Virus record (IMG/VR): IMGVR_UViG_3300043640_000413 | Coordinates: 1 to 41,323 of that record | Source of the DNA: a virus | DNA: 41,323 bases | Direction: 5' to 3' (one strand) | Shown here: piece after piece, positions 1 through 41,323 of the stretch | How the letters are laid out: each line of letters begins with the position of its first letter | Position numbering within the stretch: position 1 is the stretch's first letter | Made by a program: the position numbers and the translations under genes | Notes under the pieces: generated by a model | What the model was told of the DNA's origin: nothing | The model's input: the letters and a program-made list of their open reading frames with translations, nothing else | Database searches by the model: none

Positions 1-354
1 CTATTCCTGGTCGAACAGCTGTTTCTGGCGGCTGGCAATGTCCACCGCCTTTACGCGGCGGACGATGGCGTACACCGTCGTCAAATGAAGGCCGTGCTTG
101 CGCGCGATGTAGGCAACGTCTGCCCCGTTGTCGATGGCGGTGGCGATCAAGCGGTCCCGCTCGATGATGCGCTGAGCGGTCCAGACCGGAAGATAGAACG
201 GCAGGCCGGCGTAGGCATCGCAGATGGCGCGCACTACCCGGAGGGCGATCGCGTCCTCTTCGCCGGCCGCGACGCCCGCTTCGCGCAGCTCGTCGCTGGC
301 GATCTCGGTCCATTCGCGGATCAGCTCGGGAACACGGGCGGCCGGCTTGCCCAT
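1..354 (-). CDS. mor: Mor-family middle/late transcription activator
   Basis: A 117-residue protein of the Mor/C family, DNA-binding dimers that switch on middle or late phage promoters in Mu. The N-terminal half has the family pattern of an acidic helix followed by VVRAICDAYAGLPFYLPV. The C-terminal half is a helix-turn-helix, IARKHGLHLTTVYAIVRRV. The ATG at 354 is chosen because it overlaps the upstream gemA stop as TGATG; a longer reading from 384 has no such coupling. It is the last gene of the leftward early operon, so it would be made late in the early phase, as expected for an activator of the rightward genes. The stop codon is the first three bases of the window. Family call is firm; its target sites are inferred. 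Confidence 0.9.
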   Translation of the reverse strand: MGKPAARVPELIREWTEIASDELREAGVAAGEEDAIALRVVRAICDAYAGLPFYLPVWTAQRIIERDRLIATAIDNGADVAYIARKHGLHLTTVYAIVRRVKAVDIASRQKQLFDQE

Positions 355-824
355 CAGCGTTCGATACCCGCGCGCTCGCACCACTGCTTGAGGTGCTCGA
401 TGACCTTGCCGGCGACGGAGCGCGGCAGCAGGTTGGGATCATCCCAGCCGACCTGCTGGGGATGGTAGGTGGCGGACTGGGCGCGCACGTACGCGCGCAA
501 CGCCTTGTCGCTGCCGTCCTTGGCCTCGCCGGCCTGCGCCAGGAGCGTCCACAGGTGGCGGATCAACGCCGCCTGTGTGCCCTTGCGGTAGGCCGAGCGG
601 CGGGCGCTGGCGTGGCGTGGGTCTTTCCAGCCGCAAGCGGTCAGGTGCTTGAGCACCGCCTCGCGGCCGGCGTTGTCGAGATCCTTGGCCGAACGCACAC
701 GGGCAACGGTCCACAGCATGTCGCGGTAGGTGTCGTCGTCGAGGCCGAGCGACTGCGCGGCGATGTGGATCATCGCCAGGTGGTTGTTGCGCCCAGCCAC
801 AGGCTTGCGGGTCTGCGTTTTCAT
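354..824 (-). CDS. gemA: GemA (Mu gp16-like) regulatory protein
   Basis: A 156-residue protein of the GemA/DUF1018 family. The hallmark N-terminus is present: a basic stretch, then LAMIHIAAQSLGLDDDTYRDML. The C-terminal part has the conserved QVGWDDPNLLPRSVAGKVIEHLKQW block. In Mu, GemA modulates host gene expression and supercoiling and lies next to mor, as here. The ATG at 824 is preferred over an earlier one at 920. It has an AAGG upstream, overlaps the previous stop as ATGA, and starts with the basic leader MKTQTRK. It is coupled to mor at the other end by TGATG. Confidence 0.88.
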   Translation of the reverse strand: MKTQTRKPVAGRNNHLAMIHIAAQSLGLDDDTYRDMLWTVARVRSAKDLDNAGREAVLKHLTACGWKDPRHASARRSAYRKGTQAALIRHLWTLLAQAGEAKDGSDKALRAYVRAQSATYHPQQVGWDDPNLLPRSVAGKVIEHLKQWCERAGIER

Positions 825-1063
825 CGGCGTGCCTTGCAGTGTGCGAAGTCGCCATCGCGGCAGCGGCCGCACCGCTGGCAAGCCATGCCTGGCAGAGAAG
901 GCCGCGGTCGGTGCACCCATTCACCGGTAGGCGTGATGCCACCATCGAAGACAATCCATATCGTGAAGCACGGGAACAGGTTGATGCACAGGCGCCGGTT
1001 GTGGCGCGACCAGTGCAAGCCGATCCAGAAGCTGCTCCAGCGGACGAGGATGCCTTTCTTCAT
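821..1063 (-). CDS. Small Cys-rich phage protein (possible zinc knuckle)
   Basis: An 80-residue protein of unknown function. The N-terminal half is hydrophobic and aromatic (WIGLHWSRHNRRLCINLFPC). The C-terminus holds CQRCGRC followed by a further cysteine (HC) eleven residues from the end, which could bind a metal. It overlaps gemA by ATGA and starts with an ATGA overlap on the upstream DUF2786 gene, which supports it as a real member of the early operon. Similar short proteins occur beside gemA in other Mu-like phages as I recall, but no function is known to me. Confidence 0.65.
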   Translation of the reverse strand: MKKGILVRWSSFWIGLHWSRHNRRLCINLFPCFTIWIVFDGGITPTGEWVHRPRPSLPGMACQRCGRCRDGDFAHCKARR

Positions 1064-1743
1064 GCGTCGTGCTCCAAGCTACGCTGGCTGGTGCCGTTGA
1101 CGCCACGATGCAGCCTGGCGTTCGTGCCGGCTTCATGGCCTGCCCAGGCATCATCGTCGCGAGTCTTGCCGCGCGTGGTCAGGTCGCGGCCGGAGCTGGT
1201 GCCTGCATCGGGATAGCGCAAGCGCATTACCTCGTCGATCGCTAGACGTTTGGCATCGGCGACTTGAGCATCAGGGAACAGGTGCGCGACCGCGTTGACC
1301 CACGCCATTGCGAATACCTCACCACGGGCCTCGCGGTTACCGCGCTTGCGCACGCGCGAGATGTGCTTGAGGCGGTCGGCATCCATCTGCCGGCGCAGCA
1401 CGGTGAAGGCGAACGCAGCGATTTCGGCGGAGCCGTCGCAGCCGTAGAAGCGGATCACAGTGGAGCCGCTGTTCCAGCTCTTTTCGCGGCAGACGATCGT
1501 GCGTGCACCGAAGGCGGCCGCCGCGAGAACGGCCAGTATCAGAACACTGCGTGCTGGTTCGGCGCCGCGGGCACGGGTATTGACCTCGGCCTCGTCGACG
1601 TCCATAGCCTCGGCGTGGCTGATGCCGTGGGCGCGCATCATGGCCTGCGCCTGGCGCAGCGCGGCGGCGGCCTCGTTCGGGTTGGACGAGGCGGCGAGGC
1701 GGAGGCACGCTTTGACCTTGCGCAGGATGTGCTGGCGATCCAT
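1060..1743 (-). CDS. DUF2786 domain protein
   Basis: A 227-residue protein. The N-terminus matches the DUF2786 pattern: ILRKVKACLRLAASSNPNEAAAALRQAQAMM, here split by position as residues 5-35, a helical motif rich in NPNEA. The middle is hydrophobic and the C-terminus basic. Proteins of this family are common in Mu-like and other phages; their role is not established. The ATG at 1743 follows the rdgC stop by one base, while an in-frame upstream ATG at 1854 would lie deep inside rdgC and is rejected. It ends in an ATGA overlap with the next gene. Confidence 0.75.
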   Translation of the reverse strand: MDRQHILRKVKACLRLAASSNPNEAAAALRQAQAMMRAHGISHAEAMDVDEAEVNTRARGAEPARSVLILAVLAAAAFGARTIVCREKSWNSGSTVIRFYGCDGSAEIAAFAFTVLRRQMDADRLKHISRVRKRGNREARGEVFAMAWVNAVAHLFPDAQVADAKRLAIDEVMRLRYPDAGTSSGRDLTTRGKTRDDDAWAGHEAGTNARLHRGVNGTSQRSLEHDA

Positions 1744-1744
1744 G

Positions 1745-2662
1745 TCAGGCGTCCTGAGGCCGCGGGATGGCGAAGCGGGTTTCGAGGTGGCCCAGCAGGT
1801 CGCCCAGTTGAGCGGTGAGCAGCGCGAAGGTGGCATCGAGCTCGGCTTGGGCATCCTGCTGGCTGTCGCTCAATTGGTCGATCACCACGTCGAGGAACTT
1901 GAGCTTGCGCACCACCAAGTCTTCGCCCAGGACGAAGCTGATGCGGTTGTCGAACACCAGGCCGAGCTGGAATACCTGCTTGCCGGCGCGCAGGTGCTCC
2001 TTGACCTCTTCGCCGTCCAGGTCGGCGCCGCGGCCCTTCCAGCGGGCACCGTTGGCGGTGGCCGGATCGCGCAGTTCGCACTCGTCGCCCAGGGCAAACC
2101 CGGTCGGCAGGTTGCCGTTGGCCAGCCAGTCGGTCATCAGCACGCGAGGGCCTTCCTCCGGCGCCAGTGGCACGGCCGGGAAGCTGCCCAGCGCCTCGCG
2201 AATCTGGGTGATGGCGTTCTCGGCGGCTTTGCGGCTGCTGGTGTTGAGCACCAGCCAGCCGTTCTTCTTGTCGAGGTAGCAGGCCAGGCGCGAGCTGCGC
2301 ACGAACGCGCGCGGCAGCAGCTCGGTCAACAGGTCTTCCTTGATGCGGTTGCGCTCGCGGCCGCCGACCTTGCGGCCCTCGTCCTCGGCGATTCTCTGCA
2401 CCTTACGCTGCAGCTGGTCGTTGACCACCGAGGCCGGCAGCAATTTGTCTTCGCCGCCGACGGTCAACAGCGTGTAGTGCAGCACCGTATGGGTGAGCGG
2501 CTCATGCTCGCCACGGCCAACCGGTGGCACGAAGCCCCTGGTGAACATTTCCAGCGGGCCGACTGGGCGCAGCCGATGCTCGGCCAGCGCGTCGTCGAGG
2601 CGCTGCAGATCGGCCGCCACTTGGGGCGAAAATCGAAACAATAGGAGGTTGCGGAAGAGCAT
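1745..2662 (-). CDS. rdgC: RdgC, recombination-associated protein
   Basis: A 305-residue protein, about the same length as E. coli RdgC (303). Recognisable blocks include the N-terminal FRNLLLFR, GFVPPVGRGEHEPLTHT, KLLPASVVNDQL, LLPRAF, LVLNTSSRKAAE and the C-terminal VFDNRISFVLGEDLVVRKLKFLD, given here in pieces. RdgC forms a ring around double-stranded DNA and can inhibit RecA loading. A GGAG lies 11 bases before the ATG. A GC-rich hairpin at 2679-2700 separates it from the upstream gene, so it may have some separate control. Its place inside a phage early operon suggests protection of phage DNA or tuning of host recombination during transposition; that role is inference. Confidence 0.88.
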   Translation of the reverse strand: MLFRNLLLFRFSPQVAADLQRLDDALAEHRLRPVGPLEMFTRGFVPPVGRGEHEPLTHTVLHYTLLTVGGEDKLLPASVVNDQLQRKVQRIAEDEGRKVGGRERNRIKEDLLTELLPRAFVRSSRLACYLDKKNGWLVLNTSSRKAAENAITQIREALGSFPAVPLAPEEGPRVLMTDWLANGNLPTGFALGDECELRDPATANGARWKGRGADLDGEEVKEHLRAGKQVFQLGLVFDNRISFVLGEDLVVRKLKFLDVVIDQLSDSQQDAQAELDATFALLTAQLGDLLGHLETRFAIPRPQDA

Positions 2663-2678
2663 TGTTCATTTACTCCGT

Positions 2679-2700
2679 GATGCGCGAACGTCCGCGCGTC
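2679..2700 (-). other. GC-rich hairpin in the rdgC leader
   Basis: Eight-base arms (GATGCGCG and CGCGCGTC, one G-T pair) flank a six-base loop. It sits between the stop of the upstream gene and the rdgC ribosome binding site. There is no T-tract on the leftward side, so it is not a standard terminator. It could be an attenuator, an RNA processing site or simply a translation insulator. The core is nearly identical to the terminator at 29065-29090. Confidence 0.5.
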
Positions 2701-3086
2701 TATTCAGGGTTGTCGAGCTGGGCTTCGAGCTCGGCGATGCGGTCATGCAGGCGCTGGACCTTGGCGGACTCCACGCGGCACAGGGATTCGGGCCAGCCCA
2801 GCGCGCGCTTGATGCGGTTGCCGCCTTCGGCGGCTTGGGCGCTCTGCTCGTCGGTGGTGCCGTAGGTGGCCACCGATGTTTGCCGGCCGTCCCACGCCAG
2901 GACGATCACCTGCAGGAAGTCGTAGGCGCGCGCGATAGTCTCGGCGGCGACAATCGGCAGGCGCTCGTTGCCGGACTTCTTGGCGCAGGCGCTGCACAGG
3001 TCGAGGCTGACCCAGTAGCAGCCACCGTGGCAGGCGCGCATGTCGGTACAGCCGCAGGCGCGGCAGGTGCGGACGGGCGGGCTCAT
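2700..3086 (-). CDS. Phage protein with N-terminal zinc finger
   Basis: A 128-residue protein of unknown function. Residues 7-34 hold a cysteine pattern CRACGCTDMRACHGGCYWV followed by DLCSAC, a probable zinc site; the C-terminus is charged and helical. Such N-terminal CxxCxC modules are frequent in small early proteins of Mu-like phages. The ATG at 3086 overlaps the stop of the upstream membrane protein as ATGA; a possible earlier start at 3170 would read through that gene. Its partner or nucleic acid target is not known. Confidence 0.65.
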   Translation of the reverse strand: MSPPVRTCRACGCTDMRACHGGCYWVSLDLCSACAKKSGNERLPIVAAETIARAYDFLQVIVLAWDGRQTSVATYGTTDEQSAQAAEGGNRIKRALGWPESLCRVESAKVQRLHDRIAELEAQLDNPE

Positions 3087-3226
3087 ACGACCCCCGCCAT
3101 CGCACCGATCGCCACCGCGATCGCGCCCAGCACCAGGCTGGCCAGGAACGGCCAGGTGTCGAGCCAGCACATGCGCTCGGGTTCGCCCTGGCCGGGAGCC
3201 GGCTGGTCGTGCTCGGTGGCGGTCAT
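3083..3226 (-). CDS. 47-residue single-span membrane protein
   Basis: A very short reading frame with a polar N-terminus (MTATEHDQPAPGQGEPER) and one hydrophobic segment (WPFLASLVLGAIAVAIGAMA) reaching almost to the C-terminus. It overlaps both neighbours by ATGA (start on the upstream stop, stop on the downstream start), strong evidence that it is translated. The orientation is probably N-terminus in the cytoplasm. Function unknown; small early membrane proteins in phages can alter host envelope or block superinfection, but nothing here proves that. Confidence 0.6.
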   Translation of the reverse strand: MTATEHDQPAPGQGEPERMCWLDTWPFLASLVLGAIAVAIGAMAGVV

Positions 3227-3723
3227 GACACGGTCTCCAGCTGGCGCCGGCGGCGCTCGACGGCGGTGCGCACGGTCTTCTGGAGGTCAGGCAGCATCAA
3301 CGCGATGCGGCATTGGCCGCTGTTGAAGGTCTTCGCCGCGCGGATGCGATCGTCGGCGCTGGTGCTGTAGTACATGTCGCCGCAGTGTTCGCCGGAATAG
3401 AACGGGTTGAGCGGGCCTTCCAGCGTCGTCGTTATGGCAACCTCGAAGCCCTTGCACTCGCGCTGTTTCAGCCACAGCAGGTAGGCGATCAAGGCATCGC
3501 CAGCCGCCTGCGGTGATTCGGCCTCGGGAATGCCGGATACCAGTAGTTGCACCTCTTCCACCGCGCTGGTGAGCACGCGCTTGCCGTGGCGGGCGGTGGC
3601 GATGATGGATTGCCGCACGGTGTCGGTATCCCCGCGGGCGATCTCGATGGCGCCATCCGGCACCTTCGATCCGAACTCGATCAGGCCGTTGGCCCAGCAG
3701 TAGGCGATCAGTTGCTTCTTCAT
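3223..3723 (-). CDS. Conserved phage early protein, unknown function
   Basis: A 166-residue soluble protein. It begins MKKQLIAYCWANGLIEFG and has a repeated-looking VPDGAIEIARG / VSGIPEAESPQAAGDAL layout that I recognise from early regions of Pseudomonas and Xanthomonas transposable phages, where it is annotated only as hypothetical. The C-terminal 45 residues are strongly basic (VRTAVERRRRQ), so nucleic-acid contact is possible. It is coupled by ATGA to the Gam-like gene upstream and to the small membrane protein downstream. Confidence 0.65.
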   Translation of the reverse strand: MKKQLIAYCWANGLIEFGSKVPDGAIEIARGDTDTVRQSIIATARHGKRVLTSAVEEVQLLVSGIPEAESPQAAGDALIAYLLWLKQRECKGFEVAITTTLEGPLNPFYSGEHCGDMYYSTSADDRIRAAKTFNSGQCRIALMLPDLQKTVRTAVERRRRQLETVS

Positions 3724-4241
3724 GCCGTCACCGCCTCAACGTCGTCGTCATTGATCAGCGCGGCGATCAGCTTGTCCAGCTCGCCGTCGACGGGCTTGAG
3801 TACCACGGCGTCGACGTCGTCTGCGATGCGAACGCCCAGGCGCTTGAGGTCGCTGGCCGGCAGGTTGCCGAGGGCGGCGGCGACGGGCTTCTCGGTGACT
3901 TTGACCAGGGCGTCGAACTGGTCGGGGAAGTGCTTGCGGATCAGCTTGACGACGGTGTCGATATCGCCGAGCTCCAGCTTGCCGCGCTGTTTCATGTAGC
4001 CGACCTTGATGCCGTGAAGCACGCGGGTCTTGGGCGAGCGAAATTCGCCCTGGCTGGTCTCGATCGCCTCCTTCAGATCACCGTGGGCGGCGGTGAAGCG
4101 GGCCAGGGAATTCTTGATGCCCTGCAGGCGGCGGCGCTTGGCGGTTTCCTGCTCGTCGCGCAGATCCTGCAGGCGGCTGGCGAGTTCGTCGCGGGCACCG
4201 GCGAAGACCTTGGCGCGCTGTTCGATGTCTTGCATTTGCAT
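3720..4241 (-). CDS. Coiled-coil protein, possible Gam-like nuclease inhibitor
   Basis: A 173-residue protein with a long N-terminal coiled coil (residues about 5-60, rich in Q, R, E) and a compact C-terminal part with SPKTRVLHGIKVGYMKQRGK and KRLGVRIADDVDAVVLKPVD. Mu Gam, which coats DNA ends and blocks host exonucleases, has the same coiled-coil-then-globular layout and a similar place in the early operon. The typical Gam block WRxRPPSV is not seen, so this may be an analogue rather than a homologue. The ATG at 4241 has a GAGGA upstream and is preferred to one at 4280 inside the neighbour. Confidence 0.5.
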   Translation of the reverse strand: MQMQDIEQRAKVFAGARDELASRLQDLRDEQETAKRRRLQGIKNSLARFTAAHGDLKEAIETSQGEFRSPKTRVLHGIKVGYMKQRGKLELGDIDTVVKLIRKHFPDQFDALVKVTEKPVAAALGNLPASDLKRLGVRIADDVDAVVLKPVDGELDKLIAALINDDDVEAVTA

Positions 4242-4246
4242 GGTGG

Positions 4247-4456
4247 TCAGTCCTCGTACTTGGTGCCGCAGAATGGGCAATGGGTGGCGACGGCGATGGG
4301 CTGCTGCCGGCGCACGGTGGGGTCGGTGAATTCGATGCGCACCAGCACGCGCGGCGCGGCGTTGCGGCCGCGCTCGTCGCGCGGCGACATGGTCTTGAGC
4401 TGGGTGCCGCCGATGCGCAGCTGGCGGTTGACGTTGGCGACGCAGGTGCAGGTCAT
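4247..4456 (-). CDS. Small zinc-ribbon phage protein
   Basis: A 69-residue protein with two cysteine pairs: CTC near the N-terminus (residues 3-5) and CPFCGTKY near the C-terminus. The spacing fits a zinc-ribbon closed from both ends. The middle is basic (SPRDERGRNAAPRVLVRIEF). It may bind nucleic acid or serve as a protein adaptor. It overlaps the upstream GTG-started gene by ATGA and stops 5 bases before the next start. Function unknown. Confidence 0.65.
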   Translation of the reverse strand: MTCTCVANVNRQLRIGGTQLKTMSPRDERGRNAAPRVLVRIEFTDPTVRRQQPIAVATHCPFCGTKYED

Positions 4457-4629
4457 GCCAGCACCTCGCCGAAAGCGCGACCTGACCAGTAGGCGGCGAG
4501 GGCGCGATGTGCGTCCGCAGCGCTGCTGTCGCAGTGCATCACAGCATCGTCCGCGCGCACCAGGGAGTTGACGCAGAGCCGCGCGAAGTCGGCGATGCGG
4601 CGCTTTTGCAGTGCGGTGCGCTTACTCAC
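4453..4629 (-). CDS. 58-residue phage protein, GTG start
   Basis: A short frame that starts with GTG at 4629, overlapping the upstream stop as GTGA, and ends as ATGA on the zinc-ribbon gene. The protein begins MSKRTALQKRRIADFARL and is mostly helical and basic at its N-terminus. It fills what would otherwise be a gap in an operon with no gaps, and the stop/start overlaps on both sides support it. No family recognised. Confidence 0.6.
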   Translation of the reverse strand: MSKRTALQKRRIADFARLCVNSLVRADDAVMHCDSSAADAHRALAAYWSGRAFGEVLA

Positions 4630-4970
4630 GACGGCAACCTCCCCTGCCCAATCAGGTCCGGAATCGACACGCGCTTCATCGCGCTTTCCTGCCCCAGGCT
4701 GGACATGGCGCGCGCGTGCAGGAACGCGCAGGTTTCCTCCATTTCCTCGCTGTTGGCTGCCAGGAAGTAGCCATCACGCGGGTGGGCGCAGACGTGATGG
4801 CCGAGCATGCGCAGTTCGACCACCAGGGTGCGCAGGTGGCGCTCGTCGCCGCTGGTGGGGTGACTGCCCAGGACTTCGCGGCAGAGCGCGGTGGCGGTAA
4901 CGCCGTAGCGGCGACCGATGTGACTGCGCAAGGCGATCAACAGCGTGTCGTGGGTCAAATCCTTATTCAT
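4626..4970 (-). CDS. Winged-helix-like phage protein
   Basis: A 114-residue protein. Residues about 7-75 look like a winged helix: GRRYGVTATALCREVLG, then RHLRTLVVELRMLGHHVCAHPRDGYFLA, in which the last part reads as the wing. The C-terminus is helical with EEMEETCAFLHARAMSSL. Proteins with this layout recur in Mu-like early regions as hypothetical proteins. It probably binds DNA or another early protein. It overlaps the upstream gene by 8 bases. Confidence 0.65.
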   Translation of the reverse strand: MNKDLTHDTLLIALRSHIGRRYGVTATALCREVLGSHPTSGDERHLRTLVVELRMLGHHVCAHPRDGYFLAANSEEMEETCAFLHARAMSSLGQESAMKRVSIPDLIGQGRLPS

Positions 4971-5562
4971 CGCGGGGCTCCGGTTCGTGACCGTTGAGGG
5001 CTTCGGCGGATATATCGATGGCCGCCAGACGCAGCTCGGCGGTGGTGCGGTCGATCAATCGGTGCTGGTAGTCGCCCTGGATCTGGGCGAGCCGGCTGAG
5101 GCGCTCGATGCGATCGTTGGCGGCGTTGCGGTGCTGGCCCTTCTGGCGGGTGACTTCCACCGCCTGCTCGGCCTTGGCGGCGCCGCGATCAGCGGCGGCG
5201 AAGACGATCTCCAGCAGGTAGCCGTGCGACTTGAGCGGAAGCTGCAGCCGGTCGCTGTTGCGCAGCTCCACCATCTGTTCCAGCGCGGCGCGCCACAGGT
5301 CGAGCGCCGCCTGGCGCGCGTTGCCGTTGCGCACGACGGTGCCGGCATCGAGCATCGGCACCAGCTCGGCCATGATCTTGTCGGCACGGTCGTGTGCCAG
5401 CGCGCGGCCCTTGGCGCGAAACATGCCCAGGTACTGCGCCCACAGGCCGGCGAGCGGCGCCGGCATGTGCAGCGCGCGCAGCAGTGCACCGCGGGAGGCG
5501 TCCATCTGCAGGGCGACCTCCAGGCTGAACATGGCGCAGCAGCTGGGGCAAGTTACGCGCAT
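4963..5562 (-). CDS. Conserved phage protein with N-terminal CxxC finger
   Basis: A 199-residue protein starting MRVTCPSCCAMFSLEVALQ, so a half zinc site lies at residues 5-9. The rest is helical, with a region (about 110-160) rich in K, A, E and Q suggesting a coiled coil. The start at 5562 follows an excellent GGAGG ribosome site, and a longer frame from 5826 is rejected. The same protein type is common in transposable phages of Pseudomonas and relatives, always without assigned function. Confidence 0.7.
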   Translation of the reverse strand: MRVTCPSCCAMFSLEVALQMDASRGALLRALHMPAPLAGLWAQYLGMFRAKGRALAHDRADKIMAELVPMLDAGTVVRNGNARQAALDLWRAALEQMVELRNSDRLQLPLKSHGYLLEIVFAAADRGAAKAEQAVEVTRQKGQHRNAANDRIERLSRLAQIQGDYQHRLIDRTTAELRLAAIDISAEALNGHEPEPRDE

Positions 5563-5564
5563 GC

Positions 5565-5861
5565 TTACCTCCGGCTCGGCAGGGGCGCGTCGGCGCGGTT
5601 GCGGCGGCGGCTGCCGTGCCACAGCTTCTGGACCAGCACCTGACCGCGCAGGCGCAGCGACTGTTCCGCGCGACGTTCGAGCTTGTGCTGCCTGGGCTCG
5701 GCCAGCTGGCGCGCATGCGCGTCCATGCGGTCGACGCGGGCCAGCATCTGGTGCGGGTACGCCAGGAAGGACTCCAGCGAAATGCCGCGCTGGCGCACCC
5801 GGCGCGCCACGTAGATATCCGACCAATGGTTCAATGTTTCATCGGGATAGCGGTGCGTCAT
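5565..5861 (-). CDS. Small basic phage protein
   Basis: A 98-residue protein, MTHRYPDETLNHWSDIYVAR at the start, strongly basic in its second half (KLERRAEQSLRLRGQ, SRRRNRADAPLPSRR). Its stop lies two bases before the next start, and its start lies within the end of the upstream helix-turn-helix gene (23-base overlap). The WSDIYVARRVRQRGISLESFLAYP block resembles small early proteins of other Mu-like phages. Function unknown. Confidence 0.6.
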   Translation of the reverse strand: MTHRYPDETLNHWSDIYVARRVRQRGISLESFLAYPHQMLARVDRMDAHARQLAEPRQHKLERRAEQSLRLRGQVLVQKLWHGSRRRNRADAPLPSRR

Positions 5862-6081
5862 GACGTGCGCTCCTGGAAGGGGTGGCGATGCCTTGAACGG
5901 CGAGCCAAGCTGCGCGCCAGCGGTAGGCGGTGGGTCGGCTCACATTGAATTGCTCACAGATCTGTTGAGCGGTGGGAACGGTGCGGAGTTGGGTAGCCCA
6001 TTGAACAAAGCGCAGCGCCAGCTCGAAGGTGCTGGCGATGCCAGCAACGTGCGGCTGCAATTGCGCGTAAATCTTGGTCAC
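5839..6081 (-). CDS. Helix-turn-helix protein, GTG start
   Basis: An 80-residue protein with a clear helix-turn-helix, TAQQICEQFNVSRPTAYRWR (residues about 38-57), of the type used to position invertase- and transposase-like proteins on DNA. The start is GTG, overlapping the upstream stop as GTGA. It probably binds DNA as a small regulator or accessory factor. The target is unknown. Confidence 0.65.
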   Translation of the reverse strand: MTKIYAQLQPHVAGIASTFELALRFVQWATQLRTVPTAQQICEQFNVSRPTAYRWRAAWLAVQGIATPSRSARHDAPLSR

Positions 6082-6305
6082 GCGGGCACTACAGCGCCGC
6101 GAATCAGCGCCTTCGCCAGCGCCCGTGCCTGCACGCTGGTAATCGCGTTGAAGCGGTCATCGATGCGATCGCCGATTGACCAGGTGGTGATGCCCGCGGC
6201 CTCGCAGTACGGCAGCAGCTCGTCGGTGACGTGCAGCGAGCTGATCTCCAGATCGATCAGCAAGCAGCGCACGTGCAGGCGCTGGTAGGAGGTGGGCGTG
6301 GACAT
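6078..6305 (-). CDS. Small phage protein, unknown function
   Basis: A 75-residue protein starting MSTPTSYQRLHVRCLLIDLE and ending in IRGAVVPA. The ATG at 6305 overlaps the upstream stop as TGATG and has a GGGAGG eight bases ahead, a strong ribosome site. The alternate GTG at 6308 is less likely. The C-terminal half (RFNAITSVQARALAKALI) is helical. No family recognised. Confidence 0.6.
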   Translation of the reverse strand: MSTPTSYQRLHVRCLLIDLEISSLHVTDELLPYCEAAGITTWSIGDRIDDRFNAITSVQARALAKALIRGAVVPA

Positions 6306-7072
6306 CACATCCTCCCTTGAGCGACGAATCGCTCCAGCGCAGCCTTTGCGGACTGCTCTGAATCACGGAGCGCCCGATAGATCACCGGATCCGCCACCGA
6401 ATACAAATAAACATCGAGCGCGTCAGCGGCCGTGGAGTGGCTGAATTCCAGCGCCTTCAACGTCTTCTGCGCAGACTCCGCAGCGGCGAGGAAATCGCGG
6501 GGTTGTGGTGCTTCGCCATTTCGGCCCGTTGTCTTCGCAGGTTTTTTGGTCGCAGCGGCTTTGGGTGCCGCAACGATGATCGCTTCACCAACTGGCTTGG
6601 AACCTTCGGCGGGAACGCTCCACAGCGAGACGTTTCCACGCATGGTTCGGTCGACCCGACCATCGCTGCGCATGAGGTAGAGGTTGTTGGCGATCTGCGT
6701 CTTTGACAGATCAGGGAGCAACGGCACCAGATCGTCGACCGATAGCGGTGCACGCCCATGCATGACCGCAAGCACGGACGATGCAATGCCGCTATTCAGT
6801 TTCGGTGCGGCCACTCCTGTGACCTGGTTCGCAGGCGCGATCGCCGGCTCTTTCGCCTGCAAATTCTTCTGGGGGGCCGACATGTAATACCGGGGGTGTC
6901 CGTCCGCGCATTCCTCCCGATTGATGCGGGCCTGGTTCCACAGCTTCTTCAACAGGCTGCCTATGGAGTCGACGTTCGCGCTGTTGCCACAGACGCTAGC
7001 GATCTCGGCCTGTGTTTGCGACGTCAAGGCGTTCGTGAGGAATTCGATGATGTTGGTCTGGAGGTCGGCCAT
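6305..7072 (-). CDS. Phage protein with two winged-helix-like units
   Basis: A 255-residue protein directly after the ATPase gene. Residues 1-70 (LTSQTQAEIASVCGNSANVDSIGSLL, in two parts, then RYYMSAPQ) and residues 95-155 (MHGRAPLSVDDLVPLLPDLS then GRVDRT) each look like a winged-helix fold with a final strand. A Pro/Ala/Lys linker joins them to a helical C-terminus. It may help the transposase-ATPase complex or control transcription; this is inference. Codon use is slightly less GC-rich than its neighbours. It is coupled to the ATPase gene by TGATG. Confidence 0.6.
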   Translation of the reverse strand: MADLQTNIIEFLTNALTSQTQAEIASVCGNSANVDSIGSLLKKLWNQARINREECADGHPRYYMSAPQKNLQAKEPAIAPANQVTGVAAPKLNSGIASSVLAVMHGRAPLSVDDLVPLLPDLSKTQIANNLYLMRSDGRVDRTMRGNVSLWSVPAEGSKPVGEAIIVAAPKAAATKKPAKTTGRNGEAPQPRDFLAAAESAQKTLKALEFSHSTAADALDVYLYSVADPVIYRALRDSEQSAKAALERFVAQGRM

Positions 7073-8325
7073 CACACCCTCCCGACCAGCTCACCGCTGA
7101 TCTTGTCCAGGCCCAGCTCCACCGCCTGGTTCATGCACTTGACGATCAGGTTCTGCACCACCAGCGGATACATCTGCGTGTCCACTTCGTTGGTGCCCTG
7201 GCGGCGACGCGTGAGGCGGGCGCGAATGGCGTCGTAGGCATCGGGCTCGAACACGTCATCGGGCTTGGCACCCACGCGCTTGAACTTCAGGGTGAGGTAA
7301 TCCTCCAGGTTGCCGTTGAGCGGCTTCAGACGCGCCTGCTCGATGCGGCGGATCACTTCGCGGATGTCCGGGTTGCGGCGCTCGTCGAGCAGGTTGGCCA
7401 ACTCGGGCTGACCGACCAGCACGATGCCCAGCAGCTTCTTGAAGCCGTCCTCCAGCTCCCAGAAGCGCTTGAGGTATTTCAGCGTGTACTTATTGAGATC
7501 GTGGGCCTCTTCGATCATCAGCACGTGCGACACGCCCGTGTTGGAACTGCTGGTCAGCAGGCGTTCCACCTGGCGTGCCTTGGCCTCCTTGCTGAGCTTG
7601 GGCACCTCGGTGGAGATGTCAGCGATGATCGCGTCGCAGATGTGCGTGGTGGTCAGCTCGCGCTTGTCCACGGTCTTGACGTTGATGATGACGATGGGCT
7701 CGTCGTCGCGCCGGATGCGTTCCACCAGGTCGCGGCGCAGCGTGCTCTTGCCGCTGCCGGACTCGCCGATCACCGCGATGAAGCCGCCGTGCTTGGCCGC
7801 GTAGTACATGGATTCGCGCACGTAGCGCTGGTCTTTGCTGAGGTAGACGTCCTGCGGCCCTTGCACGTCGTCGACGAAGGGATGGCGGGCCAGGTGGAAG
7901 TGATCACGCGCGGCGGGACTGAGCATTTCTGCCTCCGGAATTTCGATGTGATCGTCGGCCGGTTTCGGCTCGACGGGATTGGCGTCGCGAAACATGCCGC
8001 GGGCGCTGGCAGGCGCCAGTTCGGCGGTTTCGCCTTCGGGGATCCACGCGGTGGCAATTTCGTCGTCCGGCACGCCGCGGCTGCGCAAGAAGTTCGCCAC
8101 CTGGCGCTTGAGCGTGTCGGGGTGCACCGTGCGCGGCCATGCGTGGCGAGTGAGCAGTTGCGACAGCGTGCTGCTGGCGAGCGGGCTGCCCATGCGGCTG
8201 CCTGCCTCGTAGACCATCGCGCGGCGCAGGTCGCCCTGCGGGATGTCGTGGCGCAGCAGCAGCGCGTGCAGCTGGTACGGCTTCTGGCTGCGCTCGCTGG
8301 TGATGGGTCGGCCCATGTTCGCCAT
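7072..8325 (-). CDS. MuB-like AAA+ transposition ATPase
   Basis: A 417-residue ATPase of the MuB/TniB/ExeA-like group. It has a P-loop GESGSGKST at residues 187-195 and a Walker B LMIEEAH at 269-275, followed by VLVGQPELA, a typical sensor region. The N-terminal 90 residues hold a helix-turn-helix-like unit. In Mu, the B protein coats target DNA and delivers it to the transposase, giving target choice and immunity. Here the gene is separated from transposase A by two small genes, unlike the A-B order of Mu. Assigned with confidence to this role by motifs and context. Confidence 0.88.
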   Translation of the reverse strand: MANMGRPITSERSQKPYQLHALLLRHDIPQGDLRRAMVYEAGSRMGSPLASSTLSQLLTRHAWPRTVHPDTLKRQVANFLRSRGVPDDEIATAWIPEGETAELAPASARGMFRDANPVEPKPADDHIEIPEAEMLSPAARDHFHLARHPFVDDVQGPQDVYLSKDQRYVRESMYYAAKHGGFIAVIGESGSGKSTLRRDLVERIRRDDEPIVIINVKTVDKRELTTTHICDAIIADISTEVPKLSKEAKARQVERLLTSSSNTGVSHVLMIEEAHDLNKYTLKYLKRFWELEDGFKKLLGIVLVGQPELANLLDERRNPDIREVIRRIEQARLKPLNGNLEDYLTLKFKRVGAKPDDVFEPDAYDAIRARLTRRRQGTNEVDTQMYPLVVQNLIVKCMNQAVELGLDKISGELVGRV

Positions 8326-8328
8326 CGA

Positions 8329-8628
8329 TCAATGCTCCAGGGCGAACACGGGCGAGCGTGCCTGCAGCACGACGCGAACATGCGTGGTGCGCTCCACCTT
8401 GACCACCGTGCCGGGGACGCGGGCATTGGGTGCGGCGTTGACCGCCACCACCACGGCCCAGCTGTAGCGGCCCTCGTCGGCGCGCATGCCGCCGTAGCAC
8501 ATCAACACCCGCACTTCGTTGGGCGCATCGGGGCAGATGAAGTGCTGGCCGGGTTTGACCGTGGAGCACAGGGTGAGGTAGTGGCCGCGCGATGCGGACG
8601 GTGCGGTTTGGGCTTGCGTTGCGTGCAT
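8329..8628 (-). CDS. Small phage protein between A and B
   Basis: A 99-residue protein with a beta-rich look: KPGQHFICPDAPNEVRVLMC, YSWAVVVAVN, PGTVVKVERTTHVRVVLQ. It stops 3 bases before the ATPase start. Its ribosome site GGAG lies inside the palindrome TGATCTCCAGATCA at 8632-8645. No family recognised; an OB- or SH3-like fold is possible from the strand pattern but not shown. Confidence 0.55.
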   Translation of the reverse strand: MHATQAQTAPSASRGHYLTLCSTVKPGQHFICPDAPNEVRVLMCYGGMRADEGRYSWAVVVAVNAAPNARVPGTVVKVERTTHVRVVLQARSPVFALEH

Positions 8629-8662
8629 GACTGATCTCCAGATCAGGGGTGTGACAAACGGA

Positions 8663-9085
8663 TCAGAGCTTTGAAGCGAGCTCCATACGGGTGAGGTCGA
8701 ACGATTCGGCGTAACCGAGCACCGTCCGGTGCCTGGTCAAGAGGTCTTCCATCTCGCCACGCTGCTCGGTGGCCACCAGGGCGAGCGGCGCCTGCGCTGT
8801 GAGAAACACGATCGGTGAGGCGCCCGGCAGCGCTGTCTCGTAGCCGGCAGGCAGGTAGCCGACATCGCCGGGATCGGCGCGGCACGCGATCACCACCACC
8901 GGCACCATCGCGTCGGGGTTGAGGCGCGCGAAAGGTGCGAGGTTGGGCTGGATACCATCGGGCGTGCTGTGGCTGCTGATGGCGCAGACGCACTCGACCA
9001 GCTCGGGGCCCAGCAGCGCGAACAACTGGCCGGGGCTGGCTTCCAGCAGCAGGCGGGGATCGGTAATACGGAACTTGGCTTTCAT
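8663..9085 (-). CDS. Phage protein next to the transposase gene
   Basis: A 140-residue protein, MKAKFRITDPRLLLEASPGQ at the start. The middle has VPVVVIACRADPGDVGYLPA and SPIVFLTAQAPLALVATEQR, suggesting an alternating strand-helix fold. The ATG at 9085 has AAAGGAG nine bases upstream. It follows the transposase stop by 30 bases. No known family recognised and no catalytic motif seen. Confidence 0.55.
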   Translation of the reverse strand: MKAKFRITDPRLLLEASPGQLFALLGPELVECVCAISSHSTPDGIQPNLAPFARLNPDAMVPVVVIACRADPGDVGYLPAGYETALPGASPIVFLTAQAPLALVATEQRGEMEDLLTRHRTVLGYAESFDLTRMELASKL

Positions 9086-9115
9086 CGCGTGCAACTCCTT
9101 TGTGCGAAAGCGCCG

Positions 9116-10867
9116 TCAGCTGACGACGGACAGGCGGGGACGCTCGAACACCGGCGCGGATATCCGCAGCGCCAGCGCATCGAGATCGGATTCGGGGATG
9201 CCATCGGGGTACCAGGTGCGGACGGCAGCGGCTTCGTCGCGGGTGAGCGGGCGAGCGAGCCGCGCCTTGAGCTCGAACAGCGCCTGCACGTGGCTCAGCG
9301 GGCGCAGCTCGACGTGCACGGGATCGGGCACGTCCATGTCGGTGCCGCGGCGCAGGATGTGGCTGGGCGCGTTTTTCGCGGCCTCGCGCACGTCCTTGAA
9401 CGGGTCGATCTTGCCGTCGAACGCCAGGCGACCCTTGTTGCGGGCGGCGATGGCATCGAGCGTGTCGCGTTCGCCGTAGACGGCCTCGTTGAGATCCTTG
9501 CGGGCGGTGTCGACGACGGTGTCGGCCTTGCTGGCGTAGCTTTCGCCGATCACTGGCGAGTTGATGAAGAAACCCGCGTGATCGGTGGCGACCGGATCGC
9601 ACTCGATGTACCGGGTGGAGCCGTCCTCGGCCTGGCCGATGACGAAGATGCTGGGTGCGCGGTAGGGGTTGACGGCGACGGTGACCGTTTCGCCAACGCG
9701 CACGTTTGGCACGTGCTCGACCGAGTAGATAGCCGGCTCGTAGCCCTTGGCGGTGAACTGCACCTTGAGGTTGCCCTTGACCGTGCGCGTGACCGGCTTG
9801 CTGTGCATCAGCGTCTGGCACAGCGCCTCGGCCGGGCACAGGCGCAGTTGGTCCTGGCGGATCGTCTGCCACAAGCCATCACGGGTGTGCTTGTGGCGGC
9901 TATGGATGGCGGTGCCGTTGAACGCGCACAGCCACTGGTCCATTTCGGCGTTGAGCTGCTCGATGCTGTCGATGCGGGCGAAGGTGAGCCGGCCCTCGAA
10001 CTTGCGCTCGATGATGTTGTGCACGCCCTCCACCTGGCCCTTGGCGCGCGGGTTGCCCGGCGTGTGGGCCCAGTGGCGGATCATCAGCGACGTCATCAGC
10101 GCGCCGATCGCGTGGCTCATGTTGGCGCTGCCGGCGTCCCACACCAGCATCCAGGGCACGCCGTGCATGACATGACCATCGTTGCGCTGCATGGCCCACA
10201 TCAGAAACTCGAACAGCGTTTGCGTGTCTTCGCCGGCCACGTTGTAGTAGCGCGACAGCACATCGCCGGTGTAGTGGTCGGTGCACGCGTAGCGCATCAC
10301 GCGCTGGTTGCTGACCTTGACCAGGTCGCGCGGCTTGCGCACGTTGAACTTGCGCTCGTCCATCACGCCGACGCGGCCGTTGCGCAGGTAGTAGAGAACG
10401 CACACCGATGCGTCGAGCTGCCAGACGTGGTTGGGGTGGTTGCTGCGCATGTTGACGTGGGGCTCCGGCCGGGCGAGCTGGCGCGGATGGCAGTTGTGCA
10501 GGCGCATCAGCCGCAGCATGGTTTCAGGCGAGATGCGGTCGGCCAGCAGGCCGTTGGCCAGGGCGATCTCGATCGCATCGCCCACTGGCAACAGCTCCTT
10601 GCCGGTCTGCCGCTGCGAGGCGCGCAGGATGCCGGCAACGGCCTTGACCTCGGGTTCGCTGACGCGGCTGTCGCCCTTGTCGGTGCGCACCTTGCGGTTG
10701 CTGCACCAGCCCACCTGGCGCAGGCGGTCATACAGCGTCGGCTTGCTCACGCCGAGCCAGCGCATGGCGTCGTCGATTAATGGCCCGCGCTGGCCGCGCC
10801 CGGCGGCGTGCAGCCGGCTGGCGATGCCGCGCAGGTAATCCATCTGGGCAAGCTCCGACGCGTGCAT
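9116..10867 (-). CDS. Transposase A (DDE integrase core)
   Basis: A 583-residue DDE recombinase that would cut and join phage ends during integration and replicative transposition. The catalytic triad reads WQLDAS (D152), VWDAGSAN (D244) and KGQVEGVHN (E280), giving a DD35E spacing. The N-terminal 130 residues hold helix-turn-helix units (SKPTLYDRLRQVGW) that should bind phage ends. The C-terminal 200 residues form a beta barrel and a tail that would contact the ATPase. Length is below the 663 of MuA, similar to the B3/D3112/BcepMu type. Start at 10867 is 2 bases after the upstream stop. Confidence 0.92.
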   Translation of the reverse strand: MHASELAQMDYLRGIASRLHAAGRGQRGPLIDDAMRWLGVSKPTLYDRLRQVGWCSNRKVRTDKGDSRVSEPEVKAVAGILRASQRQTGKELLPVGDAIEIALANGLLADRISPETMLRLMRLHNCHPRQLARPEPHVNMRSNHPNHVWQLDASVCVLYYLRNGRVGVMDERKFNVRKPRDLVKVSNQRVMRYACTDHYTGDVLSRYYNVAGEDTQTLFEFLMWAMQRNDGHVMHGVPWMLVWDAGSANMSHAIGALMTSLMIRHWAHTPGNPRAKGQVEGVHNIIERKFEGRLTFARIDSIEQLNAEMDQWLCAFNGTAIHSRHKHTRDGLWQTIRQDQLRLCPAEALCQTLMHSKPVTRTVKGNLKVQFTAKGYEPAIYSVEHVPNVRVGETVTVAVNPYRAPSIFVIGQAEDGSTRYIECDPVATDHAGFFINSPVIGESYASKADTVVDTARKDLNEAVYGERDTLDAIAARNKGRLAFDGKIDPFKDVREAAKNAPSHILRRGTDMDVPDPVHVELRPLSHVQALFELKARLARPLTRDEAAAVRTWYPDGIPESDLDALALRISAPVFERPRLSVVS

Positions 10868-10869
10868 GG

Positions 10870-11715
10870 TTATTCGCCTACCAGGTCCGCGACGTCCTGC
10901 AGCTGGTCGGATGCCCAGCGCGCGTTGGCCTCCAGGCGCTCGGCGATGTCGCCATCCACCGTGGCGCCCGCATCGGCGTAGAGCTGTTCCACGTCGCCAA
11001 ACACCTTGCGCAGGCGGGCGATGTGCGAGGCCGCCTCCACCACCGCCTCGTCGGCGTCGCGCAGCAGATCCTCGGCGGCGGTGCGCAGCTTCTGCTCGTC
11101 GCCGCCCTTGCGCTTGTCGCGGGTGAGCTTGTTGATGCGCTCATCCTTGGCGCGGATGATCTCTTCGTCGGTCTGCTTTTCCCTGTCGCGCTCGTCGCGC
11201 TCGGCGCGCAGTGTCGCCTTGAGCTCGCGCACCGACATACAGTCGACGTCGTCCAGGGTGAGGCCAGCCAGCGTGCCGCCGTTTTCCAGCGCGGCCAGGG
11301 TGTCGTCGTCTTCGGCGATCAGCTCCAGGGCTTTGCTCACGCCCAGGCCTTGCAAGTTGGGCATGCCGTGCAGCTTCGCCGCCGCCTGCATGGCACGCTG
11401 GGCAAACCGCACGCCGAAGCCGATTTGCTCCAGCGCGTTGTGGAAAGTGCCTGCCGCTTCACGTTCGCGGATGTGGATCAGCAGCTGGCCGATCTCGATC
11501 AACCGCTGCGCCGTTTCGTTGGCACACTGCTTGATGCGCGCAATGTACAGATCGCAGTTGTACGGCATGTCTACGCCGAACTCCTGCTCAGCGGCAGTGA
11601 CACGCATGGCCTGCGCGGCCAGCGCATGGCCGGCTTCGGCCAGGGCCTCTCGATCGATGGTGCTGTCGCCGGCCGTGATGATTTCGGGTGGCCGTGCGGT
11701 TTTGGGGCGTGCCAT
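10870..11715 (-). CDS. DUF3102-like coiled-coil protein
   Basis: A 281-residue protein. Residues 55-115 (LYIARIKQCANETAQRLIEI, then HIREREAAGTFHNALEQIGF and FAQRAMQAAAKL) fit the DUF3102 pattern seen in phages and plasmids. The remainder is a long charged coiled coil (residues about 165-225, RELKATLRAERDERDREKQ). A GGAGC ribosome site precedes the ATG. Some relatives sit beside partition or replication genes, but a role in transposition here is inference only. Confidence 0.65.
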   Translation of the reverse strand: MARPKTARPPEIITAGDSTIDREALAEAGHALAAQAMRVTAAEQEFGVDMPYNCDLYIARIKQCANETAQRLIEIGQLLIHIREREAAGTFHNALEQIGFGVRFAQRAMQAAAKLHGMPNLQGLGVSKALELIAEDDDTLAALENGGTLAGLTLDDVDCMSVRELKATLRAERDERDREKQTDEEIIRAKDERINKLTRDKRKGGDEQKLRTAAEDLLRDADEAVVEAASHIARLRKVFGDVEQLYADAGATVDGDIAERLEANARWASDQLQDVADLVGE

Positions 11716-11730
11716 GTGTTGCTCCTTGGA

Positions 11731-12036
11731 TTAACGGGCGACGGTGAAGCGCTGTGCCACTTCGTCGACGCGCTTGCGCGCTTCGCCGAGGGCGTTGAGG
11801 ATGCGAAGGGCCAGCTGGCCCATGCGTGGGGTGACACGCCAGGCGCCGGAATCCAGCGGCTCGGCCAGGCCGGCCTCGCGCAGGTTGGCCAGGTCGCGGG
11901 TGACGTTGCTGGGGTTGGTGCGGATCGCCTTGGCGATCTCCCCTGGGGCGAGGCCCATGACCTCGTGCCCGGCCAGCAGCATCAGGGTCTTGAGCACGCG
12001 TTGCTGGGCAGCGTTGATGTAGGCGGTGTCGCTCAT
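11731..12036 (-). CDS. Winged helix-turn-helix regulator
   Basis: A 101-residue protein with an IclR/MarR-like winged helix: QQRVLKTLMLLAGHEVMGLA, then PGEIAKAIRTNPSNVTRDLA and NLREAGLAEPL with a short wing. It probably binds DNA as a regulator in the early region, a type seen in several Mu-like phages. The ATG overlaps the upstream stop as ATGA, and the stop lies 15 bases before the next start. Confidence 0.72.
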   Translation of the reverse strand: MSDTAYINAAQQRVLKTLMLLAGHEVMGLAPGEIAKAIRTNPSNVTRDLANLREAGLAEPLDSGAWRVTPRMGQLALRILNALGEARKRVDEVAQRFTVAR

Positions 12037-12503
12037 GAGAGGGAAAGCTCCGGCTGGGCATGCCGCTCCACCTGGGCGCGCTCATGCGCTAGGTGGACCA
12101 TCGCGGCGGTGAGGTGGTCGGACGTATCCGTGGCGGTGGCCTTGCCCTCGGCAAAGCGCAGCAGCGCGCCGATGGCCGCCGTGCAGGATTCCTGCAGGGC
12201 GTGGATGTCGCTGCCGAGCGGCAGCCGTCCGGTGGGCAGATCGATCACCAGCTTGCGTGCGCTGGTGGCGAGGTATTCGGTGATGTACGCGCGGCCGCAG
12301 GCCAGCTCAAACCCGGCGATCTTCATCGCGGGGATCGAGCCCTTTTGCATCCACTTGTAGATCGTCCACTTGCTCTCGCCGACCAGGTCGGCGATGCGAT
12401 CGACCGACGCGCGGGGCGAATGCTCCTGGGCGTACAGCACGCAGCCCTCGACCGCTTCCTGCAGGCTGTTGGGGCGCCAAGCCTTCCAATTCTTGGCGCT
12501 CAT
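12033..12503 (-). CDS. Phage DNA-binding protein (HTH)
   Basis: A 156-residue protein whose residues about 30-60 read SVDRIADLVGESKWTIYKWM, a helix-turn-helix, followed by KGSIPAMKIAGFELACG. The conserved LATSARKLVIDLPTGR segment is one I recognise in early proteins of Mu-like phages. The C-terminal half is helical. The ATG at 12503 is chosen because upstream sequence to 12542 lacks the family pattern. It may act on host or phage promoters; target unknown. Confidence 0.65.
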   Translation of the reverse strand: MSAKNWKAWRPNSLQEAVEGCVLYAQEHSPRASVDRIADLVGESKWTIYKWMQKGSIPAMKIAGFELACGRAYITEYLATSARKLVIDLPTGRLPLGSDIHALQESCTAAIGALLRFAEGKATATDTSDHLTAAMVHLAHERAQVERHAQPELSLS

Positions 12504-12561
12504 TGCGCACCCCGCATGGCGCCTGGGCTGGCGATGGTCCAATCACGGCGCGTCTTTGCCC

Positions 12562-12590
12562 TTGTGCAAAAGGCTTGCAGCGGGTGAAAT
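12562..12590 (+). promoter_or_regulatory. Weak sigma70-like promoter with nearby inverted repeat
   Basis: A TTGTGC box, 17 bases, then TGAAAT (four of six -10 matches). Just downstream CATACCT (12592-12598) and AGGTATG (12615-12621) form an inverted repeat ending shortly before the start at 12633. This could be an operator. Evidence is by eye only. Confidence 0.25.
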
Positions 12591-12632
12591 GCATACCTCA
12601 GCGCAATTTGCGAAAGGTATGGAGCGCCAGGC

Positions 12633-12908
12633 ATGACGGCAGACGAATTCACTGAAGTGTCCGCACGCTGCGAAGCGCTGAGCAGGCTCGTACTGCATAT
12701 GGCTGCGCAGATGGAAGACAGCGGCCTCATGGACGGTCACCGCCTTCAGGAAGGTCTACTTGCGGGCTTGCCTCACGGGTCTCCGGTGCTGGACCGCTCG
12801 GCGGAGTTGATCCGGGAGTTGGTCGCCAAGCAATCAGCCGCGAGGGCCACTCGCCGAGCAAGGGCGTTGTTGTCGGAAAACCTAGACGGTCGAAATCACG
12901 ATGGTTAA
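12633..12908 (+). CDS. Small protein read against the early operon
   Basis: A 91-residue frame on the rightward strand inside the leftward early region. It has a GGAG nine bases before the ATG and codon use with GC-rich third positions. The sequence is helical and balanced (SARCEALSRLVLHMAAQMED, then DRSAELIRELVAKQSAARAT), which looks like a true protein. It converges on the gene ending at 12943. A frame on the other strand (12727-12912) competes for the same DNA and has a good ribosome site but poorer codon use, so this one is preferred. Function unknown. Confidence 0.5.
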   Translation: MTADEFTEVSARCEALSRLVLHMAAQMEDSGLMDGHRLQEGLLAGLPHGSPVLDRSAELIRELVAKQSAARATRRARALLSENLDGRNHDG

Positions 12909-12912
12909 ACAT
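12727..12912 (-). CDS. Alternative small leftward frame, 61 residues
   Basis: This frame lies opposite the 12633-12908 gene. Its leader GTGCATCCACAGGGGGA matches the leader of the upstream leftward gene at all but one base and at the same distance from the ATG, which argues for translation. Against it, codon third positions are not GC-rich and the protein (MFNHRDFDRLGFPTTTP then proline-rich) has no recognisable fold. Only one of the two overlapping frames is likely to be a gene. Confidence 0.3.
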   Translation of the reverse strand: MFNHRDFDRLGFPTTTPLLGEWPSRLIAWRPTPGSTPPSGPAPETREASPQVDLPEGGDRP

Positions 12913-12942
12913 GCATTCCCCCTGTGGATGCACGGTGTGCGC

Positions 12943-13257
12943 TCAGCGAGCCGACGCGTGCATGGGCACGAGGCTGTAGGCCGGCACCGGACGCGAGAGC
13001 GCATTGCGCAGCAGCGCGTCCTCGCAGAGCAGCCGCAGCTCGCTGGTGCGAACCTCGGGTGCCACGCAGCGCTGCGTGATGACCAGGAAGCGGCGAAGCG
13101 CACTGCCCTGCCGCGTGGCCTCACGCAGCAAGGCACAGGCGTTGTTGTCGACGCGCTGCTGCAGGCAGTCGATCGATTCGCTGCTGCCGCGCCGTGTGAG
13201 GTCGGATGCCAGCCGCCGGGCGGTCGAGTAGCCGAAAGAAATAAGCGATGTAGACAT
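12943..13257 (-). CDS. Small early phage protein
   Basis: A 104-residue protein starting MSTSLISFGYSTARRLASDL with an AGGGGGA ribosome site. The middle holds SSESIDCLQQRVDNNACALL and the end is basic-to-neutral. No family recognised. It sits third in the leftward operon behind the Ner-like and XRE regulators. The short gap upstream (24 bases) suggests co-transcription with them. Confidence 0.55.
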   Translation of the reverse strand: MSTSLISFGYSTARRLASDLTRRGSSESIDCLQQRVDNNACALLREATRQGSALRRFLVITQRCVAPEVRTSELRLLCEDALLRNALSRPVPAYSLVPMHASAR

Positions 13258-13281
13258 GTGATCCCCCTGTGGATACACGGA

Positions 13282-13626
13282 TTAGTGGATGACGGCGCGG
13301 CAGCCGCGCATGATCAGAAAGCCTTCATCGGTCGGCCCCAAGGCTTCGAGCAAAGCGCTGCGGGCGTCGTCGAGCGCGTCGTCAGCGAGCGAGGTATTCC
13401 ACGGCGACCGCTTGCCCGTGAGGACAAACTCCACGTCGAAGCGCAAGCCGATGCACACCAGCAATGCCTCTGCCGGAATGCCGCCTTGTCGCTCCCATCG
13501 CTGGACTGTCCGAACCGGAACGCAGCACTCCGCTGCAACGCGCTGACGGCTGAGATTCACCCGTACGCGTTCGGCCTTCAGCCGACTGGCGATGGTGCTG
13601 CTCGGATTGGGCACAAATGCATACAT
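13282..13626 (-). CDS. XRE-family (Cro/CI-like) regulator
   Basis: A 114-residue protein with a helix-turn-helix in residues about 12-50: ASRLKAERVRVNLSRQRVAA, then ECCVPVRTVQRWERQGGIPA. The C-terminal part (LLEALGPTDEGFLIMRGCRA) is not a known oligomerisation domain to me. It lies directly behind the Ner-like gene (6 bases), so both are made at the start of early transcription. It could modulate early genes or host genes. Confidence 0.75.
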   Translation of the reverse strand: MYAFVPNPSSTIASRLKAERVRVNLSRQRVAAECCVPVRTVQRWERQGGIPAEALLVCIGLRFDVEFVLTGKRSPWNTSLADDALDDARSALLEALGPTDEGFLIMRGCRAVIH

Positions 13627-13632
13627 GTGGGA

Positions 13633-13974
13633 TTAGCCGGCCAAGGCGCGAATCGCTTCGGCGATTTGGCTATTGGAGGTACGGCCACGGCGAGGCGGCT
13701 TCACGCCGTGCCATTGGGGCCACAGATCCGCGGGCGGCATCTGCAGAATCGCGGCGATGCGCAGCTCGATCTTGCGGCTGCGACCGCGACCGTTGATCAC
13801 CATGCTCACCGTGCTGCGACTGATCGTTGCTCGTCCCTTTTTGAACTCACGCGCGATGTCGGCCTGCGTGTAGCCAGCCAGCGACAGCCCGTATTTGATG
13901 ACCGAGGCACGCTCCTTCGTCACGATATCGGCGTGATCCAGGGCGCTTGGCGTTGGCATTGCCATCGTTTTCAT
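13633..13974 (-). CDS. Ner-like early regulator
   Basis: A 113-residue protein of the Ner/Nlp type, first gene of the leftward operon. The DNA-binding part reads GYTQADIAREFKKGRATIS, STVSMVINGRGRSRKIE and ADLWPQW, the last being typical of Ner proteins. In Mu, Ner turns down the repressor and early promoters to commit to lytic growth. Residues VSMVINGRGRSR are identical to the opposing repressor-like protein at 14086, so both likely read the same operators. The ATG at 13974 has GAGGAG six bases upstream and is preferred to 14010. Confidence 0.8.
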   Translation of the reverse strand: MKTMAMPTPSALDHADIVTKERASVIKYGLSLAGYTQADIAREFKKGRATISRSTVSMVINGRGRSRKIELRIAAILQMPPADLWPQWHGVKPPRRGRTSNSQIAEAIRALAG

Positions 13975-14013
13975 TGGTCTCCTCGACCGGATGCGCAGAC
14001 GTGCGCGCATAAC

Positions 14014-14057
14014 TTGTTCAATTCACATGTTCATTGAACATGTTCACTAAACACATG
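14014..14057. promoter_or_regulatory. Operator array of 13-bp repeats in the switch
   Basis: Three TGTTCA half-sites start at 14015, 14028 and 14041, exactly 13 bases apart. An inverted copy, TGAACA, lies at 14035. Together they make a palindrome ATGTTCA-T-TGAACAT (14027-14041) and the overlapping TGAACATGTTCA (14035-14046). The array covers the spacer and -10 of the leftward promoter and lies upstream of the repressor-like gene, so it is a good candidate for binding by both Ner-like proteins. Confidence 0.75.
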
Positions 14058-14061
14058 TCAA
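14033..14061 (-). promoter_or_regulatory. Leftward early promoter
   Basis: On the leftward strand there is a perfect TTGACA (14061-14056), 17 bases, then TTCAAT (14038-14033), four of six matches to a -10. It would drive the Ner-like gene and the early operon. The spacer and -10 are filled by the operator repeats, so repression by steric block is expected. Confidence 0.6.
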
Positions 14062-14085
14062 GGGTTTTTCTGGAGGGGCGTGTCT

Positions 14086-14517
14086 ATGCACCCGGCTGAG
14101 ATACAGGCGGCGCTTAAATTGCAGGGTTACAGCCAGGCACAGATAGCCACCATGTGCGGTGTGCAAGCGTCAGCAGTAAGCATGGTGATCAACGGCCGTG
14201 GTCGAAGCCGCCCCATTGAAGAGCAGATCAGCGTGCTACTGCGCCTCCCATTGAGCCGACTCTGGCCGCATTGGTATGAAGACATGGGTGCGCAATACAA
14301 AGGCGTCCGGGAAAAGCCGGACCTGACCGATGAGGAATTGATGATCCTTGAGGTCTACCGCTCTCTTTCGGGCATGCGAAAGCAGCAATTCCAGAGCATG
14401 CTGGAATTGTTTCGCCGTGGAGAGCCGCCGCGCGCGGAAGTCACGGCAGACCGGGGAAGCGTTGCGGCCGGGGGCGATGTAAATTTTGGCAAAGGCAGCG
14501 GGCGGCGGAAGAAGTAG
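14086..14517 (+). CDS. Ner-like protein, probable lysogeny repressor
   Basis: A 143-residue protein read divergently from the early operon, where Mu-like phages keep their repressor. Residues 8-70 are a Ner-like DNA-binding domain (GYSQAQIATMCGVQASA, VSMVINGRGRSR, LSRLWPHWYE). The C-terminal half (LTDEELMILEVYRSLSGMRK, FQSMLELFRRGE) is helical and could give oligomerisation; it ends in a Gly/Lys-rich tail. The ATG at 14086 has GGAGGGG at the right distance, while the GTG at 14080 is too close to it. Repressor role is inferred from place and operators. Confidence 0.75.
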   Translation: MHPAEIQAALKLQGYSQAQIATMCGVQASAVSMVINGRGRSRPIEEQISVLLRLPLSRLWPHWYEDMGAQYKGVREKPDLTDEELMILEVYRSLSGMRKQQFQSMLELFRRGEPPRAEVTADRGSVAAGGDVNFGKGSGRRKK

Positions 14518-14555
14518 CTGCGATCGATGGCAAAAACATGGAAGGGGGAAGTGCG

Positions 14556-14954
14556 ATGCGAATGACTATGGTGTCAGCAGCGGCGGTGGTCGCCAGTGCC
14601 TTGTGCACGTCGAGTTGTACTCAACTGTTGCGCGTGAACGACGCCAACCTTGCGAGTATGGATGCAGGGGCGTTGTGCACCCGCTATGCGGTCAGCCGAC
14701 AGCCGGAAATTCGCAGTGAGCTGGCGCGGCGCGCCGTGCTCACGGATGAAGAGCTGGTGGCCGCTGATACTGGGCAGATCCGCGTGGGCATGTCCGATCT
14801 GCAGTTGGTCTGTTCCTGGGGAAACACGCCCATCGTGCACAACACGTCTGATGGCCTGGGGACGCAACAGCAATGGGTGTACCGGCCTTGCTCCGGCTGC
14901 CCAGCGAATTACGTCTACGTCGAAGACCACAAGATCATTGCGATCCAGAACTGA
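14556..14954 (+). CDS. Secreted or lipoprotein-like accessory protein
   Basis: A 132-residue protein with an N-terminal signal (MRMTMVSAAAVVASALCTSS then C). The cysteine is a possible lipid site although the box is not ideal. The C-terminal half, IRVGMSDLQLVCSWGNTPIV and YVYVEDHKIIAIQN, resembles the small SmpA/DUF2845-like fold of outer-membrane lipoproteins. A purine-rich GAAGGGGGAAG precedes the ATG at 14556. Its place right behind the repressor suggests a gene expressed in the lysogen, perhaps for envelope change or superinfection exclusion. That role is inference. Confidence 0.65.
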   Translation: MRMTMVSAAAVVASALCTSSCTQLLRVNDANLASMDAGALCTRYAVSRQPEIRSELARRAVLTDEELVAADTGQIRVGMSDLQLVCSWGNTPIVHNTSDGLGTQQQWVYRPCSGCPANYVYVEDHKIIAIQN

Positions 14955-14963
14955 CCGGGTGAC

Positions 14964-14983
14964 GGAGGGCGTCGACGTCCTCC
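14964..14983 (+). other. Stem-loop after the lipoprotein-like gene
   Basis: GGAGG and CCTCC enclose CGTCGACG with a single G-T pair between, so the 20 bases can fold back on themselves. There is no T-tract. It could be a weak or factor-dependent terminator, or a dyad site for a protein. The following stretch to 15160 holds no gene that I can support. Confidence 0.35.
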
Positions 14984-15160
14984 GACAGGAGGTGACGGTT
15001 TGCGGCGTCGCAAGCTGCGCCAATGACCGGCGAGCCCGGTACGAGCATGCCCCCGCGGATTCTGGCCTGACCCTTGCAAGCGGCTTATGGTATTTGATGA
15101 AACGCCGCTCGCCGGGCTGCAGCACCCGACGCTGGAGGCAAGACTCGTTCAGGGGGAACG

Positions 15161-15349
15161 ATGCGAAAAAAGCAAGGCGAAGGATTGAGAGTCCGTGCAG
15201 AACGACACAGCATCGCGGTCGGCGGCAACATGACCGTAACCATCCACGCATGCGAGCTGCGCCAGCTGCTGGCGAAATGCCTCAACAGCACGGCGGAACC
15301 GGAAGAGCTGGCGCGGGTGATCGTTAAGCAGTGTCTGGCGCATGCTTAA
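15161..15349 (+). CDS. Small phage protein, 62 residues
   Basis: A short frame with AGGGGGA ahead of the ATG. The C-terminal part, MTVTIHACELRQLLAKCLNS and EPEELARVIVKQCL, is helical and well formed. An internal ATG at 15230 could be the true start of just this part. No function recognised. It lies in the segment between repressor and lysis genes that usually holds accessory genes. Confidence 0.5.
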   Translation: MRKKQGEGLRVRAERHSIAVGGNMTVTIHACELRQLLAKCLNSTAEPEELARVIVKQCLAHA

Positions 15350-15369
15350 GCGTCACTTTAAATAAATGC

Positions 15370-15399
15370 TTGACGTTAGCCAGCTAACGATATACCTTT
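15370..15399 (+). promoter_or_regulatory. Rightward promoter with palindromic operator
   Basis: TTGACG at 15370-15375 is followed by TATACC at 15 bases or TACCTT at 17 bases. A perfect palindrome CGTTAGC-CA-GCTAACG (15374-15389) fills the spacer, which would let a repressor or activator control it. The first gene downstream starts at 15458. Evidence is sequence only. Confidence 0.45.
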
Positions 15400-15457
15400 G
15401 TTTCGTGGCCGCAACGGCCCACGGGCGCTCCGCCGAATCAGGAGCCAGGAGAGCAAG

Positions 15458-15637
15458 ATGGCCAACGATCGCGTTTACGCTTACGACCTCAACTCCGGTG
15501 ATTACGTCTACCGGATCCCCGGCCACCACCACGGCGACGGGCAAGTGGATTCCGACGAGTCACCAGTCTGGATATTGACGGACCAGGAGACCGCGGAAGC
15601 CGCATGCGACGGCGACGTGCCGGACGTCAAGCTTTGA
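15458..15637 (+). CDS. Small acidic phage protein
   Basis: A 59-residue protein (MANDRVYAYDLNSGDYVYRI start) rich in D and H, with PGHHHGDGQVDSDESPVW in the middle. AGGAGAG ahead of the ATG is a good ribosome site. It is the first gene behind the promoter at 15370. The stop overlaps a possible TTG start of the next gene. Function unknown. Confidence 0.55.
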   Translation: MANDRVYAYDLNSGDYVYRIPGHHHGDGQVDSDESPVWILTDQETAEAACDGDVPDVKL

Positions 15638-15873
15638 GTCGACAGGCTCGCAGCCGATTGAACGTGGAGGTGCCGGGTAAACCGGCCCTCTACCAGCCGA
15701 TCGCCTTGCCGGGATGGGAGGCGATCGGCGTCGTGTCGACCACCGAGCAGACGGGCGCACTAGTGCGCAATCGCAACACTGGCATCTACTGCCAGGCCAA
15801 TGCGGGCGCGTTGCGCTCACTGCCGCAACACAAGGTAGTGGCAGCATTAGCGGGCAGGACTGCAGATGACTAA
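15634..15873 (+). CDS. Small conserved phage protein, start uncertain
   Basis: A protein of about 79 residues with KPALYQPIALPGWEAIGVVS and GALVRNRNTGIYCQANAGAL, segments I recognise from small proteins of other Mu-like phages. No ATG fits well. A TTG at 15634 overlaps the upstream stop and is taken here; GTG codons at 15664 or 15670, or the ATG at 15604, are alternatives. It ends 8 bases into the next gene. Function unknown. Confidence 0.55.
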   Translation: MSRQARSRLNVEVPGKPALYQPIALPGWEAIGVVSTTEQTGALVRNRNTGIYCQANAGALRSLPQHKVVAALAGRTADD

Positions 15874-16075
15874 GAGCAAAGCTCCCGTTTCACTGGCCGA
15901 CCGCGTGGCTGCCAGCCGGGCTCGCGCGATCGAGGGCGGCGCGCGTAAGATGACCGTGATGTTGCCCGAGGACGCCGTCGCTCGACTCAAGCTGCTGATC
16001 GATCGCGGCTATGCTGGCAACCAGACGCAGGCGTTGATCAGCGCGATCATGGCCGTGCCGGTGCCCAAGCGCTGA
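15866..16075 (+). CDS. Ribbon-helix-helix-like small protein
   Basis: A 69-residue protein. Residues 28-66 (KMTVMLPEDAVARLKLLIDR, then NQTQALISAIMAV) fit the strand-helix-helix layout of Arc/CopG DNA-binding proteins. It probably acts as a dimer on DNA. It overlaps the previous gene by 8 bases and its stop touches the TTAGT dyad at 16076, so it may even regulate the late region; that is inference. Confidence 0.6.
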   Translation: MTKSKAPVSLADRVAASRARAIEGGARKMTVMLPEDAVARLKLLIDRGYAGNQTQALISAIMAVPVPKR

Positions 16076-16096
16076 TTAGTAGCCGACGCTAAAAGA
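16076..16096 (+). promoter_or_regulatory. TTAGT dyad, possible activator site before lysis genes
   Basis: TTAGT-N7-GCTAA followed by AAGA lies directly after the stop of the previous gene and before the holin. A copy with 19 of 21 identical bases is at 23130-23150. No clear -35 box is near, as in Mor- or C-dependent promoters of Mu, so this is a candidate site for the Mor protein encoded at 1-354. Binding is not proven. Confidence 0.5.
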
Positions 16097-16111
16097 CCCC
16101 GGGGCATCCTG

Positions 16112-16130
16112 TGCGGCACTTTGTGCCGCA
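16112..16130 (+). other. Hairpin touching the holin start codon
   Basis: TGCGGCAC and GTGCCGCA pair perfectly around a TTT loop. The last base of the stem is the A of the holin ATG, and no other ribosome site is visible. Such a structure could hold back holin translation until late. It is too short and lacks a T-tract to be a terminator. Confidence 0.5.
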
Positions 16131-16459
16131 TGAACCTCTCGACGATCTACCAGGCTGTGCTGGGGTGGCTTGTATCCAAGCTGCCCGCCCTGCGCGACAA
16201 GATGCGCGCCACGCCGCTGCTGCTGGGCGGCGCCATCACGTTTGCCGTTGTGCTGGCCATGAACCCAGCCAAGGTCGGGCTGCTGATCTGGGGCGCCTCG
16301 CGCATCGGCCTGTACGGCTACCTGGGCTACTGGGTCGATCGCATCCTGTTTCCTGATGCGCGGCCGCACGTGCTGACGGGCATTGCGCAGGGCACCGCCT
16401 GGAAGCGCCGCGCGCTGATCGTGGCCGCCACCCTCCTTGCCGGGGCGCTGCTGCCATGA
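16130..16459 (+). CDS. Putative holin
   Basis: A 109-residue membrane protein with three hydrophobic stretches: LLLGGAITFAVVLAM, VGLLIWGASRIGLYGYLGYW and ALIVAATLLAGALL. The GYWVDRILFPDARPH block is characteristic of the putative holins found ahead of the endolysin in transposable phages. It would make the membrane lesion that starts lysis. The stop overlaps the endolysin start as ATGA. The start codon sits in a hairpin. Confidence 0.75.
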   Translation: MNLSTIYQAVLGWLVSKLPALRDKMRATPLLLGGAITFAVVLAMNPAKVGLLIWGASRIGLYGYLGYWVDRILFPDARPHVLTGIAQGTAWKRRALIVAATLLAGALLP

Positions 16460-17142
16460 CGTGGCTGCGCCGCTGCTTTGTCAGTGACAGCCTGTGGGTC
16501 GATGCGCTGCTGGCCATCGTCCTGTCGCTGCTCGTGCTGGGCTTTTTCGTGCTGCTGTCCATCGCGATCACGCCGCCCGCGCACGCCAGCGATGTGTCCA
16601 TACCCACCGACTCGGTGCGCTACCGCGTGCAGCTGGAGCGCGTGGCCGGTGCGCAATTCGGCATCGACGCACCGGTGGCCCGCATTGCCGCGCAGCTGCA
16701 CCAGGAATCAGGCTGGCGCCCCAAGGCGCATAGCGCCTACGCCCAGGGGCTGGCGCAGTTCACGCCGACCACCGCGGCGTGGTTGCCCCAGGTGTGCCCG
16801 AGCGTGGGCGCGGCCGATCCGTGGGACGCCAGTTGGTCGATTCGCGCGGCGGTCTGCTACGACGCGTGGCTGTACGACCGCACCCACGGCACCACGACTT
16901 GCGATCGCTGGGCGATGACGCTCAGCGCCTACAACGGCGGGGAGACCGCGCGCGACCGCGAGATCCACATGGCCTACGAGGCCCGCGATGATCCGGCGCG
17001 ATGGTTCGGCCAGGTGGAGCGGCAGCGGTCGCGCGGTGCCGCCGCCTGGTCGGAAAACCGCAGCTACGTGCGGCGCATCCTGCTCATCCTCGAACCCGCT
17101 TACTTTGCCGCCGGCTGGCCCGGCACGGTGGCCTGCACATGA
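16456..17142 (+). CDS. Endolysin, lytic transglycosylase (SLT type)
   Basis: A 228-residue enzyme that would cleave the glycan strands of peptidoglycan. Motifs of the SLT family are present: QLHQESGWRP with catalytic E84, QGLAQFTPTTAAW at about 97-109, and LSAYNGG at 156-162. A hydrophobic N-terminal segment (about residues 14-38, ending PPAHAS) is a signal anchor or cleavable signal, so export may not need the holin. It is followed by the spanin genes with an ATGA overlap. Confidence 0.88.
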   Translation: MTWLRRCFVSDSLWVDALLAIVLSLLVLGFFVLLSIAITPPAHASDVSIPTDSVRYRVQLERVAGAQFGIDAPVARIAAQLHQESGWRPKAHSAYAQGLAQFTPTTAAWLPQVCPSVGAADPWDASWSIRAAVCYDAWLYDRTHGTTTCDRWAMTLSAYNGGETARDREIHMAYEARDDPARWFGQVERQRSRGAAAWSENRSYVRRILLILEPAYFAAGWPGTVACT

Positions 17143-17582
17143 AGTACGTCCTCTCCCTGCTCGTCGCGCTGGCCTGTCTCGGCGGCATGGCCTGGGCCGT
17201 CCACAGCCGCGGCTATGACGAGGGCGTGGCCGCTACCAAGGCGTCAGCCGACAAGCAGGTCAAGGCGGCGAAAGCCGATGCACAGGCGGCGAACGACGAA
17301 CGCGATGCCAAGGCGCAGACGCTGGACAACGTGATGCGCACGATGGCCGAGCAGCGCGCCGAACTGGACCGGCTCAAGGAGTACGCAATCGCGGCGATGG
17401 CCCGCAATGTCGCCGAGCGACCCAAGCTGGCCGCGGCCACGGTATCCCGCACCAACAAGACCCGGAGCGTTGCCCATGAATCGCCTGCATGCACTGACCT
17501 CGCTCGCCTGCCTGTGTGCCCTGCCTTGTCTGACCGGCTGTGGCCTCAAGCGGCAGGCAGTGCACCCGGCCCAAGTCATTGA
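17139..17582 (+). CDS. Rz: i-spanin (Rz-like)
   Basis: A 147-residue inner-membrane spanin subunit. An N-terminal membrane segment (MKYVLSLLVALACLGGMAWA) leads into a long coiled coil (about residues 30-90, KQVKAAKADAQAANDERDAK and MRTMAEQRAELDRLKEY). It works with Rz1 to fuse inner and outer membranes at the end of lysis. The o-spanin gene is embedded out of frame in its last third. Confidence 0.82.
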   Translation: MKYVLSLLVALACLGGMAWAVHSRGYDEGVAATKASADKQVKAAKADAQAANDERDAKAQTLDNVMRTMAEQRAELDRLKEYAIAAMARNVAERPKLAAATVSRTNKTRSVAHESPACTDLARLPVCPALSDRLWPQAAGSAPGPSH

Positions 17583-17802
17583 GGTGCCGGTGCCGGCCTA
17601 CCAGCCACTGGACGTGTCGCTGACCCAGCCGCTGGCCGAGCCGCCAGCGCCGCCCAGGAATTGCGAGCTGCTCGGCGTGTCCGTGCCGTGCGCGCTCGAT
17701 GGCTTGCTCAACGTCGAGGCGTGGCGCGGCGTGCTCCAACGATGCAATGCCGACCGCGCCACGTCGGCCGAGATAACGAAACCTCCAGGGGATGGAAGAT
17801 GA
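17476..17802 (+). CDS. Rz1: o-spanin lipoprotein (Rz1-like)
   Basis: A 108-residue outer-membrane lipoprotein. The signal MNRLHALTSLACLCALPC is followed by the lipobox LTGC. The mature part is proline-rich (VPVPAYQPLDVSLTQPLAEP), as usual for Rz1. It overlaps Rz by 107 bases in another frame and has a GGAG upstream. The start at 17476 is chosen for the signal peptide; earlier ones add an unlikely leader. Confidence 0.82.
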   Translation: MNRLHALTSLACLCALPCLTGCGLKRQAVHPAQVIEVPVPAYQPLDVSLTQPLAEPPAPPRNCELLGVSVPCALDGLLNVEAWRGVLQRCNADRATSAEITKPPGDGR

Positions 17803-18209
17803 TGTTGAATTGGGAAACGATCCGCGCGGTTGCTGAGGTCGTTTCGGCGTGCTGCGCCATCACGGCGGCGGCCGTCAGCTTGGTGGTGTATCGCAAAGCG
17901 AAGGCCGGTGATCTCACGGCAAAGATGGACAGTGGCGACCGTGCGATCCGCAAGCACACCGACAGGTCGATCGGCGAGGTGAAATCGGAGCTTGGCAAGC
18001 TCAGTACACGCATGGCCGAGGTCGAGAACAGCAACGCGAGGATCGAGGAAAACCAGGCGCATTGCCTGGTGGGCAAAGACCTCGGCCCGTTGCACGAAAA
18101 GATCAACCGGATCGGCGAGCAGCTGGCCGGCAACACCGCCACCACCCAGGGCGTGCGTGAGCAGCTGCGCGTGCTGCATGACCTGCTGCTGCGCCGAGAG
18201 GATCGATAG
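17799..18209 (+). CDS. DUF2730 phage protein (Mu gp25-like)
   Basis: A 136-residue protein with an N-terminal membrane segment (VVSACCAITAAAVSLVVY) and a coiled coil behind it (KSELGKLSTRMAEVENSNAR). The C-terminus VREQLRVLHDLLLRRED is family-like. In Mu the same protein type sits between lysis and packaging genes, as here; its role is not known. The ATG at 17799 overlaps the Rz1 stop; the ATG at 17802 is equally possible. Confidence 0.75.
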   Translation: MMLNWETIRAVAEVVSACCAITAAAVSLVVYRKAKAGDLTAKMDSGDRAIRKHTDRSIGEVKSELGKLSTRMAEVENSNARIEENQAHCLVGKDLGPLHEKINRIGEQLAGNTATTQGVREQLRVLHDLLLRREDR

Positions 18210-18211
18210 CT

Positions 18212-18502
18212 ATGGACCTGGTCCAACAACAGGCGGCATTCCGCCGCGGCCGCATCCTGCGGATCCTCGCCGAGAGCAACGACCAGGGCGCCAGCGCGCC
18301 GATGGTGCGCACGCTGGTGCGCGGCTGGGGCTACAAGGCGGACGCCGACACCGTGGCGATCGACCTGGCCTGGTTGAGCCGGCAGGGCTTTGCGCAGCTG
18401 CGCGATGTGAGCGGCGTGGAGTTTGCCCGCATCACCCAGAGCGGCCGCGACATCGTCAGCGGCGACCTGGACGTGCCCGGCGTGAAGTGCCTGGAGGATT
18501 GA
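18212..18502 (+). CDS. Winged-helix phage protein (Mu gp26-like)
   Basis: A 96-residue protein of the VpaChn25_0724 type found before gp27 in Mu-like phages. The pattern RRGRILRILAESNDQGASAP, then TVAIDLAWLSRQGFAQL and ITQSGRDIVSGDLDVPGVK is typical. It reads as a winged helix, so DNA binding near packaging is possible. It starts 2 bases after the previous stop. Confidence 0.78.
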   Translation: MDLVQQQAAFRRGRILRILAESNDQGASAPMVRTLVRGWGYKADADTVAIDLAWLSRQGFAQLRDVSGVEFARITQSGRDIVSGDLDVPGVKCLED

Positions 18503-18505
18503 CCC

Positions 18506-19081
18506 ATGCCGCGTCGATCCTCCCTGGAACGCCTGCCGCCCGAACTGCAGGATCTCTACCACCGCCTGCTGCGGTCGGGCTGCACCATCATCGAGATCAC
18601 CGACAAGCTCAACGAGCTCGATGCCGACGTGAGCAAGTCCGCCGTGGGCCGCGCAGTGAAAGGTGCGCGCGCGCAGATGCGCCAGTATCGCGAGGCGCAG
18701 GAAGTCGCTGGCCAGTGGGTGACGCAGCTCAACGAACAGCCGCAGGGCGACGTCAGCGCGTTGCTGACGGAAATGCTGAAGACCGTGGCGTACTCCACCA
18801 TTGCCAGCATCGGCGACGGTAGCGAGGCCGAGGTCGGCAAGGACGGCAAGCCGAAAGCGCCCAAGGCGATGGACATCATGCTGCTGGCCAAGGCGATCCG
18901 GGATCTGGAGGCGTCGACCAAGCAGAGTCTGGAGCGGCGCGAGAAGATCGAGCGCCAGGCGCTGGAGCGGCAGACCAAGGCCGCCGAGGGCGTGGCGAAG
19001 AAGCAGGGCATGTCCAACGCGCACTGGGAAGAGATCCGCGCCAAGTTCCTGGGCATCGATGTTGCCGCGGCGGACGCATGA
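18506..19081 (+). CDS. Small terminase-like protein, DUF3486 (Mu gp27)
   Basis: A 191-residue protein of the DUF3486 family, the probable small terminase subunit that recognises the packaging site. It shows RRSSLERLPPELQDLYHRLL, a helix-turn-helix (TIIEITDKLNELDADVSKS), and GRAVKGARAQM. A coiled coil follows. It ends in an ATGA overlap with the large subunit. Confidence 0.85.
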   Translation: MPRRSSLERLPPELQDLYHRLLRSGCTIIEITDKLNELDADVSKSAVGRAVKGARAQMRQYREAQEVAGQWVTQLNEQPQGDVSALLTEMLKTVAYSTIASIGDGSEAEVGKDGKPKAPKAMDIMLLAKAIRDLEASTKQSLERREKIERQALERQTKAAEGVAKKQGMSNAHWEEIRAKFLGIDVAAADA

Positions 19082-20742
19082 GGCCCGACGAAAAAGAGGA
19101 AGCGCTCCAGCTGGTCGCGGAGATCCAGTCAGAGCGCACGGGCGCGGCTATCTCCGATGGTTCGCGCCTGGATATCCCTCGGCTGCTGCTACCCAGTCAG
19201 ATCCGTTGGCATCTGGATCAAGCTCGCGTGCGGCTGGCACAGAAAGGTCGCCGCGTCGGGTTCACCTGGGGCTGCTGGGCACCGGAAGCTGTTGGCGAGG
19301 CAGGTCTAAGCCAGGGCGGCATGGACCAGTTCTACATGGGGTACAACCAGGGCATGGCCGCCGAGTTCATCGGTGACTGCGCGATGTGGGCGCGTTGGTA
19401 CGGGCTGGCCATGAGCGAGATCGACGTTGCCTATGAAGCGGCGCTGATAGAAAACGAAAAGCGCGATGTCGTGCGCTACAAGATCCAACTGGCCAGCGGC
19501 CAGAAGATCGAGGCGTTGTCTGCGATGCCCTACAACTGGCGTGGCCGCCAGGGCCATGCGCGCATCGACGAGGCGGGCCATCACAAGCACCTTGGGCCCG
19601 TGATCGATGGCGCAATGGCTTACCTGATCTGGGGTGGACGCGTATCGATCGGTGGCACGCACAACGGCGAAGACAATTACTTCAATGACCTCGTGAAAGA
19701 TTGCAAGGCGGACAAGTTGCCCTGGTCGCTGCACACCAATCGATTCAGCGAAGCCGTGCGCGAGGGGCTGTTCAAGCGCATCTGTCTGGTCACGAAGAAG
19801 CCGTGGTCACCGGAAGCCGAAGCCAAGTTCATTGAGGAAGTGCGGGACTCCTATCGTTCTGTCGAGGCGGCGGACGAAGAGCTCGAATGCATCCCCATGC
19901 GCGGCACCGGCGTTTACTTCAGCCGCATGCTCCTGGAGAAGTGCGCGGTCGACGATGTCGAGATCCTGCACTACAACAAGCCGGCCACGTTCGTGCTCGA
20001 TCCCGACAGGCTGCGCATCACGCAGCAGTGGATCGACGATGTGCTGGCGCCAGCGGTGGCTCGGCTGCCGTCGAACCTTCGCACCGTGCTCGGTCAGGAC
20101 TTCGCCCGCGACGGCGATCTCTCGCCGATTGTGATCGGCCAAGCCATTACCGGCAGCGCCAAGTGGCGCACGCCGTTGCGCATCGAGCTGCGCAAGATCC
20201 CGTTCGACTGCCAGAAGCTGATCACCGCGTGGCTGCTGCTGAACCTGCCGCTGTTCCACCACGCCAAGTTCGACGCCCGCGGCAACGGCCAGAGTCATGC
20301 CGAGGCGGCGCTGCAGCTGGTGGGCCCGCAGCGCGTGGAATGCGTGCAGCTGACGGGCGGCTGGTACGACACCTGGTTCCCGCGCTATCACCAGGCGTTC
20401 GAGGACGGCGACATCCACACCTTCGGCGACGAAGACTGGATCGCCGACCACCGCAGCGTTGTCCTGGTGAAGGGCTCGCCGCGCATGAGCGATGCACGTA
20501 CCAAGGGCGCTGATGGTGGCGACCGCCACGGCGATACCGCCGTGTCCGGTGTGCTGATGTGGGCCGCTGCCCGGCAAGAGGCACAACCGGCTGCAGGCGA
20601 ATCCGTCGAGCCGGACACGGATACCTACCGTGCTGCCGGCTTCGGTCGGCGCTCGACGGCAATGTTTGGAAATCGGGCCGACGCCCAACGCGGCGTTCTA
20701 AGCCGCGCCGAGCGTCCGGGCCGCCACGATGGGACACGGTGA
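19078..20742 (+). CDS. Large terminase (Mu gp28-like)
   Basis: A 554-residue packaging motor. The ATPase part has the altered Walker A of the Mu group (QKGRRVGFTW, residues about 55-64) and Walker B ARIDEAGHH (161-169). The nuclease part has GQDFARDGDLS with D341 and a later GDRHGDTAV. It cuts and pumps phage DNA into heads; Mu-like phages fill by headful from host flanks. The last 40 residues are variable. Confidence 0.9.
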   Translation: MRPDEKEEALQLVAEIQSERTGAAISDGSRLDIPRLLLPSQIRWHLDQARVRLAQKGRRVGFTWGCWAPEAVGEAGLSQGGMDQFYMGYNQGMAAEFIGDCAMWARWYGLAMSEIDVAYEAALIENEKRDVVRYKIQLASGQKIEALSAMPYNWRGRQGHARIDEAGHHKHLGPVIDGAMAYLIWGGRVSIGGTHNGEDNYFNDLVKDCKADKLPWSLHTNRFSEAVREGLFKRICLVTKKPWSPEAEAKFIEEVRDSYRSVEAADEELECIPMRGTGVYFSRMLLEKCAVDDVEILHYNKPATFVLDPDRLRITQQWIDDVLAPAVARLPSNLRTVLGQDFARDGDLSPIVIGQAITGSAKWRTPLRIELRKIPFDCQKLITAWLLLNLPLFHHAKFDARGNGQSHAEAALQLVGPQRVECVQLTGGWYDTWFPRYHQAFEDGDIHTFGDEDWIADHRSVVLVKGSPRMSDARTKGADGGDRHGDTAVSGVLMWAAARQEAQPAAGESVEPDTDTYRAAGFGRRSTAMFGNRADAQRGVLSRAERPGRHDGTR

Positions 20743-20749
20743 GGCCGAA

Positions 20750-22258
20750 ATGAGCGCTGCGAAAATTCAGGAAAAGTCTCAGGGCGGTTTCGTTGCCCGT
20801 CTGCTGGGTGTATTTGCCGGAAACGGATCGAAACCGGCCCCGGAAGAGGCGAAACCGCTGCGTGAGGCAGCCGGTGCCACCGTGGACGACGACGATGCCG
20901 ACTGGCGACGCCTGACCGGCGACGGCCAGCGGGACCTGGCACCGATGACCCAGGACCGCATGCAACGCCTGGCGCATTACCAGTGGGAGACCAACCTGCT
21001 GGCCAACCGGCTGATCGAGTTGCCGGTGGCGTATTTGCTCGCCGGTGGCGTGCGCCTGGCGATCACCGACGAAGCCGCCCAGGAAATCCTCGACGCGCAC
21101 TGGCACGACGGCCTCAACGCGTGGGATCTGAAACTGCCCAAGCGGGCGCGCGAGCTGGGCCTTTTCGGTGAGCAGTGCTTTCCCGTCTTCCGCGATGACA
21201 ACACCGGGTTCGTGCGGCTGGGCTACCTGGACCCGGCGCTGATCGAAACCGTGGTGACGGATCCGGAAAACCGCGAGCAGCCGATCGGCATCGTGACCAA
21301 GCGCGACCGCAAGGGCGTGGCCAGGCGCTATCGCATCATCGTCAACGTGCCGGAGTCCGCGTTCGCCGAACGCACCCAGGAGATCCGCCAGACCTTCGAC
21401 ACGGGCGATTGCTTTTACTACCGCGTCAACGATCTGAGCAGCGCCACGCGCGGGCGCAGCGACCTGCTGGCGCAGATCGACTGGCTCGATGCCTACGACG
21501 GATTTCTGTTCGGCGAGCTCGACCGCGCCAGCTTCATGCGTGCGTTCGTGTGGGATGTGACGCTGGCCGGGGCGTCACCGGACGAGGTAAAAACGCGGGC
21601 GAAGGAGATTACGGCGCCCAAGCCCGGCAGCGTCCGCGTGCATAACGAAAGCGAGACCTGGTCGGCACAGACGCCCGACCTGAAGGCTGTCGATTCTGCC
21701 GAGGGCGCCAAGCTGTTTCGCAACCATGTGCTGGGCGGCGCCACCGTGCCGTCGCACTGGTACGGCGGTGGCGACGATGTCAACCGCAGCACCGGTGAAA
21801 GCATGAGCGAGCCGACAGAAAAGATGCTGCTGATGCGCCAGCGCACGCTGGGCTACATGCTCACCGACATTGGCCGCTACGTCCTGCGCAGTGCGTGGCA
21901 GGCGCTGGATCGCGAGTTGAACGCCAAGGAAGCCAAGGTGCTCAGTACCTTAACCGCGGCCTGGCCGGAGATGACCAACAAGGACATCACCAAGTACGCC
22001 GCGGCGCTGATGCAGATCGTCAGCGGCATCGCCGGCCTGCTCGACGAAGGGCTTATCACCCGTGAAACAGCGTTGCGCCTGGTGACGGCGGTGGCCGAGC
22101 GCCTGGGCGTGGAGATCGACGTCGACGAAGAGCTCGATGCGGCGACGAAGGAGCTGGCCAAACGCGGCGGCGACGACTTGCACGGCTTCGCATTGCGCAG
22201 TCGCCCGACACCCACGCCGCCGGCTGACGACGACGCCAGCGCTGCCGTCGCCGCCTGA
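20750..22258 (+). CDS. Portal protein, DUF935 (Mu gp29-like)
   Basis: A 502-residue portal, the ring through which DNA enters and leaves the head. Typical blocks are MQRLAHYQWETNLLANRLIE, FLFGELDRASFMRAFVWDV and GGATVPSHWYGGGDDVNRST. The ATG at 20750 has GAGG seven bases before it, while an ATG at 20729 overlaps the terminase end. The C-terminal helices fit the family. Confidence 0.9.
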   Translation: MSAAKIQEKSQGGFVARLLGVFAGNGSKPAPEEAKPLREAAGATVDDDDADWRRLTGDGQRDLAPMTQDRMQRLAHYQWETNLLANRLIELPVAYLLAGGVRLAITDEAAQEILDAHWHDGLNAWDLKLPKRARELGLFGEQCFPVFRDDNTGFVRLGYLDPALIETVVTDPENREQPIGIVTKRDRKGVARRYRIIVNVPESAFAERTQEIRQTFDTGDCFYYRVNDLSSATRGRSDLLAQIDWLDAYDGFLFGELDRASFMRAFVWDVTLAGASPDEVKTRAKEITAPKPGSVRVHNESETWSAQTPDLKAVDSAEGAKLFRNHVLGGATVPSHWYGGGDDVNRSTGESMSEPTEKMLLMRQRTLGYMLTDIGRYVLRSAWQALDRELNAKEAKVLSTLTAAWPEMTNKDITKYAAALMQIVSGIAGLLDEGLITRETALRLVTAVAERLGVEIDVDEELDAATKELAKRGGDDLHGFALRSRPTPTPPADDDASAAVAA

Positions 22259-22260
22259 CG

Positions 22261-23133
22261 ATGGACGCCGAGGAAGCCGCGCGGCGCTTCGCGGCGTCCG
22301 CCAAGGCGCAGACCGCGGGGCTGCCGCGCATACAGCGCGATGTGCTGGCCGAGATCGTGCGCCAGCTCGCGCTTGCCGAGGGCGCCGTTATCGATGCGCT
22401 GGCGGCGAAACCCACCGAAGCGGCACAACGCCGGCTGCGCCAGCTGCAGCTGGAGCTCGAACGCACGATGGAGGATTTCCGCCAGGCCGCCACCAACGCC
22501 AGCACGCAAGGTGCCAGCGACGGGTGGCAGGCCGGCATCCGCACGATCAGCGCACCATTCGACTCGGCCGGCGTGTCGGTGCTGGGCGCGCGGATCGATG
22601 CTGGTGCGCTGATGGCCACGCAGCGATTCATGACCGATCGCATTGAGGACATCAGCCTGCGGGCGCTCAACAAGCTCAACGGCGCGCTGATGCAAAACGT
22701 GATCGGCGCCGTGCCGCTGAGCGACACCATTACCCAGGTGCAGCGGATCCTCGGCGGGGCGCCCCGATCGCGCGCCATGACGGTGGCGTACACCGAGATC
22801 GGCATGGTGCATTCGGTTTCCCAGGACGCGGCCCTGCAGCAGGCAGGGCACGTGGTGCCGGGCCTGCACAAGCGCTGGCTCAAGAGCGGCAAGCGGCACC
22901 CGCGCGAAACACACGTGGCTGCGCACAATCAGATTCGGCGCTACGATGAGCCGTACCTGGTCGGCGGCGAGAAGCTTCGTTTCCCGCGCGACCCGGATGC
23001 CAGCGCCGGCAACATCATCAACTGCGGCTGTCACTCCATCCCGGTGGTCGACGGCTCCACGTTCGAAGGCGGCGTGTTCCGCATCGACAGTTCCGGCGCC
23101 GTCCGCACGGTTGCCCTGCCAGGTGCGCGTTAG
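22261..23133 (+). CDS. Head morphogenesis protein (Mu gpF-like)
   Basis: A 290-residue minor head protein of the Mu gpF/SPP1 gp7 family, bound near the portal. The family's C-terminal signature is seen: ARSRAMTVAYTEIGMVHS-like helix (here PRSRAMTVAYTEIGMVHS), HPRETHVAAHNQIRRYDEP and NCGCHSIPVV. It starts 2 bases after the portal stop. Its stop codon lies in the TTAGT dyad at 23130. Confidence 0.88.
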   Translation: MDAEEAARRFAASAKAQTAGLPRIQRDVLAEIVRQLALAEGAVIDALAAKPTEAAQRRLRQLQLELERTMEDFRQAATNASTQGASDGWQAGIRTISAPFDSAGVSVLGARIDAGALMATQRFMTDRIEDISLRALNKLNGALMQNVIGAVPLSDTITQVQRILGGAPRSRAMTVAYTEIGMVHSVSQDAALQQAGHVVPGLHKRWLKSGKRHPRETHVAAHNQIRRYDEPYLVGGEKLRFPRDPDASAGNIINCGCHSIPVVDGSTFEGGVFRIDSSGAVRTVALPGAR

Positions 23134-23150
23134 TAGCGGACACTAAAAGA
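23130..23150 (+). promoter_or_regulatory. TTAGT dyad, possible activator site before capsid genes
   Basis: A perfect TTAGT-N7-ACTAA dyad followed by AAGA, almost the same as 16076-16096. It lies in the 94-base gap between gpF and the next gene, overlapping the gpF stop. It could bring extra late transcription to the capsid and tail tube genes. No good -35 box accompanies it. Confidence 0.5.
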
Positions 23151-23227
23151 TTCCGCGTCACCGATCATCCACATTCGTCTCCACACCGCGATTTCGCGCA
23201 TTCCGCGTTTGCGTCCTGGAGATGAGC

Positions 23228-23617
23228 ATGCCCCCCAAATCCACACCCGTCGCGCCGACCGAAGCCGAGCAAGCTGCCGCTGCGCAGGCGGAGACCGAGC
23301 GCCTCGCCGCTGAAGAGGCCGCCGCTGAGCAAGCCGCTGCCGAAAAGGACGAAGCCGACAAGGCTGCCGCAGCACAGGCGGAGACCGAGCGCCTCGCCGC
23401 CGAACAGGCTGCCGCCGACAAAGCCGCTGCGCTGGCGGACAAGAACGCCGCTCGCGCGGTCGGCACCGCCGCCGCGCCGAGCAAGGCCACCAACACCAAC
23501 GCGTTGAAGAAGATCGGCATCGAAGTGCTGGCCGAAGCGCGCCACGGCGAGAAGCTCATCTGCCGGGTACTGCAGGACGCCAAGCGGGTGTGGAAGGAAT
23601 TCTTCCATGAAGCGTAA
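23228..23617 (+). CDS. Ala/Glu-rich coiled-coil protein with tandem repeat
   Basis: A 129-residue protein before the capsid gene. Residues about 15-75 are Ala, Glu and Gln rich with two copies of AAAQAETERLAAE 30 residues apart, likely a long helix. The C-terminus (NALKKIGIEVLAEARHGEKL) is globular-looking. The ATG at 23228 has GGAG six bases upstream; ATG 23222 is too close. Place and shape would suit a scaffold or capsid assembly helper, but this is inference. It overlaps the next gene by 11 bases. Confidence 0.55.
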   Translation: MPPKSTPVAPTEAEQAAAAQAETERLAAEEAAAEQAAAEKDEADKAAAAQAETERLAAEQAAADKAAALADKNAARAVGTAAAPSKATNTNALKKIGIEVLAEARHGEKLICRVLQDAKRVWKEFFHEA

Positions 23618-26186
23618 TTTGCTGGCCGCGCTGATCGCAATGGCGATCCCGACGGAAGGCGTGCCAGGCGAAACGCTGTTGCGCGAAGCGGCCACCACCG
23701 AGCTGGGACAGATCACCGACCTGGTGCGCAGCGCGTTGAAGCGCAACTACGGCCTGGGCGAGAACGGCTGGGTGTGCATCGAGGCGATCTATCCCGATCG
23801 CGTCGTGGTCGAGCGCGACGGCAAGAACTTCCAGTTCACCTACACCATCGACGACGCCAACAACGTGGTCCTTGGCGCGGCCACCGAAGTGGTGATGACC
23901 GCGACGCCGGTGACGGAAACCACCGTGCGCGAAGCGGCCGCCACCGAGATGCGTGCGGTCAACTCCCTGGTGCTGGGGGCCATCCGCAAGGTCAAGCCGG
24001 ACATCTGGGATGTCATCGCCATGTACCCCGACCGCGCCGTGGTCGCCGGCGACGATCGGCGTCAGTACGCCTACCCCTACACCATCGACGACAGCAACCA
24101 GGTCACCCTGGGCACGCCGTACGAAGTGATCTCGCAGCACGTGCCGGCATCGAGCACCATGCCGGCGCGTGAGGCACGCGCAACACATACCCCCCCGAAG
24201 AGCGGCAACGCGGCGGGCGACCTGCAGGGCACGGTGTTTATCGAAGCCCTGCAGGCGCCCGAAGGCCAGAAGCCGTCGCGCTACCTGGTGCGGGTGATCA
24301 AGGCGGGCACATCGCTCAACAACGTGACGTACCCGCGTAACGTGTTGCGCGAAGCCGCACCGTTGTTCGACGGCGCGCGCGTATTCGTCAAGTCCGATGC
24401 CGAGCATCTCAAGGGTGGCGGCAAGGACGTGCGCCAGCTGGTCGGGCGGCTGTCCGATTCCAAATTCGTCGAAGCCGGCGTCGGCGAAATTCAGTCCGTG
24501 ATGGACGTGTTCGATTCCGCTGACGTCGCGCCGATGCTGCGCGAAGCCGTGCAGCGCGGCATGACCGACCTGTTCGGCCTGTCGATCGACGCCAGCGGCA
24601 AGAGCAAGAAAACCGGCGAGTTCCGCGAAGCCATCAGCCTGACCAAGGTGGCCAGCGTGGACTTGATCATCGAGCCCGGTGCCGGCGGGCAACTCATCCG
24701 TTTTGTAGAAGCCCACAACCCCGAGGAAGACACCATGCTGCGCTCGCAGATGATCACAGAGATTAGTGCCCGCGATGCGAAGCGGGCCGAAGGGCTGGCC
24801 GATGCCAGTGACGCCGACGTGCTGGCCGCCTACCGCGAAGCGGTGGGTACGGCTGCCGACAAGGGCACCGAAGATGCCGTCACCAAGGGCCAGGTCGACG
24901 AACGCTTCCGCATGATCGAAGCGCGCGCCGAGGCGCGCGTGTTGATCGCCGAGAGCAAGCTGCCGCTGGCCACCCAGGTGCGCCTCAACGAACGCTTCCG
25001 CGAAGCGGCCAGCTTCACCACCGAGAACGTCACCGCATCGATCGAGGACGAGCGCAAGTACCTGGGGCAGATCGTCGACGGCTCCAAGATCACCGGCCTC
25101 GGGCATTTCATCGAAGCGGGCGAAAGCCGCGCTGAAAAGATGCAAACGATGTTCGATGATTTCTTCGACCACACGAAGAAGGTCCAGTCGTTCCGCGAGT
25201 GCTACATCGAGTTCACGGGCGATCGCGGCGTCACCGGCAAGCTCGGCAATTGCGACATGTCGCGGATGCGCGAAGCGGCGGGGGAGCGTGGCTTCCGCGA
25301 GGCCATCAGCGCCAGCACATTCGGCGACACCCTGGGCGATTCGATCACCCGCGCCATGATCCGCCTTTATGGCGCCTCTGACGCCTACACCGACTGGCGC
25401 TGGATGTGCGATGTGGTGCCGATCACCGACTTCCGCACGCAGGAACGCACCCGCGTCGGCGGCTACGGCAATCTGGCGACAGTGGCCGAGAACGGCGCTT
25501 ACCCGGACGTCAACTCGCCGACCGACGAAAAGGCAACCTATGCGGTCACCAAGCGCGGTGGTGTCGAGACACTGAGCCTGGAGGCGATCGCCAACGACGA
25601 TGTGGGCTTGATCCGACGCATCCCGCAGATGCTGGCCACCGCGGCGGGCCGTACCGTGTTTGAGTTCGTGTACGACTTCCTGCGGTCGAACGCGGTCATC
25701 TACGACACCAAGGCGCTGTTCCACGCTGACCACGCCAACATCGGCACGGCCGCACTGGACGAAGACAGCTTCGCCGCGGCGCGTCTGCGCATGAAACAGC
25801 AGACCGAGAAGGACAGCGGCAAGCGCCTGGGCATCACCCTCAAGCACCTGGTGATCCCCTCGGAGCTCGAACAGGTTGCCTACGACACGTTCGTGCGGTT
25901 CCAGAACCTCGACAAAACGTTCGTGCAATCCCGCTCGCCGACCGTCCATGTGGTCGACTACTGGACCGACACGAACAACTGGTTCGCCGCAGCCGACAAC
26001 GCCCAGGTGCCGTTGATCGAAATGGGCTTCTATGGCGGCAACGAGGATCCCGAGCTGTTCGTGCAGGACACGCCGAACCAGGGCTCGCTCTTCAGCAACG
26101 ACCAGATCAAATACAAGATCCGGCACATCTACAGCGGCGCTGTCCGCGACTACCGCGGCTTCGACGGATCCATCGTCGCTGCCTGA
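23607..26186 (+). CDS. Prohead protease-major capsid protein fusion
   Basis: An 859-residue fusion. Residues about 24-180 hold two copies of an 80-residue module (each starting REAAxTE and containing YPDRxVV and YTIDDxNxVxLG). Residues about 205-370 look like a prohead protease/scaffold (GTVFIEALQAPEGQ, LREAAPLFDGARVFVKSD, KVASVDLIIEPGAGGQLIRF). Residues about 510-859 are the capsid protein (RTRVGGYGNLATVAENGAYP, DTKALFHADHANIG). Self-cleavage during assembly is expected. The tripeptide REA occurs ten times, far more than chance. The protease active residues could not be assigned. Confidence 0.82.
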   Translation: MKRNLLAALIAMAIPTEGVPGETLLREAATTELGQITDLVRSALKRNYGLGENGWVCIEAIYPDRVVVERDGKNFQFTYTIDDANNVVLGAATEVVMTATPVTETTVREAAATEMRAVNSLVLGAIRKVKPDIWDVIAMYPDRAVVAGDDRRQYAYPYTIDDSNQVTLGTPYEVISQHVPASSTMPAREARATHTPPKSGNAAGDLQGTVFIEALQAPEGQKPSRYLVRVIKAGTSLNNVTYPRNVLREAAPLFDGARVFVKSDAEHLKGGGKDVRQLVGRLSDSKFVEAGVGEIQSVMDVFDSADVAPMLREAVQRGMTDLFGLSIDASGKSKKTGEFREAISLTKVASVDLIIEPGAGGQLIRFVEAHNPEEDTMLRSQMITEISARDAKRAEGLADASDADVLAAYREAVGTAADKGTEDAVTKGQVDERFRMIEARAEARVLIAESKLPLATQVRLNERFREAASFTTENVTASIEDERKYLGQIVDGSKITGLGHFIEAGESRAEKMQTMFDDFFDHTKKVQSFRECYIEFTGDRGVTGKLGNCDMSRMREAAGERGFREAISASTFGDTLGDSITRAMIRLYGASDAYTDWRWMCDVVPITDFRTQERTRVGGYGNLATVAENGAYPDVNSPTDEKATYAVTKRGGVETLSLEAIANDDVGLIRRIPQMLATAAGRTVFEFVYDFLRSNAVIYDTKALFHADHANIGTAALDEDSFAAARLRMKQQTEKDSGKRLGITLKHLVIPSELEQVAYDTFVRFQNLDKTFVQSRSPTVHVVDYWTDTNNWFAAADNAQVPLIEMGFYGGNEDPELFVQDTPNQGSLFSNDQIKYKIRHIYSGAVRDYRGFDGSIVAA

Positions 26187-26249
26187 CACCCGAGCGTGCA
26201 ACACGGCCAAGGACGGCCCTCTCTTTCCTACGACACCGACTGAGCCCCG

Positions 26250-26933
26250 ATGCCTCTTGCCGATTTCCAGACACTGGTGGATGACCTGGTCCGCGACGAT
26301 GGCCACGGTGTTTCATCGGCGCAGCGCGACGCCGCTATCCAAGCGGCGCTGGTGCAGTATTCGGCGGATCGGCCGCGCAACGTCGTTGTCGATGTGGTTT
26401 CGCCTGGCGGGCAGCGTGTCGATCTGCCTGCTGGGTTCACGGCGGACTCGCGCCTGGTGGGCGTCGAGTATCCCGTGGACCGGATCCCGGCGAGCCAACT
26501 GCCGTTGTCCGATATTTCGGTGTACGCGGCGCCGACCGTGCGCCAACTGGAGGTGCCGCAGTGGATCGCGGTGGGCGAAAGTCTGCGGGTGACCTATACC
26601 GGTGACCATCTGGTCGACGATGAAGACGACACCGTGCCGTTGCGCCACCGCCAGTCCATCGCCAACCTGGCAGCGAGCTACCTGTGCATGCAGCTGGCCA
26701 GCCGCTACGCCACCGAGGGCGACCCCAGCATTCCGGCGGACACCGTCGACTACAAAAGCAAGAGTGATCGCTTCCGCGCGCTAGCCAAGGACTACGCCGC
26801 TGCCTATGGCCGCGTGGTCGGTGTGGCGCCCAGTGATCGCACCAAGGCCGCCAGCGCCACCGTGGAGCTGGAGCGCAGGGATTCCCTGGGCAACCGGCGC
26901 CTGTTCCATCCCGCGCGTAGCTGGCCGCGCTGA
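26250..26933 (+). CDS. Head-tail connector/neck protein
   Basis: A 227-residue protein in the place of head completion proteins, directly after the capsid. It starts MPLADFQTLVDDLVRDDGHG and has a helical part (RHRQSIANLAASYLCMQLAS, then YKSKSDRFRALAKDYAAAYG) typical of connector proteins that plug the portal. The exact family is not certain. It overlaps the next gene as TGATG. The 63-base gap upstream has a short GC-rich inverted repeat and a C/T-rich tail, a weak terminator at best. Confidence 0.65.
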   Translation: MPLADFQTLVDDLVRDDGHGVSSAQRDAAIQAALVQYSADRPRNVVVDVVSPGGQRVDLPAGFTADSRLVGVEYPVDRIPASQLPLSDISVYAAPTVRQLEVPQWIAVGESLRVTYTGDHLVDDEDDTVPLRHRQSIANLAASYLCMQLASRYATEGDPSIPADTVDYKSKSDRFRALAKDYAAAYGRVVGVAPSDRTKAASATVELERRDSLGNRRLFHPARSWPR

Positions 26934-27454
26934 TGGACATCGTTGTCGACAACAGCCGCGTGATGCAGCTGGCCGACTTGTGGCAGCGCGCGCCCGACAT
27001 CACCCGCGAGGAAATGCTGCGCACGGTGACCGAGTGCGACCTGCTGATGCAGGGCGAGCTGATGCAGAAACTGCCACGCGGCGCCGGTGGCCTGCATGGC
27101 GCCGGCCTGGCCGGCACGGTCTTTCGCGAAGAGCATGCGCTGGCGGACAACGTCATCGGGCTCACCGCGACCAAAGAGCCGTACGCCGAATACGTGGAGC
27201 TGGGCACGCGCCCGCATCGCGTCGGACCCAACGCCATCGACGCGCTGACCGACTGGGTCGAGGCGCGCATCGGGCTGCGTGACGAAGAGGCTGAGGGCAT
27301 GGCCGAGGGCATCGCCTGGAAGATCCGGCACTTCGGCACCGCGCCCAAGCCGATCTGGCAGCAGACCTATCAGAGCCTGCTCGGCGAGATCAACAACAAG
27401 TTCAATGCGGGCGTGCAGCGCATCCTCGCGCGCCTGGCCGGAGCCGCCGCATGA
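26933..27454 (+). CDS. HK97 gp10-like tail completion protein
   Basis: A 173-residue protein with the signature YAEYVELGTRPHRVGPNAID and KPIWQQTYQ near the end, as in the HK97 gp10 group of head-tail joining proteins. It would act at the neck. It overlaps neighbours at both ends (TGATG upstream, ATGA downstream). Confidence 0.7.
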   Translation: MDIVVDNSRVMQLADLWQRAPDITREEMLRTVTECDLLMQGELMQKLPRGAGGLHGAGLAGTVFREEHALADNVIGLTATKEPYAEYVELGTRPHRVGPNAIDALTDWVEARIGLRDEEAEGMAEGIAWKIRHFGTAPKPIWQQTYQSLLGEINNKFNAGVQRILARLAGAAA

Positions 27455-27915
27455 GCGCCGTGGCGGACATCCGGGCGGCCATCGTGGCCACGATGCAATC
27501 CGTGCCGGAGATCGGTGTGGTGCACAACCACGAGCGGTACATCAAGGACATGACCGGCCTGCGAGCGATGTACATAACGCCGGAGTTCGGCATGCGCGGC
27601 TGGTTCGTGCGACGGCACCAGGTCGTGGAGACCGACCGCATCCAGCCGCGCAGCATCGAGTACCTGCGCTGGCGCATCCAGGGCGTGATGGCGATCAACG
27701 ACGAACAGGCCAGCGAGCTGGTGTTCGACGACTTGATCGAGCAACTGCGCGATGCGTTCCGCGCCAACGACACGCTCAACGGCACCGTCGCGCAATGCGC
27801 CCTGGCCGGTGGCAAGGACGCCGGCCTGCAGCTGGACGATTCCGGCCCGGTGAGCTTCGCCAGCGTGGTGTGCCACGGCGCGCGGGCATCGCTAATCACC
27901 CAACGCTTTTTGTGA
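27451..27915 (+). CDS. Putative tail terminator/completion protein
   Basis: A 154-residue protein starting with a helix (SAVADIRAAIVATMQSVPEI), then strands, FVRRHQVVETDRIQPRSIEY and WRIQGVMAINDEQASELVF. This layout and the place between gp10-like and tube genes fit a tail terminator. No sequence motif proves it. Confidence 0.55.
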   Translation: MSAVADIRAAIVATMQSVPEIGVVHNHERYIKDMTGLRAMYITPEFGMRGWFVRRHQVVETDRIQPRSIEYLRWRIQGVMAINDEQASELVFDDLIEQLRDAFRANDTLNGTVAQCALAGGKDAGLQLDDSGPVSFASVVCHGARASLITQRFL

Positions 27916-27929
27916 CCGAGGGAATCCCC

Positions 27930-28109
27930 ATGACCACCGTACACCGCGACAAGCAGGGCAACGTAGTGCGCACCGACGCCGGCACCAAGCCGCGCGGACA
28001 GGCGGCGGCGATCAAGCCCACGAAACCTGCTGCCGCTCCGGTCGAGAAGCCGGTGCGGGCAGCTGCCACCCAGGCCGACGCCACCGCGCCGGCAAAGACG
28101 GAGAAGTAA
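27930..28109 (+). CDS. Small Lys/Ala/Pro-rich protein
   Basis: A 59-residue protein, MTTVHRDKQGNVVRTDAGTK followed by a low-complexity tail of K, A, P and T. GAGGGA before the ATG is a good ribosome site. It lies 3 bases before the tube gene. Likely disordered; function unknown, perhaps a tail or head decoration. Confidence 0.55.
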   Translation: MTTVHRDKQGNVVRTDAGTKPRGQAAAIKPTKPAAAPVEKPVRAAATQADATAPAKTEK

Positions 28110-28112
28110 GCC

Positions 28113-29054
28113 ATGTCACTGCGAGCCAAATCGCTACTCGTGATCGCAATGGCCGAGGTGATCTACGGCACCGCCGTGGCTGCCGTCGGCACCGGCGCGA
28201 TCGTCACCAGCAATGCCTCGATCAGTCCGCTGGAAGGCAGCGCGATCAGTCGCGCCCTGGACCGTCCGACGTTCGGCAACGATCAGCAGTTGCACGTGGG
28301 TGTCCACGCCATGCTGACGTTCGACGTCGAGCTCGTGGGCGCTGGCGCGTTGGGAACGGCGCCGAAGTGGGGGCCTCTAATGAAGGGCTGCGCCTGTCTG
28401 GAGACGGTGGTCGAGGACACCTCGGTGGTCTACTCGCCCCACACGGCCAGCACCGAATCCATGACGCTGTACTTCAACATGGACGGGCAGCAGCACATCT
28501 TGACCGGCGCCCGCGGTTCTTTCCAGCTGAAGGTGGAGAGCGGTCAGGTGCCGCATTTGACCTTCACCTTTACGGGCATCTGGAATACGCCGACGTCGAC
28601 CGCTGCGCTGGCGCCGACCGGCTGGGCCGATTTCCAGATCCCCGAGCCGGTCACGTTCGACAACACGCAGCAGGTCATGATCCACGGCCTGGCCAGCACG
28701 TTCAAGACGTTCGACTTCGACCAGGGCAACACCGTCACGTACTTCGACAACCCCGGCGAACAGGAAGTCTCGATCACCGACCGCCAGAGCAAGGGCAGCA
28801 TGTCGATCCTGGCTCCGCCGATCGCGACGAAGGATTACTTCACCGCGACCAAGGCCAACACGCTGGGCGCCATCAGCTTCGCGCACGGCACCACCGACGA
28901 GAAGCGCGTGGCGTTCGTCAGCAGCCAGGCGCAGCTGCTGACGCCGAAGTACGGCAACGATTCCGACCGCGCCACGCTCGATGCGGACTTGAGTTTCGTG
29001 CCGACGCTGGCCGGCGACGACGAATGGGAGCTGCGCCTGGAAGCGGCGGCTTAA
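28113..29054 (+). CDS. Major tail tube protein
   Basis: A 313-residue beta-rich protein that would build the tail tube. Residues contain TGARGSFQLKVESGQVPHLT, then FTFTGIWNTPT and KGSMSILAPPIATKDYFTAT, fitting tube proteins of siphophages in this gene place. It is followed by a strong terminator, as expected for a highly made protein. No sheath gene follows, so the tail is non-contractile. Confidence 0.78.
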   Translation: MSLRAKSLLVIAMAEVIYGTAVAAVGTGAIVTSNASISPLEGSAISRALDRPTFGNDQQLHVGVHAMLTFDVELVGAGALGTAPKWGPLMKGCACLETVVEDTSVVYSPHTASTESMTLYFNMDGQQHILTGARGSFQLKVESGQVPHLTFTFTGIWNTPTSTAALAPTGWADFQIPEPVTFDNTQQVMIHGLASTFKTFDFDQGNTVTYFDNPGEQEVSITDRQSKGSMSILAPPIATKDYFTATKANTLGAISFAHGTTDEKRVAFVSSQAQLLTPKYGNDSDRATLDADLSFVPTLAGDDEWELRLEAAA

Positions 29055-29064
29055 GCCTACATGG

Positions 29065-29094
29065 GGGATGCGCGGACGTCCGCGCATCCCTTTT
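29065..29094 (+). terminator. Rho-independent terminator after the tube gene
   Basis: GGGATGCGCGGAC and its exact complement form a 26-base perfect palindrome, followed by TTTT. It lies 11 bases after the tube stop. It would lower transcription of the tail genes against the capsid and tube genes. Confidence 0.85.
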
Positions 29095-29179
29095 CCACCA
29101 TTCCCCAGGCCCGCCGCTGACCCGAGGGCGGGCATTTCCACCCGAAAGACCGTTGCACACCACCAAAGGACACACGCAC

Positions 29180-29533
29180 ATGTCACTCAAGCTCAACAAG
29201 GTCGAGACGTTCAAGGCCCGCGTCCACGTTACGCTGCTGACCGGCGATGCCGACCGCACCCAGGAAGCGTCATTCGTGGCCGAGTTCAAGCACTTGGACG
29301 GCGCCCAGTTCCAGGAGCTGCGCAGCCGCGGCTTGACCGATGCATTGTTCCTGGACGAGGTGCTGGTCGGCGTCTCCGAGGTTGCTGATGGCAACGGCGC
29401 GGCGATGACGTTCGAGGCGGCCCGCGAGGCAATCCGTAGCGACCTGAACTACTGCGGCGCCACCGTGAAGACGTACATCGAAACGTTGGCGGGCGTGGCC
29501 GGAAAAAACTCCAATCGGTCGCGCGGGCTTTAA
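29180..29533 (+). CDS. Tail assembly chaperone (G-like)
   Basis: A 117-residue protein, MSLKLNKVETFKARVHVTLL and EASFVAEFKHLDGAQFQELR at the start, typical of tail chaperones that coat the tape measure. AGGA lies ahead of the ATG. Its 3' end carries the slippery heptamer A AAA AAC in frame, allowing a longer GT-type product. Confidence 0.72.
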   Translation: MSLKLNKVETFKARVHVTLLTGDADRTQEASFVAEFKHLDGAQFQELRSRGLTDALFLDEVLVGVSEVADGNGAAMTFEAAREAIRSDLNYCGATVKTYIETLAGVAGKNSNRSRGL

Positions 29534-29901
29534 GCGCCGGCGGGACCGTTGGCGATGACGAAGGCATCACGCTGGCCGCGCAGCTCCGCGCGGCCGGCGC
29601 GCCTGCCAAGTTGGTGGAGGAGGCCGAAGCGTCCGCCGCCACCGCCAACGAAACGATCGACGTACTGGCGTGCAACTGGACCACGGTCGACATGTTTCGC
29701 GGTTGCCAGCTTTCGTTCGTCGGTGGCGCGGGGCGTGCGATCTGCATGGGCATTGCTGCTACCGAGATCCACGCCGCGCTGCAGTTGCGCTGCCTGCCGC
29801 GGCGGCAGTGGCCGGAGGTTGCCCAGGGCATACAGCTGATGGGCCGCATGAGCGCCAGCACGATCAACAAGAAGCTCAGCGCCGCGTCATCTACAGGGTA
29901 G
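29180..29901 (+). CDS. Tail chaperone GT-like product by -1 frameshift
   Basis: A -1 shift at A AAA AAC (29503-29509) leaves the G frame 24 bases before its stop and continues in an open frame to 29901, giving about 240 residues. The added part (LAAQLRAAGAPAKLVEEAEA, then IAATEIHAALQLRCLPRRQW) is helical and has no good start of its own. This is the lambda G/GT arrangement in the right place before the tape measure. Confidence 0.72.
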
Positions 29902-29908
29902 CCCTCGC

Positions 29909-32900
29909 ATGAGTACCAATTACACCGTCGGCGTCACCTTTACGGGCAATGCGAGCTCACTCAATGCCGCGACCAAGGAGGCGGCCGCAGGCGAACGCGA
30001 GGTGGGCCGTGCCGGACAGGATGCCGGCAACCAGGCGGTGAAGGGTCTGCAGCCGATCGAAGGCGCACTCGATCGCGTTGCCGCTGCGACCAAGGCGTTT
30101 CTCGGCGCCGCGGCACTGGTCGAGGTGGCCAAGGGCCTGGGCAACTTTGCCGACGAGTACGCCAACATCGGCGCGCAGATGCGCCAGGCGACCGGCGACA
30201 CGGTGAGCTTCGGCCAGGCCCAGGACGTGGCCTACGGCATTGCCCAGCGCACGGCCTCGTCGCTGGCTAGCACCGCGGATCTCGCCTCCAAGCTCACCCG
30301 GGCGCTGCGCGATACGGGCGTGGACGGCGCCGCAGCATTCCAGCGCGCGGCAGGGCTGACCGAAAGCATCCAGCAGGCGGTCGCGCTGTCGCACGTGTCG
30401 GTCGCCTCCGGCAACGCGGCCATCGTCCAGCTGACCCAGGGCCTGGCCAGCGGCGTGTTGCGCGGCGCCGATCTCAACAGCGTGCTCGAACAAACCCCAC
30501 GCCTGGCGCAGGCGATTGCCGACGGCATGGGCGTGACGATCGGGCAATTGCGTGCCCTGGGCGCCGAGGGAAAGATCACTGCGCAGTCGGTGATCAGCGC
30601 TCTCACCGGCCAGGCCGATGTGCTGCGCACGGAGTTCGCGGATCTGCCGCTGACGATCGAGCTCAGCTGGACGCAGTTGCACAACGCGGTCGAGCGTTAT
30701 GTGGGCGAAGCCGATCAGGCTTTGGGCGCATCCGGCGCGCTGGCCGCGGGCATCTCCGTCGTCGCCGACAACATCGACGTGCTGGCGAACGTTGGCTTGG
30801 CGCTGGCGATCGGCCAGCTCGGCAAACTGGCGGCCGGTTTTGTCGCCGGCCGTGTCGCGTCCGTGCAGGCCGCGCTGGCGCAAGGCGCATTGATCGAGGC
30901 CGAGCTCAAGTCCGCCCAGGCGGCCGAGGCCGAAACGCTGGCCCTGCTCGAAAAGGCCAAGGCACTGGTCGGCGTGGGCGGTGCCATCGGAACGGCCACA
31001 GAGGCGGAAGCCGCGTACGCGCTGGCGCAGACGCGTACCGCCGCCGCGAGTCAAGCGGTGGGCGCGGCGTCGACCGTTGCCGCTGCCGGCGTCTCGGGCT
31101 TGGGTCGTGGGCTGCTGGCGCTGGCGGGTGGCTGGGTTGGCGTGACCGTGATCGCGCTCGGTGGGCTGGTGTACGCCATCAACCAGTCGATCCAGGCCGA
31201 GCGCGATCGGCAGAAGGAGTTCGATGCCGGCGTCGAGCAGATGAAGGCGTCGACCAAGGCCGCCCAGGACGTGGCCGATGCGTTCACCGCGATCGCGGCC
31301 GTGCCGTTCAAGCCGCTTCCGGATTTTTCGACGACGCTCAAGCAGTGGTCCGACAACACCGCCGTGCTCAGCACCCGGCAGGCCGAGCTGGCGGACAAGC
31401 AGCGCGAGCTCGCCCAGGTAAACCACGACCTGGCCGAAGCGCAGAACGCCAGCTCGGGCTATGGCTACGCACTGGCCACCACCACCGCGACGCTGACCAA
31501 CCGGTCGGCCGAGCTCACGCGCGAGATCAACCTGCTGCAGCCTGCGCTGGGCGCGCTGGGCACCCAGACCAATGCGCTTGGCGTGGCGATGACCTCCACC
31601 CTGTCGCCAGCATTGCGCGACGCAGCCAATGCCGCGCATTCGCTGCTGGCCACCACGTCTGCCGATTCGTTCGTGACCGGCATCATCGGCCAGCTGCAGC
31701 AGGTGGGCATCCAGGCGGGCGTGCTGAAGGACAACGCCAAGGAGTGGAACGCCACCAACACCACGTTGGGCGCATCGATCCAGTCGGTCAACGACAAGTT
31801 CGCCACGTATGGCAAGACCACGGCGCAGGTGATCGCCGCGCAATTCGATGCGGTTAAGTCCACCGAGGTCTGGAACAACGCCACTGACGCCCAGCGCAAA
31901 TCGCTGACGGATGCAGCCAACGCCGCCATCGCGCATGCGCAGGCGATGGAAAAGACCAAGAAGCCGCTGGACAACGCGACCGCATCCACACGCGACCTGG
32001 CGCGGGCCAACGCCGACATCGCCAGCAGCCAGCGCACGCTCGACGAACAGAACACCCAGCTTCAGGACAAGCTGGCCGGCCTCACCGATCAACAGATCGA
32101 ATACAACACCGGCGTGCGCGATGCGGTGGCCGCGTACCAGGAGTGGATCCGCGAGGGTGTGCCGGTCGACCAGGCGATGCATGCACTGAGCGATCGTTAC
32201 GACGAGCTCAATGATCGACTGAAGCTGAAAAACGAGATCGACGCGCAGTCTGCGCGAAACACACCGACCACGGTTAAAAGCTACGAGACGCAGACCAGCG
32301 CGGCCGAGCGCTATTACCAGGTTATCGAGCAAGGCGCGAAGTCCGCGGCTGACGCTGTCGGCAACTCGCTGGTCAATTCGCTCGATTCCCTCGGCGACCT
32401 GTGGCATGGCCTGGTCGACTCGGCGAAACAGGTGGTCGCGCAGATCATCAGCACCTGGTTGCAGCTGCGCGTGCTGCAACCGTTCCTTGGCTCGGTGTTC
32501 GGTGGCGGTGGCAGTGGTGGGTTGCTTGGTCTGACCGGTACCGTCGCCGGCGAACTTGGCGTTGGTCTCACATCGAGCGGACAAAGCACGACAGCCGGTG
32601 GTGGCACCGCGAGCGGATCCACCGACTACGCCGGCATGATCTCCAACATCCAGGCGGTGAAGGCTGTTTACAGCCGGATCTTCAACACCGCCGGCGGCAC
32701 GCAAGGCTTCGCCCCGGCGGATGCCGGCTTCAACGACATTGCCATCGGCACGCGCGCGCTCACGCCGAAGCCGTATTCGCCCTACGGCGGCACCGCCAAT
32801 TTCGGCGGCGGCTATGCCGCGCCCTACGCAAGCATCGGTGGCGGCCTGTTGGGCGCGTACTACGGCTCGCAGCGGGGCAATGGCGGGCTGAGCACCGCGG

Positions 32901-34801
32901 CGTCGACGGTGAGCTATGGCGCGCTGGGTGCGGGGCTTGCGGGCACGGCCGCGGGCGTGGCGGGCGGTGCGTCGGTGGGTGCGGCGGCCGGTGGCGCGTT
33001 TGGTGCGGCGGCGGGTGCGTCTTGGATCCCCGTGGTCGGCTGGGCGCTGGCGGCGATCGCGGCCATCGACGCGATCTCGGGCGGCAAGGTGTTCGGCACG
33101 AAGTACCAGACGCAGAGTGCGGACTCGTTCCTTGACGTGGGCCCGGACGGCGCGAGCGCACGTTCGGCCCTGTACCAGAAGCGCCAGGGCGCGCTGTTCA
33201 GTGGCGCGAAGTACAAGACGGTCGACCAGGCGGCGAGCCCGGAGCTGGTGGCCGCTGCCAACCAGCTGTACGACAGCCTGGAAAAGACGCTGGTGCAGGG
33301 CGCGACGAAGCTGGGCGTGGATGTGCCGGCGATGATCAACGCCAACCTGCAGACGCATGTGGAGGTCAACGACAAGGGCCAGGTGCGCTCTACCGAATAC
33401 GTGGTCAACTACCTCGGGCAGGTCTGGAAAGAGGCGACGGCTGAAGCGGCGGCGCAGCGGCTGGGTGCGGAAGCGCTGGTGAGCGTGGTGGCGGCCAGCG
33501 CGGGCAGCGTGGCGCAGCAGATTGCGCAGCAGTTTCGCGGCAGCGCGGACACGCTGCTGGATGGCGCGCAGACCATGCTGGCCGCGCAGAGCGACATCAA
33601 CAAAGGCAATAGCCTGGTGGCGCTGGGTGCCTCGGCCACGTTGTCGCAAGTCATCAAGTTCGTGCAAGGCCTGCAGGCCGATGGCGAGGCGCTGGCGGAC
33701 ACGTACGCGCGGCTGCAACAAGCCAGCGCGGCATACCTGCAGTTCGTCGGGCAGTTCACGCCCACGTCCAACACCTTCGGCGCGTCGCTGCAGGCCATCG
33801 CGACGCAGATGCAAGCCAACATCGACCAAGCCAACGCATTGGCCCAGGCCGCTGGCCTGCAGTACGCGAAAGAATCCGACCTTGCCAACATCCATACCCA
33901 GGCGGCGCAGCAGGCGGCGGCCGCGATCGCGCAGCTCAGCAGCGCGGCCGAGGATCTCGCGGCCAGCCTGTACAACGTCACGGGCGCCAGCCTCGATGCC
34001 GTCAACGCGCAGATCGACAAGCTCACGAGCAAGGTGCAAACCGCGGCGCAGATGGCGATCGGCGACGACTCGCCGCTGAGCGACAAGCAAAAGCTCGCTG
34101 TCGCCCTGCAGGGGCTGCGCAGCGGCATCACCAGCGAGGATGACGTGCTGTCGCTGGGCCGCAAGCTGTACAGCAGCAGCGCGGACTACACCGGCCTGTA
34201 CAACGAGGTGCAGGACATCCTGCAGTTGCCCACCGCCCAGGGCACCGGCGCCGGCAGCATCAACGGCGCCCTGGCGGACTACAACAAGCTGATCGCCCAG
34301 CGCGACAAGCTGCAGTCGCAGGCCGACGCCACCGCGCGCTTCTCTGATGCGAAAACGTTGGCGCAGTACGTGGCGGACATCAGCACTACGCACGGCATCG
34401 GCTACGGCGAGGCCGCGAGCGGGCTGGGCTTCTCGCTCAACGATCTGGCCAAGGATCTGGGCATCACCAACATCAGCGGCTACCTGGATAGCCTGAAGCT
34501 CGCCGATATCCCCGGCAGCACGATGGATGCCAGCGCCAGCATCGTCGATGCGATCCGCGATCTCGGCCGTGACCTGATCGCCACGCTCACCGGCGGCCCG
34601 CTGGTCACGCCTGGCCCCACCGACGGCGCATCCACGGCCACCAACGATCCGCAGACCAACGCGCTGCTCAAGCAGCTGGTCGACCACTTGAGCGACGTCA
34701 GCGACAACACCAAGGCGACGGCCGCCACCAACGACAAGATGGCCAAGCAAGGCGCACGCGATGGCCTGCTTGGCGTCGCCACCACCAACCGGCAGGCCTG
34801 A
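29909..34801 (+). CDS. Tape measure protein
   Basis: A 1630-residue protein that sets tail length and is ejected with the DNA. The N-terminus (residues 1-260) has the tape measure domain (ASGVLRGADLNSVLEQTPRL, GEGKITAQSVISAL-like AEGKITAQSVISAL). Long helical coiled-coil regions and two hydrophobic spans (near residues 395-430 and 1015-1060, Gly/Ala-rich) follow. The C-terminal third is again helical. By the usual relation of about 1.5 A per residue, a tail near 240 nm is implied; this is an estimate. Confidence 0.88.
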   Translation: MSTNYTVGVTFTGNASSLNAATKEAAAGEREVGRAGQDAGNQAVKGLQPIEGALDRVAAATKAFLGAAALVEVAKGLGNFADEYANIGAQMRQATGDTVSFGQAQDVAYGIAQRTASSLASTADLASKLTRALRDTGVDGAAAFQRAAGLTESIQQAVALSHVSVASGNAAIVQLTQGLASGVLRGADLNSVLEQTPRLAQAIADGMGVTIGQLRALGAEGKITAQSVISALTGQADVLRTEFADLPLTIELSWTQLHNAVERYVGEADQALGASGALAAGISVVADNIDVLANVGLALAIGQLGKLAAGFVAGRVASVQAALAQGALIEAELKSAQAAEAETLALLEKAKALVGVGGAIGTATEAEAAYALAQTRTAAASQAVGAASTVAAAGVSGLGRGLLALAGGWVGVTVIALGGLVYAINQSIQAERDRQKEFDAGVEQMKASTKAAQDVADAFTAIAAVPFKPLPDFSTTLKQWSDNTAVLSTRQAELADKQRELAQVNHDLAEAQNASSGYGYALATTTATLTNRSAELTREINLLQPALGALGTQTNALGVAMTSTLSPALRDAANAAHSLLATTSADSFVTGIIGQLQQVGIQAGVLKDNAKEWNATNTTLGASIQSVNDKFATYGKTTAQVIAAQFDAVKSTEVWNNATDAQRKSLTDAANAAIAHAQAMEKTKKPLDNATASTRDLARANADIASSQRTLDEQNTQLQDKLAGLTDQQIEYNTGVRDAVAAYQEWIREGVPVDQAMHALSDRYDELNDRLKLKNEIDAQSARNTPTTVKSYETQTSAAERYYQVIEQGAKSAADAVGNSLVNSLDSLGDLWHGLVDSAKQVVAQIISTWLQLRVLQPFLGSVFGGGGSGGLLGLTGTVAGELGVGLTSSGQSTTAGGGTASGSTDYAGMISNIQAVKAVYSRIFNTAGGTQGFAPADAGFNDIAIGTRALTPKPYSPYGGTANFGGGYAAPYASIGGGLLGAYYGSQRGNGGLSTAASTVSYGALGAGLAGTAAGVAGGASVGAAAGGAFGAAAGASWIPVVGWALAAIAAIDAISGGKVFGTKYQTQSADSFLDVGPDGASARSALYQKRQGALFSGAKYKTVDQAASPELVAAANQLYDSLEKTLVQGATKLGVDVPAMINANLQTHVEVNDKGQVRSTEYVVNYLGQVWKEATAEAAAQRLGAEALVSVVAASAGSVAQQIAQQFRGSADTLLDGAQTMLAAQSDINKGNSLVALGASATLSQVIKFVQGLQADGEALADTYARLQQASAAYLQFVGQFTPTSNTFGASLQAIATQMQANIDQANALAQAAGLQYAKESDLANIHTQAAQQAAAAIAQLSSAAEDLAASLYNVTGASLDAVNAQIDKLTSKVQTAAQMAIGDDSPLSDKQKLAVALQGLRSGITSEDDVLSLGRKLYSSSADYTGLYNEVQDILQLPTAQGTGAGSINGALADYNKLIAQRDKLQSQADATARFSDAKTLAQYVADISTTHGIGYGEAASGLGFSLNDLAKDLGITNISGYLDSLKLADIPGSTMDASASIVDAIRDLGRDLIATLTGGPLVTPGPTDGASTATNDPQTNALLKQLVDHLSDVSDNTKATAATNDKMAKQGARDGLLGVATTNRQA

Positions 34802-34803
34802 CC

Positions 34804-36081
34804 ATGACGCGCAGGATCGTCCTGGTCGACATCGGCAGCGGACTCTCGCTGAGCGGCGTGCTGCCCAGCGTGGCGCTGCACGACCCTTACAACGCCCGCG
34901 TCATCGCCCGCAACGGCGTGGCGCCCTACACCTACACCACCGACGACGTGCTGCCGGATGGCATGGCGCTGGACAGCGCTACCGGTTTCTTCAGCGCCAC
35001 CGACGTGGCCAGCGGCGGCACCTACGCCATCACCGTGCGCGCCACCGACCTCACCGGCGCGTATGTCACGCGGGTGTTCGTCATCCAGGTAGTGATCGAG
35101 CCGCTGTCGCTGAGCGGCCATGCGCCCGATGGCACCGCCGGCATCGAGCAGTCGTACACGTACACGCCGCGCGGTGGTACGCCGCCGCGCACCTACAGCC
35201 TGGTCGGCGCGCCGGAAGGCTGGAGCATTCCTGATCCCACCGAGCCGACCGTGGTGATGATCCCCACAAGCGCGGGTACGAAGAGCTGGAGGGTGCGGGT
35301 GGTGGATTCGGCGGAAACGGTCTTCGACTACGCCGACTCGGCGACGTTTGAAGCCCCCACTGTTGAGCTGACTGGCACCTATCCCGCGGTCACTGTGGGT
35401 GCACCCTACAGCGCCTACCTGGTGATCGTTGGCGGTGATGGCGACTATACGTTGACCGGTGGTACTGGCGTGGTTGCCGGTGTATTGCCGTCTGGTCTCA
35501 CGCTTTCGATCGACGGCGATCATCTGGTACTCGAAGGTACCGCTACCGGTAGCGACGGCACTGTGGATTTCACGGTGGGCGTGGATTCTGGAGACGGGTC
35601 GAGCGCGACGAGTGCGCAAAGCGTGGAAGTCGTATTGTCGCGCTATTGGCGCGTCCTGATTTCTGCGACCAACGGCCATCCCGAAGCGGCGCTGCAAGAA
35701 ATCGAACTGCACTCCGTGATCGGTGGCCCCATCGTAACAACGCCCTCGACCCCTTGCTTAGCCAGCTCGACCGCCGACCCTGTAGTTTTTCCAGCGTCTT
35801 GCGTGGTGGATAGGAACACAACGTCATCGACTACAAATTGCTGGGTCTCCGCAGCGGTTGCGCTCCCGCATTGGGTATGGATTGACCTGGGTACATCGCC
35901 GCCGCCGGTACGCGAGGTGGTGCTGTGGCCCGAAAATTTCCCCCCGTTCGATGCCACGCGATCACCGAAGGACTTCATCATTCAGTCGTCTTCCGATGCG
36001 GTTAATTGGATCGATCGACTGACTCTCTCCGGCGAGACGGGATGGTCGAAGCAACACCCACGGACCTACTTGATCCCATGA
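34804..36081 (+). CDS. Tail adhesin with Ig-like and discoidin-like domains
   Basis: A 425-residue protein. Three Ig-like repeats (about 12-97, 98-187, 188-278) carry the YTYTxxxxxLPDGMALDSATG-type pattern of bacterial cadherin/Ig domains. The last 145 residues, from YWRVLISATNGHPEAALQEI through WIDLGTSPPPVREVVLWPEN to DFIIQSSSDAVNW, look like a discoidin (F5/8 C) sugar-binding fold. The DNA for this part is less GC-rich than its surroundings. It is likely a receptor-contact part of the tail tip. It overlaps the next gene as ATGA. Confidence 0.65.
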   Translation: MTRRIVLVDIGSGLSLSGVLPSVALHDPYNARVIARNGVAPYTYTTDDVLPDGMALDSATGFFSATDVASGGTYAITVRATDLTGAYVTRVFVIQVVIEPLSLSGHAPDGTAGIEQSYTYTPRGGTPPRTYSLVGAPEGWSIPDPTEPTVVMIPTSAGTKSWRVRVVDSAETVFDYADSATFEAPTVELTGTYPAVTVGAPYSAYLVIVGGDGDYTLTGGTGVVAGVLPSGLTLSIDGDHLVLEGTATGSDGTVDFTVGVDSGDGSSATSAQSVEVVLSRYWRVLISATNGHPEAALQEIELHSVIGGPIVTTPSTPCLASSTADPVVFPASCVVDRNTTSSTTNCWVSAAVALPHWVWIDLGTSPPPVREVVLWPENFPPFDATRSPKDFIIQSSSDAVNWIDRLTLSGETGWSKQHPRTYLIP

Positions 36082-39000
36082 CCCCGCTCTACGCCATCTT
36101 CGACACCAACCACCTCGGCGCCGACCTCGACATCGAGCAGGCCGGCACGGTGATTGCCGTCAACGCGATCGCCGACATCAACCGCACGGTGCTGGCGCTG
36201 TTTCCGCAGTCGGTGGGCGTGTGGGATGCGGAGCTGCTGGTGTATGGGCCGGGCGACCTGCTTGCCAGCATCGGCATTGCCACGCTGGATGCCGCGCTGG
36301 ACACGTATGCCGGCGGCGACGCCGAAGGCTACGGCTACCGGATGGACTTGGGCGAGATCCACCATGCGGGCGCCAGTGTGGCCTCGGTGGCCGTGGGCGC
36401 GGTGGGCGACATGGTCCGCCTGCGGCTGGACCTGACGACGACGCAACCCACGGTGAGCTGGTACCGCAACGGCCAGCTGCTGCACACGCAGGCGCTGGCC
36501 AGCACCGGGCCGTGGGCGATCGCGGTGAGCCTGGGCGGCAGCGAGGCGTACGGCCTGCGCGTGTTCCTGAATTCTGGCCAGCGCAAGATCGAGACGGGTG
36601 CCGCCGACAGCGAGGGCTGGTTTCAGCCGCCGCAATCGGTGCGCGGCCTGCAGCTGGGCAGCGACGACTGGATGACCGCGCCGACCGATGCGGTGGCCAA
36701 CCAGCGCTATAACGGCTTGCTGTCCGGTACCGACAGCGAGTTGCGCGCCATCCAGGCGCTGGACTTCTGGCCGTGGGCACGCGGCATCCGCACCGGCGCG
36801 ATGGTGCTGACCGCGCTGGATACCGATGGGCTGTTCGATGAGATCCTCAGCGGCGACCCGCGCGACTTGTCGGTGCGCGTAGGGCAGATCGACGTAGGCC
36901 AGGCATACGCCGACCGGGCGAGCTTGTACAACGCGGTGATCGACAACGTGGCGCCGGCCGATGACCTGACGGTAAAGATCACTTGCCGGGGCCCCGAGGC
37001 GCTGCTGGATGTGCCGCTGCAGCGCTGGTTGCTGCGCCCGGATGCGGACCCGAGCTCTGCCAACCAGCCTCGGCCACTGCTGCTGGGCGCCTGCCGCAAT
37101 GTGCCGGCGGTGCTGGTCGACGCGACGACGTACGCGTACGCGGTGAGCGATGCGACGATTCTGGGCGTGGGCTTCGGCCGCGATCGCGGTTACCCCTTCG
37201 ACCCCGCCGCGGCGCCGCCGGACTTTACGCTGGACAGCACCAAGCTGGGCATCGTGCTGCATGCGGAGCCCCAGGGCATCGTGACCATCGACGCCTCCAG
37301 CGTGGGCGGGCAGCAACTGCCGACGCCGGCAGACGACATCCTGGACGGTGCTGGCGCGCCTTTTACCGGCGACGATGGCGATGCGCCGAATGGCTTCGAG
37401 ACGGGCGGCGACCTGCCGCAAGCGACGCCGGTGATGAACAGCGGCGCGCTGGAATTTCCGCTCGTTCAAGTGGCCCCCACGATCCTGGCCACGATGCGCG
37501 CTTACGCCAGCGGCGCGGCCGGCAGCGTGGCGTTGCGGTTGAGCTGGCTGGACGACGGCGGCAACGTCGTGCGGCAGATCGACTCGGCCGCCATCACCGG
37601 CTCGCACGCCTGGACGGATGCGGTGGCCACGGTGATCGACACCGCGCCGGCTACGGCCATCAGCGGGAGGCTGGAGGCGGTAACCCACAACCACACCGCG
37701 GGCACGGTGCGCGTGTCGACGCCGCAGGCCTGGTACGTGCAGTACGGCGACCACGATGCCATCGGCTTGCTCAACCCCGACTTTGTCGACGGCCTGGCGA
37801 ACTGGACGTCGACGGCGGCGTGGGAGGCCATCGACGACTTCGGCCCAGGCGGCCATTGCGTCAAGTATTCCGGCGCCGCCGGTAGCCGCCGGACCAACGA
37901 GGGCGTGGCGCCGGTGACGCCGGGCCAGCGGATATCCGCCAGTTGCCAGATCGCACTCGACAAGCCGGACGGCACGCACCCTTACGGCGCGCTGCGCATT
38001 ACCTGGCTGGATGCGGACGACGGCGAGATCGATTCCAGCCGCAGCGCGTCGGAAGAGATCGGCCACGGCGGCGCGTTCCGGCTTGTGACGGTGTCCGGTA
38101 CCGCGCCGGCCGGTGCCGTCACGGCGGTGATCGAGCTGGAAGGGGGCAACGCGGGATCCGGCACGGCCGGCGCCCTGTTCGGCGCCGTGCAATGGGATTT
38201 CGTGCTGGAGCCGGTGGGCGGCACGCGCATCGCGATCATCCTGCCGGACCTGACGCATGCCGCGGACTGGCAGGCGGGCGCGAACTGGGCGCTGCATCCT
38301 GCCGGTGCCAACGGCTACCTCGGTGCCGCCTACGGCGAGCACACCGCGGCGGCCGCCGGCAGCGCCGCGGCATCGAGCTCGCTGCTGTCGCGCCGCGCGG
38401 CGAACGTGCGCCAGGCGGTGTCATACGCCGGCTGGGCGGGCATCAGCGCGGCACAGATCGGCGCGGGCAAGTCGTACAAAGTGCGGATCACGATCGACGC
38501 CATGCCTGCCGATGGCTTTACGTATGTGGGGCTGGCCACCGGCACCACCATCGACACGTTGCTCGCGAGCTGGAACAAGGCGGGTACCTACGAGGTAACG
38601 ATCACCAACACCGACGGCGTGGCGCACGATCTCTATCTGCTATCGATCCCGCTTTCCGCGGGCGGCAGCATTGTGCCGGTGGCGCCGGTGGTGAGCTCGC
38701 TGGAGGTGATGACGTACGACGACACGTACACGCCCGACCCGCGCGACATCACCCCGGCGCTGCTGCAGTCGATCAAGCTGGCCGACTACCTGCACCAGGT
38801 GCTCGATGTGCGCGCGCAGGCGCTGGGCATGGCGTGGTCCCGGGATGACGCGGCCGCGATCGACACGGCCACCGGCTACGCCGGCATCGGCGTGTTCCTG
38901 CGCGGCGGCGAGACCGTGCGCCAGGCACTCGACCTTGCGCTGGCCAGCTATACGGCGTGCCCGTGGACCGATGAGGACGGCGTGCTGCGGATCTCGCGGC

Positions 39001-39521
39001 TGATCGATCCGGATGACATCGAGCCGGTGGGCACGATCGACATCAACGCGATCTCGGGCGACTTGCTGCCGCAGTTGGACCTTGCGCCGGGGCTGACCAC
39101 GCAGTTCGGCGTGCGACGCAATTGGGCCGCGTTCTCCGATGGCGACCTGGTGAGCCCTTCGGACAACTTCCCGCTGGCCGTGCGGCAATCGCTGCTGCGG
39201 CCGTACCAGGTGCTGGCAAGCACCGCGCAGCCGCTGGCCAGCGCGTACACGCATGCGCTGTATGCCGCGCCGGTGGTGAGCTGTTTCGACGCGTTGCCGG
39301 ATGGCCAGGCAGAGATCGACCGCGTGGCGAAGATCTATGGCAAGCCGCGGCGGTTCTTTTCCGTTTCCGTCGAGCTCGAAGCGCTGCCGGGCCTGAAACT
39401 CGGCCAGGTGTGGACGCTCGTTTACCCGAAATACGGACTGGCCAGCGGCCTGCGCGTGCTGATTGCCGAGCGCGACGTCGACCTGCTGGCCAACACCGCC
39501 AACTTGATCGTCTGGGGCTGA
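36078..39521 (+). CDS. Large tail-tip protein with SPRY-like and CBM-like modules
   Basis: A 1147-residue protein. Residues about 20-170 resemble an SPRY/B30.2 domain (SIGIATLDAALDTYAGGDAE, then YGYRMDLGEIHHAG, VSWYRNGQLLHT and PWAIAVSLGG). Residues about 560-870 contain beta-sandwich regions like carbohydrate-binding modules (LLNPDFVDGLANWTSTAAWE, GALRITWLDADDGEIDSS). The C-terminal 250 residues (DYLHQVLDVRAQALGMAWSR, LPGLKLGQVWTLVYPKYGL) look like the tail hub part. It probably forms the tail tip and binds host sugars. The ATG at 36078 overlaps the previous stop. Confidence 0.6.
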   Translation: MTPLYAIFDTNHLGADLDIEQAGTVIAVNAIADINRTVLALFPQSVGVWDAELLVYGPGDLLASIGIATLDAALDTYAGGDAEGYGYRMDLGEIHHAGASVASVAVGAVGDMVRLRLDLTTTQPTVSWYRNGQLLHTQALASTGPWAIAVSLGGSEAYGLRVFLNSGQRKIETGAADSEGWFQPPQSVRGLQLGSDDWMTAPTDAVANQRYNGLLSGTDSELRAIQALDFWPWARGIRTGAMVLTALDTDGLFDEILSGDPRDLSVRVGQIDVGQAYADRASLYNAVIDNVAPADDLTVKITCRGPEALLDVPLQRWLLRPDADPSSANQPRPLLLGACRNVPAVLVDATTYAYAVSDATILGVGFGRDRGYPFDPAAAPPDFTLDSTKLGIVLHAEPQGIVTIDASSVGGQQLPTPADDILDGAGAPFTGDDGDAPNGFETGGDLPQATPVMNSGALEFPLVQVAPTILATMRAYASGAAGSVALRLSWLDDGGNVVRQIDSAAITGSHAWTDAVATVIDTAPATAISGRLEAVTHNHTAGTVRVSTPQAWYVQYGDHDAIGLLNPDFVDGLANWTSTAAWEAIDDFGPGGHCVKYSGAAGSRRTNEGVAPVTPGQRISASCQIALDKPDGTHPYGALRITWLDADDGEIDSSRSASEEIGHGGAFRLVTVSGTAPAGAVTAVIELEGGNAGSGTAGALFGAVQWDFVLEPVGGTRIAIILPDLTHAADWQAGANWALHPAGANGYLGAAYGEHTAAAAGSAAASSSLLSRRAANVRQAVSYAGWAGISAAQIGAGKSYKVRITIDAMPADGFTYVGLATGTTIDTLLASWNKAGTYEVTITNTDGVAHDLYLLSIPLSAGGSIVPVAPVVSSLEVMTYDDTYTPDPRDITPALLQSIKLADYLHQVLDVRAQALGMAWSRDDAAAIDTATGYAGIGVFLRGGETVRQALDLALASYTACPWTDEDGVLRISRLIDPDDIEPVGTIDINAISGDLLPQLDLAPGLTTQFGVRRNWAAFSDGDLVSPSDNFPLAVRQSLLRPYQVLASTAQPLASAYTHALYAAPVVSCFDALPDGQAEIDRVAKIYGKPRRFFSVSVELEALPGLKLGQVWTLVYPKYGLASGLRVLIAERDVDLLANTANLIVWG

Positions 39522-39525
39522 CACC

Positions 39526-40380
39526 ATGCTGATTTCCTACTCCCGTCCCAAACCCATCGCATGGAGCCTGATCGGCGACGGCTCGGCGTGGCTCTCCGAC
39601 GATGCCGGCAGCGCACTGACCAACGGCCGACCCGCGGCTGCGTCGCGGCTGCAGTGGTTGAGCGGAGCCCAGACCACCGACAGCGTGCTCGCCCTGCGCG
39701 GCAGCTGGTCTACCGGCTTCGCGCCACGCGTGGTGGGCCTGATCGGCCTGTCGCTGCCCGTGGGCACGCTGATCAGCCTGGCGTTCCGCCGCCCGGCCGA
39801 CGCCGACTATTCGTACCTGGCCGACACCTACAGCCAGCGCGTCGTGCAACTGCCTGACGGCTCGCGCTGCGCGTGGCTTGTGCTCGATGCCGGCGTCGAT
39901 GCCGCGATTGGCATCGAGTACCGCATTGCGAACGACGTCGACGGCGCCTCGGCGATCGCGGCGGGCGCGCCGGTGGATGTGGGCGAGGCTTGGGTTGGGC
40001 CTGCGGTGGATGTGGCGCATGAGGTGGGCTGGGCGCGCGGCATCAACGACCCGACCGTTGTGCGCCGATCACGCGGTGGCCAGGCATTCGGATCCGTGCT
40101 GCGCAGCTGGCGCACGCTGCAAGCTCGGCTCGCGATTGCGGACGAGGGCGAGGTACGGGGCAATGGGTTGGCCAACGCGTCGGACTGGGAGCTTGTAGAA
40201 GCCGCGTTGGCGGGCGGCGAACCGTGCGTGGCTATCCCTCGCTGGCGTGGGCAGACCGCCGACTACCTGCAGCGCACGGCGCTGTTTGCCATCGCTACCC
40301 AGCAGGGCAACATCCAGCACGCTGGAGGCAGCCTGTATGGCCGGGACTACAGCTTCGAAGAGGTTCCCGCCGCGAATTAG
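39526..40380 (+). CDS. Tail protein, last of the structural operon
   Basis: A 284-residue protein, MLISYSRPKPIAWSLIGDGS at the start, mostly beta strands, with GIEYRIANDVDGASAIAAGA and GGSLYGRDYSFEEVPAAN at the end. It follows the tail-tip gene by 4 bases and is conserved in place in related siphophage-type Mu-like phages as I recall. Probably a tail-tip component; no domain recognised. Confidence 0.55.
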   Translation: MLISYSRPKPIAWSLIGDGSAWLSDDAGSALTNGRPAAASRLQWLSGAQTTDSVLALRGSWSTGFAPRVVGLIGLSLPVGTLISLAFRRPADADYSYLADTYSQRVVQLPDGSRCAWLVLDAGVDAAIGIEYRIANDVDGASAIAAGAPVDVGEAWVGPAVDVAHEVGWARGINDPTVVRRSRGGQAFGSVLRSWRTLQARLAIADEGEVRGNGLANASDWELVEAALAGGEPCVAIPRWRGQTADYLQRTALFAIATQQGNIQHAGGSLYGRDYSFEEVPAAN

Positions 40381-40386
40381 AGACAG

Positions 40387-40420
40387 CGACGGTCGACGTG
40401 CGCTAACACGCCGACCGTCG
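40387..40420 (+). terminator. Strong hairpin closing the tail operon
   Basis: CGACGGTCG-A-CGTG and CACG-C-CGACCGTCG pair with one mismatch around a CGCTAA loop. It begins 6 bases after the stop. There is no T-tract, so it may act as a factor-assisted terminator or protect the message end. The following 100 bases up to the methyltransferase start hold no gene. Confidence 0.6.
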
Positions 40421-40496
40421 AGAACTACGCAGCACAAGCCTGCGAGCCCCCCAAGGCTGCCTGCCCTGTCGACAGAGCCCGTGCAGCCTAACAATG

Positions 40497-40511
40497 TTTC
40501 ATCTGGTGAAA
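40497..40511 (+). promoter_or_regulatory. Small inverted repeat before the methyltransferase gene
   Basis: TTTCA-TCTGG-TGAAA lies 11 bases before the ATG, overlapping the AAGG ribosome site region. It could be an operator or an RNA hairpin that controls translation. A separate promoter for this gene was not found with confidence. Confidence 0.3.
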
Positions 40512-40522
40512 AAGGCTTGCGC

Positions 40523-41323
40523 ATGCAACAAGGATCGTCTCCCATCATTCCCTGGCTGGGCGGCAAACGCCGCCTCGCTGATCGCATCTTTCCCTTCTTC
40601 CCGCGGCACAAGTGCTACGTGGAGCCGTTCGCTGGTGGCGCCGCGCTGTTCTTTCTGCGGCCGGTGGCTGCCGAATGCGAGGTGCTCAACGACATCAACG
40701 GCGAACTGGTCAACCTGTACCGCATCGTCCAGAACCACCTCGAAGAGTTCGTCCGTCAATTCAAATGGGCACTCACAAGCCGCAAGGTGTTCGAGTGGCT
40801 CAAGATGACCAGGCCAGAGACGCTGACAGATATCCAGCGCGCAGCACGGTTCTACTACCTACAGCAGGCGGCATTCGGTGGCCGCGTCGACGGCCAGAGC
40901 TTCGGCACGGCGACCACGGCGCCGCCAGGGCTCAATCTGCTGCGGTTGGAAGAGACGTTGTCGGCAGCCCATCTACGGCTGGCCAGCGCGTACATCGAGA
41001 ACCTGACCTGGCAGGATTGCATCAGCCGCTACGACCGGCCGCACACGTTCTTTTATCTGGACCCGCCCTACTGGGAGACCGAAGGCTACGGCGTTGGGTT
41101 TGGCTGGGAGCAATACGAGCAGCTCGCCCAGCAGCTGGGCTCGATCAAGGGCAAGGCAATCGTCAGCCTCGGCGACCATCCAGCGATCCGGGAAGCGTTC
41201 GCTGCGTTCCACATCGAATCGACCGACATCAAGTACACAGTCGGCGGTGGGAAAGGAGCGGATCGTACCGAGCTGTTGATCTTCAGCTGGGATATCAAAG
41301 CCGATCCATCGAGCCTGTTCTAG
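40523..41323 (+). CDS. D12-class N6-adenine DNA methyltransferase
   Basis: A 266-residue methyltransferase of the Dam/D12 class. Motifs are clear: PWLGGKRRLADRI near the N-terminus, VEPFAGGAALFF (motif I, residues 33-44), LNDINGELVNLY, and DPPYW (motif IV, 180-184). It transfers methyl groups to adenine in a sequence not determined here. The ATG at 40523 has AAGG at 8-11 bases and fits the family start. It sits alone behind the tail operon at the right end, like mom in Mu, so protection from host restriction is likely. The stop is the last codon of the window. Confidence 0.88.
   Translation: MQQGSSPIIPWLGGKRRLADRIFPFFPRHKCYVEPFAGGAALFFLRPVAAECEVLNDINGELVNLYRIVQNHLEEFVRQFKWALTSRKVFEWLKMTRPETLTDIQRAARFYYLQQAAFGGRVDGQSFGTATTAPPGLNLLRLEETLSAAHLRLASAYIENLTWQDCISRYDRPHTFFYLDPPYWETEGYGVGFGWEQYEQLAQQLGSIKGKAIVSLGDHPAIREAFAAFHIESTDIKYTVGGGKGADRTELLIFSWDIKADPSSLF

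What the first reader, a model, noticed from the sequence alone, without database searches (positions are those of the whole stretch)
16076..23150. Pair of near-identical TTAGT-N7-(A/G)CTAA dyads before the lysis and capsid genes
The 21-base elements at 16076-16096 and 23130-23150 share 19 bases, sit right after a stop codon each, and precede the two blocks of late genes. Inverted 5-base arms with a 7-base spacer and no clear -35 box fit an activator-dependent promoter, and the phage encodes a Mor-type activator at 1-354. No other copy was seen. The site-activator link would define the late switch of this phage.
Basis: partly seen in the sequence, partly recalled or inferred. Interest (0 to 1): 0.65.

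Follow-up and report, generated by a model that had tools for sequence, protein, structure and literature searches.

The report
Paired late promoters of a Mu-like phage
Two matching DNA switch sites in front of a virus's cell-bursting and shell genes look like on-buttons for one viral activator protein, and each has a built-in hairpin that probably stops the gene being made from the wrong messages too early.

Summary
Across 17 of 17 family records the conserved element is TRRC-N4-GYYA followed by AAAG. There are two per well-covered genome, one before the holin and one before the capsid block. Half-sites co-vary (TAGC/GCTA, TAAC/GTTA, TGAC/GTCA) and match in type at both sites of a phage. A weak -10 (NANNNT) lies 31-37 bases past the dyad centre, as at Mu Pm, with no -35. 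The same layout (other half-sites, AAAAG at +6 to +10) occurs three times in Pseudomonas phage B3 and three to four times in a further clade. So this is very probably a Mor-activated late promoter. The Mor link is supported by Mor's presence in records reaching that end and by weak recognition-helix co-variation (p=0.006, uncorrected for ancestry). It is not proven. Two further features: the holin ATG lies where the transcript should start (predicted leaderless), and a covarying hairpin hides the AUG (site 1) or Shine-Dalgarno (site 2) only in read-through RNA, resembling T4 gene e. The hairpin reading is computational only.

The parts
16080..16091 (+). Site 1 dyad TAGC-CGAC-GCTA, centre between 16085 and 16086
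   Evidence: Perfect 4-bp arms; conserved with co-varying arms upstream of the holin in relatives
16091..16095 (+). AAAAG flank at +6 to +10 from the dyad centre
   Evidence: 53 or 54 of 54 aligned sites at each position, including B3 and distant clades; these sites were partly selected by patterns containing the A run
16117..16122 (+). -10-like hexamer CACTTT (+32 to +37)
16111..16131 (+). Palindrome GTGCGGCAC-TTT-GTGCCGCAT spanning the -10 and including AT of the start codon
   Evidence: Covariation 0.314 against 0.119 shuffled, 0 of 500 shuffles as high
16130..16459 (+). Holin gene; ATG at +45 from the dyad centre, no Shine-Dalgarno, predicted leaderless
   Evidence: phrog_1528 holin E 2e-12, Pfam Holin_2-3; start conserved by tblastn
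23134..23145 (+). Site 2 dyad TAGC-GGAC-ACTA (one half-site imperfect), centre between 23139 and 23140
   Evidence: Syntenic sites in most relatives are perfect
23145..23149 (+). AAAAG flank of site 2
23170..23175 (+). -10-like hexamer CACATT (+31 to +36)
   Evidence: A+32 in 9 of 11 and T+36 in 10 of 11 site-2 relatives, binomial 2e-6 and 5e-7, not corrected for ancestry
23174..23183 (+). Left arm of hairpin ending at the predicted transcript start (+43 or +44)
   Evidence: Folded with ViennaRNA
23217..23226 (+). Right arm of hairpin containing Shine-Dalgarno GGAG (23218-23221)
   Evidence: SD unpaired 0.00 in read-through RNA, 0.40 in RNA starting at +44
23228..23617 (+). First gene of the capsid block (ATG 23228, alternative ATG 23222)
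   Evidence: shared with L004, L009, L020
1..384 (-). Mor-family activator (likely ATG start at about 351)
   Evidence: PF08765 E 6.2e-15; profile matches Mu Mor 1rr7 and Mu C 9l0x

Best explanation
The two elements are the late promoters of this B3-like transposable phage. Early in lytic growth the leftward operon makes Mor, its last gene. A Mor dimer binds the short dyad TRRC-N4-GYYA in front of the holin and capsid blocks and recruits host RNA polymerase, which contacts a weak -10 (NANNNT) about 31-37 bases past the dyad centre and starts at about +43 to +45. At site 1 that start coincides with the holin ATG, so the holin message is probably leaderless. At both sites the DNA just upstream of the start can pair, in RNA that reads through from upstream, with the AUG or Shine-Dalgarno. 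Read-through RNA would therefore be silent, while RNA from the promoter lacks the left arm and is translated. Shown: sites, synteny, dyad co-variation, -10 conservation, hairpin covariation at site 1. Inferred: Mor binding, start point, leaderless translation, read-through silencing.
For: The site is present at the two syntenic places in 17 of 17 family records, usually exactly twice per genome. Half-sites change on both sides together and are of the same type at both sites in the 9 distinct records that hold both. -10 conservation: S2 A+32 9/11 and T+36 10/11, S1 15/16. Mu Mor binds a dyad centred at -43.5 with no -35 (PMC4390567). B3 has three such sites, and the B3-like phage Fc02 shows three late transcript clusters, the first beginning with holin-endolysin genes and the second mainly structural genes (PMC9936078). 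Distant clades carry 3-4 sites with half-site TTAAA. Mor is found in the family records that reach that end. Recognition-helix residue 3 is K, K or R in the 3 phages with TAAC or TGAC sites and T, Q or P in 8 with TAGC sites, p=0.006. Site-1 hairpin covariation 0/500. AUG unpaired probability, start-at-ATG class: median 0.00 in read-through, 0.81 in late RNA, 0.46 with shuffled upstream.
Against: No transcript start or binding data exist for this phage. The recognition-helix test has 11 points, is not corrected for ancestry, and does not extend as a simple code to B3 or the distant clades. Hairpin significance varies: for the window itself site 1 gives p=0.29 and site 2 p=0.005. Only 5 of 19 SD-type sites reach p<0.05. 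Fc02 is a relative in organisation, and its own promoter sequences were not examined here.
Confidence: 0.8

Rival explanations
1. Late promoters activated by a phage regulator other than Mor.
For: The Mor link is correlative; other small regulators are encoded (11731-12036 minus, 14080-14517 plus).
Against: Mor is present in the family records that reach that end, is annotated as the late activator of B3, and related Mor and C use a similar dyad geometry in Mu. No copies lie in the early control region.
Confidence: 0.1
2. Operators of the phage repressor that keep late genes off in the lysogen.
For: Short dyads are typical operators, and the repressor gene lies upstream of site 1.
Against: No copy lies near the repressor or early promoters. 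The constant 31-base spacing to a -10 fits an activator site upstream of RNA polymerase.
Confidence: 0.05
3. Same promoters, but the downstream palindromes are not read-through locks: they are stability hairpins or DNA-level structures (a rival to the hairpin part only).
For: The palindrome at site 1 lies mostly upstream of the predicted start, and third-cluster leaderless sites of the distant clade mostly lack it.
Against: It specifically covers the AUG or SD, covaries into codon 2, and the left arm ends at the predicted start.
Confidence: 0.35

Closest known systems
Phage Mu Mor-dependent Pm and C-dependent late promoters
   Same: Mor/C family activator; dyad at about 43 bases before the start; no -35; -10 present; Mu mom upstream region holds TTAT-N6-ATAA with TAAGAT at +32 to +37.
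   Different: Mu uses 5-bp arms with 6-bp spacer at Pm and two activators in series; here the arms are 4 bp with 4-bp spacer, the flank AAAAG is fixed, and only one activator is found.
Pseudomonas phage B3 (Beetrevirus) late region
   Same: Three dyads with AAAAG at +6 to +10 and the -10 at +31 to +36, at holin, protease and tape-measure genes.
   Different: Half-site CGAA instead of CTAA; three sites instead of two; not described in the papers that could be read.
Phage T4 gene e read-through lock
   Same: Long transcripts hide the start region in a hairpin; late promoter RNA lacks the 5' arm (PMC3014915).
   Different: T4 uses its own late sigma and SD-led translation; here the promoter is Mor-type and site 1 is probably leaderless. 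Works alike, not homologous.

Membership tests
Mor/C-dependent promoter (Mu type) | Phage encodes a Mor/C family activator | tested here: met
   PF08765 E 6.2e-15; matches 1rr7
Mor/C-dependent promoter (Mu type) | Inverted repeat upstream of late genes, conserved and co-varying | tested here: met
Mor/C-dependent promoter (Mu type) | 5-bp arms with 6-bp spacer (specific to Mu Pm) | tested here: not met
   4-bp arms, 4-bp spacer; only the outer AA at +6,+7 is shared with the Mu mom dyad. Hence 'variant', not 'Pm-type member'
Mor/C-dependent promoter (Mu type) | -10 hexamer at the Pm spacing and no -35 | tested here: met
   no sigma-70 pair found
Mor/C-dependent promoter (Mu type) | Activator binding and activator-dependent start at +43.5 from the centre | not testable with these tools
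   Needs footprint and 5'-end mapping
T4 gene e-like read-through lock | Start region paired in long RNA, free in promoter RNA | tested here: inconclusive
   Strong for most relatives at site 1, weaker at site 2 and for the window's own site 1
T4 gene e-like read-through lock | Measured difference in translation | not testable with these tools
   Needs reporters

The most novel reading that the evidence does not exclude
Transposable phages of this group use a single Mor-type activator with rapidly changing half-sites to fire leaderless late messages, and place the promoter inside a hairpin so that lysis genes cannot be translated from lysogenic read-through RNA.
Probability: 0.45. Interest if true: 0.65.

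Novelty: new variant of a known kind. Interest (0 to 1): 0.58.

Why it matters
It gives a testable late-switch code for B3-like transposable phages, for which the papers that could be read here describe no late-promoter sequences. It offers a natural series of co-varying Mor proteins and half-sites for working out how Mor/C activators choose DNA. It suggests a safety lock on lysis genes in lysogens, converging with T4.

Tried and rejected
A third site in the window: none; best other scores no better than shuffled sequence. A site in a Kiloniella genome: host DNA, chance. Sigma-70 -35/-10 pairs: none. Known RNA families: none. A universal Mor recognition code across all clades: not seen. D3112 carries a repeated GTTGAACCCCTTCC element 44 bases before hairpin-ATG starts, but no clear dyad. 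A B3 holin re-start at 11635 would be out of frame with the annotated start, so it was dropped. The GTG at +43 in the distant clade may not be the true start, because an SD-ATG follows in frame.

Full report
The sequence. The window is a 41,323-base virus record. It carries a B3-like gene order: Mor, GemA, transposition protein and transposase on the minus strand, then a repressor, holin, endolysin, spanin, terminase, portal, Mu-F-like, capsid and tail genes on the plus strand. The nearest relatives in genomes come from Lysobacterales, including Rudaea. Up to three mismatches give only these two places, and none are expected in shuffled sequence.

What is conserved. A terminase search found about 30 related viral contigs. 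At the syntenic positions upstream of the holin and of the capsid block, the relatives of the family carry TRRC-N4-GYYA-AAAG. Searching whole records with one mismatch allowed, 17 of 17 family records have it, and well-covered records have two. The half-site varies: TAGC in most, TAAC in L003, L005, L029 and L133, TGAC in L014. The two halves change together, and both sites of a phage are of the same type; the exceptions are single-base departures, such as the window's own site 2 (ACTA) and L011 site 1 (GTTA).

Promoter anatomy. Aligned without gaps on the dyad centre, AA at +6,+7 and AAAAG at +6 to +10 are almost invariant (partly because the sites were found with patterns that contain it). 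The next conserved positions are A+32 and T+36 (41 and 48 of 54 sites), which no search pattern used. This is the spacing of Mu Pm, where a Mor dimer sits at -43.5, no -35 is used and a -10 is present (PMC4390567, PMC4287176). The upstream sequence of Mu mom holds TTAT-N6-ATAA with TAAGAT at +32 to +37.

Breadth. Phage B3 has three sites, TTTTCG-N6-CGAAAAG, before holin, protease and tape measure. In the B3-like phage Fc02, strand-specific RNA-seq shows three late clusters (PMC9936078). A further clade of isolate phages has 3-4 copies of CTTTAAACTCGATTAAAAG with the -10 at the same place. The library papers found do not describe these sites; most subscription papers, including the original B3 genome paper, were not readable, so priority is not excluded.

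The activator. Mor is found in the family records that reach the left end and matches the solved Mor and C structures. Residue 3 of its recognition helix is K, K or R in the three phages with TAAC or TGAC sites, and T, Q or P in eight with TAGC (Fisher p=0.006, not corrected for ancestry). This supports Mor as the binder but does not prove it.

Leader and hairpins. At site 1 the holin ATG lies at +44 or +45 with no Shine-Dalgarno, where the transcript should begin. At site 2 the ATG or GTG lies at +62 to +89 with a Shine-Dalgarno. At site 1 a palindrome runs from before the -10 into codon 2. Its arms covary (score 0.314 against 0.119 shuffled, 0 of 500; slid versions far lower). Folding shows the AUG buried in read-through RNA and free in RNA that starts at the ATG. 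At site 2 the left arm ends at the predicted start and pairs with the Shine-Dalgarno. With shuffled upstream sequence as control, 18 of 30 start-at-ATG sites but only 5 of 19 SD sites reach p<0.05. For the window, site 2 is significant and site 1 is not. In the distant clade, third-cluster sites before a baseplate gene (PF04965) mostly lack the hairpin, while the lysis-side sites have it, which fits a lock kept for genes that are dangerous when expressed early. T4 gene e works this way (PMC3014915).

Verdict. A real late-promoter pair, probably Mor-driven: a new variant of the Mu Mor/C kind. The lock and the leaderless start are the most interesting part and the least certain.

Noticed in passing
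L173 (B3) 19857-19887: B3 protease is annotated from a CTG at 19857; an ATG at 19887, in frame, directly after a GCCGCC-N8-GGCGGC hairpin, is the more likely start.
   Followed up: partly
L175 (D3112) 10698 and 19742: GTTGAACCCCTTCC occurs twice, each 44 bases before a hairpin-ATG start (orf20 and protease), with CAGGAT/CACCAT as possible -10.
   Followed up: partly
window 23607-26186: Major head protein fused to a protease-like N-terminal part in one 859-residue frame.
   Followed up: no
window 15950-16075: Short frame ending MTVMLPEDAVARLKLLIDRGYAGNQTQALISAIM, ribbon-helix-helix-like by eye, just upstream of site 1; no Pfam match.
   Followed up: no
L020 12250-12290, L025 3340-3370: In some relatives the dyad directly abuts a terminator-like hairpin and T run ending the upstream unit.
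   Followed up: no
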